From Nitrosopumilus sp. b3 (GTDB taxonomy: Archaea > Thermoproteota > Nitrososphaeria > Nitrososphaerales > Nitrosopumilaceae): a stretch of DNA of 64,000 nt. The translations under genes were made by a program, and so were the position numbers. Positions 1 to 64,000 of this stretch are shown here, in pieces. Within the stretch, counting starts at the first letter, position 1; each line of letters begins with the position of its first letter. The DNA lies in NCBI RefSeq assembly GCF_014078525.1, contig NZ_MU078694.1, forward strand, positions 186,001 to 250,000. The letters run 5' to 3'. The notes under the pieces are model-generated. The model saw only the letters and a program-made list of their open reading frames with translations, searched no databases and was not told the origin of the DNA.

Positions 1-2
1 TT

Positions 3-773
3 GATATGTTATTGACTTTTGCAGGAGTAATGGCACTTCATGCAAGTGTTGATTTACTAAATGATTTTTGGGATTTTAAACGAGGAATTGATACTAAAAC
101 TAAACGAACCAAAATGAGTGGAGGTACTGGAGTATTGCCTGAAGGGCTACTAAAACCGACCTCTGTTTATCGTGCAGGAATTGCATTTTTAATTATTGGT
201 TCTTTGATTGGAGGATATTTTGTATTTACAGATGGAATACTAATTGCAATAATTTTGGGATTTGCAATACTTTCAATTTATTTTTATTCCACAAAAATTG
301 TTGATTCTGGATTAGGTGAATTTTTTGTCGCAGTAAAGGGCTCAATGATTGTAATTGGCACATTCTTTATTCAATCAGGACAAATTAACATGGAGTCAAT
401 ACTTGGTGGCATTGTTGTTGGCTCTTTGTCTGCATTAGTGCTATTCATTGCATCATTTCCTGATCATGATGCAGACAAGTCAAAAGGTAGAAAGACTTTG
501 GTTATAGCAGTTGGAAAGAAGAAAGCATCTCAATTGTTTTGGATTTTTCCATTAATATCATATGGTGCAATAATTGGTGGAGTATCTGTAAGTCTATTCC
601 CTGTACTCTCTTTGATTAGCCTTCTTAGTATGCCATTAATGATAAAATCTGGTCTTGGATTGCAAAAAAACTATGATGCTGTAGATGGACTAGTACCATT
701 TATGTCCTCTACTCTATTATTTGGTAGAATTACAGGTGCCCTATTTGTAATTAGTTTCTTAATTGACATTTGA
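3..773 (+). CDS. UbiA-family prenyltransferase, N-terminus cut by window edge
   Basis: Integral-membrane prenyltransferase that attaches a polyprenyl chain to an aromatic or similar acceptor; in this group of archaea a quinone or lipid role is likely. The frame is open to the first base of the window, and the visible 255 residues are shorter than the usual 280-300, so the start lies outside. The first Asp-rich motif NDFWDFKRGID and the second, DHDADKSKGRKT, are both present and would bind Mg-diphosphate. Several hydrophobic segments follow each motif. It resembles MenA-type enzymes, but the acceptor cannot be read from the sequence. Confidence 0.85.
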   Translation, partial: DMLLTFAGVMALHASVDLLNDFWDFKRGIDTKTKRTKMSGGTGVLPEGLLKPTSVYRAGIAFLIIGSLIGGYFVFTDGILIAIILGFAILSIYFYSTKIVDSGLGEFFVAVKGSMIVIGTFFIQSGQINMESILGGIVVGSLSALVLFIASFPDHDADKSKGRKTLVIAVGKKKASQLFWIFPLISYGAIIGGVSVSLFPVLSLISLLSMPLMIKSGLGLQKNYDAVDGLVPFMSSTLLFGRITGALFVISFLIDI

Positions 774-811
774 CGCTTTAGACATAAATTTAGTAATTCT
801 TTACAATTAAC

Positions 812-1912
812 ATGATTTCAGGATTTGCTACAAAAGAGGGAACCAAAAAATTTGCTCAAAATTCAGGTGTAAATCAAGCTAATTTCAAAGATTTTGTAAA
901 TCTCACTCTTTCAAATGTCGGAATAGGCACATATCTTGGTGATCCCGATTCAAAAACTGATGAATTAGTTACAAATGCCGTAAAACAATCAATCTTATCC
1001 GGAGTTAATGTTGTAGATACTGCAATTAATTATCGTGCTCAAAAAGCAGAGCGTTCTGTTGGAAAAGCAATATCTGAATTAATTCAGGAAGGAAAAATCT
1101 CTCGGGATCAGTTGTTTGTAAGTACTAAAAATGGCTATGTCACAAATGATGCAGATGTTCAATTAGGTTTTTGGGAATATGTGAAAGAAGAATATTCGCA
1201 AAAAGGAGTAATCAAAGAAGGTGACGTCACATCTGGATATCATTGTATGACTCCTCCATATCTTTCTGATCAACTAGACCGAAGTTTGAAGAATCTGAAT
1301 ATGGATTGTGTTGATTTGATGTATTTGCACAATGCAGTTGAGGGACAAATAAAAGATGTATCAAAAGAACAATTTTTGGAAAATTTAAAATCCGTTTTTG
1401 AATTATATGAACAAAAACGTGATGAGGGAAAAATAAAATTTTACGGAATGGCAACATGGGAATGCTTTAGAGTTGCACAAGATAATCCCCAATACCTTTC
1501 TCTTGAAGATACTGTAAATTTAGCTAAAAAAATTGGTGGAGATAATCATGGGTTTAGATTTATTCAATTACCATTCAATATGCATTATGATCAAGCATTA
1601 CTTGGAAAAACTCAGATGATTAATGACAAACAAGTTTCAATTTTAGAGGCATCCTCATCATTGGGAATTGGTGTGTTTACCAGTGTTCCATTTATGCAGG
1701 GACGATTACTTGCTCCGGGCGTTATGCCTGAATTCAATGAGTTAAAATCCTCCCTTCGTGCTTTGCAATTTATTCGCTCATCTCCTGGAATTTTGGCTCC
1801 TCTGGTTGGGCAGAAATCATCACAGCATGTGTCAGAAAATCTTGAAATTATGAAAATTCCTCCAATCCCTGAAGATGAATTTCTAGCCTTGGTCAAAAAA
1901 CTTACTTCCTGA
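812..1912 (+). CDS. Aldo/keto reductase family oxidoreductase
   Basis: Predicted cytosolic NAD(P)H-dependent reductase with the aldo/keto reductase TIM barrel. The four catalytic residues can be placed: Asp69 and Tyr74 (DTAINY), Lys106 (STKNG) and His173 (YLHN). At 366 residues it is longer than a typical 300-330 residue member because of an insert of roughly residues 110-150. The ATG at 812 follows the UbiA gene by 38 bp on the same strand, so co-transcription is possible but unproven. The substrate is unknown. Confidence 0.88.
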   Translation: MISGFATKEGTKKFAQNSGVNQANFKDFVNLTLSNVGIGTYLGDPDSKTDELVTNAVKQSILSGVNVVDTAINYRAQKAERSVGKAISELIQEGKISRDQLFVSTKNGYVTNDADVQLGFWEYVKEEYSQKGVIKEGDVTSGYHCMTPPYLSDQLDRSLKNLNMDCVDLMYLHNAVEGQIKDVSKEQFLENLKSVFELYEQKRDEGKIKFYGMATWECFRVAQDNPQYLSLEDTVNLAKKIGGDNHGFRFIQLPFNMHYDQALLGKTQMINDKQVSILEASSSLGIGVFTSVPFMQGRLLAPGVMPEFNELKSSLRALQFIRSSPGILAPLVGQKSSQHVSENLEIMKIPPIPEDEFLALVKKLTS

Positions 1913-1952
1913 TTGACTCTATTTTTAAAAAATTCATATGGAAAAATAATAA

Positions 1953-2345
1953 ATGAGCCAATACTCGGAAATAGAATGCATGTCTGCTAAGATTTATGAT
2001 TATACAAAAATATGTGAATCTGTCTTATTGATTGATCCTAAAATTCGATTTGCTGGTGTGATAAATGAAAGAGGTAGATTGGTTGCTGGCGGAATGAGAG
2101 AAAATGTTGAACCCCTAGAAAGTGAAAAAGATGATGAAATGATTTTCATGGAATTGGCCTTACGTGTAAAAATGAGAAAAGAATTTGATAAGCAATTAGG
2201 CCCTGTAAATTTTGCAATGGCTTCAAGAGAACGTGCTTTGGCCATTAGTGTATTGATTAATGATGATATTCTTTATGTCGTATCAGAACCTGATTCTGAT
2301 TATGGTGTACTGCCTAAGAAAATTCTCGAGATAGTTCATTCGTAG
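1953..2345 (+). CDS. Conserved thaumarchaeal protein, DUF6659-like
   Basis: A 130-residue soluble protein. I see no catalytic motif. It is clearly paralogous to the product of 33604-34008: both have a GVINE-GRLVAGG segment near residues 35-47, then a KMRKE-D--LGP stretch, then a C-terminal hydrophobic beta pair. The fold may be a small alpha/beta sensor or roadblock-like domain, but that is a guess. ATG 1953 is used; a second in-frame ATG lies at 1980. Assignment to DUF6659 is from memory of the family and is tentative. Confidence 0.75.
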   Translation: MSQYSEIECMSAKIYDYTKICESVLLIDPKIRFAGVINERGRLVAGGMRENVEPLESEKDDEMIFMELALRVKMRKEFDKQLGPVNFAMASRERALAISVLINDDILYVVSEPDSDYGVLPKKILEIVHS

Positions 2346-2411
2346 AATTCATTTCCATTTTTGGGAATTTATGATCTTATTAATTAGCAATCAAAATTCA
2401 TTGTTACTAAC

Positions 2412-2612
2412 ATGGCAGCACATGATAAATTAGATACAAATTATTTGGCAATCACAGAATTAACATCTGAAATCAATTCAATTGTTCGAAGATCTTTTGA
2501 TGGTGGAAATAAAAAATTGTCTTCATCTGATGTAGAGCATATTTTGAGAATCACATCTGATGTTGCATCTAAAATTCGACCACAACTCAAAGAATTAACC
2601 GTAAAACCTTGA
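2412..2612 (+). CDS. Small conserved hypothetical protein (66 aa)
   Basis: A 66-residue, mostly helical, soluble protein starting at ATG 2412 about 65 bp after the previous gene. No recognisable domain, cysteine motif or signal peptide. Codon use matches its neighbours and the reading frame is clean, so it is probably real. Function unknown. Confidence 0.55.
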   Translation: MAAHDKLDTNYLAITELTSEINSIVRRSFDGGNKKLSSSDVEHILRITSDVASKIRPQLKELTVKP

Positions 2613-2668
2613 TACATCTGAGCCATAAAAAATTACTTCTATCACAACACTGGGTTTCTAACTGTATC

Positions 2669-2676
2669 TATAAATA
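2669..2676 (+). promoter_or_regulatory. TATA element of the YHS mini-gene
   Basis: TATAAATA begins 29 bp before the GTG start at 2698. This is the usual distance for a leaderless archaeal transcript, and it supports that GTG as the real start. Confidence 0.6.
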
Positions 2677-2697
2677 GAAATTAAAAAGACAAATTTT

Positions 2698-2844
2698 GTG
2701 CCAGTAGATCCTGTATGCGGAATTGAACTTGATGAAGATCTTGCATTACTTCATGAATACGGTGGAAAAAAATTCCATTTTTGCTGTAATGGTTGCAGAC
2801 GAATCTTTATCAAAAAACCTCGTAAGTATAAAAATAATGTTTAG
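2698..2844 (+). CDS. YHS-domain mini-protein (48 aa)
   Basis: Begins at GTG 2698. The product reads DPVCGIEL near its start and FHFCCNGCRRIF near residue 35, the pattern of the YHS domain (named for Tyr-His-Ser) found in metal-handling proteins and fused to copper ATPases. Essentially the whole 48-residue protein is the domain. Its last codons overlap the stop of the minus-strand Asn-synthase-like gene by 4 bp. A role in metal binding or delivery is inferred from the family. Confidence 0.75.
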   Translation: MPVDPVCGIELDEDLALLHEYGGKKFHFCCNGCRRIFIKKPRKYKNNV

Positions 2845-3785
2845 ATTGGAAAAGCACCGCACATTCTGCAGAATTTAGAATTTTTAACTTCATGTTTACA
2901 ATATGGGCATGGATTCTCTGAGCTTTTTTCAGGAACTCCAAACAATCTCTTGAAAATTTCATAGTAATGCATCGACTCTCTACTTCTAATGACTACTCCG
3001 TCTTCTTTTTCTGTTGTTAGTTTCTTTTCGACATATTTTTCCTCATTTATTATGGATTCAAACAAATTTGTTAGTCCAGCAGTCCCTGAACCGTCTTGCA
3101 TTGGTGATTTCTCTCTCCATGTTATTTGCTTAGGCAAAAACTCCTCAAACGTCTTGCGAAGAATCCATTTTCCGTGTCTTTGCTCATTTTCATTTTTAAC
3201 TTTCAAGTTTGCTGGAATTTTTTTTGCCAGTTCTACTACTTTGTCATTTAGAAAAGGCGATTCTATCTCAATTCCAATTTCCTTGCCAATCTTTTGAGTG
3301 GGAAAATGCATTACAGAGCAAACCCGAGTAATCTCTGCTTCTAATTCATTTTCAGGTTTGTTTACAAGGAAACTATACCCTGCAAACAATTCATCTGCAC
3401 CATCCCCAGTAATGATTGATTTTTCTCCATTATCTTTTGCCCATTTTATTGCAAGATACATTACAACATTATTTCTAATTTCAATATCGTTGAAATTTTT
3501 TAAAATCTTAATTGTCTCCTCAACTGCTTCGAGAATTTTGGCAGTTTTAACCTGATAAATCGTAAGATGCAAACCAAATTCCTTTGCTATTCTTTGACAA
3601 TATGTGAGGTCTGTTGAAACAAAATCTTCAGCAATAATTGCTATCGCTTTTGGTTTTCTGCTTTTTAAAAAATATGCTATGATGGAGCTATCCAATCCTC
3701 CTGATAATGCTATCAAATTAGATTTGCATGAGTTGCATGAATCTTCTAAAACTTTGTAGAGTTCCTTGGAAGCATTATCCAACAT
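2841..3785 (-). CDS. Asparagine-synthase-domain protein with C-terminal zinc ribbon
   Basis: ATP-pyrophosphatase (PP-loop) enzyme of the asparagine synthetase C-terminal family. The PP-loop SGGLDSS is at residues 28-34 and the GDGADELFAGY motif at 127-137. The N-terminal glutaminase domain of AsnB is missing, so it would need ammonia or another amidotransferase, or may act on another substrate. The last 22 residues form a zinc ribbon with Cys293, Cys296, Cys306 and Cys309, which is unusual for AsnB. It is about 314 residues against roughly 500 for full AsnB. It converges with the YHS gene. Confidence 0.85.
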   Translation of the reverse strand: MLDNASKELYKVLEDSCNSCKSNLIALSGGLDSSIIAYFLKSRKPKAIAIIAEDFVSTDLTYCQRIAKEFGLHLTIYQVKTAKILEAVEETIKILKNFNDIEIRNNVVMYLAIKWAKDNGEKSIITGDGADELFAGYSFLVNKPENELEAEITRVCSVMHFPTQKIGKEIGIEIESPFLNDKVVELAKKIPANLKVKNENEQRHGKWILRKTFEEFLPKQITWREKSPMQDGSGTAGLTNLFESIINEEKYVEKKLTTEKEDGVVIRSRESMHYYEIFKRLFGVPEKSSENPCPYCKHEVKNSKFCRMCGAFPI

Positions 3786-3890
3786 TACTCAGTTTCCTCT
3801 GAAATTAAAATATCTATGCCTGATCAAATTCTCCGGCTAAACATAGATTCATTGCAAACTTAAAATATGTTATAAGATTTTTGGGAATTG

Positions 3891-4307
3891 ATGCTTCTTC
3901 CTGCTGAAATTGAATCTAAAACTCTAATTCCAGCATTACGTGCAATACTTGCAAAAAAGCTTGCAGAAGATCATAATATTAGAGAAGATGAAATATCAAA
4001 AATGCTCGGAGTTACTCAAGCAGCTATTAGTAATTATATTCGTGGAACAAGAGGTGACCCATCTTTAATTGCCAAACTATTGGCAGAAAAACAAGTTGCA
4101 ATTATGATTAATGAACTCAGTGATAGTCTTTCATCAGATATGGCATATACTCCGTCCAGTCTTTCGAAATTCATTGGCCTTTGTAATTATATTAAATCTA
4201 GTCTACTAATTTGTGAGATACACCACAATCTTGAATCTGACATTGATGAACAAGTTTGCAAAGAATGTGAAAACATGCTTCTCAAAGGTCCTGGAAGCGT
4301 TTACTAG
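3891..4307 (+). CDS. HTH transcriptional regulator (XRE-like N-terminus)
   Basis: Residues about 20-65 form a helix-turn-helix (EDEISKMLGVTQAAISNYI), the pattern of the COG2522-type archaeal regulators. The C-terminal half holds CEIHHNLESDIDEQVCKEC, a possible metal-binding Cys/His cluster. ATG 3891 is preferred over the in-frame TTG three bases earlier; an AT-rich TATA-like element lies about 25-30 bp upstream. Its stop overlaps the Alba gene stop by 4 bp (tail to tail). The target is unknown. Confidence 0.8.
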   Translation: MLLPAEIESKTLIPALRAILAKKLAEDHNIREDEISKMLGVTQAAISNYIRGTRGDPSLIAKLLAEKQVAIMINELSDSLSSDMAYTPSSLSKFIGLCNYIKSSLLICEIHHNLESDIDEQVCKECENMLLKGPGSVY

Positions 4308-4618
4308 ATTTTATTTAAAATAATTTCAATTGTTGATGTCATACTTCCAATCCCAGGAGCTTCTGCTGTATCTAGAATAATTTTTTGAATTTTGGAATTG
4401 CCTTTTAGCATTTTTTCAGTGATGATGTTTGCAACTGCAACTGCATTTGGAATTGAATTCCCCTTTGATTTTAAAATGACTTGATGCTTGCTACCTAATG
4501 TTGATAATACATCAATAGCTGATTGCATTACAGGATCATTTCCAATGTTTATGATGGTACCCTCAGACTTTTCGGTCTGCTCTTGACCATACGGTTCAGT
4601 TGTCTCTTCCATGAGCAT
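4304..4618 (-). CDS. Alba-family chromatin / RNA-binding protein
   Basis: Small dimeric nucleic-acid-binding protein that coats DNA and RNA in archaea. After an acidic 20-residue tail, the Alba fold is recognisable: INIGNDPVMQSAID, then KSKGNSIPNAVAVANII (position of the conserved Lys and loop), and the C-terminal EIILNK strand. The length (104 aa) is near the family norm plus the tail. Met1 at 4618 and Met3 at 4612 are both possible starts. It sits between a HTH regulator and rpoK. Confidence 0.88.
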   Translation of the reverse strand: MLMEETTEPYGQEQTEKSEGTIINIGNDPVMQSAIDVLSTLGSKHQVILKSKGNSIPNAVAVANIITEKMLKGNSKIQKIILDTAEAPGIGSMTSTIEIILNKI

Positions 4619-4669
4619 TATTCAACAATCAGCAATTTTTTGTTCTTTTAAGTTTTATCGACCAATGAT

Positions 4670-5173
4670 TCATTTTTCAAAGTAATCAATTGGAATATTT
4701 TGGAAATCTCCGTTTGGAAGAACCCTTCTAATTGTAATTGGTATGACTCTTTGTTCTAGTTCCTCCATTGCAATATCTAATGAGATTCTTGCAGTTTTTG
4801 GAATTGGAATAAATGGTGGAGCTCCTAATGATAGTTGCAAAGCTCTTGCACCCATAATCCTTGCTTTTTCAAATCTAGTAAGTGTTGGAGGACCGATTGT
4901 GATTTTTCCTTTCTCACAAGGAATTTCTGCTGCTTCATGTTCTTCAACTTTTTCAACAACTTCTCTGCTCTCAATCTCTTTGATTCTTTTTTCAAGACTT
5001 TCTTGATCTTTTTCACTTAGTGGTTCTAGACCTCCTTTCTTCTCAATTAATTTTCGATAAGTATCTAATGCTTTGTTCAGTCCAGCATTTGATTCTGTTG
5101 TATCTTCTGGTGTTTCTACAACTTCTTCAGTTTGAGGCACATCTAACAATGGGGCTTCTTTAACATCAGACAA
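4670..5173 (-). CDS. rpoK: DNA-directed RNA polymerase subunit K (Rpo6) with long acidic N-terminus
   Basis: The C-terminal 75 residues match Rpo6/Rpb6: LTRFEKARIMGARALQLS and later AMEELEQRVIPITIRR. This subunit clamps the polymerase core and promotes assembly. An extra acidic, Glu-rich arm of about 90 residues precedes it. I prefer TTG at 5173, because a palindromic TATA (5196-5203) ends 23 bp upstream. An in-frame ATG at 5212 would add 13 residues but would place the TATA inside the coding region. It diverges from the cyclophilin-like gene at 5226. Confidence 0.9.
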   Translation of the reverse strand: MSDVKEAPLLDVPQTEEVVETPEDTTESNAGLNKALDTYRKLIEKKGGLEPLSEKDQESLEKRIKEIESREVVEKVEEHEAAEIPCEKGKITIGPPTLTRFEKARIMGARALQLSLGAPPFIPIPKTARISLDIAMEELEQRVIPITIRRVLPNGDFQNIPIDYFEK

Positions 5174-5195
5174 GTAACAAAATTTTCTTAAAACG

Positions 5196-5203
5196 TTATA
5201 TAA
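5196..5203. promoter_or_regulatory. Palindromic, symmetrically placed bidirectional TATA element
   Basis: TTATATAA reads the same on both strands. Its edges are each exactly 23 bp from the first base of a TTG start: rpoK at 5173 on the minus strand and the cyclophilin-like gene at 5226 on the plus strand. It fits one TATA serving two leaderless divergent transcripts. Confidence 0.65.
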
Positions 5204-5225
5204 TCTAATCATTTTAAAGTACGAA

Positions 5226-5612
5226 TTGAGCGCATCTTCTGTTTCCAGAAAACAACTAATTTTAGAAGTTCGTGGAAAGGCAAAAATCTCGTGTGATCTA
5301 AAACGTCATTTGTCTCCGCGCACTGTTGGGACAATAATGAGATCTTTGCCATTGGAAGGAAATGCTCATTTTTTGGGAAAAAGTATTTTGTATTTTGAAA
5401 CTAATGTTGACTCTGGAACAGAGAGGGCAAGATCCGAATTCAAAAAAGGTGATGTGGCATTCTTATCATCTTCAGGGAGTGTTTGCTTTTTCCTAAACGA
5501 TGTTGTTTCTGGAAAAACTATGACTCCTATTGGAAAATTACGTGACGATATTGATGTGCTAAAGAATGTTAAATCTGGAGATATACTGTGTATCTATGAG
5601 GAAACTGCTTGA
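5226..5612 (+). CDS. Cyclophilin-like fold protein (archaeal COG2164-type)
   Basis: A 128-residue beta-rich soluble protein. The segments ILYFETNVDSGTERARSEFKKGDVA-F and CFFLNDV resemble the archaeal Cyclophil_like (DUF369/COG2164) family, whose function is not established. It starts at TTG 5226; no ATG is available nearby, and the symmetric TATA supports this start. Its 3' end overlaps the S25e gene (minus) by 19 bp. Confidence 0.72.
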   Translation: MSASSVSRKQLILEVRGKAKISCDLKRHLSPRTVGTIMRSLPLEGNAHFLGKSILYFETNVDSGTERARSEFKKGDVAFLSSSGSVCFFLNDVVSGKTMTPIGKLRDDIDVLKNVKSGDILCIYEETA

Positions 5613-5905
5613 TACAAATGATGTCCTGAATAACCGCCAACTCTTTTCACAGTTCCTTTAATTGCAGAATTTTTTAGAAATGCATTTGCTGCAGAAATTT
5701 TGACACCTGTTTGTCTTGCAAGATCTTGAACTGTAACCACTTTGGAATTTTGAATAATTTTCATGGCTTGCTGTTCGTTAACCTTAACTGTAATCTCTGC
5801 TTTCTTTGGGCCACTTTCGCCTTTGTCTTTTTTGCTCTTTTTAGTATCCTTACTTCCTGCTGATTTGTCTTTACTTGCAGCTGTTGGCTTTTTTGCTCCA
5901 CCCAT
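5594..5905 (-). CDS. rps25e: 30S ribosomal protein S25e
   Basis: Archaeal/eukaryotic small-subunit protein. A Lys/Ser-rich basic tail of about 35 residues is followed by the winged-helix core: VTVQDLARQTGVKISAANAFL and the C-terminal GGYSGHHLYQ. The length (103 aa) is normal. The gene is convergent with, and overlaps by 19 bp, the cyclophilin-like gene. Confidence 0.9.
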   Translation of the reverse strand: MGGAKKPTAASKDKSAGSKDTKKSKKDKGESGPKKAEITVKVNEQQAMKIIQNSKVVTVQDLARQTGVKISAANAFLKNSAIKGTVKRVGGYSGHHLYQAVSS

Positions 5906-6026
5906 AAATCTAGAAAAAAATATTCCTCTTATAAACGATGAAGAATTTTACTGAGTGGAATTCTAATTAATTTGAAAAAATCTAAATTTATTTCAAGTAT
6001 AAATAACATCTTGTCTTTCATTAACT

Positions 6027-6239
6027 ATGGGTATTGTATCTAAAGGTGCTAAATGCAATGTTGAAGGATGTGATCAAGACGGTGCTCGTTCTTTAAACAC
6101 TACAAAGGTGGAAAATGCTGGTCTTAGAGTAAACTCACCAGGTAAAAAAACAGTGCTTTGCAAAGAACACTATAAAGAGTGGAAAAAAGAATCTAAAGAC
6201 GATCGTGATCTTGAACGTGCAAGATTTGATAAATTTTAG
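6027..6239 (+). CDS. Small zinc-binding protein (70 aa)
   Basis: Soluble, basic protein with CNVEGCDQDG near residue 10 and VLCKEHYKEW near residue 43, giving a Cys/Cys/Cys/His set that could hold one zinc. The C-terminal 20 residues are highly charged. A TATA-like TATAAATAA lies about 28 bp before ATG 6027, a classic leaderless arrangement. Abundant, conserved small proteins of this look are common in this group; function unknown. Confidence 0.7.
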   Translation: MGIVSKGAKCNVEGCDQDGARSLNTTKVENAGLRVNSPGKKTVLCKEHYKEWKKESKDDRDLERARFDKF

Positions 6240-6244
6240 CTTTG

Positions 6245-7312
6245 TTAATTTGAAGGACTTTTAGAATAATCCTCTTTGAGTTTTTCATATAATTTGTCTA
6301 ATTTCTTATAGAGTCTTTTTGGCTCTCTTTTTTTCTGGTTACTTAATACATACAATGCAAGAATGGGAAATGCAATTGTTGCATCTGCATATACTGTAAC
6401 CATTCCGTTATGTGCGTCCTGAACTTTGCCCCAACTTTTTCCTTCTTGTAGTGTTGCACCTGACAATCCCCCAGTATCAGGACGAGCATCAGTAATTTGA
6501 ATAATGTAATCTTGGCCACCATCGTTTCTTTTAAGAATTTGATCAAGTAATGGGCCTGTTTGCTGAGCAGTATTTTTTGGAACTCCTCCGCCCAGCTCTA
6601 AAATTCCTGATTTTTTTGAATCATAAAGAATGGCTGCCTGCTCTATAATCTCCCTTACAAAATCTAAATTGTAAATTTTGTCTTTTAGTCTATGAACTGC
6701 TAAATTCAAGGCCAGTGATGAATCCTTTATTGTAGATATGTAAACTGGAACATCATATTCGTACGCTGATGTGACAAAACTTTTTTCAGGGTATTTTGAT
6801 TTTTCCTTACTTATCTTCCCCATCAAATTACAAAATTCTGCAGTTGTAAATGGCTTGTCTGGGAAATCATCCCCAAACATATTTTGAATTAGCTTATCTT
6901 CTGCCTCTAAAGTTTCATTAAATTTAATATAGACATCTCTAATTCTCACGATTTCATTTTCATACAATTTCATATCATCTACATCAAAACTTCCTTGTTT
7001 TACTGGTAATCCCCATGCAAAATGATCTTCGTGATATACATTTGCACCAGTTGTAATTATCCAGTCCACAAAACCTCTTTCTATAAGTGTCTTGATTATT
7101 CCACCAAACCCAACAGGTGTCATTGCTCCTGAAACTGTAAGGCAAATTGTAGCATCTTCCTCAATCATCTGAGCATATAGTTTAGCTGCATCTCCAAGTT
7201 GTCTTCCGTTATATCCTGTACTTGCAAAGACGTCTACTAAATCCTCTATGGTCATATTTGGATCTAGTTTAATGTGAGGAATATCTTTACCATGAAATTC
7301 ATGTGAGTCCAC
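6245..7312 (-). CDS. Deoxyhypusine synthase family enzyme (possibly DHS-like)
   Basis: NAD-dependent aminobutyl-transfer enzyme. DHS modifies a lysine of translation factor aIF5A using spermidine; relatives make polyamines. The fold is clear: LTVSGAMTPVGFGG near residue 60, TGANVYHEDHF near 90, and the active-site lysine in SWGK (Lys296). The region that carries the conserved His pair in eukaryotic DHS (GGG-KHH) reads GGGVPKNTAQQ here. That is typical of the prokaryotic DHS-like branch, so the true reaction may differ. 355 residues, normal length. Confidence 0.8.
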   Translation of the reverse strand: MDSHEFHGKDIPHIKLDPNMTIEDLVDVFASTGYNGRQLGDAAKLYAQMIEEDATICLTVSGAMTPVGFGGIIKTLIERGFVDWIITTGANVYHEDHFAWGLPVKQGSFDVDDMKLYENEIVRIRDVYIKFNETLEAEDKLIQNMFGDDFPDKPFTTAEFCNLMGKISKEKSKYPEKSFVTSAYEYDVPVYISTIKDSSLALNLAVHRLKDKIYNLDFVREIIEQAAILYDSKKSGILELGGGVPKNTAQQTGPLLDQILKRNDGGQDYIIQITDARPDTGGLSGATLQEGKSWGKVQDAHNGMVTVYADATIAFPILALYVLSNQKKREPKRLYKKLDKLYEKLKEDYSKSPSN

Positions 7313-7419
7313 TTTGAAAAATAATTTTCTATTCTAATTAATACTTGCGGAAAGGCTGCGTTTTGAATTGTCTTCTAATTCAAACATTACTTAATTAGGA
7401 ATGATCTGAAATAATACTA

Positions 7420-7755
7420 ATGAAAATAATTGATCTGTATAATCCTGAAAGAGTCAACAAATCTCCTGATGATGTAGAAATACTAATGTCCTCAGGAAGT
7501 TTTGTTCAAGACGAGTTTGTAATTTCTAAGGTGGAATTACGTCTATACAAAGAACGGAATGATGACAAATTAGGTGCTTTTTCACTAATTACTTCTTTTG
7601 TAGAGACTGATAAGGGTTCAGTCGAAATGATTTTTGATGAGGGATTTCGTGGGGATGATCCATTGAAAAGAACTAAGGATTTTTTAATTTCTAATTTAGG
7701 TATATCTGCTTTAGTTTTACGCTCAATAATTTGTCTGCGTGAAAAATTAGATTGA
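7420..7755 (+). CDS. Hypothetical protein (111 aa)
   Basis: Soluble, predicted alpha/beta protein starting at ATG 7420. No motif, signal peptide or Cys cluster that I recognise. It has normal codon use and stands alone between the DHS-family gene and a secreted protein. Confidence 0.6.
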   Translation: MKIIDLYNPERVNKSPDDVEILMSSGSFVQDEFVISKVELRLYKERNDDKLGAFSLITSFVETDKGSVEMIFDEGFRGDDPLKRTKDFLISNLGISALVLRSIICLREKLD

Positions 7756-7831
7756 TTTCAAATTTTTACTGAGTATTCTTACTGATAATTTCTGCTTGTT
7801 CCTTAAGTAGAAAATTTTGTTTTTTGCACAT

Positions 7832-8461
7832 ATGAAACAAAATACCAAAAAACATTCATTGCTATTAGCACTACCAGTGCTTGCAGCACTTGTTTTTGGA
7901 ACAATTGGAACTTCCAATGCGTTTGCAGAAGATGCAAGTTTTGGAATTGTTCCAGATATAGTTTCACTTGAAAAGACTGATGCATTTTTAGATGTGTCAT
8001 CTGAATCCCCGGTAGACAAAGCTGTAGTTCAATTCAGAGGAGGTACTGATGGATGGGCAATCATAGGCGGACAAGCATATGATTCAAAAATCGGCATTAC
8101 CGGAAAAGCTGTTCATCAAGGTAATGGAGTTTGGAAAGTAAAATCCATAGCTGACATTGCTGTAGAAAACAGACATGCTACCTTAGAATTGAAAGGAAAG
8201 GCAGTTGACGGAAAACTTAGACTACATGGAACTGGAACCTTGGATGGTGGAGAGCCATTTAGAATAATTCTAAGAGGTCACTATGCCCCAATCTATGATC
8301 AACCCGGAGATTTCGTCCTTGACTGGTCAATGGCTAAAATACAAAACATGCAAAATGGATTTAGAATTCCATTAACACAAGACGGTGTAGTTCATGTAGA
8401 ACCAGTAATGTCTGTTGAGGAATTAGATTCTTTAGAAAGTGAAATAAGTATTGAGGAGTAA
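7832..8461 (+). CDS. Secreted thaumarchaeal protein of unknown function
   Basis: Starts at ATG 7832 (an in-frame TTG at 7817 is less likely). A basic N-terminus and a hydrophobic stretch end at SNAFAED, a good Sec signal peptide with cleavage near residue 28. The mature protein of about 180 residues is beta-rich with many glycines (GKAVHQGNGVWKV, RLHGTGTLDGGEPF), ends in an acidic tail, and lacks a membrane anchor or PEFG motif. Probably cell-surface or periplasm-like space. Function unknown. Confidence 0.75.
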   Translation: MKQNTKKHSLLLALPVLAALVFGTIGTSNAFAEDASFGIVPDIVSLEKTDAFLDVSSESPVDKAVVQFRGGTDGWAIIGGQAYDSKIGITGKAVHQGNGVWKVKSIADIAVENRHATLELKGKAVDGKLRLHGTGTLDGGEPFRIILRGHYAPIYDQPGDFVLDWSMAKIQNMQNGFRIPLTQDGVVHVEPVMSVEELDSLESEISIEE

Positions 8462-8494
8462 TCCTCTTTTTTTATTTATTAGAAAATATTCTGT

Positions 8495-8671
8495 TTAACG
8501 CTTTATGCAATGTTGACAAGGGGAAAATTTTTCTTTTATTGCTATTTCCAAACTATCTGGAACAAAGTATGTCTTATCCTCTTTTTTTACATAGTAGATT
8601 TGGCAATCTGGAATCATATTTGCTAAATCATGGACTATCATGTCTGATTTGTTTCCAAGGTATCCTGCCAT
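8495..8671 (-). CDS. Possible 58-aa small protein
   Basis: An open frame from ATG 8671 encodes 58 residues ending CQHCIKR, with a further Cys at PDCQIYY. The frame stays open upstream, with protein-like residues KNIRIII, but no normal start codon there. It lies in an otherwise gene-free 489-bp stretch. It could be a real Cys-containing mini-protein or the remnant of a longer gene. Confidence 0.3.
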   Translation of the reverse strand: MAGYLGNKSDMIVHDLANMIPDCQIYYVKKEDKTYFVPDSLEIAIKEKFSPCQHCIKR

Positions 8672-8728
8672 TATTATGATTCTGATATTTTTTAGGTAAC
8701 TTAAAGAATTGCATTTTGAAATAAATTT

Positions 8729-8818
8729 TTAGGCATTTTTACATTCACATTTTTGTTGCTTTTCAAATCTGGGGTATTTTAGCTTATGGCATACATTACA
8801 GTATAATTGATTTGTCAA
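8729..8818 (-). CDS. Possible 29-aa zinc-knuckle micro-protein
   Basis: TTG 8818 opens a 29-codon frame with CNVCHKL near residue 7 and KCECKNA at the end, a C-x2-C ... C-x-C pattern. An AT-rich TATA-like element lies about 28 bp upstream on the minus strand. Short, so only suggestive. The rest of 8819-8950 shows nothing I can assign. Confidence 0.25.
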   Translation of the reverse strand: MTNQLYCNVCHKLKYPRFEKQQKCECKNA

Positions 8819-8950
8819 TACTGACTAATGCCGATTAATGTATTAAAGATACTGTATGATTGTTCTTTACCAAAAATCCCTTTAACTTCAGGCATTCATG
8901 AATATCTGAATATTTAGACATGGATGATCTTTAATTTTAAATAAAAAAGA

Positions 8951-9361
8951 CTAGTAGCCCTCTTCTCCTGGGAAAAGAAGACACCAATAATTTGCGTTAG
9001 TCTTTGCAGATTTTTTTTGCCCAATCTTACATGGTCCGAATACCTTTCCAGAAGATAATTCTGACTGGTAGTTTGGAACTCTTTGAATTTGCTTAACTAT
9101 TGCAGGTGTTACAAAAAATGAACTCACCATTTGATTATTCACATCAAATGTTTCTACAGTATCTATGACATTGTAATCTGTCAACCCATCATCTCCTATG
9201 GACTCTTTTGGAGTGTATGGAGATGGCTTACCTCTATTGGTTCTAAAGTCTTTGATGTTGATGATTTTACCTAAAATCTTCCCTATTCCTACTGCTTTGG
9301 TTTGTTCCTGTGGCTTGTTGTAATCACCCAAATTGATTTGAGTTTGTGTCGTTTCATTCAT
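8951..9361 (-). CDS. Hypothetical protein (136 aa)
   Basis: Soluble protein with a Gln/Thr-rich N-terminus, a central segment GIGKILGKIINIKDFRTNRG and a C-terminal NANYWCLLFPGEEGY. No known motif that I recognise; the GKI-NI-D-R pattern recalls small OB-fold DNA-binding proteins, but this is weak. An unassigned minus-strand open frame (9377-9607) ends 15 bp upstream and could be co-transcribed. Confidence 0.6.
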   Translation of the reverse strand: MNETTQTQINLGDYNKPQEQTKAVGIGKILGKIINIKDFRTNRGKPSPYTPKESIGDDGLTDYNVIDTVETFDVNNQMVSSFFVTPAIVKQIQRVPNYQSELSSGKVFGPCKIGQKKSAKTNANYWCLLFPGEEGY

Positions 9362-9376
9362 TTGTGATTCACTTTG

Positions 9377-9607
9377 TTAGGGTGCTAATTCTAAATGAGT
9401 TGTATCTTTTATGATTCTATGACGCCAAGTCAATACTAATTCCACATTTTTCTCAAACTTTTCCACAAAAAAGATCAAGTCTTTCAGGATTACATTTGTA
9501 ATACTGATTTCACGAAAAGACCCTCTTTTGATTACATCATAGTTAATATTGACACAGATTATCGTGTTTTCATGAATATATTCAAAAAAAAGCCTGAAAC
9601 ACCTGGC
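9377..9607 (-). other. Protein-like open frame without a normal start codon
   Basis: A stop-free frame of 76 codons on the minus strand with protein-like composition (CVNINYDVIKRGSF, then VELVLTWRHRIIKDTT). No ATG, GTG or TTG occurs before about residue 42. It overlaps the first 36 bp and the promoter of the plus-strand zinc-finger gene at 9572. It may be a gene with an unusual start, or a decayed gene that once preceded 8951-9361. Confidence 0.35.
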
Positions 9608-9706
9608 CTAGTTTGCAGAATATGTGATATGGAGTTTACTAATCCTGATAGAACAATTAGACATATGGTTAAAGCACATTCAAAACCACAAAAAACTAAG
9701 AAATAG
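9572..9706 (+). CDS. C2H2 zinc-finger mini-protein (44 aa)
   Basis: A nearly complete single classical finger: CRIC, twelve residues, then HMVKAH (C-x2-C-x12-H-x4-H), followed by a basic tail SKPQKTKK. ATG 9572 lies about 30 bp after GTTAATATT, which fits a leaderless promoter. Single C2H2 fingers in archaea may bind nucleic acid or act as small partner proteins; role unknown. Confidence 0.7.
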   Translation: MNIFKKKPETPGLVCRICDMEFTNPDRTIRHMVKAHSKPQKTKK

Positions 9707-9784
9707 AGTCTTTCTCTCAAAAAATAGTTCGAGTTTTTACTAAATCGAATCTACGATTATAACGCACAAACTCTAGATAATCTT

Positions 9785-10300
9785 ATGACAAAAATTCTGT
9801 TATACATTGCATCAAGCTTAGACGGATATATTGCCAGAGAAGATGGTGATGTTGATTGGCTTCCAGAATCTTCTGAATCAAGTTATGATGCATTTTACAA
9901 GTCTATTGATACTGTGATTATGGGAAAAACTACGTATGATCAAATATTGATGTTTGGGGAATACCCCTACAAGAACAAAAAATCATTTGTTTTCACTAGA
10001 ACTAGTAAGAATAACAATGAAGATGTACAATTTGTGTCTGATTTTGAAAAATTTGTCAAAGACGGTTTCCCTGGAACAGGAGAAAATATCTGGCTTGTTG
10101 GAGGTTCCAAAATCATCACATCGTTTCTTAATCTAGGTGTTGTAGATGAAATAATCACAACTACTATTCCTGTAATTTTAGGCAAGGGAATTCCTTTGTT
10201 CGAGAATATTAAAAACAAGATGGAACTCGAATTAGTTAAAACAGAAAAGTATGACCAATTAGTTGATTTACACTACAAAGTTTTGAAAAAACCTCAATGA
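9785..10300 (+). CDS. Dihydrofolate reductase / RibD C-terminal family reductase
   Basis: NAD(P)H-dependent reductase fold. It starts with IASSLDGYIAREDGDVDWL, has VIMGKTTYDQI near residue 47 and WLVGGSKIITSFL near residue 103. These are typical of the stand-alone RibD_C/YyaP family of about 170-180 residues. Substrate unproven: a pterin or pyrimidine is possible. Isolated gene with 78 bp upstream of no other content. Confidence 0.85.
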   Translation: MTKILLYIASSLDGYIAREDGDVDWLPESSESSYDAFYKSIDTVIMGKTTYDQILMFGEYPYKNKKSFVFTRTSKNNNEDVQFVSDFEKFVKDGFPGTGENIWLVGGSKIITSFLNLGVVDEIITTTIPVILGKGIPLFENIKNKMELELVKTEKYDQLVDLHYKVLKKPQ

Positions 10301-10413
10301 TTCAAACCTCTAGGTATTCTAATATCGTCTAAATTACTCCTAAATTTGGTGGCTGAATCCTCGTAAACCTAAAACCCCAAGAATTTTAAACTTAAACTTT
10401 AGCGTTTAAAGAT

Positions 10414-12276
10414 ATGCGAATATTGCAACTTCATTGTGACAGCATAGAGTACACCCCAACAAAAAAAGAGATCAAATCTGCTGAAGACATTGAAAATCCT
10501 AAAACTCAAAGATTAGAAGAACTGGTAGTTGTGTTTGTTGCAATAGAAGAAGGGGATGACTCTTCTGTAGCCCAAGATGCAATATCTCAAATAAAAAATT
10601 CTATGGAAAAAATTGGCTGTAAAAAACTATTGCTATACCCCTATGCCCATCTTAGTTCAAATCTTGCAAAACCATCTACTGCAATTTCTTTACTAAAAGA
10701 GATGGAATTATCTGCATCTGAACTTGAAGTTTCTCATTCTCCATTTGGATGGACTAAATCCTACAAACTTCAAGTAAAGGGACACCCGTTGGCTGAGAGC
10801 TCCAAAATAGTAACAAAAGATTCATCTACACAAACTGAAGAACTAACTTCAGATGCATTAAAGGGTGAATCAAAAATCAGATCTATCTGGAAGATAATGT
10901 CTCCTGATGGAACACTGTCAAACATTGGAGATTTTGATTTTACTAATCACAAAAAACTAGAATCATTAGCAAAATATGAATCAGCAAAACAACGTCATGT
11001 CGATGAACCTCCTCCACATGTTGCATTAATGAAAAAAATGGGAATTGCAGATTATGAGCCAGCTTCTGATTCTGGTAACATGCGATTCTATCCTAATGGA
11101 CGATTGATAAAATCTCTGATTGAACGTTATGTAACTGATAGAGTAAAAGAATATGGTGGATATGAAGTTGAAACACCAATCATGTATGATTCTGAGCATC
11201 CAAGTATGGTTAGTTACTTTAATCGATTTCCTGCACGACAATACAACATTGATTCAGAAGGTAAAAAATTATTTTTAAGATTTGCAGCTTGTTTTGGACA
11301 ATTCCTAATGGCTAATCAATATCAGATGTCTTACAAGAATCTGCCTTACAAATTGTATGAACTTACAAGATATAGTTTTAGACGAGAACAATCCGGCGAG
11401 CTTGTTGGATTAAGACGTCTTAGAGCATTTACCATGCCTGATTGCCATGCCTTTTGTAAAGATATGGAGCAAGCAGTTGAGGAAATTAAGGTAAGGTTTG
11501 ATTTGTCTCAAAGTGTATTAACTAATCTCGGAATTGATGAAAATGATTATGATATGGCAATTAGATTCACCGAAGATTTTTACAATGAAAACAAAACTGC
11601 AGTTGAAGAATTAGTCAAGAAGCATGGAAAGCCAGTCTTAGTTGAAATGTGGACAGAAAAATTCTTTTATTTTGTTTTAAAATGGGAATTTAATTTTGTT
11701 GATGGGCTAGGAAAAGCATCTGCGCTCTCTACAGATCAGATTGATGTGGAAAATGGAAATAGATATGGAATTGAATTCATTGATGAGAAAAATTCACCAC
11801 AACACCCCATAATTTTACACAATTCCCCTAGTGGTGCAATTGAGCGAATCATTTATGCACTACTTGAAAAGGCTGCAAAAGACTCCAAGGAAGGGAGAAA
11901 ACCTCAATTTCCATTATGGCTGGCTCCTACACAAGTGAGAATCATTCCACTTAATACTGAATTCGATGAGTTTTGTAAAAAATTATGTGAAAAATTGGCT
12001 GTAAATAATATTCGTGTGGATATTGATGATAGAAATGAAAGTATTGGTAAAAGAATTCGTGAAGCAGAAAAAGAATGGATTCGATACATTTTGGTAATTG
12101 GTCAAAAAGAAGCAAATTCCCAAAACCTTAGCATCCGTGATAGAAAAACAGGTGACGTACGCGAAATATCTTTTGATGATTTTCTAAATGAAATAAATGA
12201 ACAAACAAAAGGAAAGCCTTTCACTGGTTTGAATTTGCCAAAATACCTCTCAAAGAGACCTCAACTAATGGTGTAA
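10414..12276 (+). CDS. thrS: Threonyl-tRNA synthetase, archaeal type
   Basis: Charges tRNA-Thr. The first 140 residues form the archaeal editing domain related to D-aminoacyl-tRNA deacylase (begins MRILQLHCDSIEY). The class II core follows, with FAACFGQF carrying the Cys zinc ligand, motif 2 FRREQSGELVGLRRLRAF, and motif 3 PSGAIERIIYALLE. The C-terminal 110 residues are the anticodon-binding domain. 620 residues is normal for this type. The next gene begins 3 bp after the stop, so they probably form an operon. Confidence 0.95.
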   Translation: MRILQLHCDSIEYTPTKKEIKSAEDIENPKTQRLEELVVVFVAIEEGDDSSVAQDAISQIKNSMEKIGCKKLLLYPYAHLSSNLAKPSTAISLLKEMELSASELEVSHSPFGWTKSYKLQVKGHPLAESSKIVTKDSSTQTEELTSDALKGESKIRSIWKIMSPDGTLSNIGDFDFTNHKKLESLAKYESAKQRHVDEPPPHVALMKKMGIADYEPASDSGNMRFYPNGRLIKSLIERYVTDRVKEYGGYEVETPIMYDSEHPSMVSYFNRFPARQYNIDSEGKKLFLRFAACFGQFLMANQYQMSYKNLPYKLYELTRYSFRREQSGELVGLRRLRAFTMPDCHAFCKDMEQAVEEIKVRFDLSQSVLTNLGIDENDYDMAIRFTEDFYNENKTAVEELVKKHGKPVLVEMWTEKFFYFVLKWEFNFVDGLGKASALSTDQIDVENGNRYGIEFIDEKNSPQHPIILHNSPSGAIERIIYALLEKAAKDSKEGRKPQFPLWLAPTQVRIIPLNTEFDEFCKKLCEKLAVNNIRVDIDDRNESIGKRIREAEKEWIRYILVIGQKEANSQNLSIRDRKTGDVREISFDDFLNEINEQTKGKPFTGLNLPKYLSKRPQLMV

Positions 12277-12279
12277 AAA

Positions 12280-13155
12280 ATGAGTTTTTTTGATTTATAC
12301 ATGAACAGGAATCCACTCATCACCTCTTCTGATGACGACACTGAACCTGTAGCTACTATCTTTGGCGTTCCTTTTGATTCCACTCATTCTTACAAACCTG
12401 GTTGTAGATTTGGGCCTGATGCAATTCGTGATTCATTTAACAACATTGAGATATTTCATCCTGATCTTCAAGTGAATTTAGAGACTGTGAACATTGAGGA
12501 TCTTGGAAATACTCGACACACTGTTGTTGCATCTGAAATGATTGATATGGTAAAGAAAATTACGACTGAACTTGTTGCAAAACAACGTCAGCTCTTCGTT
12601 TTAGGTGGTGAGCACTCTATTACTTTTGGTACATACACAAGTTTTCCAAAAGAAACAGGCTACATCGTATTTGATGCTCATTATGATTTGCGAGATGAAT
12701 TTGCTGATATCAAACTAAGTCATGCATCCTACCTTAGGCGTATTGTAGAAGAGAGAGGACCTGATAATATTTTACATGTTGGTGCCAGAGCATTTGTTAA
12801 AGAAGAATTGGAATTTCTTAAAGAAAATAATATCAAAACAATCTCTGACAGGGAAATTAGGGATGGAAAAGGACCGCAACTGGTAAAAGACTATGTATCT
12901 ACTTTTGATGTAATTTATTCTAGTTTTGATCTTGATGTTCTTGATCCTGCTTTTGCTCCAGGAGTTGGCAATCCTGAGGCAGTGGGAATTACCTCCAGGG
13001 AATTGTTTGACATGATTCATTCCCTCCAAGAAACAAAGGTGATTGGAGCAGACATTGTAGAATTGAATCCCTATCATGACAATGGTTCTACTGCATCACT
13101 TGCAGCAAAAATAATTTCCACATTGATTGCCATGAATCTTTCCCCAAATCAATAA
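12280..13155 (+). CDS. Agmatinase / arginase family hydrolase
   Basis: Mn-dependent ureohydrolase. Metal ligands are visible in GGEHSITFG (His), DAHYDLRDE (Asp, His, Asp) and SFDLDVLDPAFAPGVGNPE (two Asp). Agmatinase would give putrescine for the polyamines that a DHS-family enzyme uses; an arginine- or guanidine-cleaving alternative is possible. 291 residues, normal. It follows thrS by 3 bp. Confidence 0.9.
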   Translation: MSFFDLYMNRNPLITSSDDDTEPVATIFGVPFDSTHSYKPGCRFGPDAIRDSFNNIEIFHPDLQVNLETVNIEDLGNTRHTVVASEMIDMVKKITTELVAKQRQLFVLGGEHSITFGTYTSFPKETGYIVFDAHYDLRDEFADIKLSHASYLRRIVEERGPDNILHVGARAFVKEELEFLKENNIKTISDREIRDGKGPQLVKDYVSTFDVIYSSFDLDVLDPAFAPGVGNPEAVGITSRELFDMIHSLQETKVIGADIVELNPYHDNGSTASLAAKIISTLIAMNLSPNQ

Positions 13156-13445
13156 TGTTTTATTTTATTTGGTTATGATATTGAGAAAAGCACTGTATTG
13201 TCCTGTCTAATCTGAACAAACTCTCTCTTATGAGTAAATTAATTTCAATGTAGTTCATGCATGAATTATTCAGTCAAGTAATGGACTCATTTGATGAATC
13301 CATGATGGAAGAACTAAAAAAAGAAATTAAGAAATTAGCCGAATAACCATTTATTTTTGGAATAAAGTGATTCCATTTTTTTGAAATTCCTCAAAAATCA
13401 AGAGTTTCAGCTATAGTTATTATCTAGATTAGAAAAAATTTGGAT

Positions 13446-13604
13446 ATGGGATTCAAAAAAGGTATCCACAAATGTGTAGAATGTGAGAAGAAAATGAAAG
13501 AAGATCCTGATGAAACAAGTATGTGTAGTAAATGTGGTTCAGAACAAACCCGTCTTGAATCCGCAATATACAAAGAATTGATCAACGAAGGTAGATTCCC
13601 ATAA
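13446..13604 (+). CDS. Zinc-ribbon mini-protein (52 aa)
   Basis: Starts ATG 13446. Two Cys pairs, KCVECEKKM and MCSKCGSEQ, separated by 13 residues, form a zinc ribbon; a charged helix fills the C-terminus. No other domain. One of many such mini-proteins in this window; role unknown. Confidence 0.65.
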   Translation: MGFKKGIHKCVECEKKMKEDPDETSMCSKCGSEQTRLESAIYKELINEGRFP

Positions 13605-13736
13605 CCTGGATATCGGGTATGTGGGTTAGAAATTTTCTCATATGAGCATATTGAAAATTAAGAAAGTACTTCTTTGTCAATAATTCACGCTCGATTAATA
13701 GTTCATTAGAAATCGTACTGTTAATAACAGTGAGGT

Positions 13737-14324
13737 TTGCCGGATTATACCGTGCTAAATAATCTAAGAGAAACACTTCGACCAACACTTGAAAAAATTG
13801 GTAAAGGATTTGCATCAACAGGCTTGTCTCCAAATTTTTGGACTGTTGTTGGTCTGGTAATTGCATTAATTTCAGCAATAGTTTATGGTCTTGGAATTGA
13901 ATTTGGATTAATAATTGGAGGTCTGCTGTTACTTGTTTCAGGATTCTTTGATATGGTTGACGGTCAGGTTGCTAGAGTTACTGGAAAAACTTCAAAAAAA
14001 GGCTCATATCTTGATTCAATGTTTGATAAAATTGCCGAAGTTGCAATATTTTTAGGAATTTTAGTTGGTGGTTACGCAGAACCTTACCTTGTATTACTTG
14101 CAATTACGTTATCATTATTGGTAAGTTATGCTCGAGCAAAATCTGATGCAATAGGAATAAAGCTTCAAGGAATCGGTATTGGTGAAAGAGCTGAAAGATT
14201 ATTGGTAATTGCCATTGTTGGAATAATTGGTTTTATGGATATTGCAATTGCAATTGTTGTAATCATTGCAGGGGTTACTCTAATTCAAAGAATGATTTTT
14301 ACTGCAAAAAATATTTCAGAATAA
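13737..14324 (+). CDS. CDP-alcohol phosphatidyltransferase family enzyme
   Basis: Multi-pass membrane enzyme that joins a CDP-activated lipid to an alcohol. The signature D-x2-DG-x2-AR-x8-G-x3-D-x3-D is complete, starting at DMVDGQVAR near residue 72 and ending at YLDSMFDK. About six hydrophobic segments. In archaea it would make an archaetidyl-alcohol (inositol phosphate or glycerol phosphate) for polar lipids. TTG 13737 is the only usable start. 195 residues, normal. Confidence 0.88.
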   Translation: MPDYTVLNNLRETLRPTLEKIGKGFASTGLSPNFWTVVGLVIALISAIVYGLGIEFGLIIGGLLLLVSGFFDMVDGQVARVTGKTSKKGSYLDSMFDKIAEVAIFLGILVGGYAEPYLVLLAITLSLLVSYARAKSDAIGIKLQGIGIGERAERLLVIAIVGIIGFMDIAIAIVVIIAGVTLIQRMIFTAKNISE

Positions 14325-14326
14325 TT

Positions 14327-14614
14327 CTAACGAAGTTTTCCACGTTTTCTTCTGTTGTCTTCTGATCTAATTTTTAGAATTTTAAAGTGAATTGCACATG
14401 AAATACAATACCATTTCAGAACTGTTGGGGAAGCGATGTATGCACCTTGCGCACGTAGTTCTTTTGCTAATGTATGTTCTACCAAATTTAATTTGGATGT
14501 AACTTTTTTTGCTTTGTCTTTTGGAACTGTTTGACCACAGTTTGTACATTGAACTGTACCCGATGATCCTTTTCCTCCTTTAGTACGTCCCCTACTTGCA
14601 CGCTTAAGTGGCAT
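14327..14614 (-). CDS. rps26e: 30S ribosomal protein S26e
   Basis: Starts MPLKRASRGRTKGG at 14614 (an earlier in-frame ATG at 14626 is unlikely; a TATA-like AATATAAG lies about 30 bp upstream of 14614). The zinc site is formed by VQCTNCGQ and WYCISCAIHF. The basic C-terminus NRRKRGKLR is typical. It converges with the CDP-alcohol transferase gene, with a 2-bp gap. Confidence 0.92.
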   Translation of the reverse strand: MPLKRASRGRTKGGKGSSGTVQCTNCGQTVPKDKAKKVTSKLNLVEHTLAKELRAQGAYIASPTVLKWYCISCAIHFKILKIRSEDNRRKRGKLR

Positions 14615-14779
14615 GAAAATAAACAATTTTGCCTACTTATATTCTTGTGGACAAAAATAATGCCTGATTGGGGAATTGATTGATAATTCTGAGAATTACT
14701 AAACATTGAGAATAGATGCTCACGATTGATCATTTTGATCACCTTGATTGGTATTAATACAAAATCCCTAGTAAAATCA

Positions 14780-15637
14780 ATGCAGAAGCAGGATCTAAAT
14801 CCCAAAAATTTCAAAAAGGATGAACTGGGAATGATTGAGCATATCAACGATGTGAGCTTGGAATTCTCTTCTATGCTTGGATTGGATTTTCAGGCAGGAC
14901 AGATTTACATGAATTTGCTGAGAGTGGGGCCAACTACTACTGGTGCATTGGCAAAAGAGATGAAAATTGACCGAAACAAAATCTACAGAATTATTGATGA
15001 TTTAGTAAATTCAGGATTTGTTTCAATGACCCTGTCCAGCCCAAAACTATGTATCGCAACGGAGCCTCAAAATGCTATTGAACTAGTCCTGCATAAAAAG
15101 AAAAAAGAGATAGACAAAATAAATAAATCTAAAAAAGAGATCATAGAAAAAATTGAAAGTGTGGTAGCTGCACCTTTGGGAACATCAATTCCAACATTTC
15201 GTGTGATTCAGGGATTAAACAATGTCTATTCTAGTATCGGCATGTCGATAGAACATTCCAAAGGCGTTGTCTATATTGTTACATCTATCAAAGATATCAT
15301 TCGAATGTATCATAGTGATATCCCTGAAAAAATTAAACTATCAATACAAAATGGCGGTAAGGTATTTGTAATAACAAATTCTGATGAGAAAAAAATGATT
15401 CCATACATTAAACGGCTAAATGCTACCGAAGTAAAGATTGGAAAACTGCCATCAAATGGGAGAATTTTAGCTTTTGAAAATAAACAAATGTTCATGTCTG
15501 ATTCTACAAACGCCCATGACTTTATGGATGAAAGTTCTGATATTTCACTATGCACTGACGCAACAGAAATGACACATAACATTTCAAAGCTTTGTCAATT
15601 TTTGTGGGAAGTGTCAACTCCAATAAACCTAAAATAA
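14780..15637 (+). CDS. TrmB-family transcriptional regulator
   Basis: The N-terminal winged helix (AGQIYMNLLRVGPTTTGALAKEM, then DRNKIYRIIDDLVNSGFV) matches TrmB. A Lys-rich coiled-coil linker follows, then a C-terminal sensor domain of about 150 residues. I chose ATG 14780 because TATTAATA lies about 28 bp upstream; a TTG at 14726 would place that element inside the gene. TrmB proteins respond to sugars or other small ligands; target unknown. Confidence 0.85.
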   Translation: MQKQDLNPKNFKKDELGMIEHINDVSLEFSSMLGLDFQAGQIYMNLLRVGPTTTGALAKEMKIDRNKIYRIIDDLVNSGFVSMTLSSPKLCIATEPQNAIELVLHKKKKEIDKINKSKKEIIEKIESVVAAPLGTSIPTFRVIQGLNNVYSSIGMSIEHSKGVVYIVTSIKDIIRMYHSDIPEKIKLSIQNGGKVFVITNSDEKKMIPYIKRLNATEVKIGKLPSNGRILAFENKQMFMSDSTNAHDFMDESSDISLCTDATEMTHNISKLCQFLWEVSTPINLK

Positions 15638-15674
15638 TAATTTATTTTTATAAAACCATTTCTAGATTTTTAAT

Positions 15675-16118
15675 TTATGACAATTCTTCAACTGACACAC
15701 TAATGTTGAGCAGATCATTGATTGTAGTTGCATTTGTTGTTGAGATTAGCTGATTGGTGACAATACTGTTTGCTGGAATGGATGATGTTGTCGTGCATGC
15801 AGGAGTACTTCCTGATGATGGATTGAAGACACCAATTGGGCCTTCCATAACTAGACAAACTTCATACGAATGAGAATTTACAGTATCTTCATTACCTATT
15901 GAAAAATTTATTGCGTCTGTTTCAATAACTCCATTTTCTGCAACCTCTTGAATGAAATCAATTGATGTGATGTTTACACTTGGAGCTGGTACTTCTACAT
16001 TATCGCTTGCACCAATCAAATTGAATGAAAGAGGTGTTGAGATGCTTGCTCCGAAAGCCAAAGATGATGTTGTCAAAATTACCATTCCTACAATAAAATA
16101 AATTATAATGCTACCCAA
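15675..16118 (-). CDS. Secreted / pilin-like surface protein
   Basis: 147 residues with an N-terminal hydrophobic segment (IIIYFIVGMVILTTSSLAFGASI) that looks like a signal or membrane anchor, then a Ser/Thr/Asn-rich extracellular part with two Cys (CLVMEG, PACTTTS) and several N-glycosylation sequons. No conserved enzymatic motif. It could be a minor pilin or a small surface protein; I cannot separate these. Confidence 0.6.
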   Translation of the reverse strand: MGSIIIYFIVGMVILTTSSLAFGASISTPLSFNLIGASDNVEVPAPSVNITSIDFIQEVAENGVIETDAINFSIGNEDTVNSHSYEVCLVMEGPIGVFNPSSGSTPACTTTSSIPANSIVTNQLISTTNATTINDLLNISVSVEELS

Positions 16119-16197
16119 ATCCCCTACTCCTATTGTATTCTTTATTTTGTTTAATTTGAAAATCTGATTCTTTCTTCATAGACAATTCTAGATCTAG

Positions 16198-16261
16198 GGG
16201 ATATTTTCAATTAAGAGAATGTTTGTAATATTTTACAATCAAAAACTCTTGAAAATATCCC
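16198..16261. repeat. Nested inverted repeat (cruciform-like)
   Basis: GGGATATTTTCAA at 16198-16210 is matched perfectly by its complement TTGAAAATATCCC at 16249-16261. Inside the loop, TTGTAA (16223-16228) and TTACAA (16233-16238) form a second hairpin. It lies in the 204-bp gap between the surface protein (minus) and the zinc/PfkB pair (plus). Confidence 0.7.
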
Positions 16262-16322
16262 AAATTATGTACAAAATTGATCCATGTTTTAATTCTAGAT
16301 CGCGTTATTTCTAATGATAGTG

Positions 16323-16430
16323 ATGCATGGGCTTTGTCATAACTGCTTTAGGTCAGGCGTTGAATTAGTTGTAGAAAAGGGTTTGATTATTTGCAAAGAA
16401 TGCCATAACAAAAAAAATGCAAAAAACTAA
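16323..16430 (+). CDS. Zinc-knuckle mini-protein (35 aa)
   Basis: ATG 16323 encodes CHNCFRSG near residue 5 and ICKECHNKKN near residue 23, a C-x2-C ... C-x2-C-H zinc site. The last 14 bp overlap the start of the PfkB-type kinase gene, so translation may be coupled. Function unknown. Confidence 0.6.
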   Translation: MHGLCHNCFRSGVELVVEKGLIICKECHNKKNAKN

Positions 16431-17325
16431 ATCTCATATCTCTAAAAATAAAAAAATGAAATTGGCAGTATTTGCACATTGTGCAATTGATACTATTTCT
16501 TTAGATGGGTCAAACTATGAACAAATTGGGGGCTCAGCTTGTTATTGTGGTATAACTGCAAAACAGTTCAAATTTGATGTCGATTTGTTTACCAAATTTG
16601 GTTCTGATTTCCCAAAACAATATCTCACTGAAAATAAAATAAATTTTATAAATTCAGAATCAGAAAAAAACACTACGAAATTCTCAATCAGTATTTCTGG
16701 TTCAGACAGAACCCTCAAACTTGAAAATGAGTGTGATGCTATAGATTATTCATCTGTGGATGCCGATGGTCATCTTGTAAGTCCGATATATCATGAAATA
16801 ACAAATGATGTTTTTAACAAAATTAAAAATGACTCAAATTTTCTCTTTATTGATCCTCAAGGATTTTTGAGAGAAAAAGATGCTCAAAACAACATTATTT
16901 TAAAAAATACTGATCTTGATTTATCTGGAGTCAATGCCATCAAGATAAATCCTGAAGAAGGAAAATGTCTTGTCAACGGAACTCATGATGAAATGATGTT
17001 GGCACTGCAAAAAAAAGGAATTGAACACGTACTCTTGACCAATAAGACTGATGTATCTCTTTTAGTAAAAGACAAAATCTACTCTATTACCCTTCCAAAC
17101 AAAAATATTCATGATACTACCGGAATTGGAGATATTTTTTGTGCTACCTTTGCTTGTACACTTCTTAAGGAAAAGGATTTCTTGTGGGCACTCTCATTTG
17201 CAGGCGGTGCTGCTCAAGCTGCACTTGATTCGAAAAATATTGGATTGCAAAAAATACCTTCAAAAGGCATTATTCAAAACAATGCGGTGTATTTTTACAA
17301 CTTGATAAAATTCCGAAATCTATAA
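16417..17325 (+). CDS. PfkB-family sugar / nucleoside kinase
   Basis: Ribokinase-fold ATP-dependent kinase. Motif 1 is GGSACYCGITAKQF near residue 40, and motif 2 is DTTGIGD at 233-239 with the catalytic Asp239. 302 residues. Substrate unclear: ribose, nucleosides, inositol or fructose phosphates are all possible. ATG 16417 overlaps the upstream mini-protein; the in-frame ATG at 16456 (MKLAVFAH) is a credible alternative. Confidence 0.85.
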   Translation: MQKTKSHISKNKKMKLAVFAHCAIDTISLDGSNYEQIGGSACYCGITAKQFKFDVDLFTKFGSDFPKQYLTENKINFINSESEKNTTKFSISISGSDRTLKLENECDAIDYSSVDADGHLVSPIYHEITNDVFNKIKNDSNFLFIDPQGFLREKDAQNNIILKNTDLDLSGVNAIKINPEEGKCLVNGTHDEMMLALQKKGIEHVLLTNKTDVSLLVKDKIYSITLPNKNIHDTTGIGDIFCATFACTLLKEKDFLWALSFAGGAAQAALDSKNIGLQKIPSKGIIQNNAVYFYNLIKFRNL

Positions 17326-17363
17326 TTTTTTTCCTAAATATCTCTGTATTTTGTTAAAAATTT

Positions 17364-17588
17364 TTATGGATTCAAATTTTTAAAATCAAGGCATTTTTGA
17401 TCAAACTCATTTAGGTATCTTGGTTTTTTAGTTAAAGAGTCTTCAACCCAAATTTCACATGTTTCTGCATCGATGTACTTTCTATCTGCATTATTTGTAA
17501 CAATCTGAAACATCAAAACTCCTAAAAGAACTATGATTAAAATTATTGGTAATTTTTTTGAAGAAATATCCATATGCTTGCTCAGCAA
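17364..17588 (-). CDS. Small single-TM protein (up to 74 aa)
   Basis: One hydrophobic segment (LPIILIIVLLGVLMFQIV) near residues 13-30 followed by a soluble C-terminal part with two Cys (AETCEIWVE, QKCLDF). Topology suggests a membrane anchor with an outside domain, possibly disulfide-bonded. The start may be the second Met (17573). No family recognised. Confidence 0.55.
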   Translation of the reverse strand: MLSKHMDISSKKLPIILIIVLLGVLMFQIVTNNADRKYIDAETCEIWVEDSLTKKPRYLNEFDQKCLDFKNLNP

Positions 17589-17699
17589 ATTTTTAAACTT
17601 AAGCCTATTGTTTTACAGTCTCTCAATTGTGTTATTCTATCGTCTTGAATTTTTGAAAACCAACAAAGACAAATATTGAAAAATAACTATATCAGAATT

Positions 17700-17900
17700 A
17701 TGGAAAATCCCTCTGAAATTAATTCCGTATATTGGGATGAAGAAACAAAATCTTGGAAATACAAGATGATTAAAGTTGAAGAGTATCATGGATTCGTAGA
17801 GTGTCAACACTGTAGAAAACCAATGTCTCATAATGTGAAATCTGATGGAGAATTCAAGGTAGTTTATGTAAAATGTGGATGCACTAGAGATGGTTTTTGA
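17700..17900 (+). CDS. Small zinc-binding protein (66 aa)
   Basis: Starts at ATG 17700 (an in-frame TTG at 17676 is less likely). VECQHCRKPMSHN and VKCGCTRDGF give four Cys for one zinc. The N-terminal half is acidic and aromatic (VYWDEETKSWKYKM). No partner is evident from the neighbours. Confidence 0.65.
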   Translation: MENPSEINSVYWDEETKSWKYKMIKVEEYHGFVECQHCRKPMSHNVKSDGEFKVVYVKCGCTRDGF

Positions 17901-17991
17901 TTTTTAATTATTAAATTTCAACATGCTTAAGTTCGACATGTTTCCAGAAAATTGGTGAAATCCACTGAATAATTTCATTATCATAATTATT

Positions 17992-18210
17992 GTGATAATC
18001 ATTGCAATAATTATTGGGATAATGGGTAATTCTAATTATCAAGATGTCACATCCATTCGAGATCAGAACCATTTACAGCTCTCAATAAATGACTGTAAGC
18101 GGTTATTTGATGCTGGGTTAGATAGGATTGAATGTTTTGAAAAATCTATCAATGCATTTGGCACTGATGAACAAAAGCAGCAATGGCGACTGGGATATTT
18201 TAATCCGTAA
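17992..18210 (+). CDS. Small membrane-anchored protein (72 aa)
   Basis: The N-terminus is a run of Ile (IIIAIIIGIM), probably one membrane helix; the helix may begin further upstream because the frame stays open to about 17959 without a normal start. The C-terminal 50 residues are soluble with two Cys (DCKRLFD, RIECFEK). GTG 17992 is used. Function unknown. Confidence 0.5.
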   Translation: MIIIAIIIGIMGNSNYQDVTSIRDQNHLQLSINDCKRLFDAGLDRIECFEKSINAFGTDEQKQQWRLGYFNP

Positions 18211-18265
18211 AAAAATCATGGTTATTGAGTGACCAGAGTAGACATTATTCTTTTATTCTACTGAA

Positions 18266-19279
18266 TTGATTGTTTCTTCTGTGCAAATAGGAATCTATGG
18301 TTCTGGAACTGCAGAAAATGCAGCAAAGATAATCAGAAAAATTTTGGATGAGAACGGAATTAAATCATTTCCAATCACAAAATCAAAAGGAAAAACCACT
18401 GACTGTGTTATTGTATTGGGTGGTGACAAGGGAGTACGAAATTATTTTCATAGAACTTTTGATTCCACATCGCCCGTATTGGGAATTAGTGAAGGAGAAG
18501 CAAGTGGATTTTTGGCACAAATTGAACTAAGAGAATTTTCATCATATGTTGGAATTTTAAAAAAACAAAATTACACAGTTGAAGAAGTACCGCGTCTAGG
18601 TGTGAAGATTGATGGAAAAAATGTCTATCCTGTATTAAATGACGTTGCTGTATTTTCATCAAAGAGTGCTATGCTTATGGAGCACACATTACGAGTCAAT
18701 GGTGAAGAAGTTTGGCACGACAATAGTGATGGCATAATTGTTTCCACTCCTATTGGGTCTTCTGCATATTCCATGTCTGCTGGAGGCCCAGTTTTGTTTC
18801 AAGACTCTAAAGTATTTGAAATAATCTCAGTAAACTCTCTTGATGTAACTAGAAGGCCCATTATCGTATCAAATGAAAGCTTGATTGAAATTGATGATGT
18901 GTCTGCAAGATTACACTGTGAAGCTGTACTTGATGGTCTTGACAGATTCAAAGTGAACAAAACAGTAGAGTGCACACAGTTTTTTCCACCTGCAAAAATC
19001 ATTCGACTAAAAAAAGATTCCACTGCAATTTCTGCATTGGCAAAAAAAGTTCATTTGGCTGAAGAACTACTTAGCATGCCTCCAAGCTCAAAATTACTCT
19101 TAAAGACATTGGAATATGAGGGTGCATTAACACAAAAGGATCTTGCAAATAAGACATTATTACCAGACAGAACTGTTCGATTAGCATTAAGCCATTTATT
19201 GAAAAAAGGGTATGTCAAAAAGAAGGTCTCAATTCGAGATGCAAGACAAAAAATTTATGAAATTTCAAAAATAGAATAA
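18266..19279 (+). CDS. NAD kinase with C-terminal winged-helix domain
   Basis: Makes NADP from NAD. The core has the GGD motif (Gly52-Gly53-Asp54), NDVAVFSS near residue 125 and DGIIVSTPIGSSAYSMSAGGP near 155-175. After residue about 255 comes a MarR/ArsR-like winged helix: LEYEGALTQKDLANKT, PDRTVRLALSHLLKKGYV. Such a DNA-binding extension is not part of a normal NAD kinase of about 270 residues. The kinase motif reads GGDKG instead of GGDGT. The start may be TTG 18266 or GTG 18281. Confidence 0.88.
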   Translation: MIVSSVQIGIYGSGTAENAAKIIRKILDENGIKSFPITKSKGKTTDCVIVLGGDKGVRNYFHRTFDSTSPVLGISEGEASGFLAQIELREFSSYVGILKKQNYTVEEVPRLGVKIDGKNVYPVLNDVAVFSSKSAMLMEHTLRVNGEEVWHDNSDGIIVSTPIGSSAYSMSAGGPVLFQDSKVFEIISVNSLDVTRRPIIVSNESLIEIDDVSARLHCEAVLDGLDRFKVNKTVECTQFFPPAKIIRLKKDSTAISALAKKVHLAEELLSMPPSSKLLLKTLEYEGALTQKDLANKTLLPDRTVRLALSHLLKKGYVKKKVSIRDARQKIYEISKIE

Positions 19280-19435
19280 CTACGGATAATCTCTGGATAT
19301 TTTTCTTGTATGTGATACGTCATTTTCTGTTGCAACCTTGACTCTTTTTTCAATGTCTTCTTTGAAACACTCATCAGAGCAAAAATCTTTGATTCCAACT
19401 TCGTAATCTTTGGCACAGTTCTTACATTTTTTCAT
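19280..19435 (-). CDS. Zinc-binding mini-protein (51 aa)
   Basis: From ATG 19435: KKCKNCAKDYE and DFCSDECFKED form a four-Cys zinc site of the treble-clef or zinc-ribbon kind, then a charged helix. It abuts the NAD kinase stop codon with no gap (tail to tail). Confidence 0.65.
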   Translation of the reverse strand: MKKCKNCAKDYEVGIKDFCSDECFKEDIEKRVKVATENDVSHTRKISRDYP

Positions 19436-19513
19436 GAATTGAGTTGGCTTTTTTTACTCTATATTTAGTAAAAACGCAAAATTCCCAATATTGGAATTGC
19501 CTAAAATAATCTA

Positions 19514-21112
19514 TTATTGAGAAGCTGCTTTAAGAAATGCTGAAAAAGACTCTTCAGGATATCCTGGTCTACTATTGAATTCTGGATGGAATTGAACCCC
19601 TAGATAGAACTTGTGGGAAGGTATTTCTAAAATCTCCATTCTTTTCCCGCCATCACTATCAGCTGAAAATATCAATCCATTTTTTTCAAATTCTGGTATG
19701 TATTTACTATTAATTTCGTATCTGTGTCTGTGACGCTTGTTGATAGAATTTGCATTGTAAATTTTATGTGCATTTGTATTTTCTTTAATTTTTACTTCAT
19801 TTGCCCCTAGTCTTAGGGAACCTCCCATATCTGCAACATCTTTTTGTTCTGGAAGTAAATCTACGATTGGGTTTTTTGCATCTGGTTTGATTTCCGTAGA
19901 ATTACTATCTTCTAATTTCAGTACATTTCTTCCAAATGCAATTGCTGCTAACTGAAATCCGAAACATATTCCTAGATATGGGATATTTTTTTCACGTGCA
20001 TAGTCTGCTGTTTTGATTATCCCTTCTGAGCCTCTTGTGCCGAATCCTCCCGGAACTAAAATACCATCAAAATTAGACAAAATACTATAATCAGATATTG
20101 ATTCAGAGTCTATCCACTTGATGTCTACTGACTTTCCTATTTTTGCACCTGCATGTTTTAGTGCGTGATTTACACTCACATAACTATCTGCAAGTGTTAC
20201 ATACTTTCCAACCATTGCAATCTTTACCTTTTGATCTTCGTGGTTTACCATGCTTTGAGCAATCTCATTCCACTTGTCCCAATTTGCAGATGCATTGACC
20301 ATACCAACCTTTCCAAATTTTGTAAATATTGAATCCATTATTCCTTGGTCATACAATATCTGTGGAACCTCAAAAATTGAGTTTGCATCATGACAAGATA
20401 GAACATCTTTTGGTGTTACATTTGTGAACATCGCAATCTTCTTTTTTGTTTTTTCTTCTAGAGGTAATGTGCATCTAACTGCTAGAAAGTCAGGCTGAAT
20501 ACCTATTCTTCTCAGTTCTTGCACACTATGTTGTGTGGGTTTTGTTTTTTGCTCTCCAACTACATCTAATGATGGAGCTAATGTGACATGAGCAAAAATT
20601 ACTCCTTGTGGTCCCTCTTCAACTCTTAGTTGTCTGAGTGCCTCTAAAAATGGCAATGATTCAATATCTCCTACTGTGCCGCCACACTCTACAATCAAAA
20701 AGTCTAGTTTCTCATCCTCTGCAATCTTTCTGATTCTGTTTTTTATCTCATCTGTAACATGTGGTATGATTTGAACACATGCACCCAGGTATTCTCCTTT
20801 TCTTTCTGCCTCAATTACTGATGAATAAACTTGAGCAGTTGTAATGTTGTGACTTTTTGGTATGTCTTGATTTAGAAATCTTTCATAATTTCCAATATCC
20901 ATATCACATTCTCCTCCATCCTCTGTGACAAAGACTTCGCCGTGAGCTACTGGATTCATTGTACCTGCATCATAATTCAGATAAGGATCTATCTTTATGC
21001 AAGAAACTTTTTGGTCAGCTAACTGTAATAATTTTGCAATAGATGAGGTAGTAACGCCTTTTCCAAGACCAGACATCACACCACCTGTAACAAAAATAAA
21101 CTTTGTCTGCAC
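19514..21112 (-). CDS. pyrG: CTP synthase
   Basis: Makes CTP from UTP, ATP and glutamine. The N-terminal synthase domain begins [17 protein letters not shown]. The C-terminal glutaminase domain carries the nucleophile Cys in GICFGFQLA and the His/Glu pair in [11 protein letters not shown]. 532 residues, normal. Single gene, divergent from the cupredoxin gene with a 78-bp spacer. Confidence 0.97.
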
Positions 21113-21190
21113 ATTAATGAAACGAGCATCTGGTTTTTGTATGTTTTGACGATCATAATGATTGAAATAATAGATTGATGTATCTCAATT

Positions 21191-22006
21191 ATGAAACTCG
21201 CATTTTTTGCCTTGTCTATTTTGTCTGTGTTTATTCTAAGTTCTAGCACGCTTGCATTTGCGGAGACTAACTATGAAATCAAGATTCCTTCAGGTGCATC
21301 TGATCCTGGTGCACCGTTCTTCTGGTCTGAAAAAACAACTGGTGAGACCACTGGAATAATCACAATTTATCCAGGTGATTCTGTAACTTGGAAAAATGCT
21401 GACACTGCATTTCATACTGTAACGTCTGTTTCTCAATCCGGGGAAGAAAATGGTCTGTTTGATAGTGGTTTTTTCACAGCAGGTGATTCATACACAAGAC
21501 AATTTGATGAACTAGGCGATTTTTATTATTACTGTAGCCTTCACCCTTGGATGAACGGTGTCGTTCATGTGGTAAAGAATCCTGGAAGTGTTCAATCCAT
21601 TTCACGTGTTGCCTCTGGATATAGTGATGATGGCTTGGGCTTTGAAGTAAAATACATTTTAGATACTCCTCTTGCAAAAGCAGTTCATATTGATCCTGAA
21701 GGAAGTTCTCTAACATTTACTATTCCTGGAGAGACAAAAAATGAACAAATTTCACTTATTTTGCCACCTGAACTAATTGAAAATCCAAACACTGCTTGGG
21801 TGGATGGTGAGATGGTCGAAGTCGAAATAGAAGAGACATCTTCTGGCTCAAAATTAATTATCCCGATTAAGCCAAATTCCAAAGAAATCAAAGTAATGGG
21901 ATCTTATGTTATTCCTGAATTTGGATTTTTGGCAATGGCTGTTTTGTGTGTTGGACTGTTCTCAACTCTGTTCATTGTACGATCAAAATTTTCGTTTATC
22001 AGATAA
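21191..22006 (+). CDS. Secreted blue-copper (cupredoxin) protein with PEFG sorting tail
   Basis: Signal peptide ends near ALAFAET (residue 25). The plastocyanin-like domain (about 27-128) has type 1 copper ligands His75, Cys115, His118 and Met121 (YYYCSLHPWM). A beta-rich domain of about 100 residues follows. The C-terminus is PEFG (242-245), a hydrophobic helix and a basic end: the PEFG-CTERM signal recognised by an archaeosortase in this group. It is probably surface-anchored and involved in electron transfer or copper handling, consistent with copper-based respiration of ammonia oxidisers. Confidence 0.88.
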   Translation: MKLAFFALSILSVFILSSSTLAFAETNYEIKIPSGASDPGAPFFWSEKTTGETTGIITIYPGDSVTWKNADTAFHTVTSVSQSGEENGLFDSGFFTAGDSYTRQFDELGDFYYYCSLHPWMNGVVHVVKNPGSVQSISRVASGYSDDGLGFEVKYILDTPLAKAVHIDPEGSSLTFTIPGETKNEQISLILPPELIENPNTAWVDGEMVEVEIEETSSGSKLIIPIKPNSKEIKVMGSYVIPEFGFLAMAVLCVGLFSTLFIVRSKFSFIR

Positions 22007-22112
22007 TTATACAATCGTACAAAAATTATTCATTTTTTAAACGACTTTAAGAAATTTTTAACGGTTGTTTTTTATTTTTCCTAAGACATACATTATTGAT
22101 GACTATCTAGTT

Positions 22113-22170
22113 TGGTGGTCATAACTGAAATAGAGTTCCCCCTCCGTAAAGTTTGAGAACTTGACCACCA
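22113..22170. other. Structured hairpin element of unknown type
   Basis: TGGTGGTCA (22113-22121) pairs perfectly with TGACCACCA (22162-22170). Directly inside on the 3' side, GAACT (22157-22161) pairs with AGTTC (22134-22138), leaving a 12-nt one-sided bulge. The element is GC-richer than its surroundings and sits in the 181-bp gap between the cupredoxin stop and the trpA stop. It could be a small RNA or a bidirectional terminator structure. Confidence 0.45.
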
Positions 22171-22187
22171 TATCTTTGACGGAATCG

Positions 22188-22994
22188 TTATTTTTTTAGA
22201 ATGGTATTCTTTTTTAGATTTTTTGTAAAAGATGCAATCTTTGATTCTAATTTGTTTTGAGGTGTTTTCTCTATCAATTGTAGATATGCGCTGCCAACAA
22301 TTACTGCATCTGCCCCTGCACTGATGTATTTTTTTACGTCCTCCGGTGTTGAAACCCCGAATCCTACTCCTATGGGGATTCTTCCCTTTGTTTGTTTTTT
22401 GACATCCTTTATTGCTTTTAATGTATAATTTTTAATTCCTGTCTTGATTCCTGTGGTGCCAAATACTGCTACTAGATACAAAAATCCTGTTGAAACTTTG
22501 GAGATCTTTTCTATTCTTTTCTTTGAGGTATTTGGAGAGATTAAAAATATTGTATCTGCATTATTTTTTGCAGCATCGATATACTCTTTTGATTCCTCAA
22601 CTGACATATCTGGAAGGATGAATCCATCAATTCCTGCATTTTTTGCATCTTTGATAAATTTTGAGTATCCTTTGTGATACAAAATATTCGTATATGTCAT
22701 TAATACTAGTGGAATGTCTGTCTCTTTTCTGATTTTTTTAACTAGGGAAAAAAACTTGTTAATCTTTGTTCCTTTGTCTAATGATATGGTACTTGCATTC
22801 TGAATTACGGGGCCATCAGCTAATGGGTCTGAAAATGGAAATCCTAACTCAATAATATCCACACCACCTTTGACTAGGCCTCTAACAGTTGAAATCGTGG
22901 CCTTTTCATTTGGAAATCCTGCCATAATGTATGAAATCATGGCTTTTTGATTTTTCCTCTCTAACTCTGCAAATTTTTCTTTAATCTTTGACAT
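22188..22994 (-). CDS. trpA: Tryptophan synthase alpha subunit
   Basis: Cleaves indole-glycerol phosphate to indole. The family motif [17 protein letters not shown] near residue 50 carries the catalytic Glu, and [12 protein letters not shown] near 205 is the phosphate site. 268 residues, normal. The first 14 bp overlap trpB. Last gene of the operon. Confidence 0.96.
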
Positions 22995-24171
22995 TTTTAT
23001 TCAGATAATTTTGTACTTCTTCTACGTCTTTGTCTCCTCTTCCAGAAAGTGTTACTACAATTGATTCTGATTTCTTTCCTTTCCTTGCTACTTTGATTGC
23101 CTCTGCAATTGCATGAGCTGATTCAAGGGCCGGAATGATGCCCTCTGTTCTTGTAAGCATTAGGAATGCATCAATAACTTCAACATCTGTTGCTGAATGA
23201 TATTTCACTCTCTTTGAATCCTTATAGTATGAATGCTCAGGACCAACACCTGGATAGTCTAACCCTGCTGAAATACTGTGTGTTTCAGTAATTTGTCCTT
23301 CGTCATCTTGAAGAAGATATGTCATCATCCCATGTAGAACTCCTTTGGATCCCGCAGAAAGTGTTGCAGAATGCATCTTTGATTTTAATCCTTGACCTGC
23401 AGCCTCTACTCCGATAATTTCTGCATTAGTGTCCACTAGTGGATAAAATGTGCCTATTGCATTAGAGCCTCCTCCAACACACGCAATTACACTATCTGGT
23501 GCTTTGTTGTTTATTTTTTTCATTTGTACTTTGATCTCTTCCCCTATCACACTTTGAAAATCCCTTACCATAACCGGATAAGGATGTGGGCCAACAGCTG
23601 AGCCAAGAAGATAGTATGTCGTCTCTACATTTGTAATCCAATCTCTAATTGCCTCATTAATTGCATCCTTGAGTGTCTTTGAACCTGACTTTACAGGATG
23701 CACCTTTGCCCCAAGTAAATCCATTCTAAAGACATTTAGCTTTTGCCTAATCGTATCTTTGTATCCCATGTAGACTTCGGCTTTCATACCAAGAGCTGCG
23801 CATGCCATTGCTGTTGCAACTCCGTGTTGTCCTGCCCCTGTTTCTGCAATGATTCTTTTTTTGTTCATTTTTTTTGCCAATAATGCTTGTCCCAATGTAT
23901 TGTTGATTTTGTGGGCTCCTCCATGTAGTAGGTCTTCTCGCTTTAGATAGATTTTAGCACCACCTAGTTTCTCTGATAAATTCTTTGCATAGTATAATGG
24001 GGTAGGTCGTCCTGCATACACTTTAAGATAATAGTCTAATTCTTTTTTGAAATTTTTATCATTTTTGAACTTTAGATAGTTCTCTTCTAATTCTTCAATG
24101 GCAGGAACAAGTGTTTCGGGAATGTATTTTCCACCAAACTCTCCAAATCTGCCATTTTTAGGATATTTCAA
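22981..24171 (-). CDS. trpB: Tryptophan synthase beta subunit
   Basis: PLP enzyme that joins indole and serine. [15 protein letters not shown] near residue 85 holds the PLP lysine, and GGGSNAIG near 230 binds the phosphate. 396 residues, the TrpB1 type that pairs with TrpA. Overlaps trpC by 4 bp. Confidence 0.97.
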
Positions 24172-24944
24172 TATGCATTCACCAATTTTTTTACCTGTTC
24201 TTGAATGTTATCGCTTTTCATTATGCTAGAGCCAATCAGAAATGCATCTGCACCAATTTTTCTTAGATAATTGATATCATCTGGAGTCTCAATTCCGCTC
24301 TCTGATAGAATTATTCTTGATTTATCATGCCCTTCTAGTACTCTTTCAGTTGTTTTCAGATCAATTTCCAGTGTATCTAGATTCCTGTTATTGATTCCAA
24401 TGATATCTGCCTCTGTATTTAGGGCATTTTCAAATTCCTCTTTTGTGTGAACCTCCAGTAGAATTTCCAGTCCTTGTTTGTGCCCGTAACTGATAAAATC
24501 ATCAATGTCTTTGAGGAATTTTTGATCAAATAGAGACTGAATTACAAGCATATAGTCCGCCCCTATCTTCTTTGCCGCATCAATCTGAACCTTGTCAATC
24601 ATGATATCTTTCATCAATAGCGGGACATCCACTGTTTGCCTTACCTTCATAAAAAATTCCGGTGACCCATTAAACAGATGTGGCTGTGTCAAAATTGATA
24701 ATGCCTTTGCACCTCCTGCAATCATTTTATTTGCAATGCTTACAGGATCTGATGTTGTCCTAATCTTCCCAAGTGAGGGCGATGCAAATTTTATCTCTGT
24801 TAAAAGTGTCGCATGCTGATTTGTCTTAATTATTTGTACAAAGTCTTTATTTGATTTTTGCAAATCTGCATCAATATCATACGTTCCATCATCTATTGCC
24901 ATTTGTGAATTGTTTACAAGTTTTCTGAGAATATTTTCTGCCAT
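24168..24944 (-). CDS. trpC: Indole-3-glycerol phosphate synthase
   Basis: TIM-barrel enzyme. [15 protein letters not shown] near residue 48 holds the catalytic Lys, then [22 protein letters not shown] and the phosphate-site end [11 protein letters not shown]. 258 residues, a single-domain TrpC not fused to TrpF. One-base overlap with trpD. Confidence 0.96.
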
Positions 24945-25984
24945 TATATCATCTCCTTTAATTTTGAAATATCTCCTGTATCTTTAACAAATTTCTCTAA
25001 TAGTGAAAATGCTTTCCCATCTTTAATTGTGTTTAATGCAATCTCTACTCCTTCCTCAAAATTATCTGCAATGTTTGCAACAATTAATCCTCCTGCAGCA
25101 TTAAGTGCTGTTGTCTCAATCATGGCTTGATTTGCAGTATTATTTAGAACTCCTACAAATGATTTTAATGCATCACCTCTAGTTTTAATTTGAATATCTT
25201 TCAGTTTTGATTTATGCAGTCCTATCACTTCAGGATCAATTGCATTCATCAGCACTTTGTCATCCCTCAAAATGCATACGCGATTTACTGCACTTGTGGA
25301 AAATTCATCCATCCCATCATCTGAGCGTACTGTCATAATGTTTTCAGCACCTTTTCTTTTTAGAATTACAGGTAATCTATCAAGAAACTCTGTTGAAAAA
25401 ACTCCTACGAGTTGATTTTTTACTCCAGCCGGATTTGAGAGTGGACCTAGCAAATTAAATGCGGTTCTTTTTCCTAACTGTTTTCTTGCATTTGAGACAT
25501 GTTTCATTGCAGGGTGAAATTTTTGTGCAAACATAAAGCAGATGTTATGCTTTAGCAAAATCTCTGAAATTTGTGCAGGCTCTAGACTCAAATCATACCC
25601 AAAATACTCAAAAATATCTGCACTGCCTGAAACTCCTGAACTTGAACGATTCCCATGCTTTGCAACAATTCCACCTGCAGCTGCTACTACAAATGACGCT
25701 GTAGTTGAGACATTGAATGTTTGAAGCTTGTCTCCTCCAGTTCCGCACATATCAATAATGGTTCCTTTGTTTTTTGTATCTACTTTGAGTGAGTACTCTT
25801 GCATTTTGTCTAACATAGCTAATAACTCATCATCAGTCTCTCCTTTTTGTGCAAGATTTGATAGAAAGTCCATGTTCTGCTCATCATTTGTTTTTCCTGA
25901 TAGTATTTCCGTCATGATTGTGTTCATTTCCTCATAATTCAGATCTGTCTTTTGCTGCAGTTTTGCTATAATCTCTGAGATCAT
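24944..25984 (-). CDS. trpD: Anthranilate phosphoribosyltransferase
   Basis: Transfers phosphoribose to anthranilate. The PRPP loop is DMCGTGGDKLQTFNVST near residue 85, followed by KHGNRSSSGVSGSAD; NARKQLGKRTAFNLLGPLSNP near 165 is also typical. 346 residues, normal. Overlaps the unknown upstream gene by 4 bp. Confidence 0.96.
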   Translation of the reverse strand: MISEIIAKLQQKTDLNYEEMNTIMTEILSGKTNDEQNMDFLSNLAQKGETDDELLAMLDKMQEYSLKVDTKNKGTIIDMCGTGGDKLQTFNVSTTASFVVAAAGGIVAKHGNRSSSGVSGSADIFEYFGYDLSLEPAQISEILLKHNICFMFAQKFHPAMKHVSNARKQLGKRTAFNLLGPLSNPAGVKNQLVGVFSTEFLDRLPVILKRKGAENIMTVRSDDGMDEFSTSAVNRVCILRDDKVLMNAIDPEVIGLHKSKLKDIQIKTRGDALKSFVGVLNNTANQAMIETTALNAAGGLIVANIADNFEEGVEIALNTIKDGKAFSLLEKFVKDTGDISKLKEMI

Positions 25985-26508
25985 TTCCTTTCTCCTGATT
26001 TTGGCTTTCTCTTTATTTCTTCAATAACTGTATCTAAGAAATCTTGTGTGTCTTTGGGAATATTTTCAAACTCTTTTTCTGAAAAGCTTTCATAAAATAC
26101 CCAGTCATCAAACTTTTTCATATAATTTTCAAAATCAAATGGGATGTTGTTTTCTTTGGAGGAGTCCTCTATTCCCTTTCCAACAGAATAAACAAAGATC
26201 AAAGCTTCTTTAGGATTTTCTTTTAGATATTCACCGACAGTGTAAGGCTTTGGATTATCAGAAATTACCCTTTTGTATAGAATTGTTTTTTCAATATTTT
26301 GCATTGTAGACTCTATTGTAAATGTCAAAAAATTATCTAGTCCCTCAACCTCTTTTTTTAATTCAAATGAATCTAACTTTGTATTTTTTTTAACGCACTG
26401 CTCTACTAGCATATGAATAAAATCATCTGGGATGTTTTCATCTGAATAGTATTTTGTAAATCCATACACTGAAACAAGTTTTTCTCTGTCAGAAAGTAAT
26501 TCTGTCAT
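25981..26508 (-). CDS. Unknown protein encoded within the trp operon (175 aa)
   Basis: Acidic, mostly helical, soluble protein placed between trpG (15-bp gap) and trpD (4-bp overlap). I recognise no domain. It lacks the glycine-rich phosphate loops and the beta-alpha repeat pattern of TrpF, the one pathway enzyme absent from this operon. It could be a regulator or partner of an anthranilate enzyme. Tight packing on both sides argues for co-translation and a pathway-linked role. Confidence 0.8.
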   Translation of the reverse strand: MTELLSDREKLVSVYGFTKYYSDENIPDDFIHMLVEQCVKKNTKLDSFELKKEVEGLDNFLTFTIESTMQNIEKTILYKRVISDNPKPYTVGEYLKENPKEALIFVYSVGKGIEDSSKENNIPFDFENYMKKFDDWVFYESFSEKEFENIPKDTQDFLDTVIEEIKRKPKSGERK

Positions 26509-26523
26509 GATATTCCTCCTGGC

Positions 26524-27129
26524 TCATTTTGAGCCTGACTTTCTCTCCTTTACCTGATTTATGAAATTCTCCAGGATCTTTTTTCCATCCTCAGTCATTA
26601 TGGATTCGGGATGAAATTGGACGCCTTGAATGAGATATTTTTTATGGCTGATTCCCATCACTTCTCCATCATCATTAGCTGTTGCTGTAACTTGTAAAGT
26701 ATCTGGAATTATTGTTTTATCTCCAACTAAACTATGATATCTTGTTGCTCTAAATGGATTCTTTACATTTTGGAATAACTCTGAATTTGTATGCTTTACC
26801 GGACTTGTCTTTCCATGTCGAACACATCCTGCATTAGTTACTTTGCCCCCAAAAGCATGAATAATTCCTTGGTGTCCTAGACATACTCCTAGAATTGGTG
26901 TTGTAGGTCCAATCTCTTTGATTACATCTGAGCAAATTCCAAAATATTTTTTATCCTCAGGAGTTCCAGGCCCTGGAGAAATTATTATTCCATCATAGTT
27001 GTTTTGTTTTATCTGCTCCAAAGTAATTTTGTCGTTTCTAATTACAGTGCTTTCTACTCCCAACTCTCCTAGGTACTGTGCAATATTGTACACAAATGAA
27101 TCATAATTGTCAATAATTAGAAATTTCAT
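26524..27129 (-). CDS. trpG: Anthranilate synthase glutaminase subunit
   Basis: Class I glutamine amidotransferase giving ammonia to TrpE. Nucleophile Cys83 in GVCLGHQGI; His173 and Glu175 in QFHPESIM. 201 residues, single domain. Overlaps trpE by 4 bp. A PabA role in folate synthesis is possible too, but the operon favours TrpG. Confidence 0.95.
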   Translation of the reverse strand: MKFLIIDNYDSFVYNIAQYLGELGVESTVIRNDKITLEQIKQNNYDGIIISPGPGTPEDKKYFGICSDVIKEIGPTTPILGVCLGHQGIIHAFGGKVTNAGCVRHGKTSPVKHTNSELFQNVKNPFRATRYHSLVGDKTIIPDTLQVTATANDDGEVMGISHKKYLIQGVQFHPESIMTEDGKKILENFINQVKERKSGSK

Positions 27130-28556
27130 TTAGATGCCTCCTTTAACGCTTGCAGCATCGCTCCAGCTTTGTGTTCTGTTTCTTTGAATTCATTTTCTGC
27201 AATTGAATCTGAAACAATCCCTGCACCAGATTGGACGAATCCGTCATCATCGTCAATGAATATGCTTCTAATTGCAATTGCAAAATCACAGCAGCCATTG
27301 TATGAGAAATATCCTATAGCACCAGCATATGGTCCTCTGGCTTCTGTCTCTAATTCATCAATAATCTGCATTGCACGAACCTTGGGAGCTCCTGACACTG
27401 TCCCTGCAGGAAAAACTGCCTGAAACGCATCAAACATGTCGTTTTCAGGCGCTAAATTCCCAACTACGTGACTTACAATGTGCTGTACATGACTGAATCG
27501 TTTTATTTGCATTAATGATTCTGGATGAACACTTCCATACTTGCAAACTCTGCCTATATCATTTCTACCTAAATCAACTAGCATGGTATGCTCTGCCAAT
27601 TCTTTTTCATCATGAATCAATTCTTCTGCTAATCGTTTGTTTTCTTCATCATCATCAGTAATTTTTCTTGTTCCTGCTATTGGGAACGTTTCTACTTTAT
27701 CATTTGTAATTCGAACTAACATTTCAGGTGATGCGCCAATTATTGTTTTTGTTCCTTGTTTTAAATGATACATGTATGGTGAAGGATTTAGATTTCGTAA
27801 AGTTTTGTATAGTGTTAAATTGTCTCCTTTATTCTTAAATGCAAATTTCCTAGATAGAACTACCTGAAATATGTCCCCATCATGAATGTATTTTTTTGCC
27901 TTGTTGACAATCTCTGAAAACTTTGCCTTGTCCATATTGGGTGTAACTTCACTTGAATGAAATTCACCAAACGTATCATCATTCATAATTAATTTATCAA
28001 ATCTGTTTTCATCATGATAAAAATAGAATAATTTCTTGTGTACATTATCATAGAGTATACCATCATCATAAATTCCAAACTCCATTAGTGGTTGTTTTGA
28101 GTTGTGTGAATCTGCAATGTCTTCCACTAATCTTATTGCATCATAGTTTACCACCCCTACTGCTCCGCCTAAATAACGATAACTTTGATCATCTGATTTT
28201 CCTAAGAGTTTTTTTAGCTCTGAGAATGGATCCGTAGTCTTAATGGTTTTGGTATTGTCATCTGAAGTTATTTCTACCTTGTCTGAATACCCTTTGAGGA
28301 TAATTTTAGGATCAAATCCCATCACTGATGTTTCAGCTAAAACTTCTGGCCCTGTCAATGACTCAAAGAGAAATGAATGTGAATAGTTTCTTGAAATTTT
28401 ATTGTAAATTTGAAATTGGTTTTCAGATAAATCTAGGGGTATTACTTTTGCTTGAGCATTTCCAAAGGTGTCCACCCATAAACAAAATCTCAGTTCTTTA
28501 TTATTTAAATTGATGAGTGGGTTTTGATGTCGTAATTTTTGTTTAAAATTATTCAT
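27126..28556 (-). CDS. trpE: Anthranilate synthase component I
   Basis: Converts chorismate to anthranilate. The C-terminal chorismate-binding domain has FPIAGTRKITDDDEENKRLAEEL, HTMLVDLGRNDIGRV and FPAGTVSGAPKVRAM. The N-terminal SFLFESLTGPE matches the LLES-type tryptophan feedback site. 476 residues, normal. First gene of the operon; ATG 28556 lies downstream of a TATA and a 6-3-6 dyad at 28577-28591. Confidence 0.96.
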   Translation of the reverse strand: MNNFKQKLRHQNPLINLNNKELRFCLWVDTFGNAQAKVIPLDLSENQFQIYNKISRNYSHSFLFESLTGPEVLAETSVMGFDPKIILKGYSDKVEITSDDNTKTIKTTDPFSELKKLLGKSDDQSYRYLGGAVGVVNYDAIRLVEDIADSHNSKQPLMEFGIYDDGILYDNVHKKLFYFYHDENRFDKLIMNDDTFGEFHSSEVTPNMDKAKFSEIVNKAKKYIHDGDIFQVVLSRKFAFKNKGDNLTLYKTLRNLNPSPYMYHLKQGTKTIIGASPEMLVRITNDKVETFPIAGTRKITDDDEENKRLAEELIHDEKELAEHTMLVDLGRNDIGRVCKYGSVHPESLMQIKRFSHVQHIVSHVVGNLAPENDMFDAFQAVFPAGTVSGAPKVRAMQIIDELETEARGPYAGAIGYFSYNGCCDFAIAIRSIFIDDDDGFVQSGAGIVSDSIAENEFKETEHKAGAMLQALKEASK

Positions 28557-28576
28557 TTCTCAGGCATGATTACATT

Positions 28577-28620
28577 ACCGTATGGTACGGTACCTTTATA
28601 TCATATTTGATCGTATCAAA
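28577..28620. promoter_or_regulatory. Divergent trpE / zinc-protein promoter with two 6-3-6 dyads
   Basis: A TATA-like core around 28593-28602 (reads TTTATATC on plus, GATATAAA on minus) can serve both directions. On the trpE side lies ACCGTA-TGG-TACGGT (28577-28591). On the other side lies TTTGAT-CGT-ATCAAA (28606-28620). Each perfect dyad falls between the TATA and the expected transcription start of its gene, the position of a repressor site. Confidence 0.6.
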
Positions 28621-28626
28621 ATTACC

Positions 28627-28809
28627 ATGCAGGGGGTAAATCAGACTATGATGCAAAATGTGCAAAGTCTATCAAAATCACAAACATCTGTCTCTAAAAT
28701 AGAGTGTTATGTATGTGGTAAGGGATTAGAAGATGGTCATTGCATTACTGCCAAGACGTTGCCTAATGGAACAGTTCTATTTTGTGATGTTCACTATTCT
28801 TTACAGTAG
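28627..28809 (+). CDS. Small zinc-binding protein divergent from trpE (60 aa)
   Basis: I start it at ATG 28627, about 30 bp after the TATA core; an earlier in-frame ATG at 28582 lies before the TATA. A Gln/Ser-rich N-terminus is followed by IECYVCGKGLEDGHC and LFCDVHYS, giving Cys and His zinc ligands. It could be a regulator of the trp operon by position, but nothing in the sequence proves this. Confidence 0.65.
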   Translation: MQGVNQTMMQNVQSLSKSQTSVSKIECYVCGKGLEDGHCITAKTLPNGTVLFCDVHYSLQ

Positions 28810-28848
28810 GCGACAGTAATTTATTTTATGTTCTATTTTTTCAAAAAT

Positions 28849-29151
28849 TTAATCAACACTTTTTTTGGAAACCATATTTCCAAATGTTATCAATATCTTA
28901 CATGATTCGTGGTATCTTGTATCGATGATCATATTACAATTTGTGCAACTGCGCAAGGATGGTCTTCTACAAAAGATGCATACCGATATTGGAACAAGCG
29001 CTCCATCACACCTGTTGCAAGCATAAAAAATGCTCTTTGAGAGAATAACGTCATCCTTTGAATTTATGGACTGGTACTGAGAAATGTTGGGGATGGGTTT
29101 CTCATCCCTGTAACGATTTTTGATAACACTTGTTTCTCTCAAAGAACGCAT
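28849..29151 (-). CDS. Double zinc-ribbon protein (100 aa)
   Basis: The C-terminal half carries YACNRCDGALVP, VCIFCRRPSLRSCTNCN and a later HESCK: seven Cys and a His, enough for two zinc sites. The N-terminal half is polar. TATA-like CATATAACAA lies about 25 bp before ATG 29151, and one copy of the shared TGTGGC motif (29195-29206) lies 44 bp upstream of the start. Confidence 0.65.
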   Translation of the reverse strand: MRSLRETSVIKNRYRDEKPIPNISQYQSINSKDDVILSKSIFYACNRCDGALVPISVCIFCRRPSLRSCTNCNMIIDTRYHESCKILITFGNMVSKKSVD

Positions 29152-29194
29152 GTATTTGTTTGGTAAATTTTGTTATATGACAATTACCTTCGTG

Positions 29195-29206
29195 TTGTGG
29201 CATGCC
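29195..29206 (+). promoter_or_regulatory. Shared motif copy 1: TTGTGGCATGCC
   Basis: Upstream of the double zinc-ribbon gene (minus) and just beyond its TATA. Identical over 12 bp to the copy at 33201-33212 (opposite strand), and related to the two TGTGGCGTGCC copies at 29839 and 29957. Confidence 0.5.
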
Positions 29207-29245
29207 ATATACTATATAACATTGGTTTCCGATATTGGAATGGTA

Positions 29246-29809
29246 TCATTGGAATGTTTTTCTGACTTTGAGTGATTTTTCCTTTCCACTATCCCAAGAT
29301 AATTTTATTGAATCAACATTTCCCGATGAAATTTCTGTCCAAAAGTCAGCGCATTGTTTTGATAATAGTTTTTTTGGCAATACGATTAAAGATTTTTCAG
29401 AATTTGATTGGAACAATATTTTATTTTTTGATTTTTCCTCATCATTGCAAACATGATATTTTAAAAGATGGTATTTTTCCCCAATTGCCTTGTTATATGT
29501 CAGTTCAAACGACATGTTATTGTTTTGAGAAACTTTGATGATTGATGGATTAAAGTAAAGTTCAGAATTTGAATCTTTGAATAATTGTATGCAACTATCT
29601 ACAATTCTGTTATTTTTGTACCTCTCTTTGTACATAACTTCTCCAAGTTTGATATAGTTGGACAGATGATTTTTGCATCTAATTTCAGTAATGGTGGGCT
29701 TTTCCCCAAATGCTTCAGCCAAAAGATTTGGCATGATGATAGATGAAATTAACATTAATCCTAAAACAATGCCTTTACCCTTCAAACAAGCCAACCCAAA
29801 AACCTGCAA
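29246..29809 (-). CDS. Secreted or membrane-anchored protein, unknown (up to 187 aa)
   Basis: N-terminal hydrophobic stretch (IVLGLMLISSIIMPNLLAEAFG) is a likely signal peptide with cleavage after AEAFG. The mature part has four Cys (RCKNH, DSCIQ, HVCNDE, KQCADFW), which may form disulfides outside the cell, and a basic C-terminus. The start is uncertain: TTG 29809, or a TTG 15 bases later that fits the TATA (29817-29827) better. It is preceded by motif copy 2. Confidence 0.6.
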   Translation of the reverse strand: MQVFGLACLKGKGIVLGLMLISSIIMPNLLAEAFGEKPTITEIRCKNHLSNYIKLGEVMYKERYKNNRIVDSCIQLFKDSNSELYFNPSIIKVSQNNNMSFELTYNKAIGEKYHLLKYHVCNDEEKSKNKILFQSNSEKSLIVLPKKLLSKQCADFWTEISSGNVDSIKLSWDSGKEKSLKVRKTFQ

Positions 29810-29838
29810 AATTATTGTTATTTATCCAAAGATTTTGG

Positions 29839-29852
29839 ACTGTGGCGTGCCT
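29839..29852 (+). promoter_or_regulatory. Shared motif copy 2: ACTGTGGCGTGCCT
   Basis: Lies 12 bp upstream of the TATA of the minus-strand secreted-protein gene. The same 14 bases recur at 29957-29970, 118 bp away in the same orientation. The rest of 29810-30031 holds no gene I can support. Confidence 0.55.
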
Positions 29853-29956
29853 AGATCCACCAGTTTGGTAATCATACTTGGATGCGGCCCTAATTTGAAC
29901 TATTTATTTTTCCATGTATTAGTAAAGTCAAAAATCTATTTGTCTATAGCGGAATT

Positions 29957-29970
29957 ACTGTGGCGTGCCT
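29957..29970 (+). promoter_or_regulatory. Shared motif copy 3: ACTGTGGCGTGCCT
   Basis: Exact repeat of 29839-29852, placed about 62 bp before the histidine kinase start (30032) and about 25 bp before its likely TATA region (29994-30006). It suits an activator site. Confidence 0.55.
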
Positions 29971-30031
29971 TTTTTTGAATAAATTAGTGATGTTTAAATT
30001 AATATCAAATTGATCCTGGCTAGTTAATCTC

Positions 30032-31900
30032 TTGAAAATCTCCTTGCTAATAATTGCAGTAATGTTTGCAATATCGCTTACTTTCACAATAACGGGAATG
30101 GTTTCATTTGATTTAACAGTACAGGAAAGCAAGGAATTGTTGGGTTCAAGAAATGAAGGATTTGCATTTAATCTAATTCAAAATTTAGACAGACACATAG
30201 AAAACAGGCTAATAGATTTTCAGGAATTAACAAAGACTGAATTAATTCGAACCACTCTGACTGAATCAAATAAAGAATTTGAAAGAATTGAAAATATCAA
30301 AGCATACTTGCAACTAAAGGAGCAAGAAATAGAGTTTACGGAAAATAATCCTTTCATTGGAGGCATTTCCGATGTCGCATTGACAAGAGATCTCTTAGAA
30401 ACTATTGAATTCTATCAAGATGAATATGGTTATGAGGTTGTAGAAGAACTATTTGTTACAAATGCATATGGGGCAAATGTTGCACTAGCAACTGGGACAT
30501 CAGATTACTCTCAAAGTGATGAAGAATGGTGGCAGCAAACAAAAGAGACAGGAAAATATGTCGGGGAAATTAAGTTTGATGAAAACTATCAAAATTATTC
30601 CATAGAATTTGCATACAGTATATTTGATGATGATGAAAATTTCATTGGAATTTTAAAACTTTTAGTGACACTTGATGTATTGCTAAATGATTTTGTTCAA
30701 GAAACTGATCTTCTCACAATTTCTGGCAGGGATGTTTTGCTATTAAATAATGACGGCACACAAATTTTTGCAAATCAAGAAATCTCATTGAATAACTCTC
30801 CTGTGTTCTTTTTCCCAACCATACAAAAGGGAAATGATGTTGGATTTTTTGAATTAGATGACGAGATAGATGACTTTCGTTTGATCTCTTATGCACAATC
30901 AACTGGGTATAGAACTTTTGAGGGATTTGGCTGGTTTGTTGTAATTGAGCAAAACAGCTCATCAATTGTAAATGAATTTGTAGGATTACGCAATTCCATA
31001 ATTGGCGTATCAATTTTAGGCATGATTGCATCAATTATTGGTGGATTTTTAATATCAAGCAATGTCTCCTCTCCTTTAAAGCAACTGGCAATTATTGCTG
31101 ACTCTATTTCAAAAGGTGATTTTAAAATTAAAACCAAATCTTCGAAAATTGATGAAATCAACACCATTGGAAAATCATTTGATGACATGGCAAAAAATTT
31201 ACAAAAATTAATTAAAACTGAAAAAGAGTTGGCCGAAGCAAATGTCCGAATAAAAAATGAGAGACTGGCAGCAATTGGAGAAGTTTCAGCAAGTATGGCC
31301 CATAACATAAAAAACCCGTTGGCAACTGTTAAAAGTTCAGCTGAAATTTTACAAAAAAACTCCGAGCATGATGATGAATTAAATGGTGTCATTGAACGAA
31401 TGAACCGCTCAATTGATACTATATCGCATCAAATTAATGATGTCCTAAACTATGTGCGAGTTACTCCATTAGATGTAAAATTAATCTCAATCACTGAATT
31501 GATGCAATCTGCAAAAAATTCTATTGAGATTCCTGAAAATATTTCATTTGAGATTTCGCAATCAGATCTTAAAATAAACGCTGATGTTGAAAAATTAGAG
31601 ATTGTTTTAATCAACATATTCTTAAATGCAATTCAGGCTATAGGAAAAGATCCTGGCAGTATATCCTGTACTGTCGAACAAAAAAATTCAACTGCTATTA
31701 TTAAAATTCAAAATTCTGGACCTGATATTCCTGAAGATGTCTTGTCTCACATATTTCAGCCTCTTGTTACCTCAAAGCAAAAGGGAACTGGTTTGGGTTT
31801 ATCCACATGTAAAAACATCATTGAGCAGCATAAGGGTACTATTACTGTTCAAAACAATCCAACCTGCTTTATCATTACACTTCCCTTATCCTCGAATTAA
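30032..31900 (+). CDS. Membrane sensor histidine kinase (dCache-HAMP-HisKA-HATPase)
   Basis: TM1 is at residues about 4-25 and TM2 at about 320-342. Between them lies a roughly 290-residue extracellular sensor that looks like a double Cache domain. HAMP follows (342-395). The phospho-acceptor is His424 in MAHNIKNPL; the ATPase domain has NIFLNAIQAI and GTGLGLS. Start TTG 30032. The response regulator lies 53 bp downstream on the same strand, so they form a two-component pair. The ligand is probably a small organic molecule, as usual for Cache sensors. Confidence 0.92.
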   Translation: MKISLLIIAVMFAISLTFTITGMVSFDLTVQESKELLGSRNEGFAFNLIQNLDRHIENRLIDFQELTKTELIRTTLTESNKEFERIENIKAYLQLKEQEIEFTENNPFIGGISDVALTRDLLETIEFYQDEYGYEVVEELFVTNAYGANVALATGTSDYSQSDEEWWQQTKETGKYVGEIKFDENYQNYSIEFAYSIFDDDENFIGILKLLVTLDVLLNDFVQETDLLTISGRDVLLLNNDGTQIFANQEISLNNSPVFFFPTIQKGNDVGFFELDDEIDDFRLISYAQSTGYRTFEGFGWFVVIEQNSSSIVNEFVGLRNSIIGVSILGMIASIIGGFLISSNVSSPLKQLAIIADSISKGDFKIKTKSSKIDEINTIGKSFDDMAKNLQKLIKTEKELAEANVRIKNERLAAIGEVSASMAHNIKNPLATVKSSAEILQKNSEHDDELNGVIERMNRSIDTISHQINDVLNYVRVTPLDVKLISITELMQSAKNSIEIPENISFEISQSDLKINADVEKLEIVLINIFLNAIQAIGKDPGSISCTVEQKNSTAIIKIQNSGPDIPEDVLSHIFQPLVTSKQKGTGLGLSTCKNIIEQHKGTITVQNNPTCFIITLPLSSN

Positions 31901-31953
31901 TCTATGAATGATTTTTCCGAAAGTTTTATCATGCTGATTTTTAAGTCTGATAT

Positions 31954-32319
31954 GTGTCTCAGAAAAAAACCATACTGCTTGTAGATGATGATATTGATCT
32001 GTTAGAAAATACATCCTACATGGTAAAGAGTATGGGGTATGATGTCGTCACGGCTGAAGATGGTCTTGATGCAGTATCAAAATACAAAGACATTTCTCCA
32101 AACTTGACTATTATGGACATAAAGATGCCTAAAATGGATGGTTTTGATGCATTTTTTAAAATAAAACAGTTTGATTCTAATGCAAACGTTGTATTAATCA
32201 CTGCCTTTTCTATGGATGAAAAAAAACACTTGAAGGCAAAAAGCATGTCTCTACTGGGAACAATCCATAAGCCATATTCGTTTGAGCAGCTTGAAGAAAT
32301 TGTTCTCAAATATACATAA
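31954..32319 (+). CDS. Response regulator, stand-alone receiver domain
   Basis: CheY-like receiver: acidic pocket DDD at 11-13, phospho-acceptor Asp55 in IMDIKMPKMDG, Thr83 in ITAFS and Lys106 in HKPYS. 121 residues with no output domain, so it must act through a partner protein. Start GTG 31954. It follows the histidine kinase directly. Confidence 0.93.
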   Translation: MSQKKTILLVDDDIDLLENTSYMVKSMGYDVVTAEDGLDAVSKYKDISPNLTIMDIKMPKMDGFDAFFKIKQFDSNANVVLITAFSMDEKKHLKAKSMSLLGTIHKPYSFEQLEEIVLKYT

Positions 32320-32341
32320 TTAATGGACTCTATTTTTAGCA

Positions 32342-33205
32342 TTAGACTTTTTCTAATTTTTTTAATCTGCTAAATCTGGTATTATAGAATTTAATGGCTT
32401 CATTGACAAACTCGTAATACCATTTTGCTATGTTTTTATCTTCCTGAATAATTTTCTTCCATTGCTTTATCTCCAGTGATGAATGCTTTGATGATGCTCT
32501 AAATCTAGCAGGTACAAGCAAATTAGTGTAAAACCAAAATGATATTTGGTTTGCCAAGTCCTCTTCATCTATCTGTTCAAAATTATTTTGATATTTTACA
32601 TTCAAGTATGTCATTAATTCATAAACAGGAAAATTTGAAATCTTTGCAATTTGGATATTGTCCATAAATAACCCTGCAGCCAAATTCTTTAGTCTGTAAA
32701 CCTCGTTACCTATGTTTGATTTTAGATATTCCCATTTACCAAAAACCATTGGAAGAACATCTGAATATTTTTCAGCAATTTTATCAATTTGCTTGTCTGT
32801 CAAATCTAAAACATCTAAACAATATAAAATTCCGTGTAGAGATAATCTGTATTGATCTGCCGGTGCCTTGACATGACTCTTTCCGTCTTTTACTACTAAA
32901 CCTGATTCTAATAATCCGATTGTGTGTTTTCCTCTTGCCATTCTTCCAAGAAGAAGTCTCCTGTATTCTTTTTCCTTTGTTCTGATTCCACTTGAATCAT
33001 CCAGATGTGTTTTTGCTATCCCCCATGTTGTAAGTGTGCCATTTAGTCCAAGTATTTCTAACATTCTTTGTACATTTTCATGATGCTTTGTGCCCTGCTT
33101 TTTTCTAAAAGAGTAAGCTCCAAACAATCTTTGGGCCGTAGGTCTAGTGTACATTTTGTATGCATGTAGATTGCCATAGATTGTTCCCTGTTCATTAGAA
33201 GGCAT
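32342..33205 (-). CDS. Conserved hypothetical protein (287 aa) next to the two-component pair
   Basis: Soluble, helical protein. The N-terminal half has a possible winged-helix region (LNGTLTTWGIAKTHLDDSSG, GLLESGLVV); the C-terminal half is helical with many Lys and Tyr. No named family is recognised. It converges on the response regulator with a 22-bp gap, and its ATG lies inside motif copy 4. A role as the DNA-binding output of the receiver is possible but only inferred from position. Confidence 0.7.
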   Translation of the reverse strand: MPSNEQGTIYGNLHAYKMYTRPTAQRLFGAYSFRKKQGTKHHENVQRMLEILGLNGTLTTWGIAKTHLDDSSGIRTKEKEYRRLLLGRMARGKHTIGLLESGLVVKDGKSHVKAPADQYRLSLHGILYCLDVLDLTDKQIDKIAEKYSDVLPMVFGKWEYLKSNIGNEVYRLKNLAAGLFMDNIQIAKISNFPVYELMTYLNVKYQNNFEQIDEEDLANQISFWFYTNLLVPARFRASSKHSSLEIKQWKKIIQEDKNIAKWYYEFVNEAIKFYNTRFSRLKKLEKV

Positions 33206-33212
33206 GCCACAA
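33201..33212 (-). promoter_or_regulatory. Shared motif copy 4: TTGTGGCATGCC
   Basis: On the minus strand; identical to copy 1. It overlaps the ATG of the 287-aa protein and sits between divergent promoters for that gene and the small plus-strand gene at 33258. Confidence 0.5.
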
Positions 33213-33257
33213 GTTGTTGGGCATAGTCAAATAATAACTATTCTCAAATCATTTAAC

Positions 33258-33428
33258 ATGCAAAGTCTAACTTTGAAACCCGGGCAATCTGAGCCTATAA
33301 CAAGTCTGGTAGAAACACCAGTAAAAGAAAGAGAAAAAATTCGACCTGAAATATTGTCCCTGCAAAACACATCTGCAATGGATGTGATGGGATTATCATG
33401 GATATTTGTAGAGGATGACTATAGTTGA
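33258..33428 (+). CDS. Small hypothetical protein (56 aa)
   Basis: ATG 33258 lies about 28 bp after AAATAATAAC, a fitting leaderless promoter; an in-frame ATG at 33204 would overlap the divergent gene's start. Acidic C-terminus WIFVEDDYS. No motif seen. Its TGA overlaps the possible next start (TTGA). Confidence 0.5.
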   Translation: MQSLTLKPGQSEPITSLVETPVKEREKIRPEILSLQNTSAMDVMGLSWIFVEDDYS

Positions 33429-33517
33429 TCCGAGAACTGATTTCTGCCATTTCGAAAAATATGAAAAAAGATAATTCGATTAAATTTGATTCGGAAATAC
33501 TGGAATCATTCAAGTAA
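33425..33517 (+). CDS. Possible 30-aa micro-protein coupled to the previous gene
   Basis: TTG 33425 overlaps the stop of the preceding gene. It encodes ISAISKNMKKDN then IKFDSEILESF, an amphipathic helical peptide. Too short to be certain. Confidence 0.3.
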   Translation: MIRELISAISKNMKKDNSIKFDSEILESFK

Positions 33518-33603
33518 ATGATGTGACTATTTCATAACTCTTAATATCAAAAAGATTTTCTCTTTATTATCAAGTTGTGTCTATAGTAATAAAAATATCC
33601 GTC

Positions 33604-34008
33604 TCAAATTGTAGTAATTGTGATGTCATCAAATAATTCTTCAGCTCTTTTGATAATTTTTTTGTCATCTGCATTTGGTTCTGCTGATATTAGTACTAAA
33701 TTATCTCCTATTGGAACACTAATGATTAGTTGCTTTGTTCTTCTAGATGCGATATAGTCAATTGGCCCTAGTACATCATCTAACTCTTTTCTCATTTTAA
33801 AATCCAATTGCATCTGCATGTATGTCATGGAAATTTTTTCTTCTTCTATGAGTGGAGTTTTTCCTTTTTTGAATCCACCTGCTACTAATCTTCCAAGCTC
33901 ATTAATGACTCCCACATGTCTTACATTTTCATCCTTTGATAACTCATCACATGCGTTATCTAATTTTTTGATGTCCTCAGGTGATAATAATGCCATAATG
34001 ATATGCAT
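33604..34008 (-). CDS. Conserved thaumarchaeal protein, DUF6659-like paralogue
   Basis: 134 residues, paralogous to 1953-2345: shares GVINELGRLVAGG near residue 33, KMRKELDDVLGP near 75 and the closing beta pair. Met1 (34008) or Met5 (33996) may be the start. Function unknown; the family is recurrent in these genomes. Confidence 0.72.
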   Translation of the reverse strand: MHIIMALLSPEDIKKLDNACDELSKDENVRHVGVINELGRLVAGGFKKGKTPLIEEEKISMTYMQMQLDFKMRKELDDVLGPIDYIASRRTKQLIISVPIGDNLVLISAEPNADDKKIIKRAEELFDDITITTI

Positions 34009-34028
34009 TTCCTACTCTAATTTTAGGA

Positions 34029-34127
34029 TTATTCATCATCGTCACCATTGAAGAGTTTCCTCCTTTTCTTACGAACCATTGCCCCATACTCTTTTTGGAT
34101 TTTCAAAATTTTTCCTGAACCAATCAA
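34029..34127 (-). CDS. Possible 32-aa basic micro-protein
   Basis: From TTG 34127: GKILKIQKEYGAMVRKKRRK then an acidic end DDDE. It lies just upstream of the DUF6659-like gene on the same strand. Low-confidence call from composition only. Confidence 0.28.
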   Translation of the reverse strand: MIGSGKILKIQKEYGAMVRKKRRKLFNGDDDE

Positions 34128-34319
34128 ATACTATCTTACAATTCTGAATACAGTGATTTGAAAATTGATTTTTTGCTATAAGATAATTTATTTTGATTTT
34201 CTATTAAAGAAGTCAATTTTTGATATTATTTAGGTGATCTTGATCTAGCTATTTTCCTTTAAGAATTAGTCATGTAGTTGACTTCATAAGCATAAATAAT
34301 CAAATAATTTTACGATAGT

Positions 34320-35627
34320 GTGGGGCTTTCAAATTCAGTACTTTTGGGATTAAAAATTTTTCAGCCAATTTCTATCACAAATAAGACGTTAGAGTTTTTT
34401 GAATTTTTAAAATATGAAACAAAACCATTTCGAACTGATTCATCCCTTTCAAAAGACATTCTATTTGACGCAATTCCTAAGAGCATCAAAATTAAGCAAA
34501 CTAAAACAACAAAAACCCAAACAAAAAAACTTTTTGAAGAATTCTTAAAGAATCTTGATAAGACACTTATGATTAAAAATTCTGATGATGAAATTTCAGA
34601 AATTAAATGGGATGAAATAGATGATTTTTGTAGTTTACTTCGTTTGATTGAGCGTGGTGATGAAAGAAAAGTTAGATGGGCATTATACAATCAATTTGTA
34701 ACTGGGAATACTAAAATTACAATTGACTCCTTATCAAAACTTCTAAAAGAATTTAAAATTAAAAATTTAAAAAAGATTTTAATTAAAATATTAAAAACTG
34801 AAACACTATCTGGATTAGATGCAGAATTTGATGGAACTGTATTTGCAATAAAACATCAACTTGGCGATAAACTTGTATCTCATTATTTAGCTGATGCCAT
34901 TGAAGAAGCATCAAGACGTTCTCCAGGTGAATTGGAGAAAGAAATTCTTGCATTGATTGATGAGGGATCATATTCTAATCAGGAAATTTCTCAAGCTTTA
35001 ATGATTGATGAAGGTCTTGTATCGAGAATAATTTCTAAATTACGTGATCAGGAAAAAATTGTTTTATCTAGTTTTGGTCAACGTGGAATTAGATACTTTA
35101 CTACAAATTGTGATAATTGTCCATTTGGAACCACAAAATCTTCATGTAGAAAAGAGACATTATCTTTTATCATTTCTGCATTTATGAAAGATTATGGTGT
35201 GGATCTTACAATCAAGGATTTTGATTCAGTAGAATCTAATCAAGCCCTTCTAAAAATTAAGCGAATTATCATGATGGCAAGAAAAGAAAAGAATACAAAA
35301 CTAGAGCGTAATTTAAGCGAGAATCTTGATGGTGTTCTTTCAAAAGTAGTTGACAAATTCATTGACATTGAATTTCCTGATAAAAAAAACCCAAATCTTC
35401 CTGAAATCAACCTCAAAGTACCATCCAATATGGCAAATCTTCCTATATTGTATCAATTAGGATTAAGAAAAGGTGCGCAAGGTGGAATTAGGCTTATGGA
35501 TGAGATGCTTCACTTAGTATCCAAATCAATCAGCAAAGAAGACCGTGTAAAAATAAAAAAACACTCTCTATCAGAAGCTAATAAATTCCTAAAATATCTG
35601 GGAATTGATCCTAAAAATTCTAATTGA
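34320..35627 (+). CDS. Winged-helix protein with Cys cluster, unknown role (435 aa)
   Basis: Residues about 200-255 form a winged helix (EILALIDEGSYSNQEISQALMIDEGLVSRII). Right after it comes TNCDNCPFGTTKSSCRKE, three or four Cys that could bind zinc or an iron-sulfur cluster. The N-terminal 200 residues are Lys-rich and helical. GTG 34320 lies 28 bp after CATAAATA. A redox- or metal-sensing regulator is plausible; no direct family match. Confidence 0.75.
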   Translation: MGLSNSVLLGLKIFQPISITNKTLEFFEFLKYETKPFRTDSSLSKDILFDAIPKSIKIKQTKTTKTQTKKLFEEFLKNLDKTLMIKNSDDEISEIKWDEIDDFCSLLRLIERGDERKVRWALYNQFVTGNTKITIDSLSKLLKEFKIKNLKKILIKILKTETLSGLDAEFDGTVFAIKHQLGDKLVSHYLADAIEEASRRSPGELEKEILALIDEGSYSNQEISQALMIDEGLVSRIISKLRDQEKIVLSSFGQRGIRYFTTNCDNCPFGTTKSSCRKETLSFIISAFMKDYGVDLTIKDFDSVESNQALLKIKRIIMMARKEKNTKLERNLSENLDGVLSKVVDKFIDIEFPDKKNPNLPEINLKVPSNMANLPILYQLGLRKGAQGGIRLMDEMLHLVSKSISKEDRVKIKKHSLSEANKFLKYLGIDPKNSN

Positions 35628-35688
35628 TTTCCTTTAGTATCAGTTCAAAAATTATTGGTATTATATACTAGAAAGTCTTAGGGAGTTT

Positions 35689-36999
35689 ATGAAATTTTCA
35701 AATTTGCTAGTATTCTCAATAGTTGTTATATTGTTTTCAAGTCCTTTAGCATCTCAATCCTTTGCTGATGTCATTCCTCCAAAACAACAAATGAAACTAG
35801 ATTTTACTGCTGAACAAATAATCTGTGCTGAAGGATTAGTAAAGATAACAAAAGCATCTTCAGGAAATGTATCTTGTGTAAAACCTGAATCTGCTGAGAA
35901 ATTATCTCAAATGGGATGGGCTAAAAAACTCACAGACCAAAATCTAGAAGAAATTAAAACAAAAAAAGTCGCAAAAGGCCAGGCTGCTGGAACAATAAAC
36001 AAACTATTTACTGTAAAACAGTTGTCTCCTTCTAAAACATCTGCTGCTTCAACTAGCATTTCTGGATATGCTTTTATTTTTGATGCATGTGCTAATGATA
36101 AAGTAATTCGCACACCTGAAATTTATGTGACATCTGATAGTGAAACTAAACAAGTAAAACTTGGAAGTATGATTAATGCAAACTCTTGTTATACTACATC
36201 TGTTCTAATCAAAGCTGCAAATCCTGAATCTATCACTGCAAAATTATTGAATAAAGGTGGAATCTCTGAAAAAATTTCATCCCTAGAATCTCAAGTTGCT
36301 GATTTGAAATCTCAAATAAAAACTCTAAAACAAACTCTTCCAAAAACAGAAGAAAACCCAAACCCTGAAACAATTAACAACATCATCTCACTTAAAAAAG
36401 AACTCAATGATGTTCAAGATCAATTAAGAAGATATTTAGTAGCTTTGTATGTTCCTCCAAATGTTAAAGTATCCAAAATTGATTTTCCTAAATCTATAAC
36501 TGGACAACCCCTTACTGGAATGACAACTAATCTAATATCCGTATCTGAATCTGTTGTAGTACCAGTTTCCAGTAATCTTGATTTGAAAAGATTCAACGTG
36601 GTCTTTGAAGCTTGTTCAGGTATGGAATCTATACGAGTTCCAGTAATTACAATGGACTCTGATTCTGATTCAGTAGATGTAAAACTAATTGATAGAATTA
36701 TTCCAGAATCATGTCAGGTTGGCATTGGAAAAATAAATGCAGTAGATTCAGAAACCATAATTGTCAGTATTAGTGAAAATGCAAGTATTTCAACACAAAT
36801 TTCTTCTCTTGAGAAACACGTTGATGAACTACAACTTCAATTAGGTGAAAAAAGAAAAAGCTTAGGAGTATTAGTCTCAAAGCAACTTGATTCAGCAGGT
36901 GAAGAGGAGGCAGCACAATTAGCATTGGATATCAGCGATTTGCGAAAGGAACTGTTGGAGACTAGAACAAAACTCTACGGTATGATGTTGGGCCTTTAA
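35689..36999 (+). CDS. Secreted coiled-coil protein with duplicated domain
   Basis: Signal peptide ends near ASQSFAD. Residues about 45-80 carry a C ... CVKPE-A--L--MGW motif seen in archaeal secreted proteins. Two copies of a beta domain follow (FDAC near 130; FEACSG near 305), each with a second Cys and each leading into a coiled coil (ISSLESQVADLKSQI; ISSLEKHVDELQLQL). No membrane anchor at the C-terminus. Probably a surface structural or adhesion protein. Confidence 0.78.
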   Translation: MKFSNLLVFSIVVILFSSPLASQSFADVIPPKQQMKLDFTAEQIICAEGLVKITKASSGNVSCVKPESAEKLSQMGWAKKLTDQNLEEIKTKKVAKGQAAGTINKLFTVKQLSPSKTSAASTSISGYAFIFDACANDKVIRTPEIYVTSDSETKQVKLGSMINANSCYTTSVLIKAANPESITAKLLNKGGISEKISSLESQVADLKSQIKTLKQTLPKTEENPNPETINNIISLKKELNDVQDQLRRYLVALYVPPNVKVSKIDFPKSITGQPLTGMTTNLISVSESVVVPVSSNLDLKRFNVVFEACSGMESIRVPVITMDSDSDSVDVKLIDRIIPESCQVGIGKINAVDSETIIVSISENASISTQISSLEKHVDELQLQLGEKRKSLGVLVSKQLDSAGEEEAAQLALDISDLRKELLETRTKLYGMMLGL

Positions 37000-37083
37000 T
37001 TATTATCAAAATAAAGAGGTCATAAAAAATAAACCAACATCAATTAGAATATACTGATCTTTAATCAAATTAGTGGGCAGAAA

Positions 37084-38730
37084 ATGAGAGAAAAGATTGG
37101 GATTATAGTTAATCGACTTGTCTATGGTTTTACGTTTGCCTTTTTGTATCAGATTGTAATTGGAATAGCAACATCCCTTCTTTCATTACCTTTGACAGGA
37201 AATATTCAAGATCTTATTTCTGGAGTGGAGTTAATTGATTCTCAAGAAGGGCCATGGCTTGTAGCTTGGTGGATAATTTCTACAATCATCATTACTGTTA
37301 TGGCATTAATGATAATTCGATACAAAAAATACATCTCACCATATAAAGGAGAACAGAACATTGAGGTTCCCCCAAAAATTACTGTAGTGACTGCAATCAT
37401 TATTGGTGCATTGATTTCATTTTTGTTTTTCCTACTTGATTCGGCTATTGGGTTAGTAGCAAAAGCAGGAACTGCAACTGATGTGCAAGCAATCTATGAA
37501 GCTGCAGTAGTGGGTAATTTTGTTCCATTGGGAATCAGCATAATCTTTTCAATAGTTGCTGGATTCATAGTTGTTGGAGTTGCAAGTAAAACATCCAAAG
37601 TTAAAGAAATAACAAAAGATTTTGGATTGCAAGATATTACCAAAATATCCCACATACTTAACAAAACTAAAACTCAAAAAGTATCATTAGTTGATACCAT
37701 TGGACAAAGTCCTGGGGCATTAATCCATGTTGGTGAGCAAAGAGTAGAAAATGTTAGAATAGATATGATGGAATATGATAGTCAGGAAATTATTGAAAAA
37801 AATGATGTAAAAATTGAAGATTGTTTAGAGTCCAAGGACAAACCAAATGTTTCATGGATTAATGTTATTGGAATACATGATCCAAAAATTATTGAAGCAT
37901 TTGGAAATAGTTTTGAAATCCATCCTCTTCACCAAGCAAACATTATGAATACTGAATTGAGACCTTCAATTGAAGTTTCAGATAACTACATCATGGTGAT
38001 GTTAAAGATGCCTCATTACATTGATGAAACAGGAAAACTTGAATTAGAACAAATTTCCATAATTATTGCAAAAGATCATGTGGTAACTTTTCAAGAAATT
38101 GAGGCTGATTTTTTTGATCAAATTAGAAAGCGAATCCGAAACAAAACAGGCACAATTAGGAATCAAAAAAGTGACTATCTTGCCTATGCAATTATTGATG
38201 CCATAATTGATAGTTACTTCCTGGTTATAGAAAAAATTGGCGATATTACAGAAGAATTAGAAGATGAATTAATGCATAATCCTACAGCTGAAACTATGCA
38301 GACGATTCAAACATTAAAGCGACGAATGATATCTTTGAGAAAATCAATTTGGCCTGCTCGTGAAATTATTGATTTTCTAGGACGTGATTCTACAACTCTC
38401 ATTTCAGATAATACTCGAACTTATTTGCGTGATGTCTACAATCACGTTATTCAGGTAATGGATACTATAGAAGGACTTCGCGATGTGATAGGAGGTATGC
38501 TTGATACATATCTCTCAAGTGTTAGTAACCGCATGAATGAAGTAATGAAGACATTAACAATCATTGCAGCTATTTTCATACCAATTACATTCATAGCTGG
38601 AATCTATGGTACAAATTTTGTTTATGTTCCAGAATTACAATGGGAGTACAGTTATTTTGCAATGTTAACTGCTATGGGTATTATTACTGGAATAATGCTG
38701 CTGTGGTTCAAACGAAAAAAATGGCTCTAA
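37084..38730 (+). CDS. CorA-like Mg2+/divalent cation transporter with extra N-terminal membrane domain
   Basis: Residues 1-175 form an additional domain with about four TM helices. The CorA cytoplasmic domain spans about 225-480 and the two CorA TMs are at the end. The pore signature GMN reads GTN here (509-511), followed by VYVPEL. 548 residues against about 320 for plain CorA. Ion selectivity may therefore differ. Starts ATG 37084; single gene. Confidence 0.85.
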   Translation: MREKIGIIVNRLVYGFTFAFLYQIVIGIATSLLSLPLTGNIQDLISGVELIDSQEGPWLVAWWIISTIIITVMALMIIRYKKYISPYKGEQNIEVPPKITVVTAIIIGALISFLFFLLDSAIGLVAKAGTATDVQAIYEAAVVGNFVPLGISIIFSIVAGFIVVGVASKTSKVKEITKDFGLQDITKISHILNKTKTQKVSLVDTIGQSPGALIHVGEQRVENVRIDMMEYDSQEIIEKNDVKIEDCLESKDKPNVSWINVIGIHDPKIIEAFGNSFEIHPLHQANIMNTELRPSIEVSDNYIMVMLKMPHYIDETGKLELEQISIIIAKDHVVTFQEIEADFFDQIRKRIRNKTGTIRNQKSDYLAYAIIDAIIDSYFLVIEKIGDITEELEDELMHNPTAETMQTIQTLKRRMISLRKSIWPAREIIDFLGRDSTTLISDNTRTYLRDVYNHVIQVMDTIEGLRDVIGGMLDTYLSSVSNRMNEVMKTLTIIAAIFIPITFIAGIYGTNFVYVPELQWEYSYFAMLTAMGIITGIMLLWFKRKKWL

Positions 38731-38856
38731 GTCCCTTATTTTAAATACATTATTGGTAACTCTATCATAATATTAGAATTTAATTATGGTTTTAAATGAT
38801 TTTTAAAAATTAGATAGAATTGTTTTAAACTAGACAATTTAAAGAATGAATGCTAC

Positions 38857-39660
38857 GTGGCTAATACAATAATTCAACGAACATATGAAATTTTAGAGGG
38901 AACAAATAATGATAAACTTACAAAGTGTTTTCAAATTTTCATTATCACTTTAATTGCAGTAAATGTCCTGGTTGTAATTGTTGAAACAGAAGAATCTGTA
39001 TTAGATGAATACGGGTATCTGTTCACTCCTTTTGAGATCTTCTCTGTAATTGTTTTTACTGTTGAATATATTGGAAGAATAGTTGTTTACAAATTAAATC
39101 CTAAATATAATAATTCCAAGTATGGGTTGGCCAGAATGCTTGTCTCTCCTATGATGCTAGTTGATTTAGCTGCGATATTACCATTCTTCTTGCCATTTAT
39201 TGTTGTAGATACTAGATTCATTAGAATAATTAGACTATTGAGACTGTTTAGGTTATTCAAACTATCTAGGTACTCTGGACCCATGCAAACTCTTGGTACA
39301 GTATTTAAATCCAAAGCAGGTGATTTGGCAGTGGCATTTTTTATTCTCTTCATTGTGTTGATTTTTGCATCAAGTTTGATGTATCATGCAGAGCATGCAG
39401 CGCAACCTGATGTCTTTTCTAGTATTCCTGCATCCATGTGGTGGGGTATTGTGACACTTACCACAATTGGTTACGGTGATGTCTATCCTGTTACTATACC
39501 GGGTAAATTAATTGCAGCTGGTGTTGCAGTAATTGGTATTGCTGTTTATGCTATTCCAACTGGAATAATGGCTTCAGCCTTTACAGAAGAATTAAGAAAT
39601 AAAAGAGAAGCAAAAAGCAATACTTGCCCTCACTGTGGAAAGGATATCTCGTATTCATAA
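38857..39660 (+). CDS. Voltage-gated K+ channel (Kv-like, six TM)
   Basis: S4 helix has basic residues at every third position: Arg120, 123, 126, 129, 132, then Lys135 and Arg138. The selectivity filter TIGYGD is at 203-208. The C-terminus adds a short CPHCGKD ribbon half. 267 residues. Start GTG 38857. Moves K+ across the cytoplasmic membrane in response to voltage. Confidence 0.93.
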   Translation: MANTIIQRTYEILEGTNNDKLTKCFQIFIITLIAVNVLVVIVETEESVLDEYGYLFTPFEIFSVIVFTVEYIGRIVVYKLNPKYNNSKYGLARMLVSPMMLVDLAAILPFFLPFIVVDTRFIRIIRLLRLFRLFKLSRYSGPMQTLGTVFKSKAGDLAVAFFILFIVLIFASSLMYHAEHAAQPDVFSSIPASMWWGIVTLTTIGYGDVYPVTIPGKLIAAGVAVIGIAVYAIPTGIMASAFTEELRNKREAKSNTCPHCGKDISYS

Positions 39661-39754
39661 AAAATAATTGATCCTAAAAACTGTATTGAAATTTATTGTT
39701 CTTCTCTACAAAAATTTTGGTCATATGCTGATTTGGTAAAACCTCCTTCCAAAA

Positions 39755-40678
39755 TTACTTTTCTTCTTCTTTACTTGAACTATTTTCCTTCTCTATCTTC
39801 TTTTCAATATCGTCTGTCTCTTTCTCTATCTTCTTTTCAATATCGTCTGTCTCTTTCTCTATCTTCTTTTCAAGATCCTCGTGCTTTTCTTCAATTTTTT
39901 CTACATGTACTTTGATTTTTTCATTAATTTGCTCTTCAATTTTTTCTTCTAGCTTTTCATCAACTGATGGCATGATTTTTCTTTTTATTAAGAATAAGAT
40001 TCGTAATATCGCTTCAACTAATATTGCATATATTACAAATCCTATAATTTTGCCCAAAAATGGAATAAAGTCGTATGCTCTTTCTATTATGTCCTTTGGT
40101 GTGAAGAAAATGTTACTTGTAAGAAAAATACCTAATAATGCAAATGGGATTAATTTTGCAAAATCTTTTGCAAGATCTTCTTTGTAATAAGCTGAAATTC
40201 TTACTGTTACTACAAGCGATATCACAATTAGAAAAACCTGTTCTTTTGGAATATCTGGTGCCATGAAGAACAAAAATGTGGAATAAACAACAAACCAAAC
40301 TAAAACAACTAGGGGAAAAACTATGACATATTTGAAAATATAAGCAATAATTGATGTTGCTTTTTTACCGTCTGTTTGATATTTTTTAAGACCTAGTGGA
40401 ATCATTTCACGTCTTGCCAAAAATCTATAGAAATTCCAAATGAAAATACCATAAACTACCATTCCAATTGAATATGTAATTAATTCTGTAAATGATACTT
40501 CAATTCCAAACTGACTGGTAATATTTTCAATATCTATGAATGGTGCAATTAGATTATCATCAATTGTAATCCCACCAATTGTAACTAAACTTGTTGAAAG
40601 ACCCATGTAGTTTTCTGAAAATCCAAAAACTGGGGGAATAAATGTAATAAAAAATAACAGAAGTATGATACTAGGCAT
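39755..40678 (-). CDS. Membrane protein with long charged coiled-coil tail
   Basis: Signal-like N-terminus from ATG 40678 (PSIILLLFFITFIPPVFGFSE), about five further TM helices, then a cytoplasmic Glu/Lys coiled coil of about 80 residues whose end is three copies of an 11-residue unit (EKKIEKETDDI). A TTG at 40693 is an alternative start. No transport motif recognised; a scaffold or mechanosensitive role is possible. Confidence 0.7.
   Translation of the reverse strand: MPSIILLLFFITFIPPVFGFSENYMGLSTSLVTIGGITIDDNLIAPFIDIENITSQFGIEVSFTELITYSIGMVVYGIFIWNFYRFLARREMIPLGLKKYQTDGKKATSIIAYIFKYVIVFPLVVLVWFVVYSTFLFFMAPDIPKEQVFLIVISLVVTVRISAYYKEDLAKDFAKLIPFALLGIFLTSNIFFTPKDIIERAYDFIPFLGKIIGFVIYAILVEAILRILFLIKRKIMPSVDEKLEEKIEEQINEKIKVHVEKIEEKHEDLEKKIEKETDDIEKKIEKETDDIEKKIEKENSSSKEEEK
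39792..39873. repeat. 33-bp tandem repeat inside the coiled-coil tail
   Basis: Two exact 33-bp units (39792-39824, 39825-39857) and 16 bp of a third encode the EKKIEKETDDI repeats. In-frame, so copy-number change would alter only the tail length. Confidence 0.75.
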
Positions 40679-40862
40679 CTTCAATATGATCAATCTAATT
40701 TATTCCTCAAGATGTAAATAGTTTTTATACAATTTGAAAAATTCCATGCTTCTCTTGAAAATTTGATATCGCAATGATTGATAAAATAAAGTCTACTTGA
40801 TTCAATTATAGCTCAAGTCATTATGATCATACTTATAATACTCAACAAAAAAATTTATTCTA

Positions 40863-41888
40863 ATGACTAAAACAATGCTGTTAGCAATTTTCACAGTTGC
40901 TGTTTTACTTACAGGTACAATTGCCACCCCGATGGGATTAATTGAATCTGCTGATGCTCTAAAAAGTAAAGGAACTTCAGCTAGTGCAATTAACTCAAAG
41001 AAGGTTTGTGGTGATAGACTCTGTTCTGAACCTGCTCCAGAAGTAAAAACTGAGGCAAAAAAGAAAGAAGAGGTAAAATCTGAAAAGAAAACAGAATCTG
41101 CTGAAAAAGCTAAAGAAGTACCAAAGAAAGACGCAAAAGCTGAAACAATGGAGAAAGCTAAAGAAACAGCTTCACTCAAAGTTCCAAAAACAGTTACAGG
41201 TGTTATCACATCAGTCCAAGATCCAGGTCAAGGTCATGAAGGACACCAGCTTGCAATTATTCTTCCACCCAGCGAAAAAACTTATCGTGGACATCTAACC
41301 TATACTGCATCTGAAAATGTTCAGCTTGTAGCATTACACGGTCCACTAAAAGCTGGAATGGCAAAGGGACAACCAACATGGACCATGGATGGAAAAAAAA
41401 TGTTCGGTTTGACCTTTATTGACAAAGAAACTTCTTCAGGTGTTTGGCAGTTTACAGGAAATGCAGTAGCACTTCACACAAAAAATTCTGAACCATTCAC
41501 TGTGACATACTCTGTTACATATACTGAAAATCCAGCAAGTGAAAAAGTAATTAGAGGAACTCTAACATCACAACAGGATCCGGGTATTGGACACGAGACC
41601 CACCAGCTTGCAGTAATATTGGGACCAAGTAATGGCAAAACATTCTCTGGTCATCTAACATATGATGCCTCAGAGCCTGTGCAAATTGTAACCCTGATTG
41701 GACCAATGAGCAAAAGTGACCTAACTACTATGCCTTATTGGACTCCTGATGGTGAAACATACTATGGATTGGTATTAGTTCCATCTAATGCAGCTGGTTC
41801 AACAATGTTTTCAGGTAATGCTTTGGCACTTCATACCATGAATGAAACACCATTCACTGTAAGCTACTCTTTAGTACTTACAAAATAA
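40863..41888 (+). CDS. Secreted protein with two GHExHQ domains
   Basis: Signal peptide (to about ESADALK), then VCGDRLCSE near residue 47, a Lys/Glu linker (52-105) and two copies of a domain of about 115 residues. Each domain starts QDPG-GHE-HQLA and ends GNA-ALHT. The His residues (GHExHQ, LHGPL, ALHT) could bind metal. The second copy loses the His in LHGP. Paralogous to the next gene. No recognised family or anchor; surface role inferred. Confidence 0.78.
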   Translation: MTKTMLLAIFTVAVLLTGTIATPMGLIESADALKSKGTSASAINSKKVCGDRLCSEPAPEVKTEAKKKEEVKSEKKTESAEKAKEVPKKDAKAETMEKAKETASLKVPKTVTGVITSVQDPGQGHEGHQLAIILPPSEKTYRGHLTYTASENVQLVALHGPLKAGMAKGQPTWTMDGKKMFGLTFIDKETSSGVWQFTGNAVALHTKNSEPFTVTYSVTYTENPASEKVIRGTLTSQQDPGIGHETHQLAVILGPSNGKTFSGHLTYDASEPVQIVTLIGPMSKSDLTTMPYWTPDGETYYGLVLVPSNAAGSTMFSGNALALHTMNETPFTVSYSLVLTK

Positions 41889-41972
41889 TTTTTTCTTTTT
41901 TTATCAAAGACGCATTAAAAATTACGAGTATTAAATCGGTGATATATTTTCTTAAATCCTTTAAATAATATT

Positions 41973-43124
41973 ATGAGGAGAAATTATGTGTTGAATAATA
42001 AATTATCTTTTACTGCATTTTTCACTATTTCAGTATTATTACTTGGTGCAATGGCAGGACCTTTGAATTTAGTTCAATCATCTGAAGCATTAAAGGGACA
42101 AGGAGTTCCAACTTCGCAATATGGCTCTGCTACTAAGGGAATTGTATGTGGTGATAAATTATGTTCTGAAGTTAAAGAAGAAGCAAAACAGAAAGAAGAA
42201 AAGAAAGAAGTAAAGAAAGAAGTAAAGAAAGAAGTAAAGAAAGAAGTAAAGAAAGAAGTAAAGAAAGAAGTAAAGAAAGAACCAGTAAAGAAAGAAACAA
42301 CACCTGAAGTAAAGAAAGAACAAGTTAAAACAGAAAAAAAAGAATCTGAAAAACAGAAGCTTGCAGACAAAGCAATGGCTGAAAAATCAAGATATGAGGA
42401 ATTAACATTGCCTCCAAGAACAATAAAGACTGGAACTGTTACCTCATCACAAGATCCTGGTATTGGACATGAAGGTCATCAACTTGCTATAATTCTACCT
42501 CCTTCTGAGAAAGTTTATCGTGGAATGTTGACATATTCTGCATCTGAAGATGTACAGTTAGTTGTTCTTCACGGACCACTAAAGCCTGGAGAAGATAGAG
42601 GACAAGCAATTTGGACTCCTGATGGTGAAACAAAATATGCTTTGACTTTTGTTCCAGTAAATAACATGGCAGGCACTTGGCACTTTGCAGGAAATGCATT
42701 AGCTGTGCATACAATGAATGAAGATCCATTTTCAATATCTTACACTGTAGCATATCGAGAACGAACACTTTCTGATACTGTAAAAAGTGAAACCATTACC
42801 TCATCACAAGATCCTGGTATTGGACATGAAGGTCACCAGTTATCAATAATTTTACCTCCACGTATTCCAGCATACTTTGGAACTGTGGGCTTCTCAGCAT
42901 CTGAAAATGTTCAACTGGTTGCACTTCATGGCCCCTTACAGCCAGGAGTAAAAACTAGTGGACAAGCTACATGGTCCCCTGATGGAAAGACTATCTATGC
43001 GTTGAGCTTTATTGATAGGGATACTTCGATGGGAACTTGGCAGGTTACTGCAAATGCTTTGGCACTTCATACCATGAATGAAACACCATTCACCGTAACC
43101 TATTCTGTTGCGACAGGACAATAA
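41973..43124 (+). CDS. Secreted GHExHQ protein with KEVK repeat linker
   Basis: Paralogue of 40863-41888: signal peptide, VCGDKLCSE, a linker made of six exact KKEV units plus variants, and two GHEGHQ domains (near residues 155-270 and 275-383). Both domains keep the His of LHGPL and VHTMN/LHTMN. 41- and 40-bp stretches are identical between copies, suggesting recent exchange. Probably abundant at the cell surface; function unknown. Confidence 0.78.
   Translation: MRRNYVLNNKLSFTAFFTISVLLLGAMAGPLNLVQSSEALKGQGVPTSQYGSATKGIVCGDKLCSEVKEEAKQKEEKKEVKKEVKKEVKKEVKKEVKKEVKKEPVKKETTPEVKKEQVKTEKKESEKQKLADKAMAEKSRYEELTLPPRTIKTGTVTSSQDPGIGHEGHQLAIILPPSEKVYRGMLTYSASEDVQLVVLHGPLKPGEDRGQAIWTPDGETKYALTFVPVNNMAGTWHFAGNALAVHTMNEDPFSISYTVAYRERTLSDTVKSETITSSQDPGIGHEGHQLSIILPPRIPAYFGTVGFSASENVQLVALHGPLQPGVKTSGQATWSPDGKTIYALSFIDRDTSMGTWQVTANALALHTMNETPFTVTYSVATGQ
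42201..42272. repeat. 12-bp microsatellite (six exact units) coding for KKEV
   Basis: Unit AAGAAAGAAGTA repeated six times, with a seventh imperfect unit after it. The period is a multiple of three, so slippage would change linker length without breaking the frame. Confidence 0.9.
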
Positions 43125-43164
43125 TTCTTGGATTATGTTTATTTAACTTTGAATCATTAAAATT

Positions 43165-43893
43165 ATGATGAAAAAATTATTACTTACAATTCCTTTATTG
43201 ATACTCTTAACTCTGGGAGTGTCTTTTACTTTTGCTGAATCACTTGTTCCTGGATGGATTAAAAATACTGCTCTATGGTATGGTCAAGACAAGATTTCTG
43301 AAAAAGAATATTTGGAATCGCTTAGATATTTAATTAATAACAAAATTTTATTTTTAGATGAGCAAGAAAAAAATAATGTTCTTGATCCTACAATTACTTC
43401 AAATGAAATCAGTGTAACAAAACCTCGAATTAATCAATGCTCAACATTGTACCAATCATACAAAAACATCGGAAAAGCACAATTTGTTGCAAAATATCAG
43501 CATGTAAATTACATTAGCATATGTGTTAAACTCTACCAAGATCCTATCTGGAATTATCAGGGTGGGGATAGAATTGAACAATTAAATGCAAAATTTATTG
43601 AATTTGAAAACAATGCGATTCAATCAAAGCCCAAACTATCCTATGAGCCTAGCGTAAAGATTCTATCTACTACAAAAATAGGTGAAGGAAAGTATGATGT
43701 AAAATTTAATGTGTGTGCAGGTGATAAAAAAATAGACAAAGCCAAAGTCCTAGTCAAATCTGCAATAGAATCTATCCAAGTAGGAACTAACAAAGACATT
43801 CCTGAAAATGTGTGTAGGACATATGTGACACAGCTTCATGCAAATAATGTTGCAAATATCCAAATTACAATTCTTGAACAAGTTCTAGAATAG
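43165..43893 (+). CDS. Secreted protein with PGWIKN motif and FxxC domain
   Basis: Signal peptide ends near TFAESL. VPGWIKNTALWYGQDKISE-EY is a motif common to archaeal secreted proteins of this group (a WIKN-WW-like block). The C-terminal 80 residues (FNVCAGDKKI ... NVCRTY) resemble the duplicated FDAC domain of 35689-36999. Four other Cys in the middle. Function unknown. Confidence 0.72.
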   Translation: MMKKLLLTIPLLILLTLGVSFTFAESLVPGWIKNTALWYGQDKISEKEYLESLRYLINNKILFLDEQEKNNVLDPTITSNEISVTKPRINQCSTLYQSYKNIGKAQFVAKYQHVNYISICVKLYQDPIWNYQGGDRIEQLNAKFIEFENNAIQSKPKLSYEPSVKILSTTKIGEGKYDVKFNVCAGDKKIDKAKVLVKSAIESIQVGTNKDIPENVCRTYVTQLHANNVANIQITILEQVLE

Positions 43894-43995
43894 AATAAGT
43901 CTTATCCAAAAATTAGAACTAATATTCATCTTAAGAGTTGACTTCATTTAAAATGAAATCAACTCTATATTGTTTTTTAAACAATAATTCCATAA

Positions 43996-44154
43996 ATGTC
44001 TCAAATGTTACACTATCAAGAACCAAAAGAAGATAAAAAAATCTATGATGCATCAATCCATTGTAATTACTGTGGTGGCAAATTAGAAAAAATCTCAGAA
44101 TATTGTTCAGAGACTTGTAAAATCAAAGACTCTGTTTGGCATAGTGATGTCTAG
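43996..44154 (+). CDS. Zinc-binding mini-protein (52 aa)
   Basis: ATG 43996. HCNYCGGKL and EYCSETCKIKD supply four Cys. A 2-bp gap separates it from the next mini-protein gene, so the two probably share a transcript. Confidence 0.65.
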   Translation: MSQMLHYQEPKEDKKIYDASIHCNYCGGKLEKISEYCSETCKIKDSVWHSDV

Positions 44155-44156
44155 TG

Positions 44157-44312
44157 ATGAATATGGAATTTTCAAACTATGATGCACAACAAGATGGGGT
44201 AGAACAACGTTTTGAACATCTATATCCAGAATATTATGATTCGTTAAAAACTTCATTTAAAGAAAAAGATCAAAGAAAAAAGAAAAAGATGAAACCTGCG
44301 TTCTGTGATTAA
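44157..44312 (+). CDS. Small acidic/basic protein (51 aa)
   Basis: Starts ATG 44157. Acidic and aromatic N-terminus (EQRFEHLYPEYYD), basic C-terminus (DQRKKKKMK). No motif. Paired with the preceding zinc mini-protein. Confidence 0.5.
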   Translation: MNMEFSNYDAQQDGVEQRFEHLYPEYYDSLKTSFKEKDQRKKKKMKPAFCD

Positions 44313-44408
44313 ATGAATAGAAAAAACACGTTGGGTATTTGCAAAAAATTATTTTTTAGAAAATTGAATTCAGTAATGTATTAATTGAAAAAAGGAAGTA
44401 AATGTAAA

Positions 44409-45062
44409 ATGTCAATTCCATCAAAACGCAGTAGTGTTGTAATTAGAAATATGGTTTTGAGTGATATTCCCGAAGTGGTTGAATTGCAAAAAGCTTCTTT
44501 TCCAGTCATGGCTTCAGAAGGAGTTTATTGGAAACCCACACAATTGAAATCCCACATCAAAGTTTTTCCAGAGGGGCAGTTTATAGCTGAATACAAAAAT
44601 AAAATTATTGGTTCTTGCAGTAGTCTAATAATTACTCTGACTCCTGAGTATAAAGAGCATACATGGAAATCTGCATGCGGTGATAGTTTTTTCAAAAACC
44701 ATGATCCAAAAGGGGATACATTGTATGGTGCAGATGTATCTTCTCATCCTGATTATAGAAGATTGGGGGTGGCCACGAAATTATATGATGCACGAAAACA
44801 ACTGGCAATCAAACTAAATTTGAGAAGAATTGTAGCGGGGGGAAGATTGACAAATTACAGTAAATATGCAAAACAAATGTCTCCTATAGAATACGTGCAA
44901 AAAGTAAAAAAACATGAAATTAAAGAACCTGTACTGTTGTTTCAGATTAGAAATAAATTCAGATTCATCAAAATTTTGCCAAATTACATGAATGATCCCC
45001 TTTCACTAAACTATGCAACTTTTATTGAATGGAAAAATCCTAATTTTAACGAAAAATTATGA
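44409..45062 (+). CDS. GNAT-family N-acetyltransferase
   Basis: Acetyl-CoA-binding motif A: GADVSSHPDYRRLGVATKLYDARKQLA has the R-x2-G-x-A/G pattern. The start is the ATG at 44409 (MSIPSKR); an in-frame TTG at 44385 is possible. The last 4 bp overlap the amidohydrolase gene (ATGA). Substrate unknown; coupling to an amidohydrolase suggests linked acyl transfer and hydrolysis. Confidence 0.82.
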   Translation: MSIPSKRSSVVIRNMVLSDIPEVVELQKASFPVMASEGVYWKPTQLKSHIKVFPEGQFIAEYKNKIIGSCSSLIITLTPEYKEHTWKSACGDSFFKNHDPKGDTLYGADVSSHPDYRRLGVATKLYDARKQLAIKLNLRRIVAGGRLTNYSKYAKQMSPIEYVQKVKKHEIKEPVLLFQIRNKFRFIKILPNYMNDPLSLNYATFIEWKNPNFNEKL

Positions 45063-45859
45063 TAATTGATTGTCATGTTCATGTAAACCAATACGAACTA
45101 ACTCAAAACATTTCATTATTAGAAGACAGATTGGAAATGCTTCAAACTGAAATGACAAGTAACAATGTAGATTATGCAATCATACTTTCATCATACAAGG
45201 TTAATGCCCAAAGACCATCTACTGAACAAATAATTGAAGCAATAAAAAAATATGACAACTTGGGCGTAGCGGCTGGTTTTACCATTGATAATCACACTGA
45301 TGATGATCTTAGAAAATACAAGAAATTGATTAAAGATGGGAAAATAAAAGCCATGAAAATTTACTCAGGCTATGAACACTATTACCCATATGATGAAAGA
45401 TATCAAAAAGTCTATGACACATGCATAGAGTTTGGCATTCCAGTAATGTTCCACACAGGAGACACATATTCTGAAAAAGGAAAATTGAGATATTCCAGAC
45501 CACTAAATTTAGATGATGTTGCAGTTGATAACCCTGAACTAAAGATGGTGATGTGTCATTTGGGTAATCCTTGGATACAGGATGCTCAAGAAGTAATATA
45601 TAAAAATAAAAATGTCTATGCAGATGTTTCGGGATTGGTTGTTGGCTCTTTTGATCATTTCTTTGAAAAAATGATGAAGGATAAAGTTGCAGAGTTAATC
45701 AACTATGCAGGTGAGCCAAGATATCTCCTATATGGTACAGACTGGCCAATCAGTACAATGGATTCGTATCTGAATTTTGTGGCAAAACTTAACATCAAAA
45801 AACCATTTCGAGATAATTTCATGTATAAAAATGCTAAAGATCTGTTTAAAATTTCATAA
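45059..45859 (+). CDS. Amidohydrolase-family metal-dependent hydrolase
   Basis: TIM-barrel enzyme of the amidohydro_2 type. Metal ligands: His6 and His8 (DCHVHVN), His in FHTGD, His in CHLGNP and Asp in YGTDWP. 266 residues. Could be a decarboxylase/hydratase-like or lactone-cleaving member. Translationally coupled to the GNAT gene. Confidence 0.87.
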   Translation: MIIDCHVHVNQYELTQNISLLEDRLEMLQTEMTSNNVDYAIILSSYKVNAQRPSTEQIIEAIKKYDNLGVAAGFTIDNHTDDDLRKYKKLIKDGKIKAMKIYSGYEHYYPYDERYQKVYDTCIEFGIPVMFHTGDTYSEKGKLRYSRPLNLDDVAVDNPELKMVMCHLGNPWIQDAQEVIYKNKNVYADVSGLVVGSFDHFFEKMMKDKVAELINYAGEPRYLLYGTDWPISTMDSYLNFVAKLNIKKPFRDNFMYKNAKDLFKIS

Positions 45860-45995
45860 CCTTTTTTCAATTATCTAATTTGATTTAGTTGTAATGATAC
45901 TATGGTTTTTAAAATTTATTTGATTTCGTCTTAAATTTAGTCATATGGAGATTTGTTTAATAGAACGTTAAGAAAAAACTACCTTGATAAATAAA

Positions 45996-46163
45996 ATGAG
46001 ATGTGCAAACTGTGGAAATCAAGCAAGCTGGAGGGATCCTGATTGTAATAAATGTGATAAACCACTCCACCAAAAAAATTGTAAAGGAAAATCTGCTGAC
46101 TGTAAATGCCATGGAATAAACGAGCAAGAGTGGTCACAGAAAAAAGCCACAAATACACAATAA
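45996..46163 (+). CDS. Cys-rich zinc mini-protein (55 aa)
   Basis: Starts ATG 45996. CANCGNQ, CNKCDKPLH, NCKGK and CKCHG give eight Cys and two His, enough for two zinc sites. Function unknown. Confidence 0.65.
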   Translation: MRCANCGNQASWRDPDCNKCDKPLHQKNCKGKSADCKCHGINEQEWSQKKATNTQ

Positions 46164-46284
46164 TCTAAAGTCGGCTTTCTTCATTTTCTTTCACAGTGAT
46201 TTAAAAAAAGGAAAAATGGAAAAAAGATTCCATGTTAAAGTCCTATTCTAGTTTTGATTAATCTAGAACAGAATTGATGTTTGA

Positions 46285-46566
46285 TTATCGTTTTCTTCCT
46301 TTGGATTTTGTAGTGGTCTTTCTTTTTGGAGCTGCTCTGCGTTTAGCTGCTACTTTTCTCTTTGGAGCTGCTTTTTTAGCTGCAGTTTTTCTCTTTGGTG
46401 CACTACGTTTTTTTGGTGCAGCAGTAGGTTTTTTCTTTGCTGCTACAGTTCGCCTTCTTTTCGAAGCTGTTTTAGCTATACCTTCTGCTTTTAGCTTTGC
46501 ATTTCTTTTTCTAGTTCTTGCTGCTTTTACAGCTGCTGCACTTCTTTGTGCTTTTGTTTGTGCCAT
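46285..46566 (-). CDS. Histone H1-like Lys/Ala/Pro-rich DNA-binding protein
   Basis: 93 residues. The N-terminal third is helical and Ala/Arg-rich; the rest is built of APKRK-type units (KKRSAPKRK, KKAAPKRK, RRAAPKRK), like histone H1 tails. No globular H1 domain. Very basic, so DNA or RNA binding is almost certain; a role in chromatin beside Alba is inferred. Confidence 0.75.
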   Translation of the reverse strand: MAQTKAQRSAAAVKAARTRKRNAKLKAEGIAKTASKRRRTVAAKKKPTAAPKKRSAPKRKTAAKKAAPKRKVAAKRRAAPKRKTTTKSKGRKR

Positions 46567-46785
46567 GATGGATTTTTTCAGATTTACTATGTCTTATAGT
46601 GGAGAAGTGAAATATTTTTAGCCAAAAATACCCATTTTCATCAAAGATAGATTATTCAAATTCAAAATTGAATTTTTTTGAATTCACATGATCTTTCGAA
46701 ATTAGATTTATAGGTATGGTCATGTTTTAGATCTTAAATAATTGAATAATTTGATTTCCACTTTATCTAAGGAAGAGACCCAAAA

Positions 46786-48417
46786 TTGAAACTAGAAAAA
46801 ATAGAAAATTCATTTAAACCAACTTCAGACAAAAAATCTTCTTTTGCAAAAAAGGGCATGGTTTCTTCAGCATTTCCTGATGCGACAAAAGCAGGAGTTG
46901 AAATGCTCAAGAAGGGCGGTAATGCAATTGATGCTGCATGTGCCACAGCAATTGCACTAGGTGTATGTGAGCCTCAGGCATCTGGCCTTGGCGGGCAATC
47001 GATGGCAATTATTCATTTTAATGGAAAATCATTTGCGATCGATGGCTCTAGCCGTTCCCCTTCCATGGCACATTCATCAATTTTTACAAAAAAGAAAACA
47101 AGACTACTGGGATACAAAGCAACCACTGTACCTAGCACTCTTGCTTTGATTGGATTTTTGCATGAGCGTTATGGTACTTTGGAATGGCAAAAAATCATTG
47201 CACCTTCAATTCACATTGCTAAAAAAGGATACAGAATTACTCAATTACAACACTCTTTACAAGAAAGAGAATTGAAAAACTTTCTTTCAATTAAATCAAA
47301 GTCTGGTGCAAAATATTTCCTAAAAGATGGTTTGGTTCCCTATGATGTCGGTGATAGATTTGTTCAAGATGATCTTGCTCAAACTCTTGATGCCATTTCT
47401 GAATACGGATACCGTGTTTTCTACCAGGGTAATATTGCTAAAAAAATTGATGAAGATATGAAAAAAAATCACGGATTAATTCGAGAAGAGGATTTAGCAT
47501 ACGTCCCAGAACCACTAATTAGAAAACCAATTAGCCGGAAATACCGTCATCTTACAGTATCTACTTTACCTCCGCCAGCAGCTGGACGGACATTACTTCT
47601 AACATTGATGATGCTCAATCACTTGCCCTCCAAATTTCTTCGTAGCTCAAAGCCTAGCTCGTATCATTTTGTTGCCGAAACATTTAGGAAAGCATTCTTG
47701 CATAGAGTGCAACGTCCATTTAATAGACATACATATGATCAAATTCAAGATAAATTGCATTTGCAAAGAAGCTTTGCAAAACAGATGGCTGACTCCATCC
47801 ATAATTCTATGGATGCAACGTTGCCCATGATTGATCCGGATTTTGGTGGGGAAGATACTACACATCTTTCAACTATGGATAATGACGGAAATGCTGTGGG
47901 AATAACACAATCTGTTGAATTAGCATATGGATCCAAAACTGCAGCAGCGGATATGGGATTTCTGTATAACAACTATATGTCTGCATTTGAGTTTACGACT
48001 CCAAATCATCCTTACTATATTCGGCCTAACGCCATTCCTTGGACTTCAGTATCTCCTGCATTGATTTTTAATAATTCAAAACTCTGGATGGTTGTGGGAA
48101 GTCCCGGTAGTCAAAGAATTTATTCGACCATCACACAATTTCTTTCACGAATCATTGATGGTAATTTACCAATGGATGAGGCAATTATACGTCCACGATT
48201 TCATTGTTCTATTGGAGGTACTATCAGCATAGAAGACGGGGGATTTAGAACTGAAATTATTAACTTTCTCAAAGAAATGGGATATGAGATTTCTATTAAA
48301 GAAAGATATTCTTTTTACCATGGAGCAATTCACGCTACGATGAAACTACAAACACAAGAAGGATTTCAAGGAGTTGCAGAAGTTCGACGTGATGGGACAG
48401 CCGAGGGATTAAATTAA
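46786..48417 (+). CDS. Gamma-glutamyltransferase family protein (no signal peptide)
   Basis: N-terminal-nucleophile hydrolase. The autoprocessing Thr is Thr358 in EDTTHLS. The N-terminal block SSAFPDATKAGVEML, GNAIDAACATAIALGV and ASGLGGQSMA are family hallmarks, as is GSPGSQRI near the end. 543 residues, normal. No signal peptide, so probably cytosolic, unlike the periplasmic E. coli enzyme. Starts TTG 46786. Its 3' end overlaps the next gene by about 10 bp. Confidence 0.9.
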   Translation: MKLEKIENSFKPTSDKKSSFAKKGMVSSAFPDATKAGVEMLKKGGNAIDAACATAIALGVCEPQASGLGGQSMAIIHFNGKSFAIDGSSRSPSMAHSSIFTKKKTRLLGYKATTVPSTLALIGFLHERYGTLEWQKIIAPSIHIAKKGYRITQLQHSLQERELKNFLSIKSKSGAKYFLKDGLVPYDVGDRFVQDDLAQTLDAISEYGYRVFYQGNIAKKIDEDMKKNHGLIREEDLAYVPEPLIRKPISRKYRHLTVSTLPPPAAGRTLLLTLMMLNHLPSKFLRSSKPSSYHFVAETFRKAFLHRVQRPFNRHTYDQIQDKLHLQRSFAKQMADSIHNSMDATLPMIDPDFGGEDTTHLSTMDNDGNAVGITQSVELAYGSKTAAADMGFLYNNYMSAFEFTTPNHPYYIRPNAIPWTSVSPALIFNNSKLWMVVGSPGSQRIYSTITQFLSRIIDGNLPMDEAIIRPRFHCSIGGTISIEDGGFRTEIINFLKEMGYEISIKERYSFYHGAIHATMKLQTQEGFQGVAEVRRDGTAEGLN

Positions 48418-49205
48418 CAAAATTACCTATTCTATTATCCATTCCACATGGTGGAATACGAAAACCTGTTGAACTTGACGGACATCTCTGCATTACAAAT
48501 AAAGATCTTTTTGATGATTCTGATCCTTTTGTGATTGAAATGTATGATTTGAATGATAAAGTACAGCGTGTAGTTAAATCCAAAATTGCAAGAGCATTTG
48601 TAGACCTTAATCGTGCACCCGATGATTTGCCCCCAAATAACCCTGATGGAGTAATTAAAAGTTCAACATGTTACAAAAAACCAATTTATCATGAGAGAAA
48701 AGAACCTGATGACTCTCTTAGAACAATGTTACTTGAGTTGTATTATTTCCCTTATCACAATTCTATACAAAAGAGTCTAGATGAATTAGAACTCCAATTA
48801 TGTCTTGACTGTCATTCTATGGCAACGATTGCCCCTGGAATTTCACCTGATGCCAAGAACAATAAACGACCAAAATTCTGCTTATCTAATAATGATGGAC
48901 AGACTGCATCTCAAGAAATGATGGATTTGTTAGCCTCATGTATTTCTGAATCATATGATATTGATAGGAATGAAATTTCAATAAATGATCCCTTTCATGG
49001 TGGGCATATTACAAGAACATATGGAAACAAACCTGTACCTTGGATTCAGGTTGAAATGAATAGAGATTTGTATCTGACAGAGCCTTGGTTTGATCAAGAA
49101 AATCTAACGGTAGATCCAACACACCTGAAGAAATTAAATAAGCAATTTGAAAATACATTGAATCTTTTTTTTAAAAAATTTGATGGAGTAGATTCTTGGC
49201 AGTAG
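48408..49205 (+). CDS. N-formylglutamate amidohydrolase-like protein, non-canonical start
   Basis: The essential motif SIPHGG lies near residue 12, well upstream of the first normal start codon (GTG 48531). LDCHSMATIAPG and HGGHITRTYG also match the family, which is metal-dependent. The frame back to 48408 offers ATT, and then TTA, but no ATG, GTG or TTG, so I start it provisionally at ATT 48408. It overlaps the gamma-glutamyltransferase stop and, at the other end, the antiporter start. Substrate is unproven; an N-acyl-glutamate or related amide is likely. Confidence 0.75.
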   Translation: MKLTKLPILLSIPHGGIRKPVELDGHLCITNKDLFDDSDPFVIEMYDLNDKVQRVVKSKIARAFVDLNRAPDDLPPNNPDGVIKSSTCYKKPIYHERKEPDDSLRTMLLELYYFPYHNSIQKSLDELELQLCLDCHSMATIAPGISPDAKNNKRPKFCLSNNDGQTASQEMMDLLASCISESYDIDRNEISINDPFHGGHITRTYGNKPVPWIQVEMNRDLYLTEPWFDQENLTVDPTHLKKLNKQFENTLNLFFKKFDGVDSWQ

Positions 49206-50980
49206 AGGTAACCGAATTCCTTGCACTGCTAGCATTGCTACTAGGTGGCGGGATGATTGGAGCAGGAATAATGAAAAAAATAAAGTTTCCAACCATTATT
49301 GGTTTTATCTTAATTGGAATGATTTCAGGACCATATGGACTTGGAATTGTTGATGATGTTGAATTAATCAATCTTTTAGCAGAATTGGGAATAATTATTC
49401 TGCTATTTGTAGTGGGATTAGAATTCAGTCTTCAAAAATTACGAAAGGCTGGAATGAAAGCAATCACAGTTGGAATGACAGAATTATCAATAATGTTTTT
49501 TCTGGCGTACATTGGAGCTTTTTCATTTGGATGGTCCCATTTAGAATCCCTTTATCTGGCAGGAATTTTGTCAATCAGCAGCACTGCCATCTCTTTACGA
49601 ATAATGAGAGATCTTAAGCTAGTAAAAACAAAAGAATTTGATACTATTATTACAATTTTAATTGTTGAGGATCTTGCAGCAGTTTTACTCTTAGTTATTT
49701 TAGGTAATGCCTCTGAAGGAGCTACACTTGATTTAACGGGTGTTGGAATTTTGATTTTACAAAGCTTGACGTTTTTTGTTATTGCACTAGCTCTTGGAAT
49801 TAAATTAATTCCAAAACTTTTGGAGAAGATACATGGATTGGATATTCCCGAAGGCCCGTTCATCACAGCGCTTGCTTTGGGGTTTGGGTTGGCAGTTTTG
49901 GCGCATTTTCTTGGTCAAAGTTCAGCTATTGGAGCATTTATCATGGGAATGATCATTGCATCATCAAAACATTCTGAAAGCATCACAAAAAAAATTCTTC
50001 CATTAAGAGACTTTTTTGGCGTAATATTTTTCGTATCTATTGGAATGCTGGTAAACATTATGGCAATACCTGAGGTTGCCTTGATATCCATGCCCATAAT
50101 CATTTTGGCTGTTGTTGGAAAATTCATTGGAAATTTCTTTGGATCTTCAATTGGTGGTCATGGTATTGTTAGTTCTTCAACTATAGGTTCTGTAATGGTA
50201 CCTAGAGGTGAGTTTTCCTTTATCATGGCAAAGCAGGCTGTTGATAGTGGTTCAGTTAGAGATACTCTATATCCAGTTACCATGTTGGTGACTCTTGCTA
50301 CGATGCTTTGCATGCCATTACTGCTGAAAATATTACCAACACTTGCAGATAAAACAAGTCATATTCCAATGAATATTTTAAACCCGATTCATATTGTTGG
50401 AAAATTTTTTAATAATTTGATGAATACTCCTGATGATAACAGCCAATTCAATATACTTTTGAAAAAGCATGGAATAAAATTTTTTATTAATCTGATGGTT
50501 GTAATAGCAATCCTTGCAATCATTGATTACTTTAATGATGATATAGTGACAATTATTTCTACACTTGGTATTCCACTCCCAATTGAACCTGAAATACTTT
50601 TGACAATTATTAGCATATTGCTAATCATCTATCCTGTAATTGCGATGCTTGGTAAAATTGAAAATTTAGTTACAAGTATCTCAGATATTTTATCCACCAA
50701 ACTAATTCCAGCAGATACACAACGACTTGAAGAGAAGCCACTCCATAGATTAATGAGAAATATTTTCTTTATTGGTTTTATTTTGATACTTATAGCTATC
50801 ATGCAACCTTACATTGCAGATATTGTGGAACTTCCATTTCTCCCCTTTATCATATCTGGAATAGGGCTTACCATAGCAATAATTTTGATAGCTGATTCTG
50901 TATTTGTATTCCAAAAGCTATCTCATGGCCATATTATGGAAAGTTTGATGAAAGAAGATGAAACTTTTGAGCCTGAATAA
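49196..50980 (+). CDS. CPA2-family cation:proton antiporter with C-terminal extra helices
   Basis: About 12 TMs in the first 400 residues, with FVVGLEFSL and the DLAAVLLLV segment (conserved Asp of antiporters). After residue 440 there are three to four more hydrophobic helices and no RCK domain. 594 residues. TTG 49196 overlaps the upstream gene by 10 bp. Exchanges K+ or Na+ for protons across the cytoplasmic membrane. Confidence 0.9.
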   Translation: MAVEVTEFLALLALLLGGGMIGAGIMKKIKFPTIIGFILIGMISGPYGLGIVDDVELINLLAELGIIILLFVVGLEFSLQKLRKAGMKAITVGMTELSIMFFLAYIGAFSFGWSHLESLYLAGILSISSTAISLRIMRDLKLVKTKEFDTIITILIVEDLAAVLLLVILGNASEGATLDLTGVGILILQSLTFFVIALALGIKLIPKLLEKIHGLDIPEGPFITALALGFGLAVLAHFLGQSSAIGAFIMGMIIASSKHSESITKKILPLRDFFGVIFFVSIGMLVNIMAIPEVALISMPIIILAVVGKFIGNFFGSSIGGHGIVSSSTIGSVMVPRGEFSFIMAKQAVDSGSVRDTLYPVTMLVTLATMLCMPLLLKILPTLADKTSHIPMNILNPIHIVGKFFNNLMNTPDDNSQFNILLKKHGIKFFINLMVVIAILAIIDYFNDDIVTIISTLGIPLPIEPEILLTIISILLIIYPVIAMLGKIENLVTSISDILSTKLIPADTQRLEEKPLHRLMRNIFFIGFILILIAIMQPYIADIVELPFLPFIISGIGLTIAIILIADSVFVFQKLSHGHIMESLMKEDETFEPE

Positions 50981-51070
50981 TCTGAAGATATCCTTGACAA
51001 ATTAGTATCTCCTAAGAATCAAGATGTTAAAATAATCGATTTGCACGGTTATTGTAGATATTGAGAATAT

Positions 51071-51535
51071 ATGGAAACTGAAAACAAGAAATCTGAAACT
51101 GATGAAAAAGTTATCGAGAAAAAACAAGAAAAATTTGTAAATACTCTGGAAAAAAACTATACGGATGCACTAGAGCATACAAAGAATTTTGGAAAAGACT
51201 CTTTTGAAAAAATTAATGAGGTTAGTTCTAGTGGGACCAAATTCATAAAATCAAAACCTTATTGGGAATCTTTGAAAAGTGGGTCTCAAAAAATCAAAGA
51301 AAAAACTTCTGAACACGGTCTGGAATTTAAAAAAAATAGTCCTAAATTTTACAAGAAAATTAGTAATGCGTTTTTTAATTTCTTTGAGACAATTGTAGGA
51401 CGAATAAAACTTGGTACTCAATATGGTGCGCCCAGTCTTGAGATCCTAGAAAGACTGGCAAAACTAAATGAGCTTGGAATAATTACAAAAGAAGAATTCA
51501 ACAGGAAAAAGAAAAAACTCTTAGAGAGAATCTGA
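51071..51535 (+). CDS. SHOCT-domain protein
   Basis: The C-terminal 30 residues (LERLAKLNELGIITKEEFN) form a SHOCT oligomerisation motif; the rest is charged and helical with one slightly hydrophobic stretch (NAFFNFFETIVG). 2 bp before the next mini-gene. Probably a small membrane-associated partner of the transport genes. Confidence 0.7.
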   Translation: METENKKSETDEKVIEKKQEKFVNTLEKNYTDALEHTKNFGKDSFEKINEVSSSGTKFIKSKPYWESLKSGSQKIKEKTSEHGLEFKKNSPKFYKKISNAFFNFFETIVGRIKLGTQYGAPSLEILERLAKLNELGIITKEEFNRKKKKLLERI

Positions 51536-51537
51536 TA

Positions 51538-51711
51538 ATGAGTAAAAATCTAATAATTTCTTCATTAGTGATAGTAATAGCTATTCTTGTAGGAATTTTA
51601 ATTATGACTAATTATAGTTGGTTTTCTCAAGAATGGTTAATTGGATTGGGTGTTGTTGCTGTTGGCTCTTCTGTAGAGGGCATTTTGATTTATCTTAAAA
51701 TTAGAAAATGA
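51538..51711 (+). CDS. Small two-TM protein (57 aa)
   Basis: ATG 51538. Two hydrophobic helices (LIISSLVIVIAILVGILI and WLIGLGVVAVGSSVEGILI) with a short basic C-terminus. It follows the SHOCT gene by 2 bp, so the two are probably co-translated. Confidence 0.65.
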   Translation: MSKNLIISSLVIVIAILVGILIMTNYSWFSQEWLIGLGVVAVGSSVEGILIYLKIRK

Positions 51712-51782
51712 ATCTTACGGTATGTTTTATGTCAATTTTCTTTGATTTTCGTTTTGATTAGCAAAAATTTCTAGTTCTTTTT

Positions 51783-52217
51783 ATGAGTTTAAAAATTACT
51801 GAACAAAAAACGCAATTAACAAAGAATTGTTATCTTGAAGACTTTATTGGGAAAACTGTTTTTGATAGTAAAGGTCAGAATTGTGGTAAAATAAAATCTA
51901 TTTTGATTGATAGGCAAAAATTTTCAGTGTCTGGCATTTTGGTCAAAAAAAGATTTTCAAAAGAATATTTTTTATCACAGGATTATTTTGAGGAATTCGC
52001 TGAATCTGGGCTTACTTTGAACTCGATTCCAATAAAACCTGGAGACAAAGTTGCAGATGTTGATGGAAAGAATATTGGTCGTGTAGTTCAAATAAATCTA
52101 AATTCTGATACCAATAAACTTGAGTCCCTTGAGATAAAATCAAAATTCAAATCTGTAATCATTCCATCTGAACGAATTATTGCCGTTGGGGATAAAATCA
52201 AAATAAAATTATTCTAA
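51783..52217 (+). CDS. PRC-barrel protein with two repeats
   Basis: Two PRC-barrel-like halves: DFIGKTVFDSKGQNCGKIKSI near residue 19 and KVADVDGKNIGRVVQINL near 83. This fold anchors reaction centres in bacteria and is a regulatory or structural domain in archaea. 144 residues, soluble. Role among the ion transporters unknown. Confidence 0.75.
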   Translation: MSLKITEQKTQLTKNCYLEDFIGKTVFDSKGQNCGKIKSILIDRQKFSVSGILVKKRFSKEYFLSQDYFEEFAESGLTLNSIPIKPGDKVADVDGKNIGRVVQINLNSDTNKLESLEIKSKFKSVIIPSERIIAVGDKIKIKLF

Positions 52218-52292
52218 AGAAAGATCTTTACAAATTAATCCAGAATTTACAATTTTTAAATAGATTTTTCATTATCTTTAATTACTCTAAAC

Positions 52293-52556
52293 ATGATTTA
52301 CTGTATGGAAGCATACATTCTAATAAATTGTAATACCGGTAAAGAATCTACAATTATTTCTGAACTGAAACAATTAATTGAAATAATTGAAATTAATGGT
52401 GTCTGGGGAAAGTATGATATTTTTCTTAAAGTCTCCACAACTGATCCAAACGGTGTTGAACAGATAGTGAAGCGACTAAGAAATCATCCTGATGTAACTG
52501 ATACCTATACCATGCATGTTCTTTATGGTCAGGGTGGGACAATAGATAATGAATGA
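52293..52556 (+). CDS. Stand-alone Lrp/AsnC ligand-binding (RAM) domain
   Basis: 87 residues; ILINCNTGKESTIISELK, EINGVWGKYDIFLKVS and TMHVLYG match the C-terminal ligand domain of Lrp, with no HTH. ATG 52293 is about 27 bp after CTTTAATTA. Probably binds an amino acid and regulates a partner. Overlaps the next gene by 8 bp. Confidence 0.85.
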   Translation: MIYCMEAYILINCNTGKESTIISELKQLIEIIEINGVWGKYDIFLKVSTTDPNGVEQIVKRLRNHPDVTDTYTMHVLYGQGGTIDNE

Positions 52557-52764
52557 AAAATCCACATGTGAAATAATTGACTTTATCAATGTCGTGTATC
52601 GTGAACAAATACCAGGGCCAGTTAAATTTGTGGTAAAAAGAAAAGCCAAGAAAATTGAAAAATTTAACCTAAATGATATTCCTGAATCATTTAGAACATG
52701 CACTGTTGAGGAATTGTTCAAAATACTGAAAGAAGCTCATGAGAAAAAACTCTTGAATTTTTAA
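52549..52764 (+). CDS. Hypothetical protein coupled to the RAM-domain gene (71 aa)
   Basis: Basic soluble protein with no recognised domain. The 8-bp overlap with the RAM-domain gene points to translational coupling and a shared function. Confidence 0.6.
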   Translation: MNEKSTCEIIDFINVVYREQIPGPVKFVVKRKAKKIEKFNLNDIPESFRTCTVEELFKILKEAHEKKLLNF

Positions 52765-52878
52765 TTTTTTTGCAATTTATGCAACATAATTCTTAGATTT
52801 CTTGAAATACCTGAACATAACTACTTGTAAGGGAATTTATCATTAATATTCAAATTAATCTGGAGAACTGTTTGAGAA

Positions 52879-54486
52879 TTGTCATTTGAGCCTATTTTGT
52901 ATATTGGAATCTTACTCCTAGCTGCTAAACTATTTGGTGAAATTATGCATAGGATTAACCAGCCTACTATTTTGGGTAATGTTCTTGCAGGAATAATTGT
53001 TGGACCTGCGCTTTTTGCTCTCGTCCAACCTATTGAAGAAATTGAACTTTTCATATCAATTGGTGTCTTTTTCTTATTTTTCTTAATTGGTCTTGAAGAA
53101 ATTGATCTTGCAGGACTCTTCCGTGTAATTAGAGGTAGAATATTTGCAGGCTCTGCAGCTGCATTTTTAATCCCTTTCATAGTGGCTGGAATTTTTGGAA
53201 TGGCTTTGGATATGGATTTTATAAAATCATTTGCGATTGCAAGTGTAATAGCTGCCTCTAGCTTGGGAGTTACAGCCAAAGTTCTAAGTGATCTTGGAAA
53301 ATTAAAATCTACAATCGGTCTTGAAATTTTTACTGTAGCTGCAATTGTTGAATTCATTGCAATTATTGTGACAAGTATTATGATTCAAATCAGTACTAGT
53401 CAAACACCTGTCTTTTCAGAGTTTATCTGGCTATTTGTAAAAATGATCATATTCTTTGCAGTTGCAGGACTTGTATCTGTATTTATTTTACCCCGTTTTT
53501 TCCGTTACATAAAAAAACACCTACAGGTAACACAAATTTATTTTGGTGTCGTAATTGGAGTAATCCTGCTAGTTGCATATTTTGCAGAAATTAGTGGAGT
53601 TCATGGTGCAATTGGTGCACTGCTTTTGGGGATTGCTGTATCTAGAATGAGTAGAGAGGATTATACCGAAATTTCAAAAAATGTACATGCAGTAGGTTAC
53701 GGTATTTTTATTCCTATATTCTTTGCAGGAATCGGACTTCACTTCAGTACCGCATTTCTTGATTTAGAATTATGGGTAATAGCCGGATTCCTTGTAATAA
53801 TGATTGGTGTAAAATTCCTTGGCTCTTACATTGCAGTACGTATTGCACAGATGCGACCTGCAACAACTGTTGCATATGGTGTCATGTCAAAAGGAGCAGT
53901 TGACTTGGCATTAATGCTGTCTCTGTTACAAGTCAATATTTTGAATAACAGTTTGTTCTCATTATTGGTGCTAGGAACTCTAATGACTATGATAATCTCT
54001 AGTGTTGAACTTCAGCGTAAACTAAAGAAAATCATTCATTTCAAAGTTGGGACTATTGAAATGGGATTGGTTCCAGGTTATTTTAGAAGGGTAGTTTCAG
54101 ATGTTACTGCGATGATGGTAATCAATACTGCATATCTAAAGACAACAAAGGATGTTACAATCAAAGACTTTCTTGAAAATAATACATTAGGCAAAATGCC
54201 TTTCTTGGTTTTTGATGAAAATGAAATCCTGGTCGGAGTTGTCTCAAAACGTGAAATAGAAAAATCCCACAAAAAAACTCGTGATATTACAACTGTTGGT
54301 GATGTAATGTATGAAAAGGTTCCAACAGTATTGCCTAGTGAATATCTTTATTCTGTAATTCAGAAGATGAATTCTTACCCCTTTGATATGATACCTGTAG
54401 TTGATCCTGAAGATTTGAAAAAAGTAGTTGGAATAATTTCAAATCATGATATAATGAATTTATTGGTGGAACCAAAAAAACCATAG
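52879..54486 (+). CDS. CPA2-family cation:proton antiporter with C-terminal CBS pair
   Basis: About 12 TMs (residues 1-385), with GAIGALLLG and SKGAVDLALM segments. After residue 405 a CBS domain pair follows (LVGVVSKREIE, and MIPVVDPEDLKKVVGIISNHD), which usually senses adenine nucleotides. TTG 52879 is the start. Second antiporter of the cluster, but with a different regulatory tail. Confidence 0.9.
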   Translation: MSFEPILYIGILLLAAKLFGEIMHRINQPTILGNVLAGIIVGPALFALVQPIEEIELFISIGVFFLFFLIGLEEIDLAGLFRVIRGRIFAGSAAAFLIPFIVAGIFGMALDMDFIKSFAIASVIAASSLGVTAKVLSDLGKLKSTIGLEIFTVAAIVEFIAIIVTSIMIQISTSQTPVFSEFIWLFVKMIIFFAVAGLVSVFILPRFFRYIKKHLQVTQIYFGVVIGVILLVAYFAEISGVHGAIGALLLGIAVSRMSREDYTEISKNVHAVGYGIFIPIFFAGIGLHFSTAFLDLELWVIAGFLVIMIGVKFLGSYIAVRIAQMRPATTVAYGVMSKGAVDLALMLSLLQVNILNNSLFSLLVLGTLMTMIISSVELQRKLKKIIHFKVGTIEMGLVPGYFRRVVSDVTAMMVINTAYLKTTKDVTIKDFLENNTLGKMPFLVFDENEILVGVVSKREIEKSHKKTRDITTVGDVMYEKVPTVLPSEYLYSVIQKMNSYPFDMIPVVDPEDLKKVVGIISNHDIMNLLVEPKKP

Positions 54487-54500
54487 TTAATTTTTTTAAA

Positions 54501-55817
54501 TTAATCTTCAGGTATATTGTCAGTGTTTATTCTCTTATCAAAAACCAGACATGCAGTAAGATCTCCTGTAACATTTACCATCGTTCTTGTCATATCTAAA
54601 ATCCTATCGACCCCCAACAAAAGCACTACTGCAACAGGTGGGATGCCTGCTGTTATCAGAATTGTTGAAAGTATTACAATACCTGTTCCAGGAGCTGAAG
54701 GTGCTCCAATTGATGCTGCAAGCGCTGTTAATGTGATTAGCAATATTGTAGTAAATCCTAAATCAATACTGAATAATTGTGCTAGGAAAAATACTGCTAC
54801 AATTTGGTATAGTGCAGTGCCATCCATGTTAATTGTTGCACCCAACGGAATAATGAATTGAGACACCTTTGGTTTTACTTTCATTTTCTCTTCTGCTGTC
54901 TTAATTGATAATGGCATTACTGCTGCAGAACTGGAAGTTGAGAATGCCAATAACTGTGCATCCTTCATCATTGCAAATGTGGTTGATAATGGTCTCTTTG
55001 CAACAAATTTGATGATTAGCATATATGCCAATATCATAATAAAAAGACCAATCACCACTGTTGTCATGTATGCTCCAAGAACTGCAAGTGCTGAAAGACC
55101 GACTTTGGATGTGATTCCTGCAATTAATCCAAATGCTGCAAATGGTGCAAGACGCATTGCCCATGAAACTACTTTCATGGTGAGTTTTTGTATGGATTCT
55201 AACAAGTCAAGAATTGGCTGAGAACTTTTTTTAGGTAATGCAATCATCGAGACTCCTACAATTAATGCAAAAATAATTATGCTTAACATTTCACCGGACA
55301 TAAAAGACGATAATGGATTACTTGGAATTAAGCCAACAATACTCTGTGGAATGTCATGTATGTTGAATTCTGTTTTTTCAACAGGCTCCATATCTTCAAT
55401 ACCAAAACTTTCTCTAATCAATGAACTATCAATAAAATTTCCTGGTTCTATTGCAGATACAATAAGAATTCCTATTGTTAATGCAATGATGGTTGTTAAT
55501 ACAAAATACACTGATGCTCCTAATCCAAGTTTTTGTAACTGCTCCATACTTCCAGAAGATGTAATTCCTCGAATTATTGATGCAAAAATTAAAGGAATAA
55601 TGATCATCTGAATAATTTTTAGAAATAAATTTGCAGGAATAGATAACCAGTCTGTAATTAGCTCTGCAGTATTTTTTTCAACGAGACCCATTTCTGGACC
55701 TAGAATTATTCCTGCAATTAGCCCTAAAAATAATGCAAAGAGTACCTGTGCCCAGAGTTTTTTCTTAACTAAATACGTAATTTGAGGAATAGGATAATTG
55801 AAAGACTTGATTGCCAT
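54501..55817 (-). CDS. Dicarboxylate / amino-acid:cation symporter (SDF family)
   Basis: The hallmark STSSSAAVMPLSI near residue 310 and NMDGTALYQ near 348 belong to the glutamate/dicarboxylate symporters. About eight TMs plus two re-entrant hairpins. 438 residues. Probably takes up C4-dicarboxylates or acidic amino acids with Na+ or H+. Confidence 0.93.
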   Translation of the reverse strand: MAIKSFNYPIPQITYLVKKKLWAQVLFALFLGLIAGIILGPEMGLVEKNTAELITDWLSIPANLFLKIIQMIIIPLIFASIIRGITSSGSMEQLQKLGLGASVYFVLTTIIALTIGILIVSAIEPGNFIDSSLIRESFGIEDMEPVEKTEFNIHDIPQSIVGLIPSNPLSSFMSGEMLSIIIFALIVGVSMIALPKKSSQPILDLLESIQKLTMKVVSWAMRLAPFAAFGLIAGITSKVGLSALAVLGAYMTTVVIGLFIMILAYMLIIKFVAKRPLSTTFAMMKDAQLLAFSTSSSAAVMPLSIKTAEEKMKVKPKVSQFIIPLGATINMDGTALYQIVAVFFLAQLFSIDLGFTTILLITLTALAASIGAPSAPGTGIVILSTILITAGIPPVAVVLLLGVDRILDMTRTMVNVTGDLTACLVFDKRINTDNIPED

Positions 55818-55909
55818 GTTTTTTGAAGGATTCTCTATAATAATAAAAAGAGGTATGTTCTCGAACTTGAAAATCTTATTTTCCTTTTTAGTAGTATGGT
55901 ATTCAATTA

Positions 55910-56350
55910 TTGGTATTGAAACTTCTAATCTCGCTTTTTGTGATATCTGCTGCCGTAGTGGGCATTAGTGGTATAGGGATTTTTTTAATAGAGTCGCCTT
56001 ATGAGGATGCTCAAATTACAAATTTGCTTGATGCATTTTGGTGGGCATCAGCTACTGTTACAACAGTGGGATATGGAGATGTGGTTCCTGTTACAGAACT
56101 TGGAAGGGTAATGGGAATTGTTTTGATGTTTGTAGGAATAGCAATTATTGGTACTTTTATTTCTGCACTAGGTGCATTACTTATTGGATCTAGATTAAAG
56201 AAGCATGAGACTGTTGAATCTTCAACAAAGTCATTGATAATTAAGAAAATTGGCGATATTGAGAATTTGGAGAAACATGAGGTTGAATTGTTAATCTCAA
56301 TGGTAAAAGACTTGCATGATGAAGCAAAAGATAATCGTCAAAAAAATTGA
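55910..56350 (+). CDS. Two-TM K+ channel
   Basis: Short N-terminus, TM1, pore loop with TVGYGD near residue 52, TM2, then an acidic/basic cytoplasmic tail with no RCK domain. 146 residues. TTG 55910 or a nearby TTG (55916) may be the start. KcsA-like leak or regulated channel. Confidence 0.9.
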   Translation: MVLKLLISLFVISAAVVGISGIGIFLIESPYEDAQITNLLDAFWWASATVTTVGYGDVVPVTELGRVMGIVLMFVGIAIIGTFISALGALLIGSRLKKHETVESSTKSLIIKKIGDIENLEKHEVELLISMVKDLHDEAKDNRQKN

Positions 56351-56443
56351 AATGAAGTTTATTCTTATTTCATCTCAGTTTAAATTTTATTTTAACAATC
56401 ATCCTTTAACAAATCCTTTATGTAACAAAATATTCTCCTAATC

Positions 56444-56890
56444 ATGATAACCAAAAAAATCAAAAAAATTGTTATTCCATTTGATGGTTCCATATGTTCA
56501 AAACATGCATTTGACATGGCACTGAATTTGGCACAAAAATATAACTCAAAATTAATTCTACTCACATGTATTGAAAAGATAAACGGAAGTTGGTATGGGA
56601 AAGAATTTTCACATTTGTATCAAAAAGATGTAAAAAAATATCGAGAAAAAATCCTTAAAGAAACATCAAAATTAGAATTGATTTCTAAAAAGAAGAAAAT
56701 CACTACGGCAACAAAAATCTTTGTAACTGATTCAATAGTTGATCAAATACTTTCATTTACAAAATCCAACAAAGCTGATATGATTGTCATGGGCTCACAT
56801 GGAAGATCTGGGATTGACAAATTAATACTGGGCAGCATTGCAAATGGTGTTGTTCAAAGGTCTAAAATTCCTGTTTTGGTAGTAAGATAG
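56444..56890 (+). CDS. Universal stress protein
   Basis: UspA fold: KIVIPFDGS near residue 8 and the ATP-binding G-x2-G-x9-GS pattern (GSHGRSG ... LILGS) near residue 110, ending PVLVVR. 148 residues. Probably regulates neighbouring transporters, as seen for other archaeal Usp proteins. Confidence 0.92.
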   Translation: MITKKIKKIVIPFDGSICSKHAFDMALNLAQKYNSKLILLTCIEKINGSWYGKEFSHLYQKDVKKYREKILKETSKLELISKKKKITTATKIFVTDSIVDQILSFTKSNKADMIVMGSHGRSGIDKLILGSIANGVVQRSKIPVLVVR

Positions 56891-56989
56891 ACTAAAAGAA
56901 AATTTATTGATTGAATGAACTGCTTTCTTTATTTTCAAGAATGAGATTCTGAATATCCTTTAACTTTCTAAAAAATCACTCTAATTTGA

Positions 56990-57988
56990 ATGGATTTTGT
57001 TGTTATTGAAATTATTGTAATTGGAATTTTGATATGCTTTTATGCTCTTTTTAGTGGGCTTGAAATTGCAATTGTTGGGGTCAGACGTTCTAAAGTTATT
57101 CGTATGTATAGAAAAAACATTCCTGGTTCATCACCTCTCTACAAATTAAAAATGAACCCCGCAATGATGACCTCTGGTGTTAATTTGGGAAATACCTTGG
57201 TTAATGTTGCATCTTCTGTTCTGGCAGCTGATGTTGCAATAAAACTACTTGGAAGTCAAGGAGTTGGGATAATTATTGGAATAATGACATTTGTAATTTT
57301 GATTTTTGGAGAAATATTGCCTAAGACATTTTGTAATGTTAATCCTGAAAAAGCATCTTTAAAACTAAGTGGGATTTTATTAGCATTCACTTATTTGATG
57401 TATCCTTTTGTTAAACTCTTAGAATACATCACCCGCTTCATCTTGAATCTTTTTGGCGGTTATTCCCAAAGACCCAGACCAATCACTGAAGAAGAAATCA
57501 AGGAAGTAATAGATTTAGGCTATGCCGATAAAGCCCTTGAAAAAGAAGAACGTGATCTTGTGTATAATGCATTAGAGTTTGATGATAAACCAATTAAAGA
57601 TGTTATGACTCCAAAAGAAAACGTTTTTTCATTGGATGGAGCATTGACATTATCAAAAAGTATCTCAAAAATTAAAGATAAGGGATTTTCACGAATTCCA
57701 GTTTATGAAAAAACATTAGATAATGTTGTTGGGGTATTGCATATTTGGGATATCGCAAGACTGACTGAAAAAAAATTCTCCACTACTAAAATAAGCACTT
57801 TGTCCAGAAAGCCTTTCTTTATTTATTCCAGTGAACGAATTAGTCATCTTTTGATTGAACTTAAGAAACAAGATATGCATATGGCAATAGTTCTAAATGA
57901 GCAAGATCAACTGGTTGGAATCATAACCGTTGAAGATTTGTTGGAAGAAATTGTAGGCGACATTGTAGGCGAGGCAAAAAAACAATAA
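56990..57988 (+). CDS. CNNM/CorC-type protein (DUF21 + CBS pair)
   Basis: DUF21 membrane domain (residues 1-180, four TMs, with LGNTLVNVASSVLA and FGEILPKTF), followed by two CBS domains (KDVMTPKENVF near 205; HMAIVLNEQDQLVGIITVEDLLEEI near 300). Lacks the usual C-terminal CorC_HlyC domain. Proposed Mg2+/divalent cation exporter or sensor. Confidence 0.88.
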   Translation: MDFVVIEIIVIGILICFYALFSGLEIAIVGVRRSKVIRMYRKNIPGSSPLYKLKMNPAMMTSGVNLGNTLVNVASSVLAADVAIKLLGSQGVGIIIGIMTFVILIFGEILPKTFCNVNPEKASLKLSGILLAFTYLMYPFVKLLEYITRFILNLFGGYSQRPRPITEEEIKEVIDLGYADKALEKEERDLVYNALEFDDKPIKDVMTPKENVFSLDGALTLSKSISKIKDKGFSRIPVYEKTLDNVVGVLHIWDIARLTEKKFSTTKISTLSRKPFFIYSSERISHLLIELKKQDMHMAIVLNEQDQLVGIITVEDLLEEIVGDIVGEAKKQ

Positions 57989-58054
57989 ATTTATTTTTGA
58001 ATTAATTGATTTAATACACAATTACTTAAATTCCTCAAATTAAGAAGTCCAATA

Positions 58055-58486
58055 ATGGCTGAAAATACTCAAAAAGAAAAAAATGATGATTTTGAAGTAT
58101 TTGAAAAAGTTAACCAAAGATATTTTGCAGAAATAGAACATTCAGTCCCACATTTTCAGCAAACATTATTTGATTTACAAAATGAGTGCTACAAGAATTG
58201 GAAGAATGCTATTAATGCAAATGTTGCATTGCAGAAAGAACTTTTAGGAAAATCAGGTTTTAATTTCACAATCCCAAAAATAACTCAGAAAATAATTGAT
58301 AGTGTCGGTGAGGAGATTGTAAAATATCGTCTCGCGTCTATAAAAATTGCAATTTCATCAATAGAGTCTGTCACAAAAAATGTTAAAACATGGAATGACA
58401 ATGCAAATGTCTTTGTTGATTTGAATCGAAAACTCATGCATAATTGGCTATCCCCATTCATTACAAAATCAGATACTCAAAAATAA
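58055..58486 (+). CDS. Hypothetical helical protein (143 aa)
   Basis: Soluble all-helical protein with two Trp-containing segments (NECYKNWKNAIN, NVKTWNDNAN). It superficially recalls phasin-type proteins, but I see no firm match. Start ATG 58055. Confidence 0.6.
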   Translation: MAENTQKEKNDDFEVFEKVNQRYFAEIEHSVPHFQQTLFDLQNECYKNWKNAINANVALQKELLGKSGFNFTIPKITQKIIDSVGEEIVKYRLASIKIAISSIESVTKNVKTWNDNANVFVDLNRKLMHNWLSPFITKSDTQK

Positions 58487-58627
58487 AAAAACCCTCCATT
58501 GGTGTAATAGTTATAATACTCTCAGTTGCATATTTTATGGTATCATGAGTTTTTTGTGGCCGTTCTGAAATAACAAAAACAAAATAAAGTTTTTCAATAT
58601 GAAATCTATACTAAAAAAATTCCTGTT

Positions 58628-58708
58628 TTATTTTTCTTCAGGCTCGTTAGCTTTGTCTCTTACCTTTTTGAGAATGCAAAATTTACTTAGACTTTTGAGA
58701 AATCCCAT
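58628..58708 (-). CDS. Possible 26-aa basic micro-protein
   Basis: ATG 58708 encodes FLKSLSKFCILKKVRDKAN with an acidic end. TATA-like ACATAAGG lies about 30 bp upstream. It fills part of a 273-bp gap; elsewhere in 58487-58759 I see nothing assignable. Confidence 0.35.
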   Translation of the reverse strand: MGFLKSLSKFCILKKVRDKANEPEEK

Positions 58709-58759
58709 TACACTAGTCACAAATTAGTTCCTTATGTATGTTGAAAGTAAATAGAATTA

Positions 58760-58960
58760 CTAGTTTTCATCTATTTTTTTATTGTATTCATCCACTTTTA
58801 GATTGTATTTCTCTATCTCTATATTTTCTTCATCTATACTACCTTCGAATAATTCGGGATTTTCTTTTTGCGCACGCTCCATTAATTTCTTAAATACGTC
58901 TGGATCATCTCTTTGAAGTTCTAAGAGTATCTTTCCAATGGATTCGTCTAGATTGCTCAT
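58760..58960 (-). CDS. Small acidic helical protein (66 aa)
   Basis: Charged helical protein (Glu/Asp/Lys-rich), starting SNLDESIGKILLELQRDDP. No motif. ATG 58960; its upstream neighbour on the same strand starts at 59432. Confidence 0.55.
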   Translation of the reverse strand: MSNLDESIGKILLELQRDDPDVFKKLMERAQKENPELFEGSIDEENIEIEKYNLKVDEYNKKIDEN

Positions 58961-59006
58961 GTTATAATTTGAATTATCCCGTATTTATTCTCAATTCAAA
59001 TTTAGT

Positions 59007-59432
59007 CTACTGTTTGCCATTTACTGAATAATCGTATAACATTCTTGCTTCCTTCCATTGATACCATACAAAATTCCATGCCAGATCATCAATGGATTGT
59101 CTTTCCTCTTCTGTTAACTGCCTGTCTCTAAGATTGTAAATTATTTTATTTCTAATTGTTCCCAGCCTTAGTCCTAGCATTACACATTCTCTGTTATTAT
59201 CTGGTAATTCTTTACCTCTGAAATTATTTGATTTTGAATCAAACACTTCAAAATGTTCTTTATGCCACTTGAATTTTGATTTTTCAAAAATTTCAATTAT
59301 TAACTCTATTGTGTCATAATCTAATTTTTTCTTATCCAGTTTCTCTTTGATAATTTGTTCTGATTTCTCTTTTCTTTGCCTGCTAATTTTTTTCTCCAAA
59401 TCCTTTAGATCTTTTATTATTTTTTCACCCAT
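59007..59432 (-). CDS. Hypothetical protein (141 aa)
   Basis: Charged N-terminal coiled coil (residues 1-45), then a compact part with FKWHKEHFEVFDS, MLGLRLGTIRNKIIYNLRDR and a Trp/Tyr-rich end (WNFVWYQWKEARMLYDY). No family recognised. Confidence 0.6.
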   Translation of the reverse strand: MGEKIIKDLKDLEKKISRQRKEKSEQIIKEKLDKKKLDYDTIELIIEIFEKSKFKWHKEHFEVFDSKSNNFRGKELPDNNRECVMLGLRLGTIRNKIIYNLRDRQLTEEERQSIDDLAWNFVWYQWKEARMLYDYSVNGKQ

Positions 59433-59521
59433 AAGTTCAACCTAATGTATTTCTAAAATTGTCTATTAATAACTCTAAAATGAAATTAAATAATTATTAA
59501 TGAAATTACCTTTCTCTCAAC

Positions 59522-59956
59522 ATGCCTCTAGATAAAATTCCCGATACTGAGCAATACATGCCTTCTCATAAATCTACTATTTTACATGTTAAAGGAAAAC
59601 CTGTTGCATGCATTATTGATAATGTTCCAGATGCTAAATCACGTTTTCATGAAATCTCTAAAAATGATGCATTACAGGCAAGCTTGATTGGATTTCTAAA
59701 CAAACATGATGATTTAGGTCTGTTAATGGGATTCAAATTAAAGATTAAGACAGATAATGATTTTTTTGAATACACTGTATACCCCACGGAGGAGTTTATT
59801 GATACAGTGATTTTTGATGAATCTATTTTTATCATTAATGATAAATTAGAAAACCTTTTTTCTTTAAGAAAAATTATAACCGATCAATTCATCAAAACTA
59901 AAACAGAATTTGACAAGTTTCAAAAATTGATTCCTAAAAATCCTGAGAATTCATAA
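59522..59956 (+). CDS. Hypothetical protein (144 aa)
   Basis: Soluble alpha/beta protein with HVKGKPVACIIDNVPDAKSRF near residue 22 and a helical C-terminus. No motif. Divergent from 59007-59432 across an 89-bp spacer; 39 bp before the nuclease gene. Confidence 0.58.
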   Translation: MPLDKIPDTEQYMPSHKSTILHVKGKPVACIIDNVPDAKSRFHEISKNDALQASLIGFLNKHDDLGLLMGFKLKIKTDNDFFEYTVYPTEEFIDTVIFDESIFIINDKLENLFSLRKIITDQFIKTKTEFDKFQKLIPKNPENS

Positions 59957-59995
59957 TTTCAAAATATTCAATAAACAGATATTGTAATTTTTCTT

Positions 59996-60661
59996 ATGTC
60001 AAATTTTTCACAAATGTTAAAGATTCGAGAGCCTGAATTACTAGATCGTGAAGATGGTCATTGGTACAAGACAAAATTTGATAAAATCTATCCATCCATC
60101 AGTACTATTTTGTCTGCAACATCTTCAGATGACAAGCAAAATAGTTTGAAATCTTGGCGAGAAAATGAGCCTGCACATGAATATATCACTGCTCAAGCAC
60201 AAGATATTGGAACACAATCACACAAGATAATTGAAGACTATCTGGGTAATGTTTTATCATTAGAAGAATTTGACTTACTTCCAATTGCGCATTTTAATAA
60301 TTTAAAACCATATTTAGAAAACATTTCTGATGTTGTATCTATTGAACAAAGAATGTATTCTGATAAATTAAAGGTGGCTGGGACTAGTGATTTAATTGCA
60401 AAATACAATGGTGAAATATCCATAATTGACTATAAGACAAAAAGAAAACCTCAGATGGACGAATACATGTATGAGTATTATTTACAAACTACCTGTTATG
60501 CTCAAATGTTTCATGAAGTAACAGGTCAGAAAATCAATCAAGTGGTCATTCTAGTTAGTAGTGAAAAAAACACACGTCAAGAATTCATAAAATCATGTGA
60601 TGACTATATTGAACCAGTAAATGAAAGGATTGAAAAATACTATCTGAATAGTCTTAATTGA
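59996..60661 (+). CDS. PD-(D/E)XK nuclease, MGME1/RecB-like
   Basis: Exonuclease-type fold: GTQSHKIIEDYL near residue 73 (His), AGTSDLIAKY near 128 (Asp), SIIDYKTKRK near 142 (Asp-x-Lys) and YYLQTTCYAQMF near 160 (motif QxxxY). These match the MGME1/RecB/Cas4-like group that trims single-strand ends. 221 residues. Its neighbour is a C2H2 mini-protein. Confidence 0.85.
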   Translation: MSNFSQMLKIREPELLDREDGHWYKTKFDKIYPSISTILSATSSDDKQNSLKSWRENEPAHEYITAQAQDIGTQSHKIIEDYLGNVLSLEEFDLLPIAHFNNLKPYLENISDVVSIEQRMYSDKLKVAGTSDLIAKYNGEISIIDYKTKRKPQMDEYMYEYYLQTTCYAQMFHEVTGQKINQVVILVSSEKNTRQEFIKSCDDYIEPVNERIEKYYLNSLN

Positions 60662-60722
60662 CCATATTTGTCAAGATCGTAAAACAAAGGCTTCTATAGT
60701 GTCAAAAATGTAAAAAAGAGAA

Positions 60723-60872
60723 ATGAAATACCTCTGCAGAACCTGCAAGAAAAAATGTGATGATATTCCTACACATATGATGAAAGTTCACAATTTTTCA
60801 AAAACAATTGTGGAATCTCAGCTTAAAGCAAATCCTAATTGTTACAAGAACTCCTTTGAAGTTTTAGAATAG
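60723..60872 (+). CDS. Zinc-finger mini-protein (49 aa)
   Basis: From ATG 60723: CRTCKKKCDDIPTHMMKVH gives C-x2-C-x9-H-x4-H, a C2H2-type finger, then a helical tail with another Cys. Follows the nuclease gene by 61 bp. Confidence 0.65.
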   Translation: MKYLCRTCKKKCDDIPTHMMKVHNFSKTIVESQLKANPNCYKNSFEVLE

Positions 60873-60951
60873 ATCCTATTTGATTTCATTTTAACTGCAG
60901 TCAAATAGAATTACCTTTATGTAGCACAATTTAAAAAATTATTTAGTTTCT

Positions 60952-63120
60952 ATGAAAGTTGCACTAATCTATAATGAAAATATCATTGATCCAAATGATG
61001 TAATCAATGTTTTTGGAATGACCACAAAAGAGCATTACAGCTCAAAAGCTGTAGAACGAGTTGCAAGATCATTAGAACGAGGGGGGCATACAGTTAAGGT
61101 AGTTCAAGGCGACATCCATCTAGCTGATGAATTAAAAGAATTCATGCCCAAGGTAGTTGCAGGTGAAAACCCTGGAATGGTTTTCAACATGGCATATGGT
61201 ATACAAGGTCAGAACAGATACACACACGTTCCTGCAATGATGGAAATGCTTGGTATCCCATACATTGGTTCAGGTCCTGCAGGACATGCAATTGTTCAAG
61301 ACAAAGTGATGACAAAGATTGTTTTACAAAAAAATAATATCTCCACCCCTGGATTCTGGGTTTTTCGAACACCTGAGGACACTTATGATGATTTAGTTTT
61401 TCCTGTAATTGTTAAACCAAAACTAGAATCTACCTCGATGGGAATGGAAGTTGTAGATAATTGGGATGACCTTCGTGCAGCTGTAAAAGTACAGATTGAG
61501 AAATTTGAACAAGATATACTGGTTGAACAATTCATTTCAGGTAGAGAATTTGCAGTTGGTATGTTAGGTAATAGCCCTAACATCGATGTTCTTCCAATCG
61601 TCGAAATTAATCTCGATGATCCAGATCAAATACAAACAATTTCTGATAAAAAGAAAAAGGGAGGAGTTGAAAAAACATGTCCTGCAAACTTGTCAAAGGA
61701 AAAGGCAGAGGAGATGAGACAAATGTGCAAAAGGGCATTTAGCTGTTTGGGTCTAAATGATTACAGTAGAGTTGATTTTAGAATGGATAAGGATGAGAAT
61801 CTTTACATTCTTGAACTAAACTCGATGGCTAGTCTTGGACAAGGTGGGTCTTTTTATTATGCTGCAAAGACTGCTGGATACACATATGATTCCTTAATCA
61901 ATAAAATTTTAGATGTTGCAGTCATTCGATATTTTGGTTCCTCAATACAACAGCATACTGCTGATGTTGATTTAACACAACCATTGCGTGTTGTGGCTAG
62001 AACTTATCTGAGGGGTCATTTACAAAGTCTCAAGGAAACATTACGTGGCTTTGTGAATCTAAATACCCATGTTTACAACATTGAAAATATCAATCATTTG
62101 GGAACTACCATCTCAAAGCGATTAAAACATCTTGGATTTAGTGAACATATACACAGGCAGCATGACGTGGGTAATTTTTATTATTTTAAAAATCACTCTG
62201 AACCTGAAAATGATGTTTTATTAGTATCCCATCTAGATACACACTATGGTCCAGATGATTTAATCAGTTTCCATGAAGAAAATGATAAAATTGTTGGTTC
62301 CGGGATAGCTGAAAGTAAAGGTGGATTGACTGTGATGTTGGGGGCATTACATGCATTAAGATTTGCAAAAAAACTCAAAAAAATCAGATGTGCTGTGTTA
62401 CTTACAACTGATGATAGTTTAGGAGGACGGTACAGTAAGAGGTTTGTTAAGGAATACTCTAAAAAATCAAGATATGTCCTTGGATTAAAATCTGCAAGTA
62501 AAGATGGTGGAATAATTACGACTTGTTATGGGAGAAGTGATTATCAAATAAGATTTACTAGCACTGCTGAGCAATCAGGTTCTGATATTCATGGGATAAT
62601 ACCTGTTTTAGCAAAAAAACTAACTGCAATTGAAAAGCTTTCAAAAGATGAAAAAGATTATCGTTTAAGAACAACATCTGTTATTTCTAAAGGATCTCAT
62701 GGGCAAACTCCTAATTTTGCCACATTAACTCTGATATGTAGTTACAAAACAACAAAGTTTGGTGAATTATTGGATACAAAAATCCAAACTATAATGAAAA
62801 AAAGAGAAACAGGCTCTCCAAAATTAGATGTTTCAATAAATAAAATTCAAACAAGACCACCAGTAATAGAAGAATCTTCTGATACACAATTTTATGAGTT
62901 AGTAGAAGATCTTGCAAAAAAACATGAAATTAAAATTAAAAAACATTCTCAACTAATCTCTTCAGATATTAGCAATGTACCATCTAAACTTCCAGCATTG
63001 GATGGATTTGGACCAGTTGGCCATAACTATCGTTCAACAAAAGAGTATATTGTTCATGACAGCATTGTGGAGAGGGCTGCATTGTTATCTTCAGTATTGT
63101 TCAAATGCGCTGAGAAATAA
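60952..63120 (+). CDS. ATP-grasp ligase fused to M20-family peptidase-like domain
   Basis: Residues 1-330 form an ATP-grasp domain of the D-Ala-D-Ala ligase type: VIVKPKLESTSMGMEVV near 152 (ATP Lys), EFAVGMLG near 199, and the Mg-binding ELNSMASLGQGG near 288. Residues 350-722 form an M20 metallopeptidase-like domain: HLDTHYG at 427-433, the bridging position is Glu454 (AESKGG), the catalytic pair is Asp487-Asp488 (TTDDSLGG) and the late His is His691. Archaea have no peptidoglycan, so the ligase part must make another peptide or amide bond. 722 residues; ATG 60952. Confidence 0.88.
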   Translation: MKVALIYNENIIDPNDVINVFGMTTKEHYSSKAVERVARSLERGGHTVKVVQGDIHLADELKEFMPKVVAGENPGMVFNMAYGIQGQNRYTHVPAMMEMLGIPYIGSGPAGHAIVQDKVMTKIVLQKNNISTPGFWVFRTPEDTYDDLVFPVIVKPKLESTSMGMEVVDNWDDLRAAVKVQIEKFEQDILVEQFISGREFAVGMLGNSPNIDVLPIVEINLDDPDQIQTISDKKKKGGVEKTCPANLSKEKAEEMRQMCKRAFSCLGLNDYSRVDFRMDKDENLYILELNSMASLGQGGSFYYAAKTAGYTYDSLINKILDVAVIRYFGSSIQQHTADVDLTQPLRVVARTYLRGHLQSLKETLRGFVNLNTHVYNIENINHLGTTISKRLKHLGFSEHIHRQHDVGNFYYFKNHSEPENDVLLVSHLDTHYGPDDLISFHEENDKIVGSGIAESKGGLTVMLGALHALRFAKKLKKIRCAVLLTTDDSLGGRYSKRFVKEYSKKSRYVLGLKSASKDGGIITTCYGRSDYQIRFTSTAEQSGSDIHGIIPVLAKKLTAIEKLSKDEKDYRLRTTSVISKGSHGQTPNFATLTLICSYKTTKFGELLDTKIQTIMKKRETGSPKLDVSINKIQTRPPVIEESSDTQFYELVEDLAKKHEIKIKKHSQLISSDISNVPSKLPALDGFGPVGHNYRSTKEYIVHDSIVERAALLSSVLFKCAEK

Positions 63121-63130
63121 TTTTTAATTC

Positions 63131-63268
63131 TTAATTCACTTCACGAATAAACGTATTTTCACCATCTACAAAATTCTTGCAAGTCTCACACAGCCAATAT
63201 GTTGATTTTTCATCCTTCATCCATTTTGGAAGTCTTCTACCTTTACATGTTTTACAAAATAATGACAT
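63131..63268 (-). CDS. Zinc-ribbon mini-protein (45 aa)
   Basis: ATG 63268: FCKTCKGRR and WLCETCKNF form a four-Cys zinc ribbon in 45 residues. Convergent with the ATP-grasp/M20 gene. Confidence 0.65.
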   Translation of the reverse strand: MSLFCKTCKGRRLPKWMKDEKSTYWLCETCKNFVDGENTFIREVN

Positions 63269-63322
63269 AATTCCTACTCTTTTTACTTCTATTTGTACCG
63301 GCGTTATTGTCTATTTTGGGAT

Positions 63323-63673
63323 TTATTCATTCCAAATAGATTGAGTCTTGAGCCAAGCAATCAAATCTTTATACAGTTTACTTTTTTGCATGTTTAGAAC
63401 TCCAATTTCTAAATTAGTTGATGATTTGACTGTTTTTGTATACTTTTCATAAACTGCAAAAATTATCTTATCTAGAAACATCTCATTTTGCATCTCTTTT
63501 TTAGCTAATTCCTCGGATTCTGTCATGGCAAAACTTGCAAACAAAACACCATCAACCCAATATGCATTAGCAGCCTCTAGTGATGACATCATTCCAATCA
63601 AATCATCAAGATTTAGTTTGATCATGTCTCGAACGTAAATTCTGTCGTATGGTTTATGCACAAACTCTGTCAT
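63323..63673 (-). CDS. Hypothetical protein (116 aa)
   Basis: Helical soluble protein with an N-terminal charged segment and a hydrophobic middle (YWVDGVLFASFAM). ATG 63673. No family recognised. Divergent from the last gene. Confidence 0.6.
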   Translation of the reverse strand: MTEFVHKPYDRIYVRDMIKLNLDDLIGMMSSLEAANAYWVDGVLFASFAMTESEELAKKEMQNEMFLDKIIFAVYEKYTKTVKSSTNLEIGVLNMQKSKLYKDLIAWLKTQSIWNE

Positions 63674-63736
63674 GAAAATTCTCTTTGATAGAGGCTAATG
63701 AGTATTTGGAAATTTTATAACTAGTTTTTCTTTAAT

Positions 63737-63979
63737 ATGATCATGGATGAAAAATCAGAAGATTTACCTGAACATGATCTATTTGTAACAGAGTTCCCAA
63801 AAAAAAATTTTGGAATTGTGGATTATCTTCAGGGTCGTGTGCATTTTGCCCTACTGGATCAAATGAAACTAATGCATACGTCTGGCATGACAAAGATGGA
63901 AATCAAAGAAAAAATCATTTCATCTGTAACTGAAATAATTGATAATTTTGACCCTCAAAAAGAATCAAAAAGTTCTTGA
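63737..63979 (+). CDS. Hypothetical protein (80 aa)
   Basis: Acidic and helical; contains FGIVDYLQGRVHFALLDQM near residue 25. Start ATG 63737 or 63743; a TATA-like TTTTATAAC is about 23-29 bp upstream. Ends 21 bp from the window edge. Confidence 0.6.
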   Translation: MIMDEKSEDLPEHDLFVTEFPKKNFGIVDYLQGRVHFALLDQMKLMHTSGMTKMEIKEKIISSVTEIIDNFDPQKESKSS

Positions 63980-64000
63980 ATCCATTTTGTCTGATTCTGC

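Follow-up and report, generated by a model that had tools for sequence, protein, structure and literature searches.

A conserved promoter element associated with a kinase–receiver–P287 gene cassette in Nitrosopumilus and its relatives

Ammonia-oxidising archaea are important in nitrogen cycling. For the motif, the gene triplet and the protein family dealt with here, no published description was found in the open-licence PMC literature, which was covered mostly as abstracts. As far as the accessible text of PMC5847659 goes, stand-alone receivers make up about 75% of the response regulators of Thaumarchaeota, archaeal response regulators that bind DNA are rare, and no conserved gene neighbourhood surrounds most receiver-only genes, so that their functions could not be inferred. 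The closest described system in that text is FilI/FilR1/FilR2 of Methanosaeta harundinacea, which resembles the present locus in bringing together an archaeal kinase, a stand-alone receiver (FilR2) and a winged-helix regulator; however, FilR1 is described there as having its own receiver domain, whereas the corresponding 287-aa protein of our locus, P287, has no attached receiver, and here a promoter element and a regulon are identified as well. The same accessible text (PMC5847659) places thaumarchaeal receiver-only genes next to genes for ArsR-type (arCOG03067) HTH proteins, and these are alike in that a receiver is found beside a predicted DNA binder. The arCOG03067 pairs are given as divergent (PMC5847659, accessible part), whereas the receiver and P287 genes are mostly convergent, P287 belongs to no Pfam family, and both sites and targets are defined. 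What appears to be new, judged from the sequences, is a two-component system of ammonia-oxidising archaea that probably reaches DNA through a separate protein, and whose operator and target set are defined. A conserved triplet of kinase, receiver and DNA binder makes the question of how an archaeal receiver reaches DNA directly testable.

The window (the whole stretch of DNA that was analysed, 64,000 nt) carries the gene for a 622-aa membrane histidine kinase (30032..31900, + strand) with a dCache-like sensor and HAMP, HisKA and HATPase_c domains, the last three of which were matched by Pfam (HisKA, 3e-12; HATPase_c, 5e-21; HAMP). The AF2 model of its first 345 residues (pLDDT 84.0) has long helices at both ends, and a Foldseek search with the sensor retrieved Tlp3 (E 2e-11) together with HK1S, DctB and Mlp24, which are dCache ligand-binding domains; this likeness points to a small extracellular ligand for the kinase. 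The response regulator (31954..32319, + strand, GTG start) is 121 aa long and has Response_reg as its sole Pfam match, across residues 7-117, and no DNA-binding output domain was detected in it by Pfam. This places the locus outside the canonical two-component class, whose response regulators bind DNA themselves (OmpR/NarL/NtrC or archaeal HTH-REC). With only a receiver domain, the regulator does not suggest itself as the DNA binder, and P287 is the better candidate.

P287 (32342..33205, - strand) has no relative by sequence in Pfam or NCBIfam, and no credible one in the PDB. Four of its homologs gave no MarR-type Pfam model at E<=1, the P287 of the window gave no MarR-type NCBIfam model at E<=0.1, and weak matches to receptors in a PDB sequence search (E 0.07-0.29) were discarded because they look like chance. 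The AF2 model (pLDDT 84.9, pTM 0.86) predicts a MarR/PadR-like winged helix at about residues 27-135 and a helical C-terminal part. A Foldseek search with this model was weak (best E 0.049, none <=0.001); on structural re-alignment the winged helix superposed on E. coli MarR (3vod) with Z 10.6 and rmsd 1.8 over 77 residues (VIA-align), and the best 50 matches listed were all of the MarR, PadR, RosR or ArsR type, as far as their titles tell. Regulators of the MarR, PadR and RosR families exert control via promoter-proximal sites and are often self-regulating. P287 is like them in that its winged helix superposes on theirs (Z 9-10.6), and differs in the absence of a sequence-family match, in an extra C-terminal helical half of ~150 residues, and in its linkage to a kinase and a receiver. 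A shared MarR-type fold, as predicted by the model, does not by itself show function. Homologs of P287 are present in Nitrosopumilus, Nitrosarchaeum, Nitrosotenuis and Cenarchaeum records, those with the system including Nitrosopumilus sp. b1 and Nitrosotenuis chungbukensis MY2, and at 61 of 65 distinct loci both a receiver gene (<=600 bp) and a kinase gene (<=2.5 kb) are close by. The receiver is on the strand opposite P287 in 53 of the 65. The four exceptions comprise two loci in which no receiver was detected (L204 and L261), one truncated by a contig end (L229) and a tandem second copy (in L230).

An earlier note on this DNA had claimed that the motif TGTGGCRTGCC is shared by four promoters around the two-component system, as two copies of TTGTGGCATGCC (at 29195 and 33201) and two 14-bp copies of ACTGTGGCGTGCCT (at 29839 and 29957), and both pairs are there. 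An exact search placed TGTGGCRTGCC at 29196-29206, 29841-29851 and 29959-29969 on the + strand and at 33201-33211 on the - strand; a fifth exact copy is absent from the 64,000 nt, just as had been read by eye. With up to one mismatch there were five matches in the window against 0.66 expected, a number reached in 0/100 shuffles, and the fifth of these is the copy at 29196 itself in an overlapping reverse reading. Words of 11 bp do recur in genomes, but for the window, where four are observed, a first-order Markov model predicts 0.018 exact copies (P(>=4) ~4e-9), and the geometry conserved across genomes refutes a chance cluster of a short word, an explanation to which we give next to no credence. 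In the whole genome (1.79 Mb, 9 contigs) one further exact copy occurs, at C2:414710, which by a reading of its flanks appears to be coding sequence; it has the same context in a related genome (G032), and is not among the promoter-model matches at E<=10. Exact copies in G009, G024, G022, G031, G032 and other genomes were likewise rejected as promoter sites, since by inspection their flanks appear to be coding.

The orientation in which the motif had been written needs to be reversed. Its functional form lies on the other strand, as GGCA(T/C)(G/A)CC(A/G)CA, and when copies from this and related genomes are aligned and counted from the first G of this core, a TATA-like box, CAWATAAT, occupies positions 27-34, ~17 bp downstream of the core, and the start codon follows at 54-57 nt. 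A weaker half-site, GnYAT, immediately precedes the TATA box, and the operator can be written as the partial dyad ATRCC-N11-GnYAT; information content is low outside the core, the half-site, the TATA-like box and the start codon. The spacing to the start codon is a leaderless geometry, and the transcripts are presumably leaderless. The idea that the motif represents the first codons (ATGCC) of leaderless transcripts was dropped, because elsewhere the core is found upstream of the TATA-like box and on the other strand.

Site 1 (29196..29206, - strand; core GGCATGCCACA) is ~17 bp upstream of the TATA-like sequence TCATATAAC and has the start codon of Zn100 at +55. Zn100 (28849..29151, - strand, ATG at 29151) is a Cys-rich, zinc-ribbon-like protein of 100 aa that matched no Pfam or NCBIfam family, and its relatives in G075, G013, G003, G083, G018 and several of the loci L215-L226 have the same site 54-60 nt upstream. 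Site 2 (29841..29851, - strand; GGCACGCCACA, with TATA-like GATAAATAAC) precedes the gene for a predicted secreted protein, SEC187 (29246..29794, - strand), which starts 57 nt from the site. The ORF list had given a TTG at 29809 as the start of SEC187, and alignment with relatives moved it to 29794 (TTG here, ATG in G075). For the zinc protein and the secreted protein the promoter assignments made earlier are upheld with canonical geometry; the kinase and the 287-aa gene depart from that geometry. Site 3 (29959..29969, - strand; GGCACGCCACA) sits between the kinase gene and a divergent small ORF and is indeed upstream of the kinase, but in the opposite sense and at a non-canonical spacing. At its canonical position is ATG-GAA-AAA-TAA (MEK-stop), both here and in G075, and an intact 79-aa ORF in G013, while G018 has a 76-aa version of the same small ORF at a site by its secreted-protein gene. 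The canonical target of site 3 is the small ORF, decayed here; the kinase on the other side may be affected, though without the canonical arrangement. Site 4 (33201..33211, + strand; GGCATGCCACA) covers the start codon of P287 instead of preceding the gene, the CAT of its core being the P287 ATG on the - strand. It is also upstream of a divergent 56-aa ORF, M56 (33258..33428, + strand; C-terminus AMDVMGLSWIFVEDDYS), which starts 57 nt after the core and is the target at the canonical distance, a gene missing from the earlier account. An AT box, CAAATAAT in CAAATAATAAC (33228..33235, no strand assigned), could act as TATA box for both P287 (- strand) and M56 (+ strand).

A promoter model (R1) was made from sequence only, using 13 training sites from G013, G018, G036 and G003 and none from this genome. 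Its top seven matches in this genome (E 1.5e-8 to 0.009) are the four window sites (site 1, 3.4e-7; site 2, 0.009; site 3, 0.0019; site 4, 1.5e-8) and three sites on contig C5, which carry GGCATACCACA with the same geometry. Ranks 8 and 9 carry GGCATACCGCA and are <7 kb from a second P287 gene on contig C4, where there is a paralogous cluster with GGCATACCGCA/GTA elements. With one mismatch allowed, GGCAYGCCACA had 17 matches against one for a reversed-pattern control. The motif was first taken for a local regulon bound by one factor, and its purely local character is set aside by the sites that R1 located on C5 and C4. As a one-factor regulon it is well supported by comparison of genomes, through the constant distances from the core to the TATA-like box and to the start codon, the recurrence of sites before orthologous genes in other genomes and the co-occurrence with one protein family.

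In related genomes the same geometry is found mostly before tiny ORFs (48-81 aa), ~100-aa zinc-ribbon proteins and secreted proteins, and the site recurs before orthologous genes of other species at a fixed promoter geometry. Core-only matches number 116 in 1.31 Mb of fetched loci, and for 52 of the 116 an ORF of 40 aa or more begins with an ATG at a distance of 53-57 nt, a fraction that describes a conserved architecture and not 52 independent trials, since the loci were fetched for holding model matches, exact motifs or P287, which biases counts in them upward, and the sites in related genomes are partly homologous. The 5-nt distance bins outside 50-59 hold just 1-6 core matches each in these loci, and 51 of the 116 matches are not promoter-like; the columns of R1 end before the start codon used in this distance test. 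A dispersed repeat or mobile-element end would account for the inversion of the outer copies, and for copies that lie near contig ends in some relatives. Yet the flanks of non-orthologous sites are unrelated beyond the core and the TATA-like box, most sites in P287-bearing relatives keep a constant distance to the start of an ORF, and the contig-end cases inspected read as coding or GC-rich, without a TATA-like box. Hallmarks of a MITE or other repeat (longer shared flanks, terminal repeats, target-site duplications) were absent at the sites compared, and a repeat origin is very improbable. The reading of the inverted outer copies as transposon ends was rejected. Both a scatter of the motif at random positions and its membership of a dispersed repeat, the outcomes named beforehand as contrary to a regulon, were looked for and not found.

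The distribution of strong matches ties the element to P287. Strong R1 matches (E<1e-3) occur in 10 of 60 genomes of the genus, and each of the ten has some P287 homolog. All seven genomes whose P287 reaches 84% identity or more have them, as do three of the other 53 (p 3e-7), and with the four training genomes left out the comparison becomes 4/4 against 2/52 (p 4e-5). Under a permissive pattern, 45 of the 56 loci with enough upstream sequence have the core over the start codon of P287 (it is missing in 11), an overlap that is partly coding-constrained because the CAT/ATG belongs to the core; a divergent ORF at the canonical distance accompanies P287 in only 28 of the 56. Protein and operator also vary together. 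Where the residue after 'RRLLxGRx' in P287 is A or S, operator base 8 is A (15/15), and where it is D or E the base is G (32/32), together 47 of 48 scorable loci (one D is paired with T, and nine loci were unscored), but the base-8-A group is a single clade on the tree (100/96) and thus reflects one evolutionary change, so that the co-variation is not counted as independent evidence. Both classes are found in this genome, P287-A with the A8 sites of the window and P287-B with the G8 sites on C4. For strong promoter matches, site presence tracks regulator presence, while the core-only pattern is less clean: the core alone gave 9 matches against 2 for the control in G019, 6 against 3 in G030 and 6 against 5 in G079. 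Neither G019 nor G079 has strong promoter matches, and in G019 no P287 homolog was found.

These data bear on the identity of the binder. If the regulon is real and read by some other protein, be it a winged-helix factor encoded elsewhere or the receiver together with a different partner, P287 would be a co-regulated target only, and the operator at its own gene is as expected of a target; the core matches in G019 and other genomes where no P287 was detected fit this as well. That P287 homologs accompany the strong promoter matches in 10/10 genomes, that P287 co-varies with the operator base and that its predicted fold is of a DNA-binding type all weigh against another binder, which we think unlikely. 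A BRE is positioned closer to the TATA box than ~17 bp upstream. The element could also be an extended upstream part of the core promoter, read by a particular TFB/TBP pair and with no signalling-linked regulator, as its tightly kept distance from both the TATA-like box and the start codon might suggest, but its core lies farther upstream than a BRE, and it is carried by few genes and tracks the P287-kinase-receiver cassette, which leaves this a slim prospect. With good confidence, we take P287 to be the protein that binds the operator.

The four copies are thus probably operators of one regulon conserved in Nitrosopumilus and its relatives, in which a signal would pass from the kinase to the receiver, to P287 and to the promoters of small proteins. 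The membrane kinase would sense an extracellular ligand via its dCache domain and phosphorylate the receiver-only regulator, and this regulator, without an output domain, would act on P287 by protein contact, a step towards which we lean with some reserve. P287 would bind GGCATRCCRCA and the GnYAT half-site just upstream of the TATA box and, from about -54 to -31 of the start codon, would control, and most likely activate, the leaderless-mRNA promoters of the tiny, zinc-ribbon and secreted proteins. At the P287 gene itself the operator lies over both the start codon and the probable transcription start, so self-repression is expected there; whether target activation goes together with P287 self-repression is, in our estimate, evenly balanced.

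Pseudo-symmetric bidirectional promoters of prokaryotes, in the accessible text of PMC12825309 and PMC10268837, offer a parallel in that a symmetric core may serve two diverging genes, whereas here only one side has an operator, so that the direction could be open to regulation. The placing of the AT box CAAATAATAAC within 33201-33258, for both P287 and the 56-aa ORF, suggests such a direction switch. A fuller version of three-protein phosphosignalling can be drawn from this, though we offer it as speculation that is rather doubtful as a whole. The pseudo-symmetric AT box would seat the initiation complex either way, and P287, switched by the phosphorylated receiver and seated over its own start, would divert transcription to the tiny protein; modular tiny proteins would act back on the signal or spread it, and as a family they would form the main output, with two parallel, operator-insulated copies of the system (A8 and G8) in one cell. 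If true, this would be an archaeal three-protein phosphosignalling system having modular tiny proteins as its main output. MgrB of PhoQ/PhoP is comparable in that a two-component system controls a very small protein; in the accessible part of PMC8404706 MgrB is a membrane protein that inhibits its kinase, whereas no signal peptide was noticed in the archaeal small proteins.

When a wider core pattern is used, 90 distinct ORFs start at 53-59 nt, a few of which look spurious (e.g., nested in other genes). Sixty of the 90 are <=90 aa, and an acidic-GL[STI][WC] motif, e.g., DVMGLSWIFVEDD, is present in 39 of these 60. The target proteins checked matched no NCBIfam model and no Pfam family (weak, unrelated matches only at E<=1), and the regulon gives a context of co-regulation to dozens of tiny coding genes, those tested being without a Pfam or NCBIfam family. 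In our reading, the tiny proteins may be modular, with a common LV..PVKERE-like upstream segment joined to a C-terminal end that is GLSWIF, MYWMLSKY or a zinc ribbon. Across all compared pairs the small ORFs have dN/dS values of 0.06-0.72, which indicate coding constraint. In the 56-aa family the values are 0.09-0.72, below 1 in 28 of 28 ortholog and paralog pairs, and the 52-55-aa family beside P287-B has values of 0.12-0.32 (15 pairs); Zn100 gave 0.06-0.12 (3 pairs), and a 51-aa pair gave 0.51.

A second cassette of kinase, receiver and P287 (the 287-aa predicted winged-helix protein and candidate binder of the operator) is present elsewhere in the genome of Nitrosopumilus sp. b3, on contig C4 (303000-333000, partly locus L192), where it is associated with GGCATACCGCA/GTA sites. 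The same region also holds a SEC120-like gene and more Cys-rich small ORFs, and is apparently a paralogous regulon within the same cell as the regulon of the window. In a P287 group of about 40–45% identity (loci L259, L260 and L258), the sequence at the P287 start is TGCGGTATGG, and the divergent upstream gene codes for a 49-aa protein that looks like a ribbon-helix-helix regulator.

Tiny proteins of L220 (5099, minus strand; 11291, plus strand) and L223 (1469 and 3402, both minus) carry a common N-terminal segment and one of two alternative ends, either GLSW-type or CxxC...CxxCG and zinc-ribbon-like. Since one N-terminal segment joins either type of end, their sequences suggest module exchange. 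The small regulon ORF at site 3, the operator copy beside the kinase (29915 in the window; L175 of G075), reads MEK-stop in the window genome and G075 and is 79 aa in G013; it has apparently decayed in the first two.

Several exact core matches in G019, G021, G030 and G031 lie about 50–600 bp from contig ends, and those that were read had the appearance of coding or GC-rich DNA and lacked a TATA-like box.

The regulon cluster is directly adjoined by tryptophan-biosynthesis genes (trpA, trpB, trpC, trpD, trpG and trpE; 22188-28556 of the window, minus strand), assigned by reading ORFs, with a 175-aa ORF between trpD and trpG and no operator copies within the block. A small Cys/His-containing ORF ending in CYVCGKGLEDGHCITAKTLPNGTVLFCDVHYSLQ (28582-28809, plus strand) adjoins the zinc protein, and is likewise without an operator. 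The 435-aa protein (34320-35627, plus strand) gave weak helix-turn-helix-type NCBIfam matches (best 1.9e-4, below cut-off), and its homologs are found close to the cluster in G075, G013 and G018.

Follow-up and report, generated by a model that had tools for sequence, protein, structure and literature searches.

A Ddl-type ATP-grasp ligase fused to an apparently non-catalytic M20 peptidase-like half in a three-gene module of Nitrosopumilaceae and distant nitrifying bacteria

Results

Genes of the locus and make-up of the fusion

The stretch of DNA analysed here, called the window throughout, comprises 64,000 nucleotides of Nitrosopumilus sp. b3. The features considered are the following (positions within the window):

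46786-48417, plus strand: GGT-like Ntn hydrolase, 543 aa, TTG start (PF01019, E 1.6e-112)
48414-49205, plus strand: N-formylglutamate amidohydrolase (FGase)-like protein, about 263 aa, TTG start (PF05013, E 1.3e-45)
49196-50980, plus strand: Na+/H+ exchanger family transporter (PF00999)
52879-54486, plus strand: Na+/H+ exchanger family transporter with a CBS domain
54501-55817, minus strand: sodium:dicarboxylate symporter family (SDF) protein (PF00375, E 1.6e-114)
55910-56350, plus strand: ion channel (Ion_trans_2)
56990-57988, plus strand: CNNM/CBS transporter-like protein
60952-63120, plus strand: ATP-grasp / pseudo-M20 fusion, 722 aa
60952-61941, plus strand: Ddl-type ATP-grasp half of the fusion, about residues 1-330, catalytic residues intact
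61984-63117, plus strand: pseudo-M20 half with a carboxypeptidase-G2-like fold, about residues 345-722, metal ligands lost

The fusion gene is a single open frame with an ATG start. Pfam placed Dala_Dala_lig_C at residues 142-320 (E 2.5e-34) and Peptidase_M20, over its cut-off, at residues 423-716 (E 2.9e-11). For the N-terminal half the closest NCBIfam models were D-Ala-D-Ala ligases, whose curated cut-offs it missed by a wide margin; for the C-terminal half they were PRK07338 hydrolases and glutamate carboxypeptidases. An AlphaFold model built from 50 homologues reached a mean pLDDT of 86.5 and replaced an earlier, poor model from 18 archaeal sequences (pLDDT 57.8). In Foldseek searches with the model, the best match of one half was carboxypeptidase G2 (CPG2; 1cg2/6xj5, E ~1e-27, ~390 columns) and the other half matched Ddl ligases, while the mutual placement of the two halves was weak (pTM 0.54). 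The frame, Pfam, the model and the orthologues thus confirm what an earlier note on this DNA had described, an ATP-grasp ligase and an M20-like domain in one 722-residue chain. An assembly artefact was ruled out, since about 50 archaeal genomes, along with the cultured strains Nitrosomonas marina Nm71 and N. aestuarii Nm36, carry the fusion intact.

Only in the lineage of the window and in a few close relatives does the fusion follow a small protein and a PD-(D/E)XK nuclease-like protein (59522-60661). Sigma-70-type sites, which are not expected in archaea, occurred around the fusion gene at chance level in a promoter scan.

The ligase half retains the residues of a Ddl-type enzyme

Residue counts for the fusion family were made on 85 distinct archaeal and bacterial homologues. 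Nine residues of the ligase half (E27, K118, K155, E159, E192, R273, D275, E288 and N290) were invariant in 85 of 85, and we take K118, K155, E192, R273, D275, E288 and N290 to be the equivalents of Lys97, Lys144, Glu180, Arg255, Asp257, Glu270 and Asn272 in DdlB numbering. The equivalent of Ddl Glu15 was invariant. The omega-loop Tyr216 of the Tyr-Ser-Glu triad was not kept, the aligned position (234) being mostly L, K, V or M. The half thus has the fold, the ATP/Mg residues and the acyl-phosphate residues in common with Ddl/VanA-group ligases, but differs from them in its variable Tyr216 position, in carriers that include archaea, and in scoring below every curated Ddl cut-off among the matches listed (167.1 bits against 243 for NF002378, the best, and 154.1 against 245.65 for TIGR01205). 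A role connected with peptidoglycan was rejected on these scores. Archaea have no bacterial peptidoglycan. Identity to other clades was 52-70% for the ligase half, compared with 26-48% for the M20 half.

We also considered that the ligase might act on the tail of a protein or peptide, in the manner of RimK or of graspetide ligases, with the pseudo-M20 half reading the C-terminus. A peptidase-shaped half would suit such recognition, and circularly permuted ATP-grasp genes, in some cases with Alpha-E and transglutaminase-type genes, lie near the module in loci L034, L035, L132 and L134. However, the ligase half belongs to the Ddl type, which acts on small molecules, and its Glu15 equivalent is invariant. 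Nor did the clustered loci show a recurring, conserved gene for a small precursor next to the module. We regard tail modification as quite improbable. The four loci with permuted ATP-grasp genes span Nitrosopumilus and Nitrospinaceae or Nitrosomonas.

The metal site of the M20 half

The C-terminal half shares its fold with the M20A metallopeptidase CPG2 over ~390 columns at 21% identity. For CPG2 we take His112, Asp141, Glu176, Glu200 and His385 to be the metal ligands and Glu175 the catalytic base. Alignments to CPG2 and to canonical M20 sequences gave the same correspondences: His112 is H427, Asp141 is E454, Glu175 is D488, Glu176 is S489, Glu200 is K513 and His385 is R694, and D487 aligns with the conserved Asp that precedes the Glu pair. 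The replacement of the bridging Asp by Glu454, proposed in the earlier note, is therefore borne out. For the Glu pair the note's Asp487-Asp488 is off by one, the true positions being D488 and S489, and in calling the metal residues altered it understated the change, having missed Lys513 and Arg694.

Across the 85 homologues the ligand was lost at the Asp141, Glu176 and Glu200 positions in every sequence and at the His385 position in 84. The residues found were E, R, H, K, C, T or Y at Asp141, S, A, T, C or F at Glu176, and K, S, R, G, N, Q or T at Glu200. His112 was the only metal ligand retained, in 58 of the 85 homologues; the other 27, many of them bacterial, have N, Q or S. At the position of the catalytic Glu175, 61 homologues have D (among them the window's protein, with D488), 15 have E and 9 another residue. 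H427 was retained in archaeal members, whereas His112 is mostly gone in Nitrospina and Nitrosomonas members (NLDN), and bacterial members were observed with both the His and the Glu gone (NLDN, GTGVSRGKGG). The M20 fold is still recognisable there, with Peptidase_M20 over cut-off in one Nitrospina and one Nitrosomonas member too. Judged from the alignments, the M20 metal site is lost, not merely altered, and K513 and R694 may stand in for the positive charge of the metals.

These observations bear on whether the M20 half could still hydrolyse by means of an unusual set of metal residues (Glu454, Asp487/488), acting within a proofreading ligase or a synthase/hydrolase switch. The conservation check proposed earlier favours a constrained site in part, as H427, E454, D487 and D488 are identical in the first 18 archaeal members aligned, but bacterial members differ and lack even the His and the Glu. 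The correct alignment leaves H427, E454 and D488 only, with a Ser at Glu176, and the changes of Glu200 to Lys and His385 to Arg put positive charges in the metal pocket; the operon also encodes separate hydrolases. A built-in hydrolase, proofreader or switch is very unlikely given this family-wide loss of metal ligands, and the invariance of the substituted set in the 18 archaeal members suggests that the pocket is constrained for something else. Among the three ideas of the earlier note, the proofreading ligase and the synthase/hydrolase switch both fall with the substitution of the M20 metal positions throughout the family, and an M20 part that would only bind substrate is the one that survives. 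Compared with CPG2, then, the fusion's half is without the metal-binding residues, is fused to a ligase and is apparently non-catalytic.

Distribution and phylogeny of the fusion

About 40 of the 136 near-complete (at least 90% complete) Nitrosopumilaceae genomes (~30%), from several genera, carry the fusion at full length; within the sampled class it was found in this family only. A 41st match, a lone ATP-grasp in genome G100, was left out of the count of 40 carriers. Bacterial fusions, which align over nearly the whole length at 37-50% identity, were found in Nitrospina, other Nitrospinaceae, Nitrosomonas marina Nm71, N. aestuarii Nm36 and other Nitrosomonas, and also in Binatia, Chitinivibrionales, Latescibacterota, Gemmatimonadota, Dehalococcoidia (Chloroflexota), Coatesbacteria and a Polyangiaceae MAG. 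The remaining ~70% of near-complete genomes in this largely marine family are without the module, so it does not answer a general requirement of life in seawater.

In a tree of the ligase half all fusions formed one clade (support 100/98) adjoining standalone rhizobial ligases. The archaeal fusions were a single clade (100/100) nested among bacteria, and Nitrosomonas sequences were scattered in several places among Nitrospinaceae, which points to transfer between nitrifiers. The tree was rooted by midpoint, and the direction of transfer is therefore inferred.

Several individual loci were unusual. Fusions in L086 (labelled Planctomycetota) and L133 (Ignavibacteria) share 54-55% identity with the one in the window, as a second archaeal group does, and these contigs are probably mis-binned Nitrosopumilus. 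Genome G030 carries two complete modules (L037 and L038), one with an in-frame TAA in its fusion gene, and L102 (4405-7185) encodes a 927-aa version of the fusion with added sequence.

GGT-like and FGase-like partners

In bacterial loci of several phyla and in many archaeal loci the fusion is followed on the same strand by the GGT-like Ntn hydrolase and then the FGase-like gene, and in most bacterial loci the stop of the fusion and the start of GGT overlap by 4 bases. In the window genome both partners, which the earlier note had overlooked, lie ~12 kb upstream of the fusion within the window, and the TTG start of the FGase-like gene overlaps the GGT stop (TTGA). GGT was present in 39 of the 40 fusion carriers and in none of the 96 other near-complete Nitrosopumilaceae (Fisher 2e-33, on genomes that are not phylogenetically independent). 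A full-length or near-full FGase was present in 36 of the 40 (Fisher 9e-29, again on genomes that are not independent), while the sole trace among the 96 non-carriers was a fragment of 36 residues in G151. Some of the exceptions, at least, have the fusion beside a contig end (e.g. G031, G127 and G223).

The window's GGT has the Ntn nucleophile and the small subunit of its family: it passes the TIGR00066 cut-off (369 against 357.85), and its nucleophile Thr (T358, the Thr391 equivalent) was kept in 56 of 56 sequences. Presumably Arg114, Asn411, Gln430 and Asp433 of E. coli GGT form the gamma-glutamyl pocket. Of these, R114 is replaced by S88, N411 by E378 and Q430 by Y397, with S, E and Y in all 56 sequences, and D433 by A400, a position that is A, S or C in 55 of 56 (mostly A or S). 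One Nitrospina locus also holds an ordinary GGT, apart from the module's, that has Arg and Asn at the Arg114 and Asn411 positions. With the pocket residues replaced, a free gamma-glutamyl group is probably not what the module's enzyme acts on. The FGase-like protein keeps the motifs SIPHGG, CHSM and VE(M/L)xR and belongs to the PF05013 superfamily (156.7 against a cut-off of 28.9); it did not reach the cut-off for HutG, the N-formylglutamate deformylase (100.9 against 278.75 bits), and had no solved relative by sequence.

Membership of one partner in the GGT family raises the possibility that the module serves a glutathione-like cycle, with a low-molecular-weight redox or gamma-glutamyl-type compound as product or substrate and not an osmolyte, and gamma-glutamyl-cyclotransferase-like and DDAH-like genes are indeed found ahead of the fusion in some Nitrospina loci (L115, L116). 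Such GGACT-like genes were seen in a few Nitrospina loci only, however, the gamma-glutamyl-binding residues are replaced in 56 of 56 GGTs, and the neighbours are mostly ion transporters and not redox genes. We consider this cycle unlikely. The dipeptide-like metabolite suggested in the earlier note stays plausible, but its hydrolysis would fall to the separate GGT-like and FGase-like genes and not to the fusion protein.

Related ligase systems

The earlier note rightly singled out the fusion. No orthologue with the two domains as separate genes among unrelated neighbours was found. The nearest standalone ligases, from rhizobia, have no M20 partner. These ATP-grasp ligases of symbiotic plasmids are the nearest outside the fusion clade in the tree, at 38-45% identity, and a Bradyrhizobium ligase adjoins a GGT 37% identical to the window's. 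Unlike the fusion module, the rhizobial locus lacks an M20 half and an FGase and has KamA-like and 7TM genes instead; the Bradyrhizobium plasmid operon (L152, 2282-7047) consists of a KamA-like gene, GGT, a 7TM_transglut protein and the ATP-grasp ligase. Its 287-aa gene was rejected as an FGase and is the 7TM protein.

Two other arrangements were noted by eye. In order-level relatives (L043, 8529-11126; L044, 6075-8747) a KamA-like radical SAM gene, a standalone Ddl-like ATP-grasp ligase and a GNAT acetyltransferase gene form a triad, perhaps a beta-amino-acid amide pathway. A 654-aa fusion of a SAM methyltransferase-like protein and a Ddl-like ATP-grasp (L046, 4941-6905) adjoins genes that were named LysX-like, LysK-like and homocitrate-synthase-like. 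A parallel in the way of working may be the N-acetylglutaminylglutamine amide (NAGGN) osmolyte system, with an ATP-grasp ligase and a peptidase gene for a peptide-type osmolyte; it differs in using another ligase family, an asparagine-synthase-type partner and an M42-type peptidase.

No description of the fusion or the module was found in the literature searched, nor any characterised function. The module is well conserved, horizontally spread and apparently undescribed.

Ion-transport neighbours and ectoine synthase

The interval between the partners and the fusion in the window holds the transporters and channel listed above and what is presumably a UspA-like protein, named by eye. A shorter order recurs in related genomes: fusion, in some cases CNNM, membrane protein, ion channel, GGT and FGase. 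Among 96 archaeal neighbour genes we counted CorA 7 times, ion channels 7 times and CNNM 5 times, while CorA, ion channels, CNNM, MgtE and MscS each occurred fewer than 2 times among 129 genes in control stretches of related archaeal genomes. The 109 bacterial neighbour genes, which have no bacterial control, included MgtE 7 times and MscS 5 times. Strong matches to ectoine synthase were observed in 8 of the 40 module genomes and 2 of the 96 others (p 0.0009, with kinship ignored); the window's own genome had no strong match.

Gains of ectoine and channel genes are described for marine ammonia-oxidising archaea in passages of one paper (PMC7554672), and those passages make no mention of the module. 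The N. maritimus exometabolome (PMC8281238) gave no lead. The ion-transport neighbours and the co-occurrence with ectoine synthase fit, without proving, a role in ionic or osmotic stress.

The nearby transporters might instead belong to a purely catabolic module, in which an imported amide is salvaged and the ligase recharges a fragment; the operon's ratio of two amidohydrolases to one ligase would agree with this. No organic-solute uptake system was consistently linked, however, and the most conserved part of the fusion is the ligase (52-70%, against 26-48% for the M20 half), and we regard a catabolic module as unlikely.

Discussion

The reading that we favour, and hold to be moderately probable, is an amide ligase carrying a dead CPG2-like half and accompanied in one module by two separate amidohydrolases, with a stress-linked product. 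The ligase half would use ATP to phosphorylate the carboxylate of an amino-acid-like substrate and then couple it to an amine. The pseudo-M20 half would most likely hold or present the acceptor substrate, make an oligomer, or both. The GGT-like enzyme, with its re-tooled pocket, and the metal-dependent FGase-like enzyme would transfer, trim or break down the amide, so that synthesis and turnover would be split between different proteins of one operon.

The product, perhaps a compatible solute of the amide type, may serve in coping with ionic or osmotic stress. A stress role is suggested by the linkage to ion channels and transporters together with a distribution that is partly marine and estuarine. 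A plain gamma-glutamyl product is made less likely by the changes in the GGT pocket. We regard a stress solute as plausible. More tentatively, and with rather more doubt than belief, we put forward that ammonia-oxidising archaea, ammonia-oxidising bacteria and Nitrospina, three groups of marine nitrifiers, have shared by horizontal transfer a ligase with its own pseudo-peptidase, and that this ligase makes a stress metabolite of amide type not described before, which could be a compatible solute.

Across the whole family, the M20 half looks like a clear example of a metallopeptidase that has become the non-catalytic partner of an enzyme for the opposite reaction, and the cultured carriers Nitrosomonas marina Nm71 and N. 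aestuarii Nm36 make the pseudo-peptidase idea testable. The module points to a new metabolite pathway that some 30% of the near-complete Nitrosopumilaceae genomes have in common with distantly related nitrifying bacteria.
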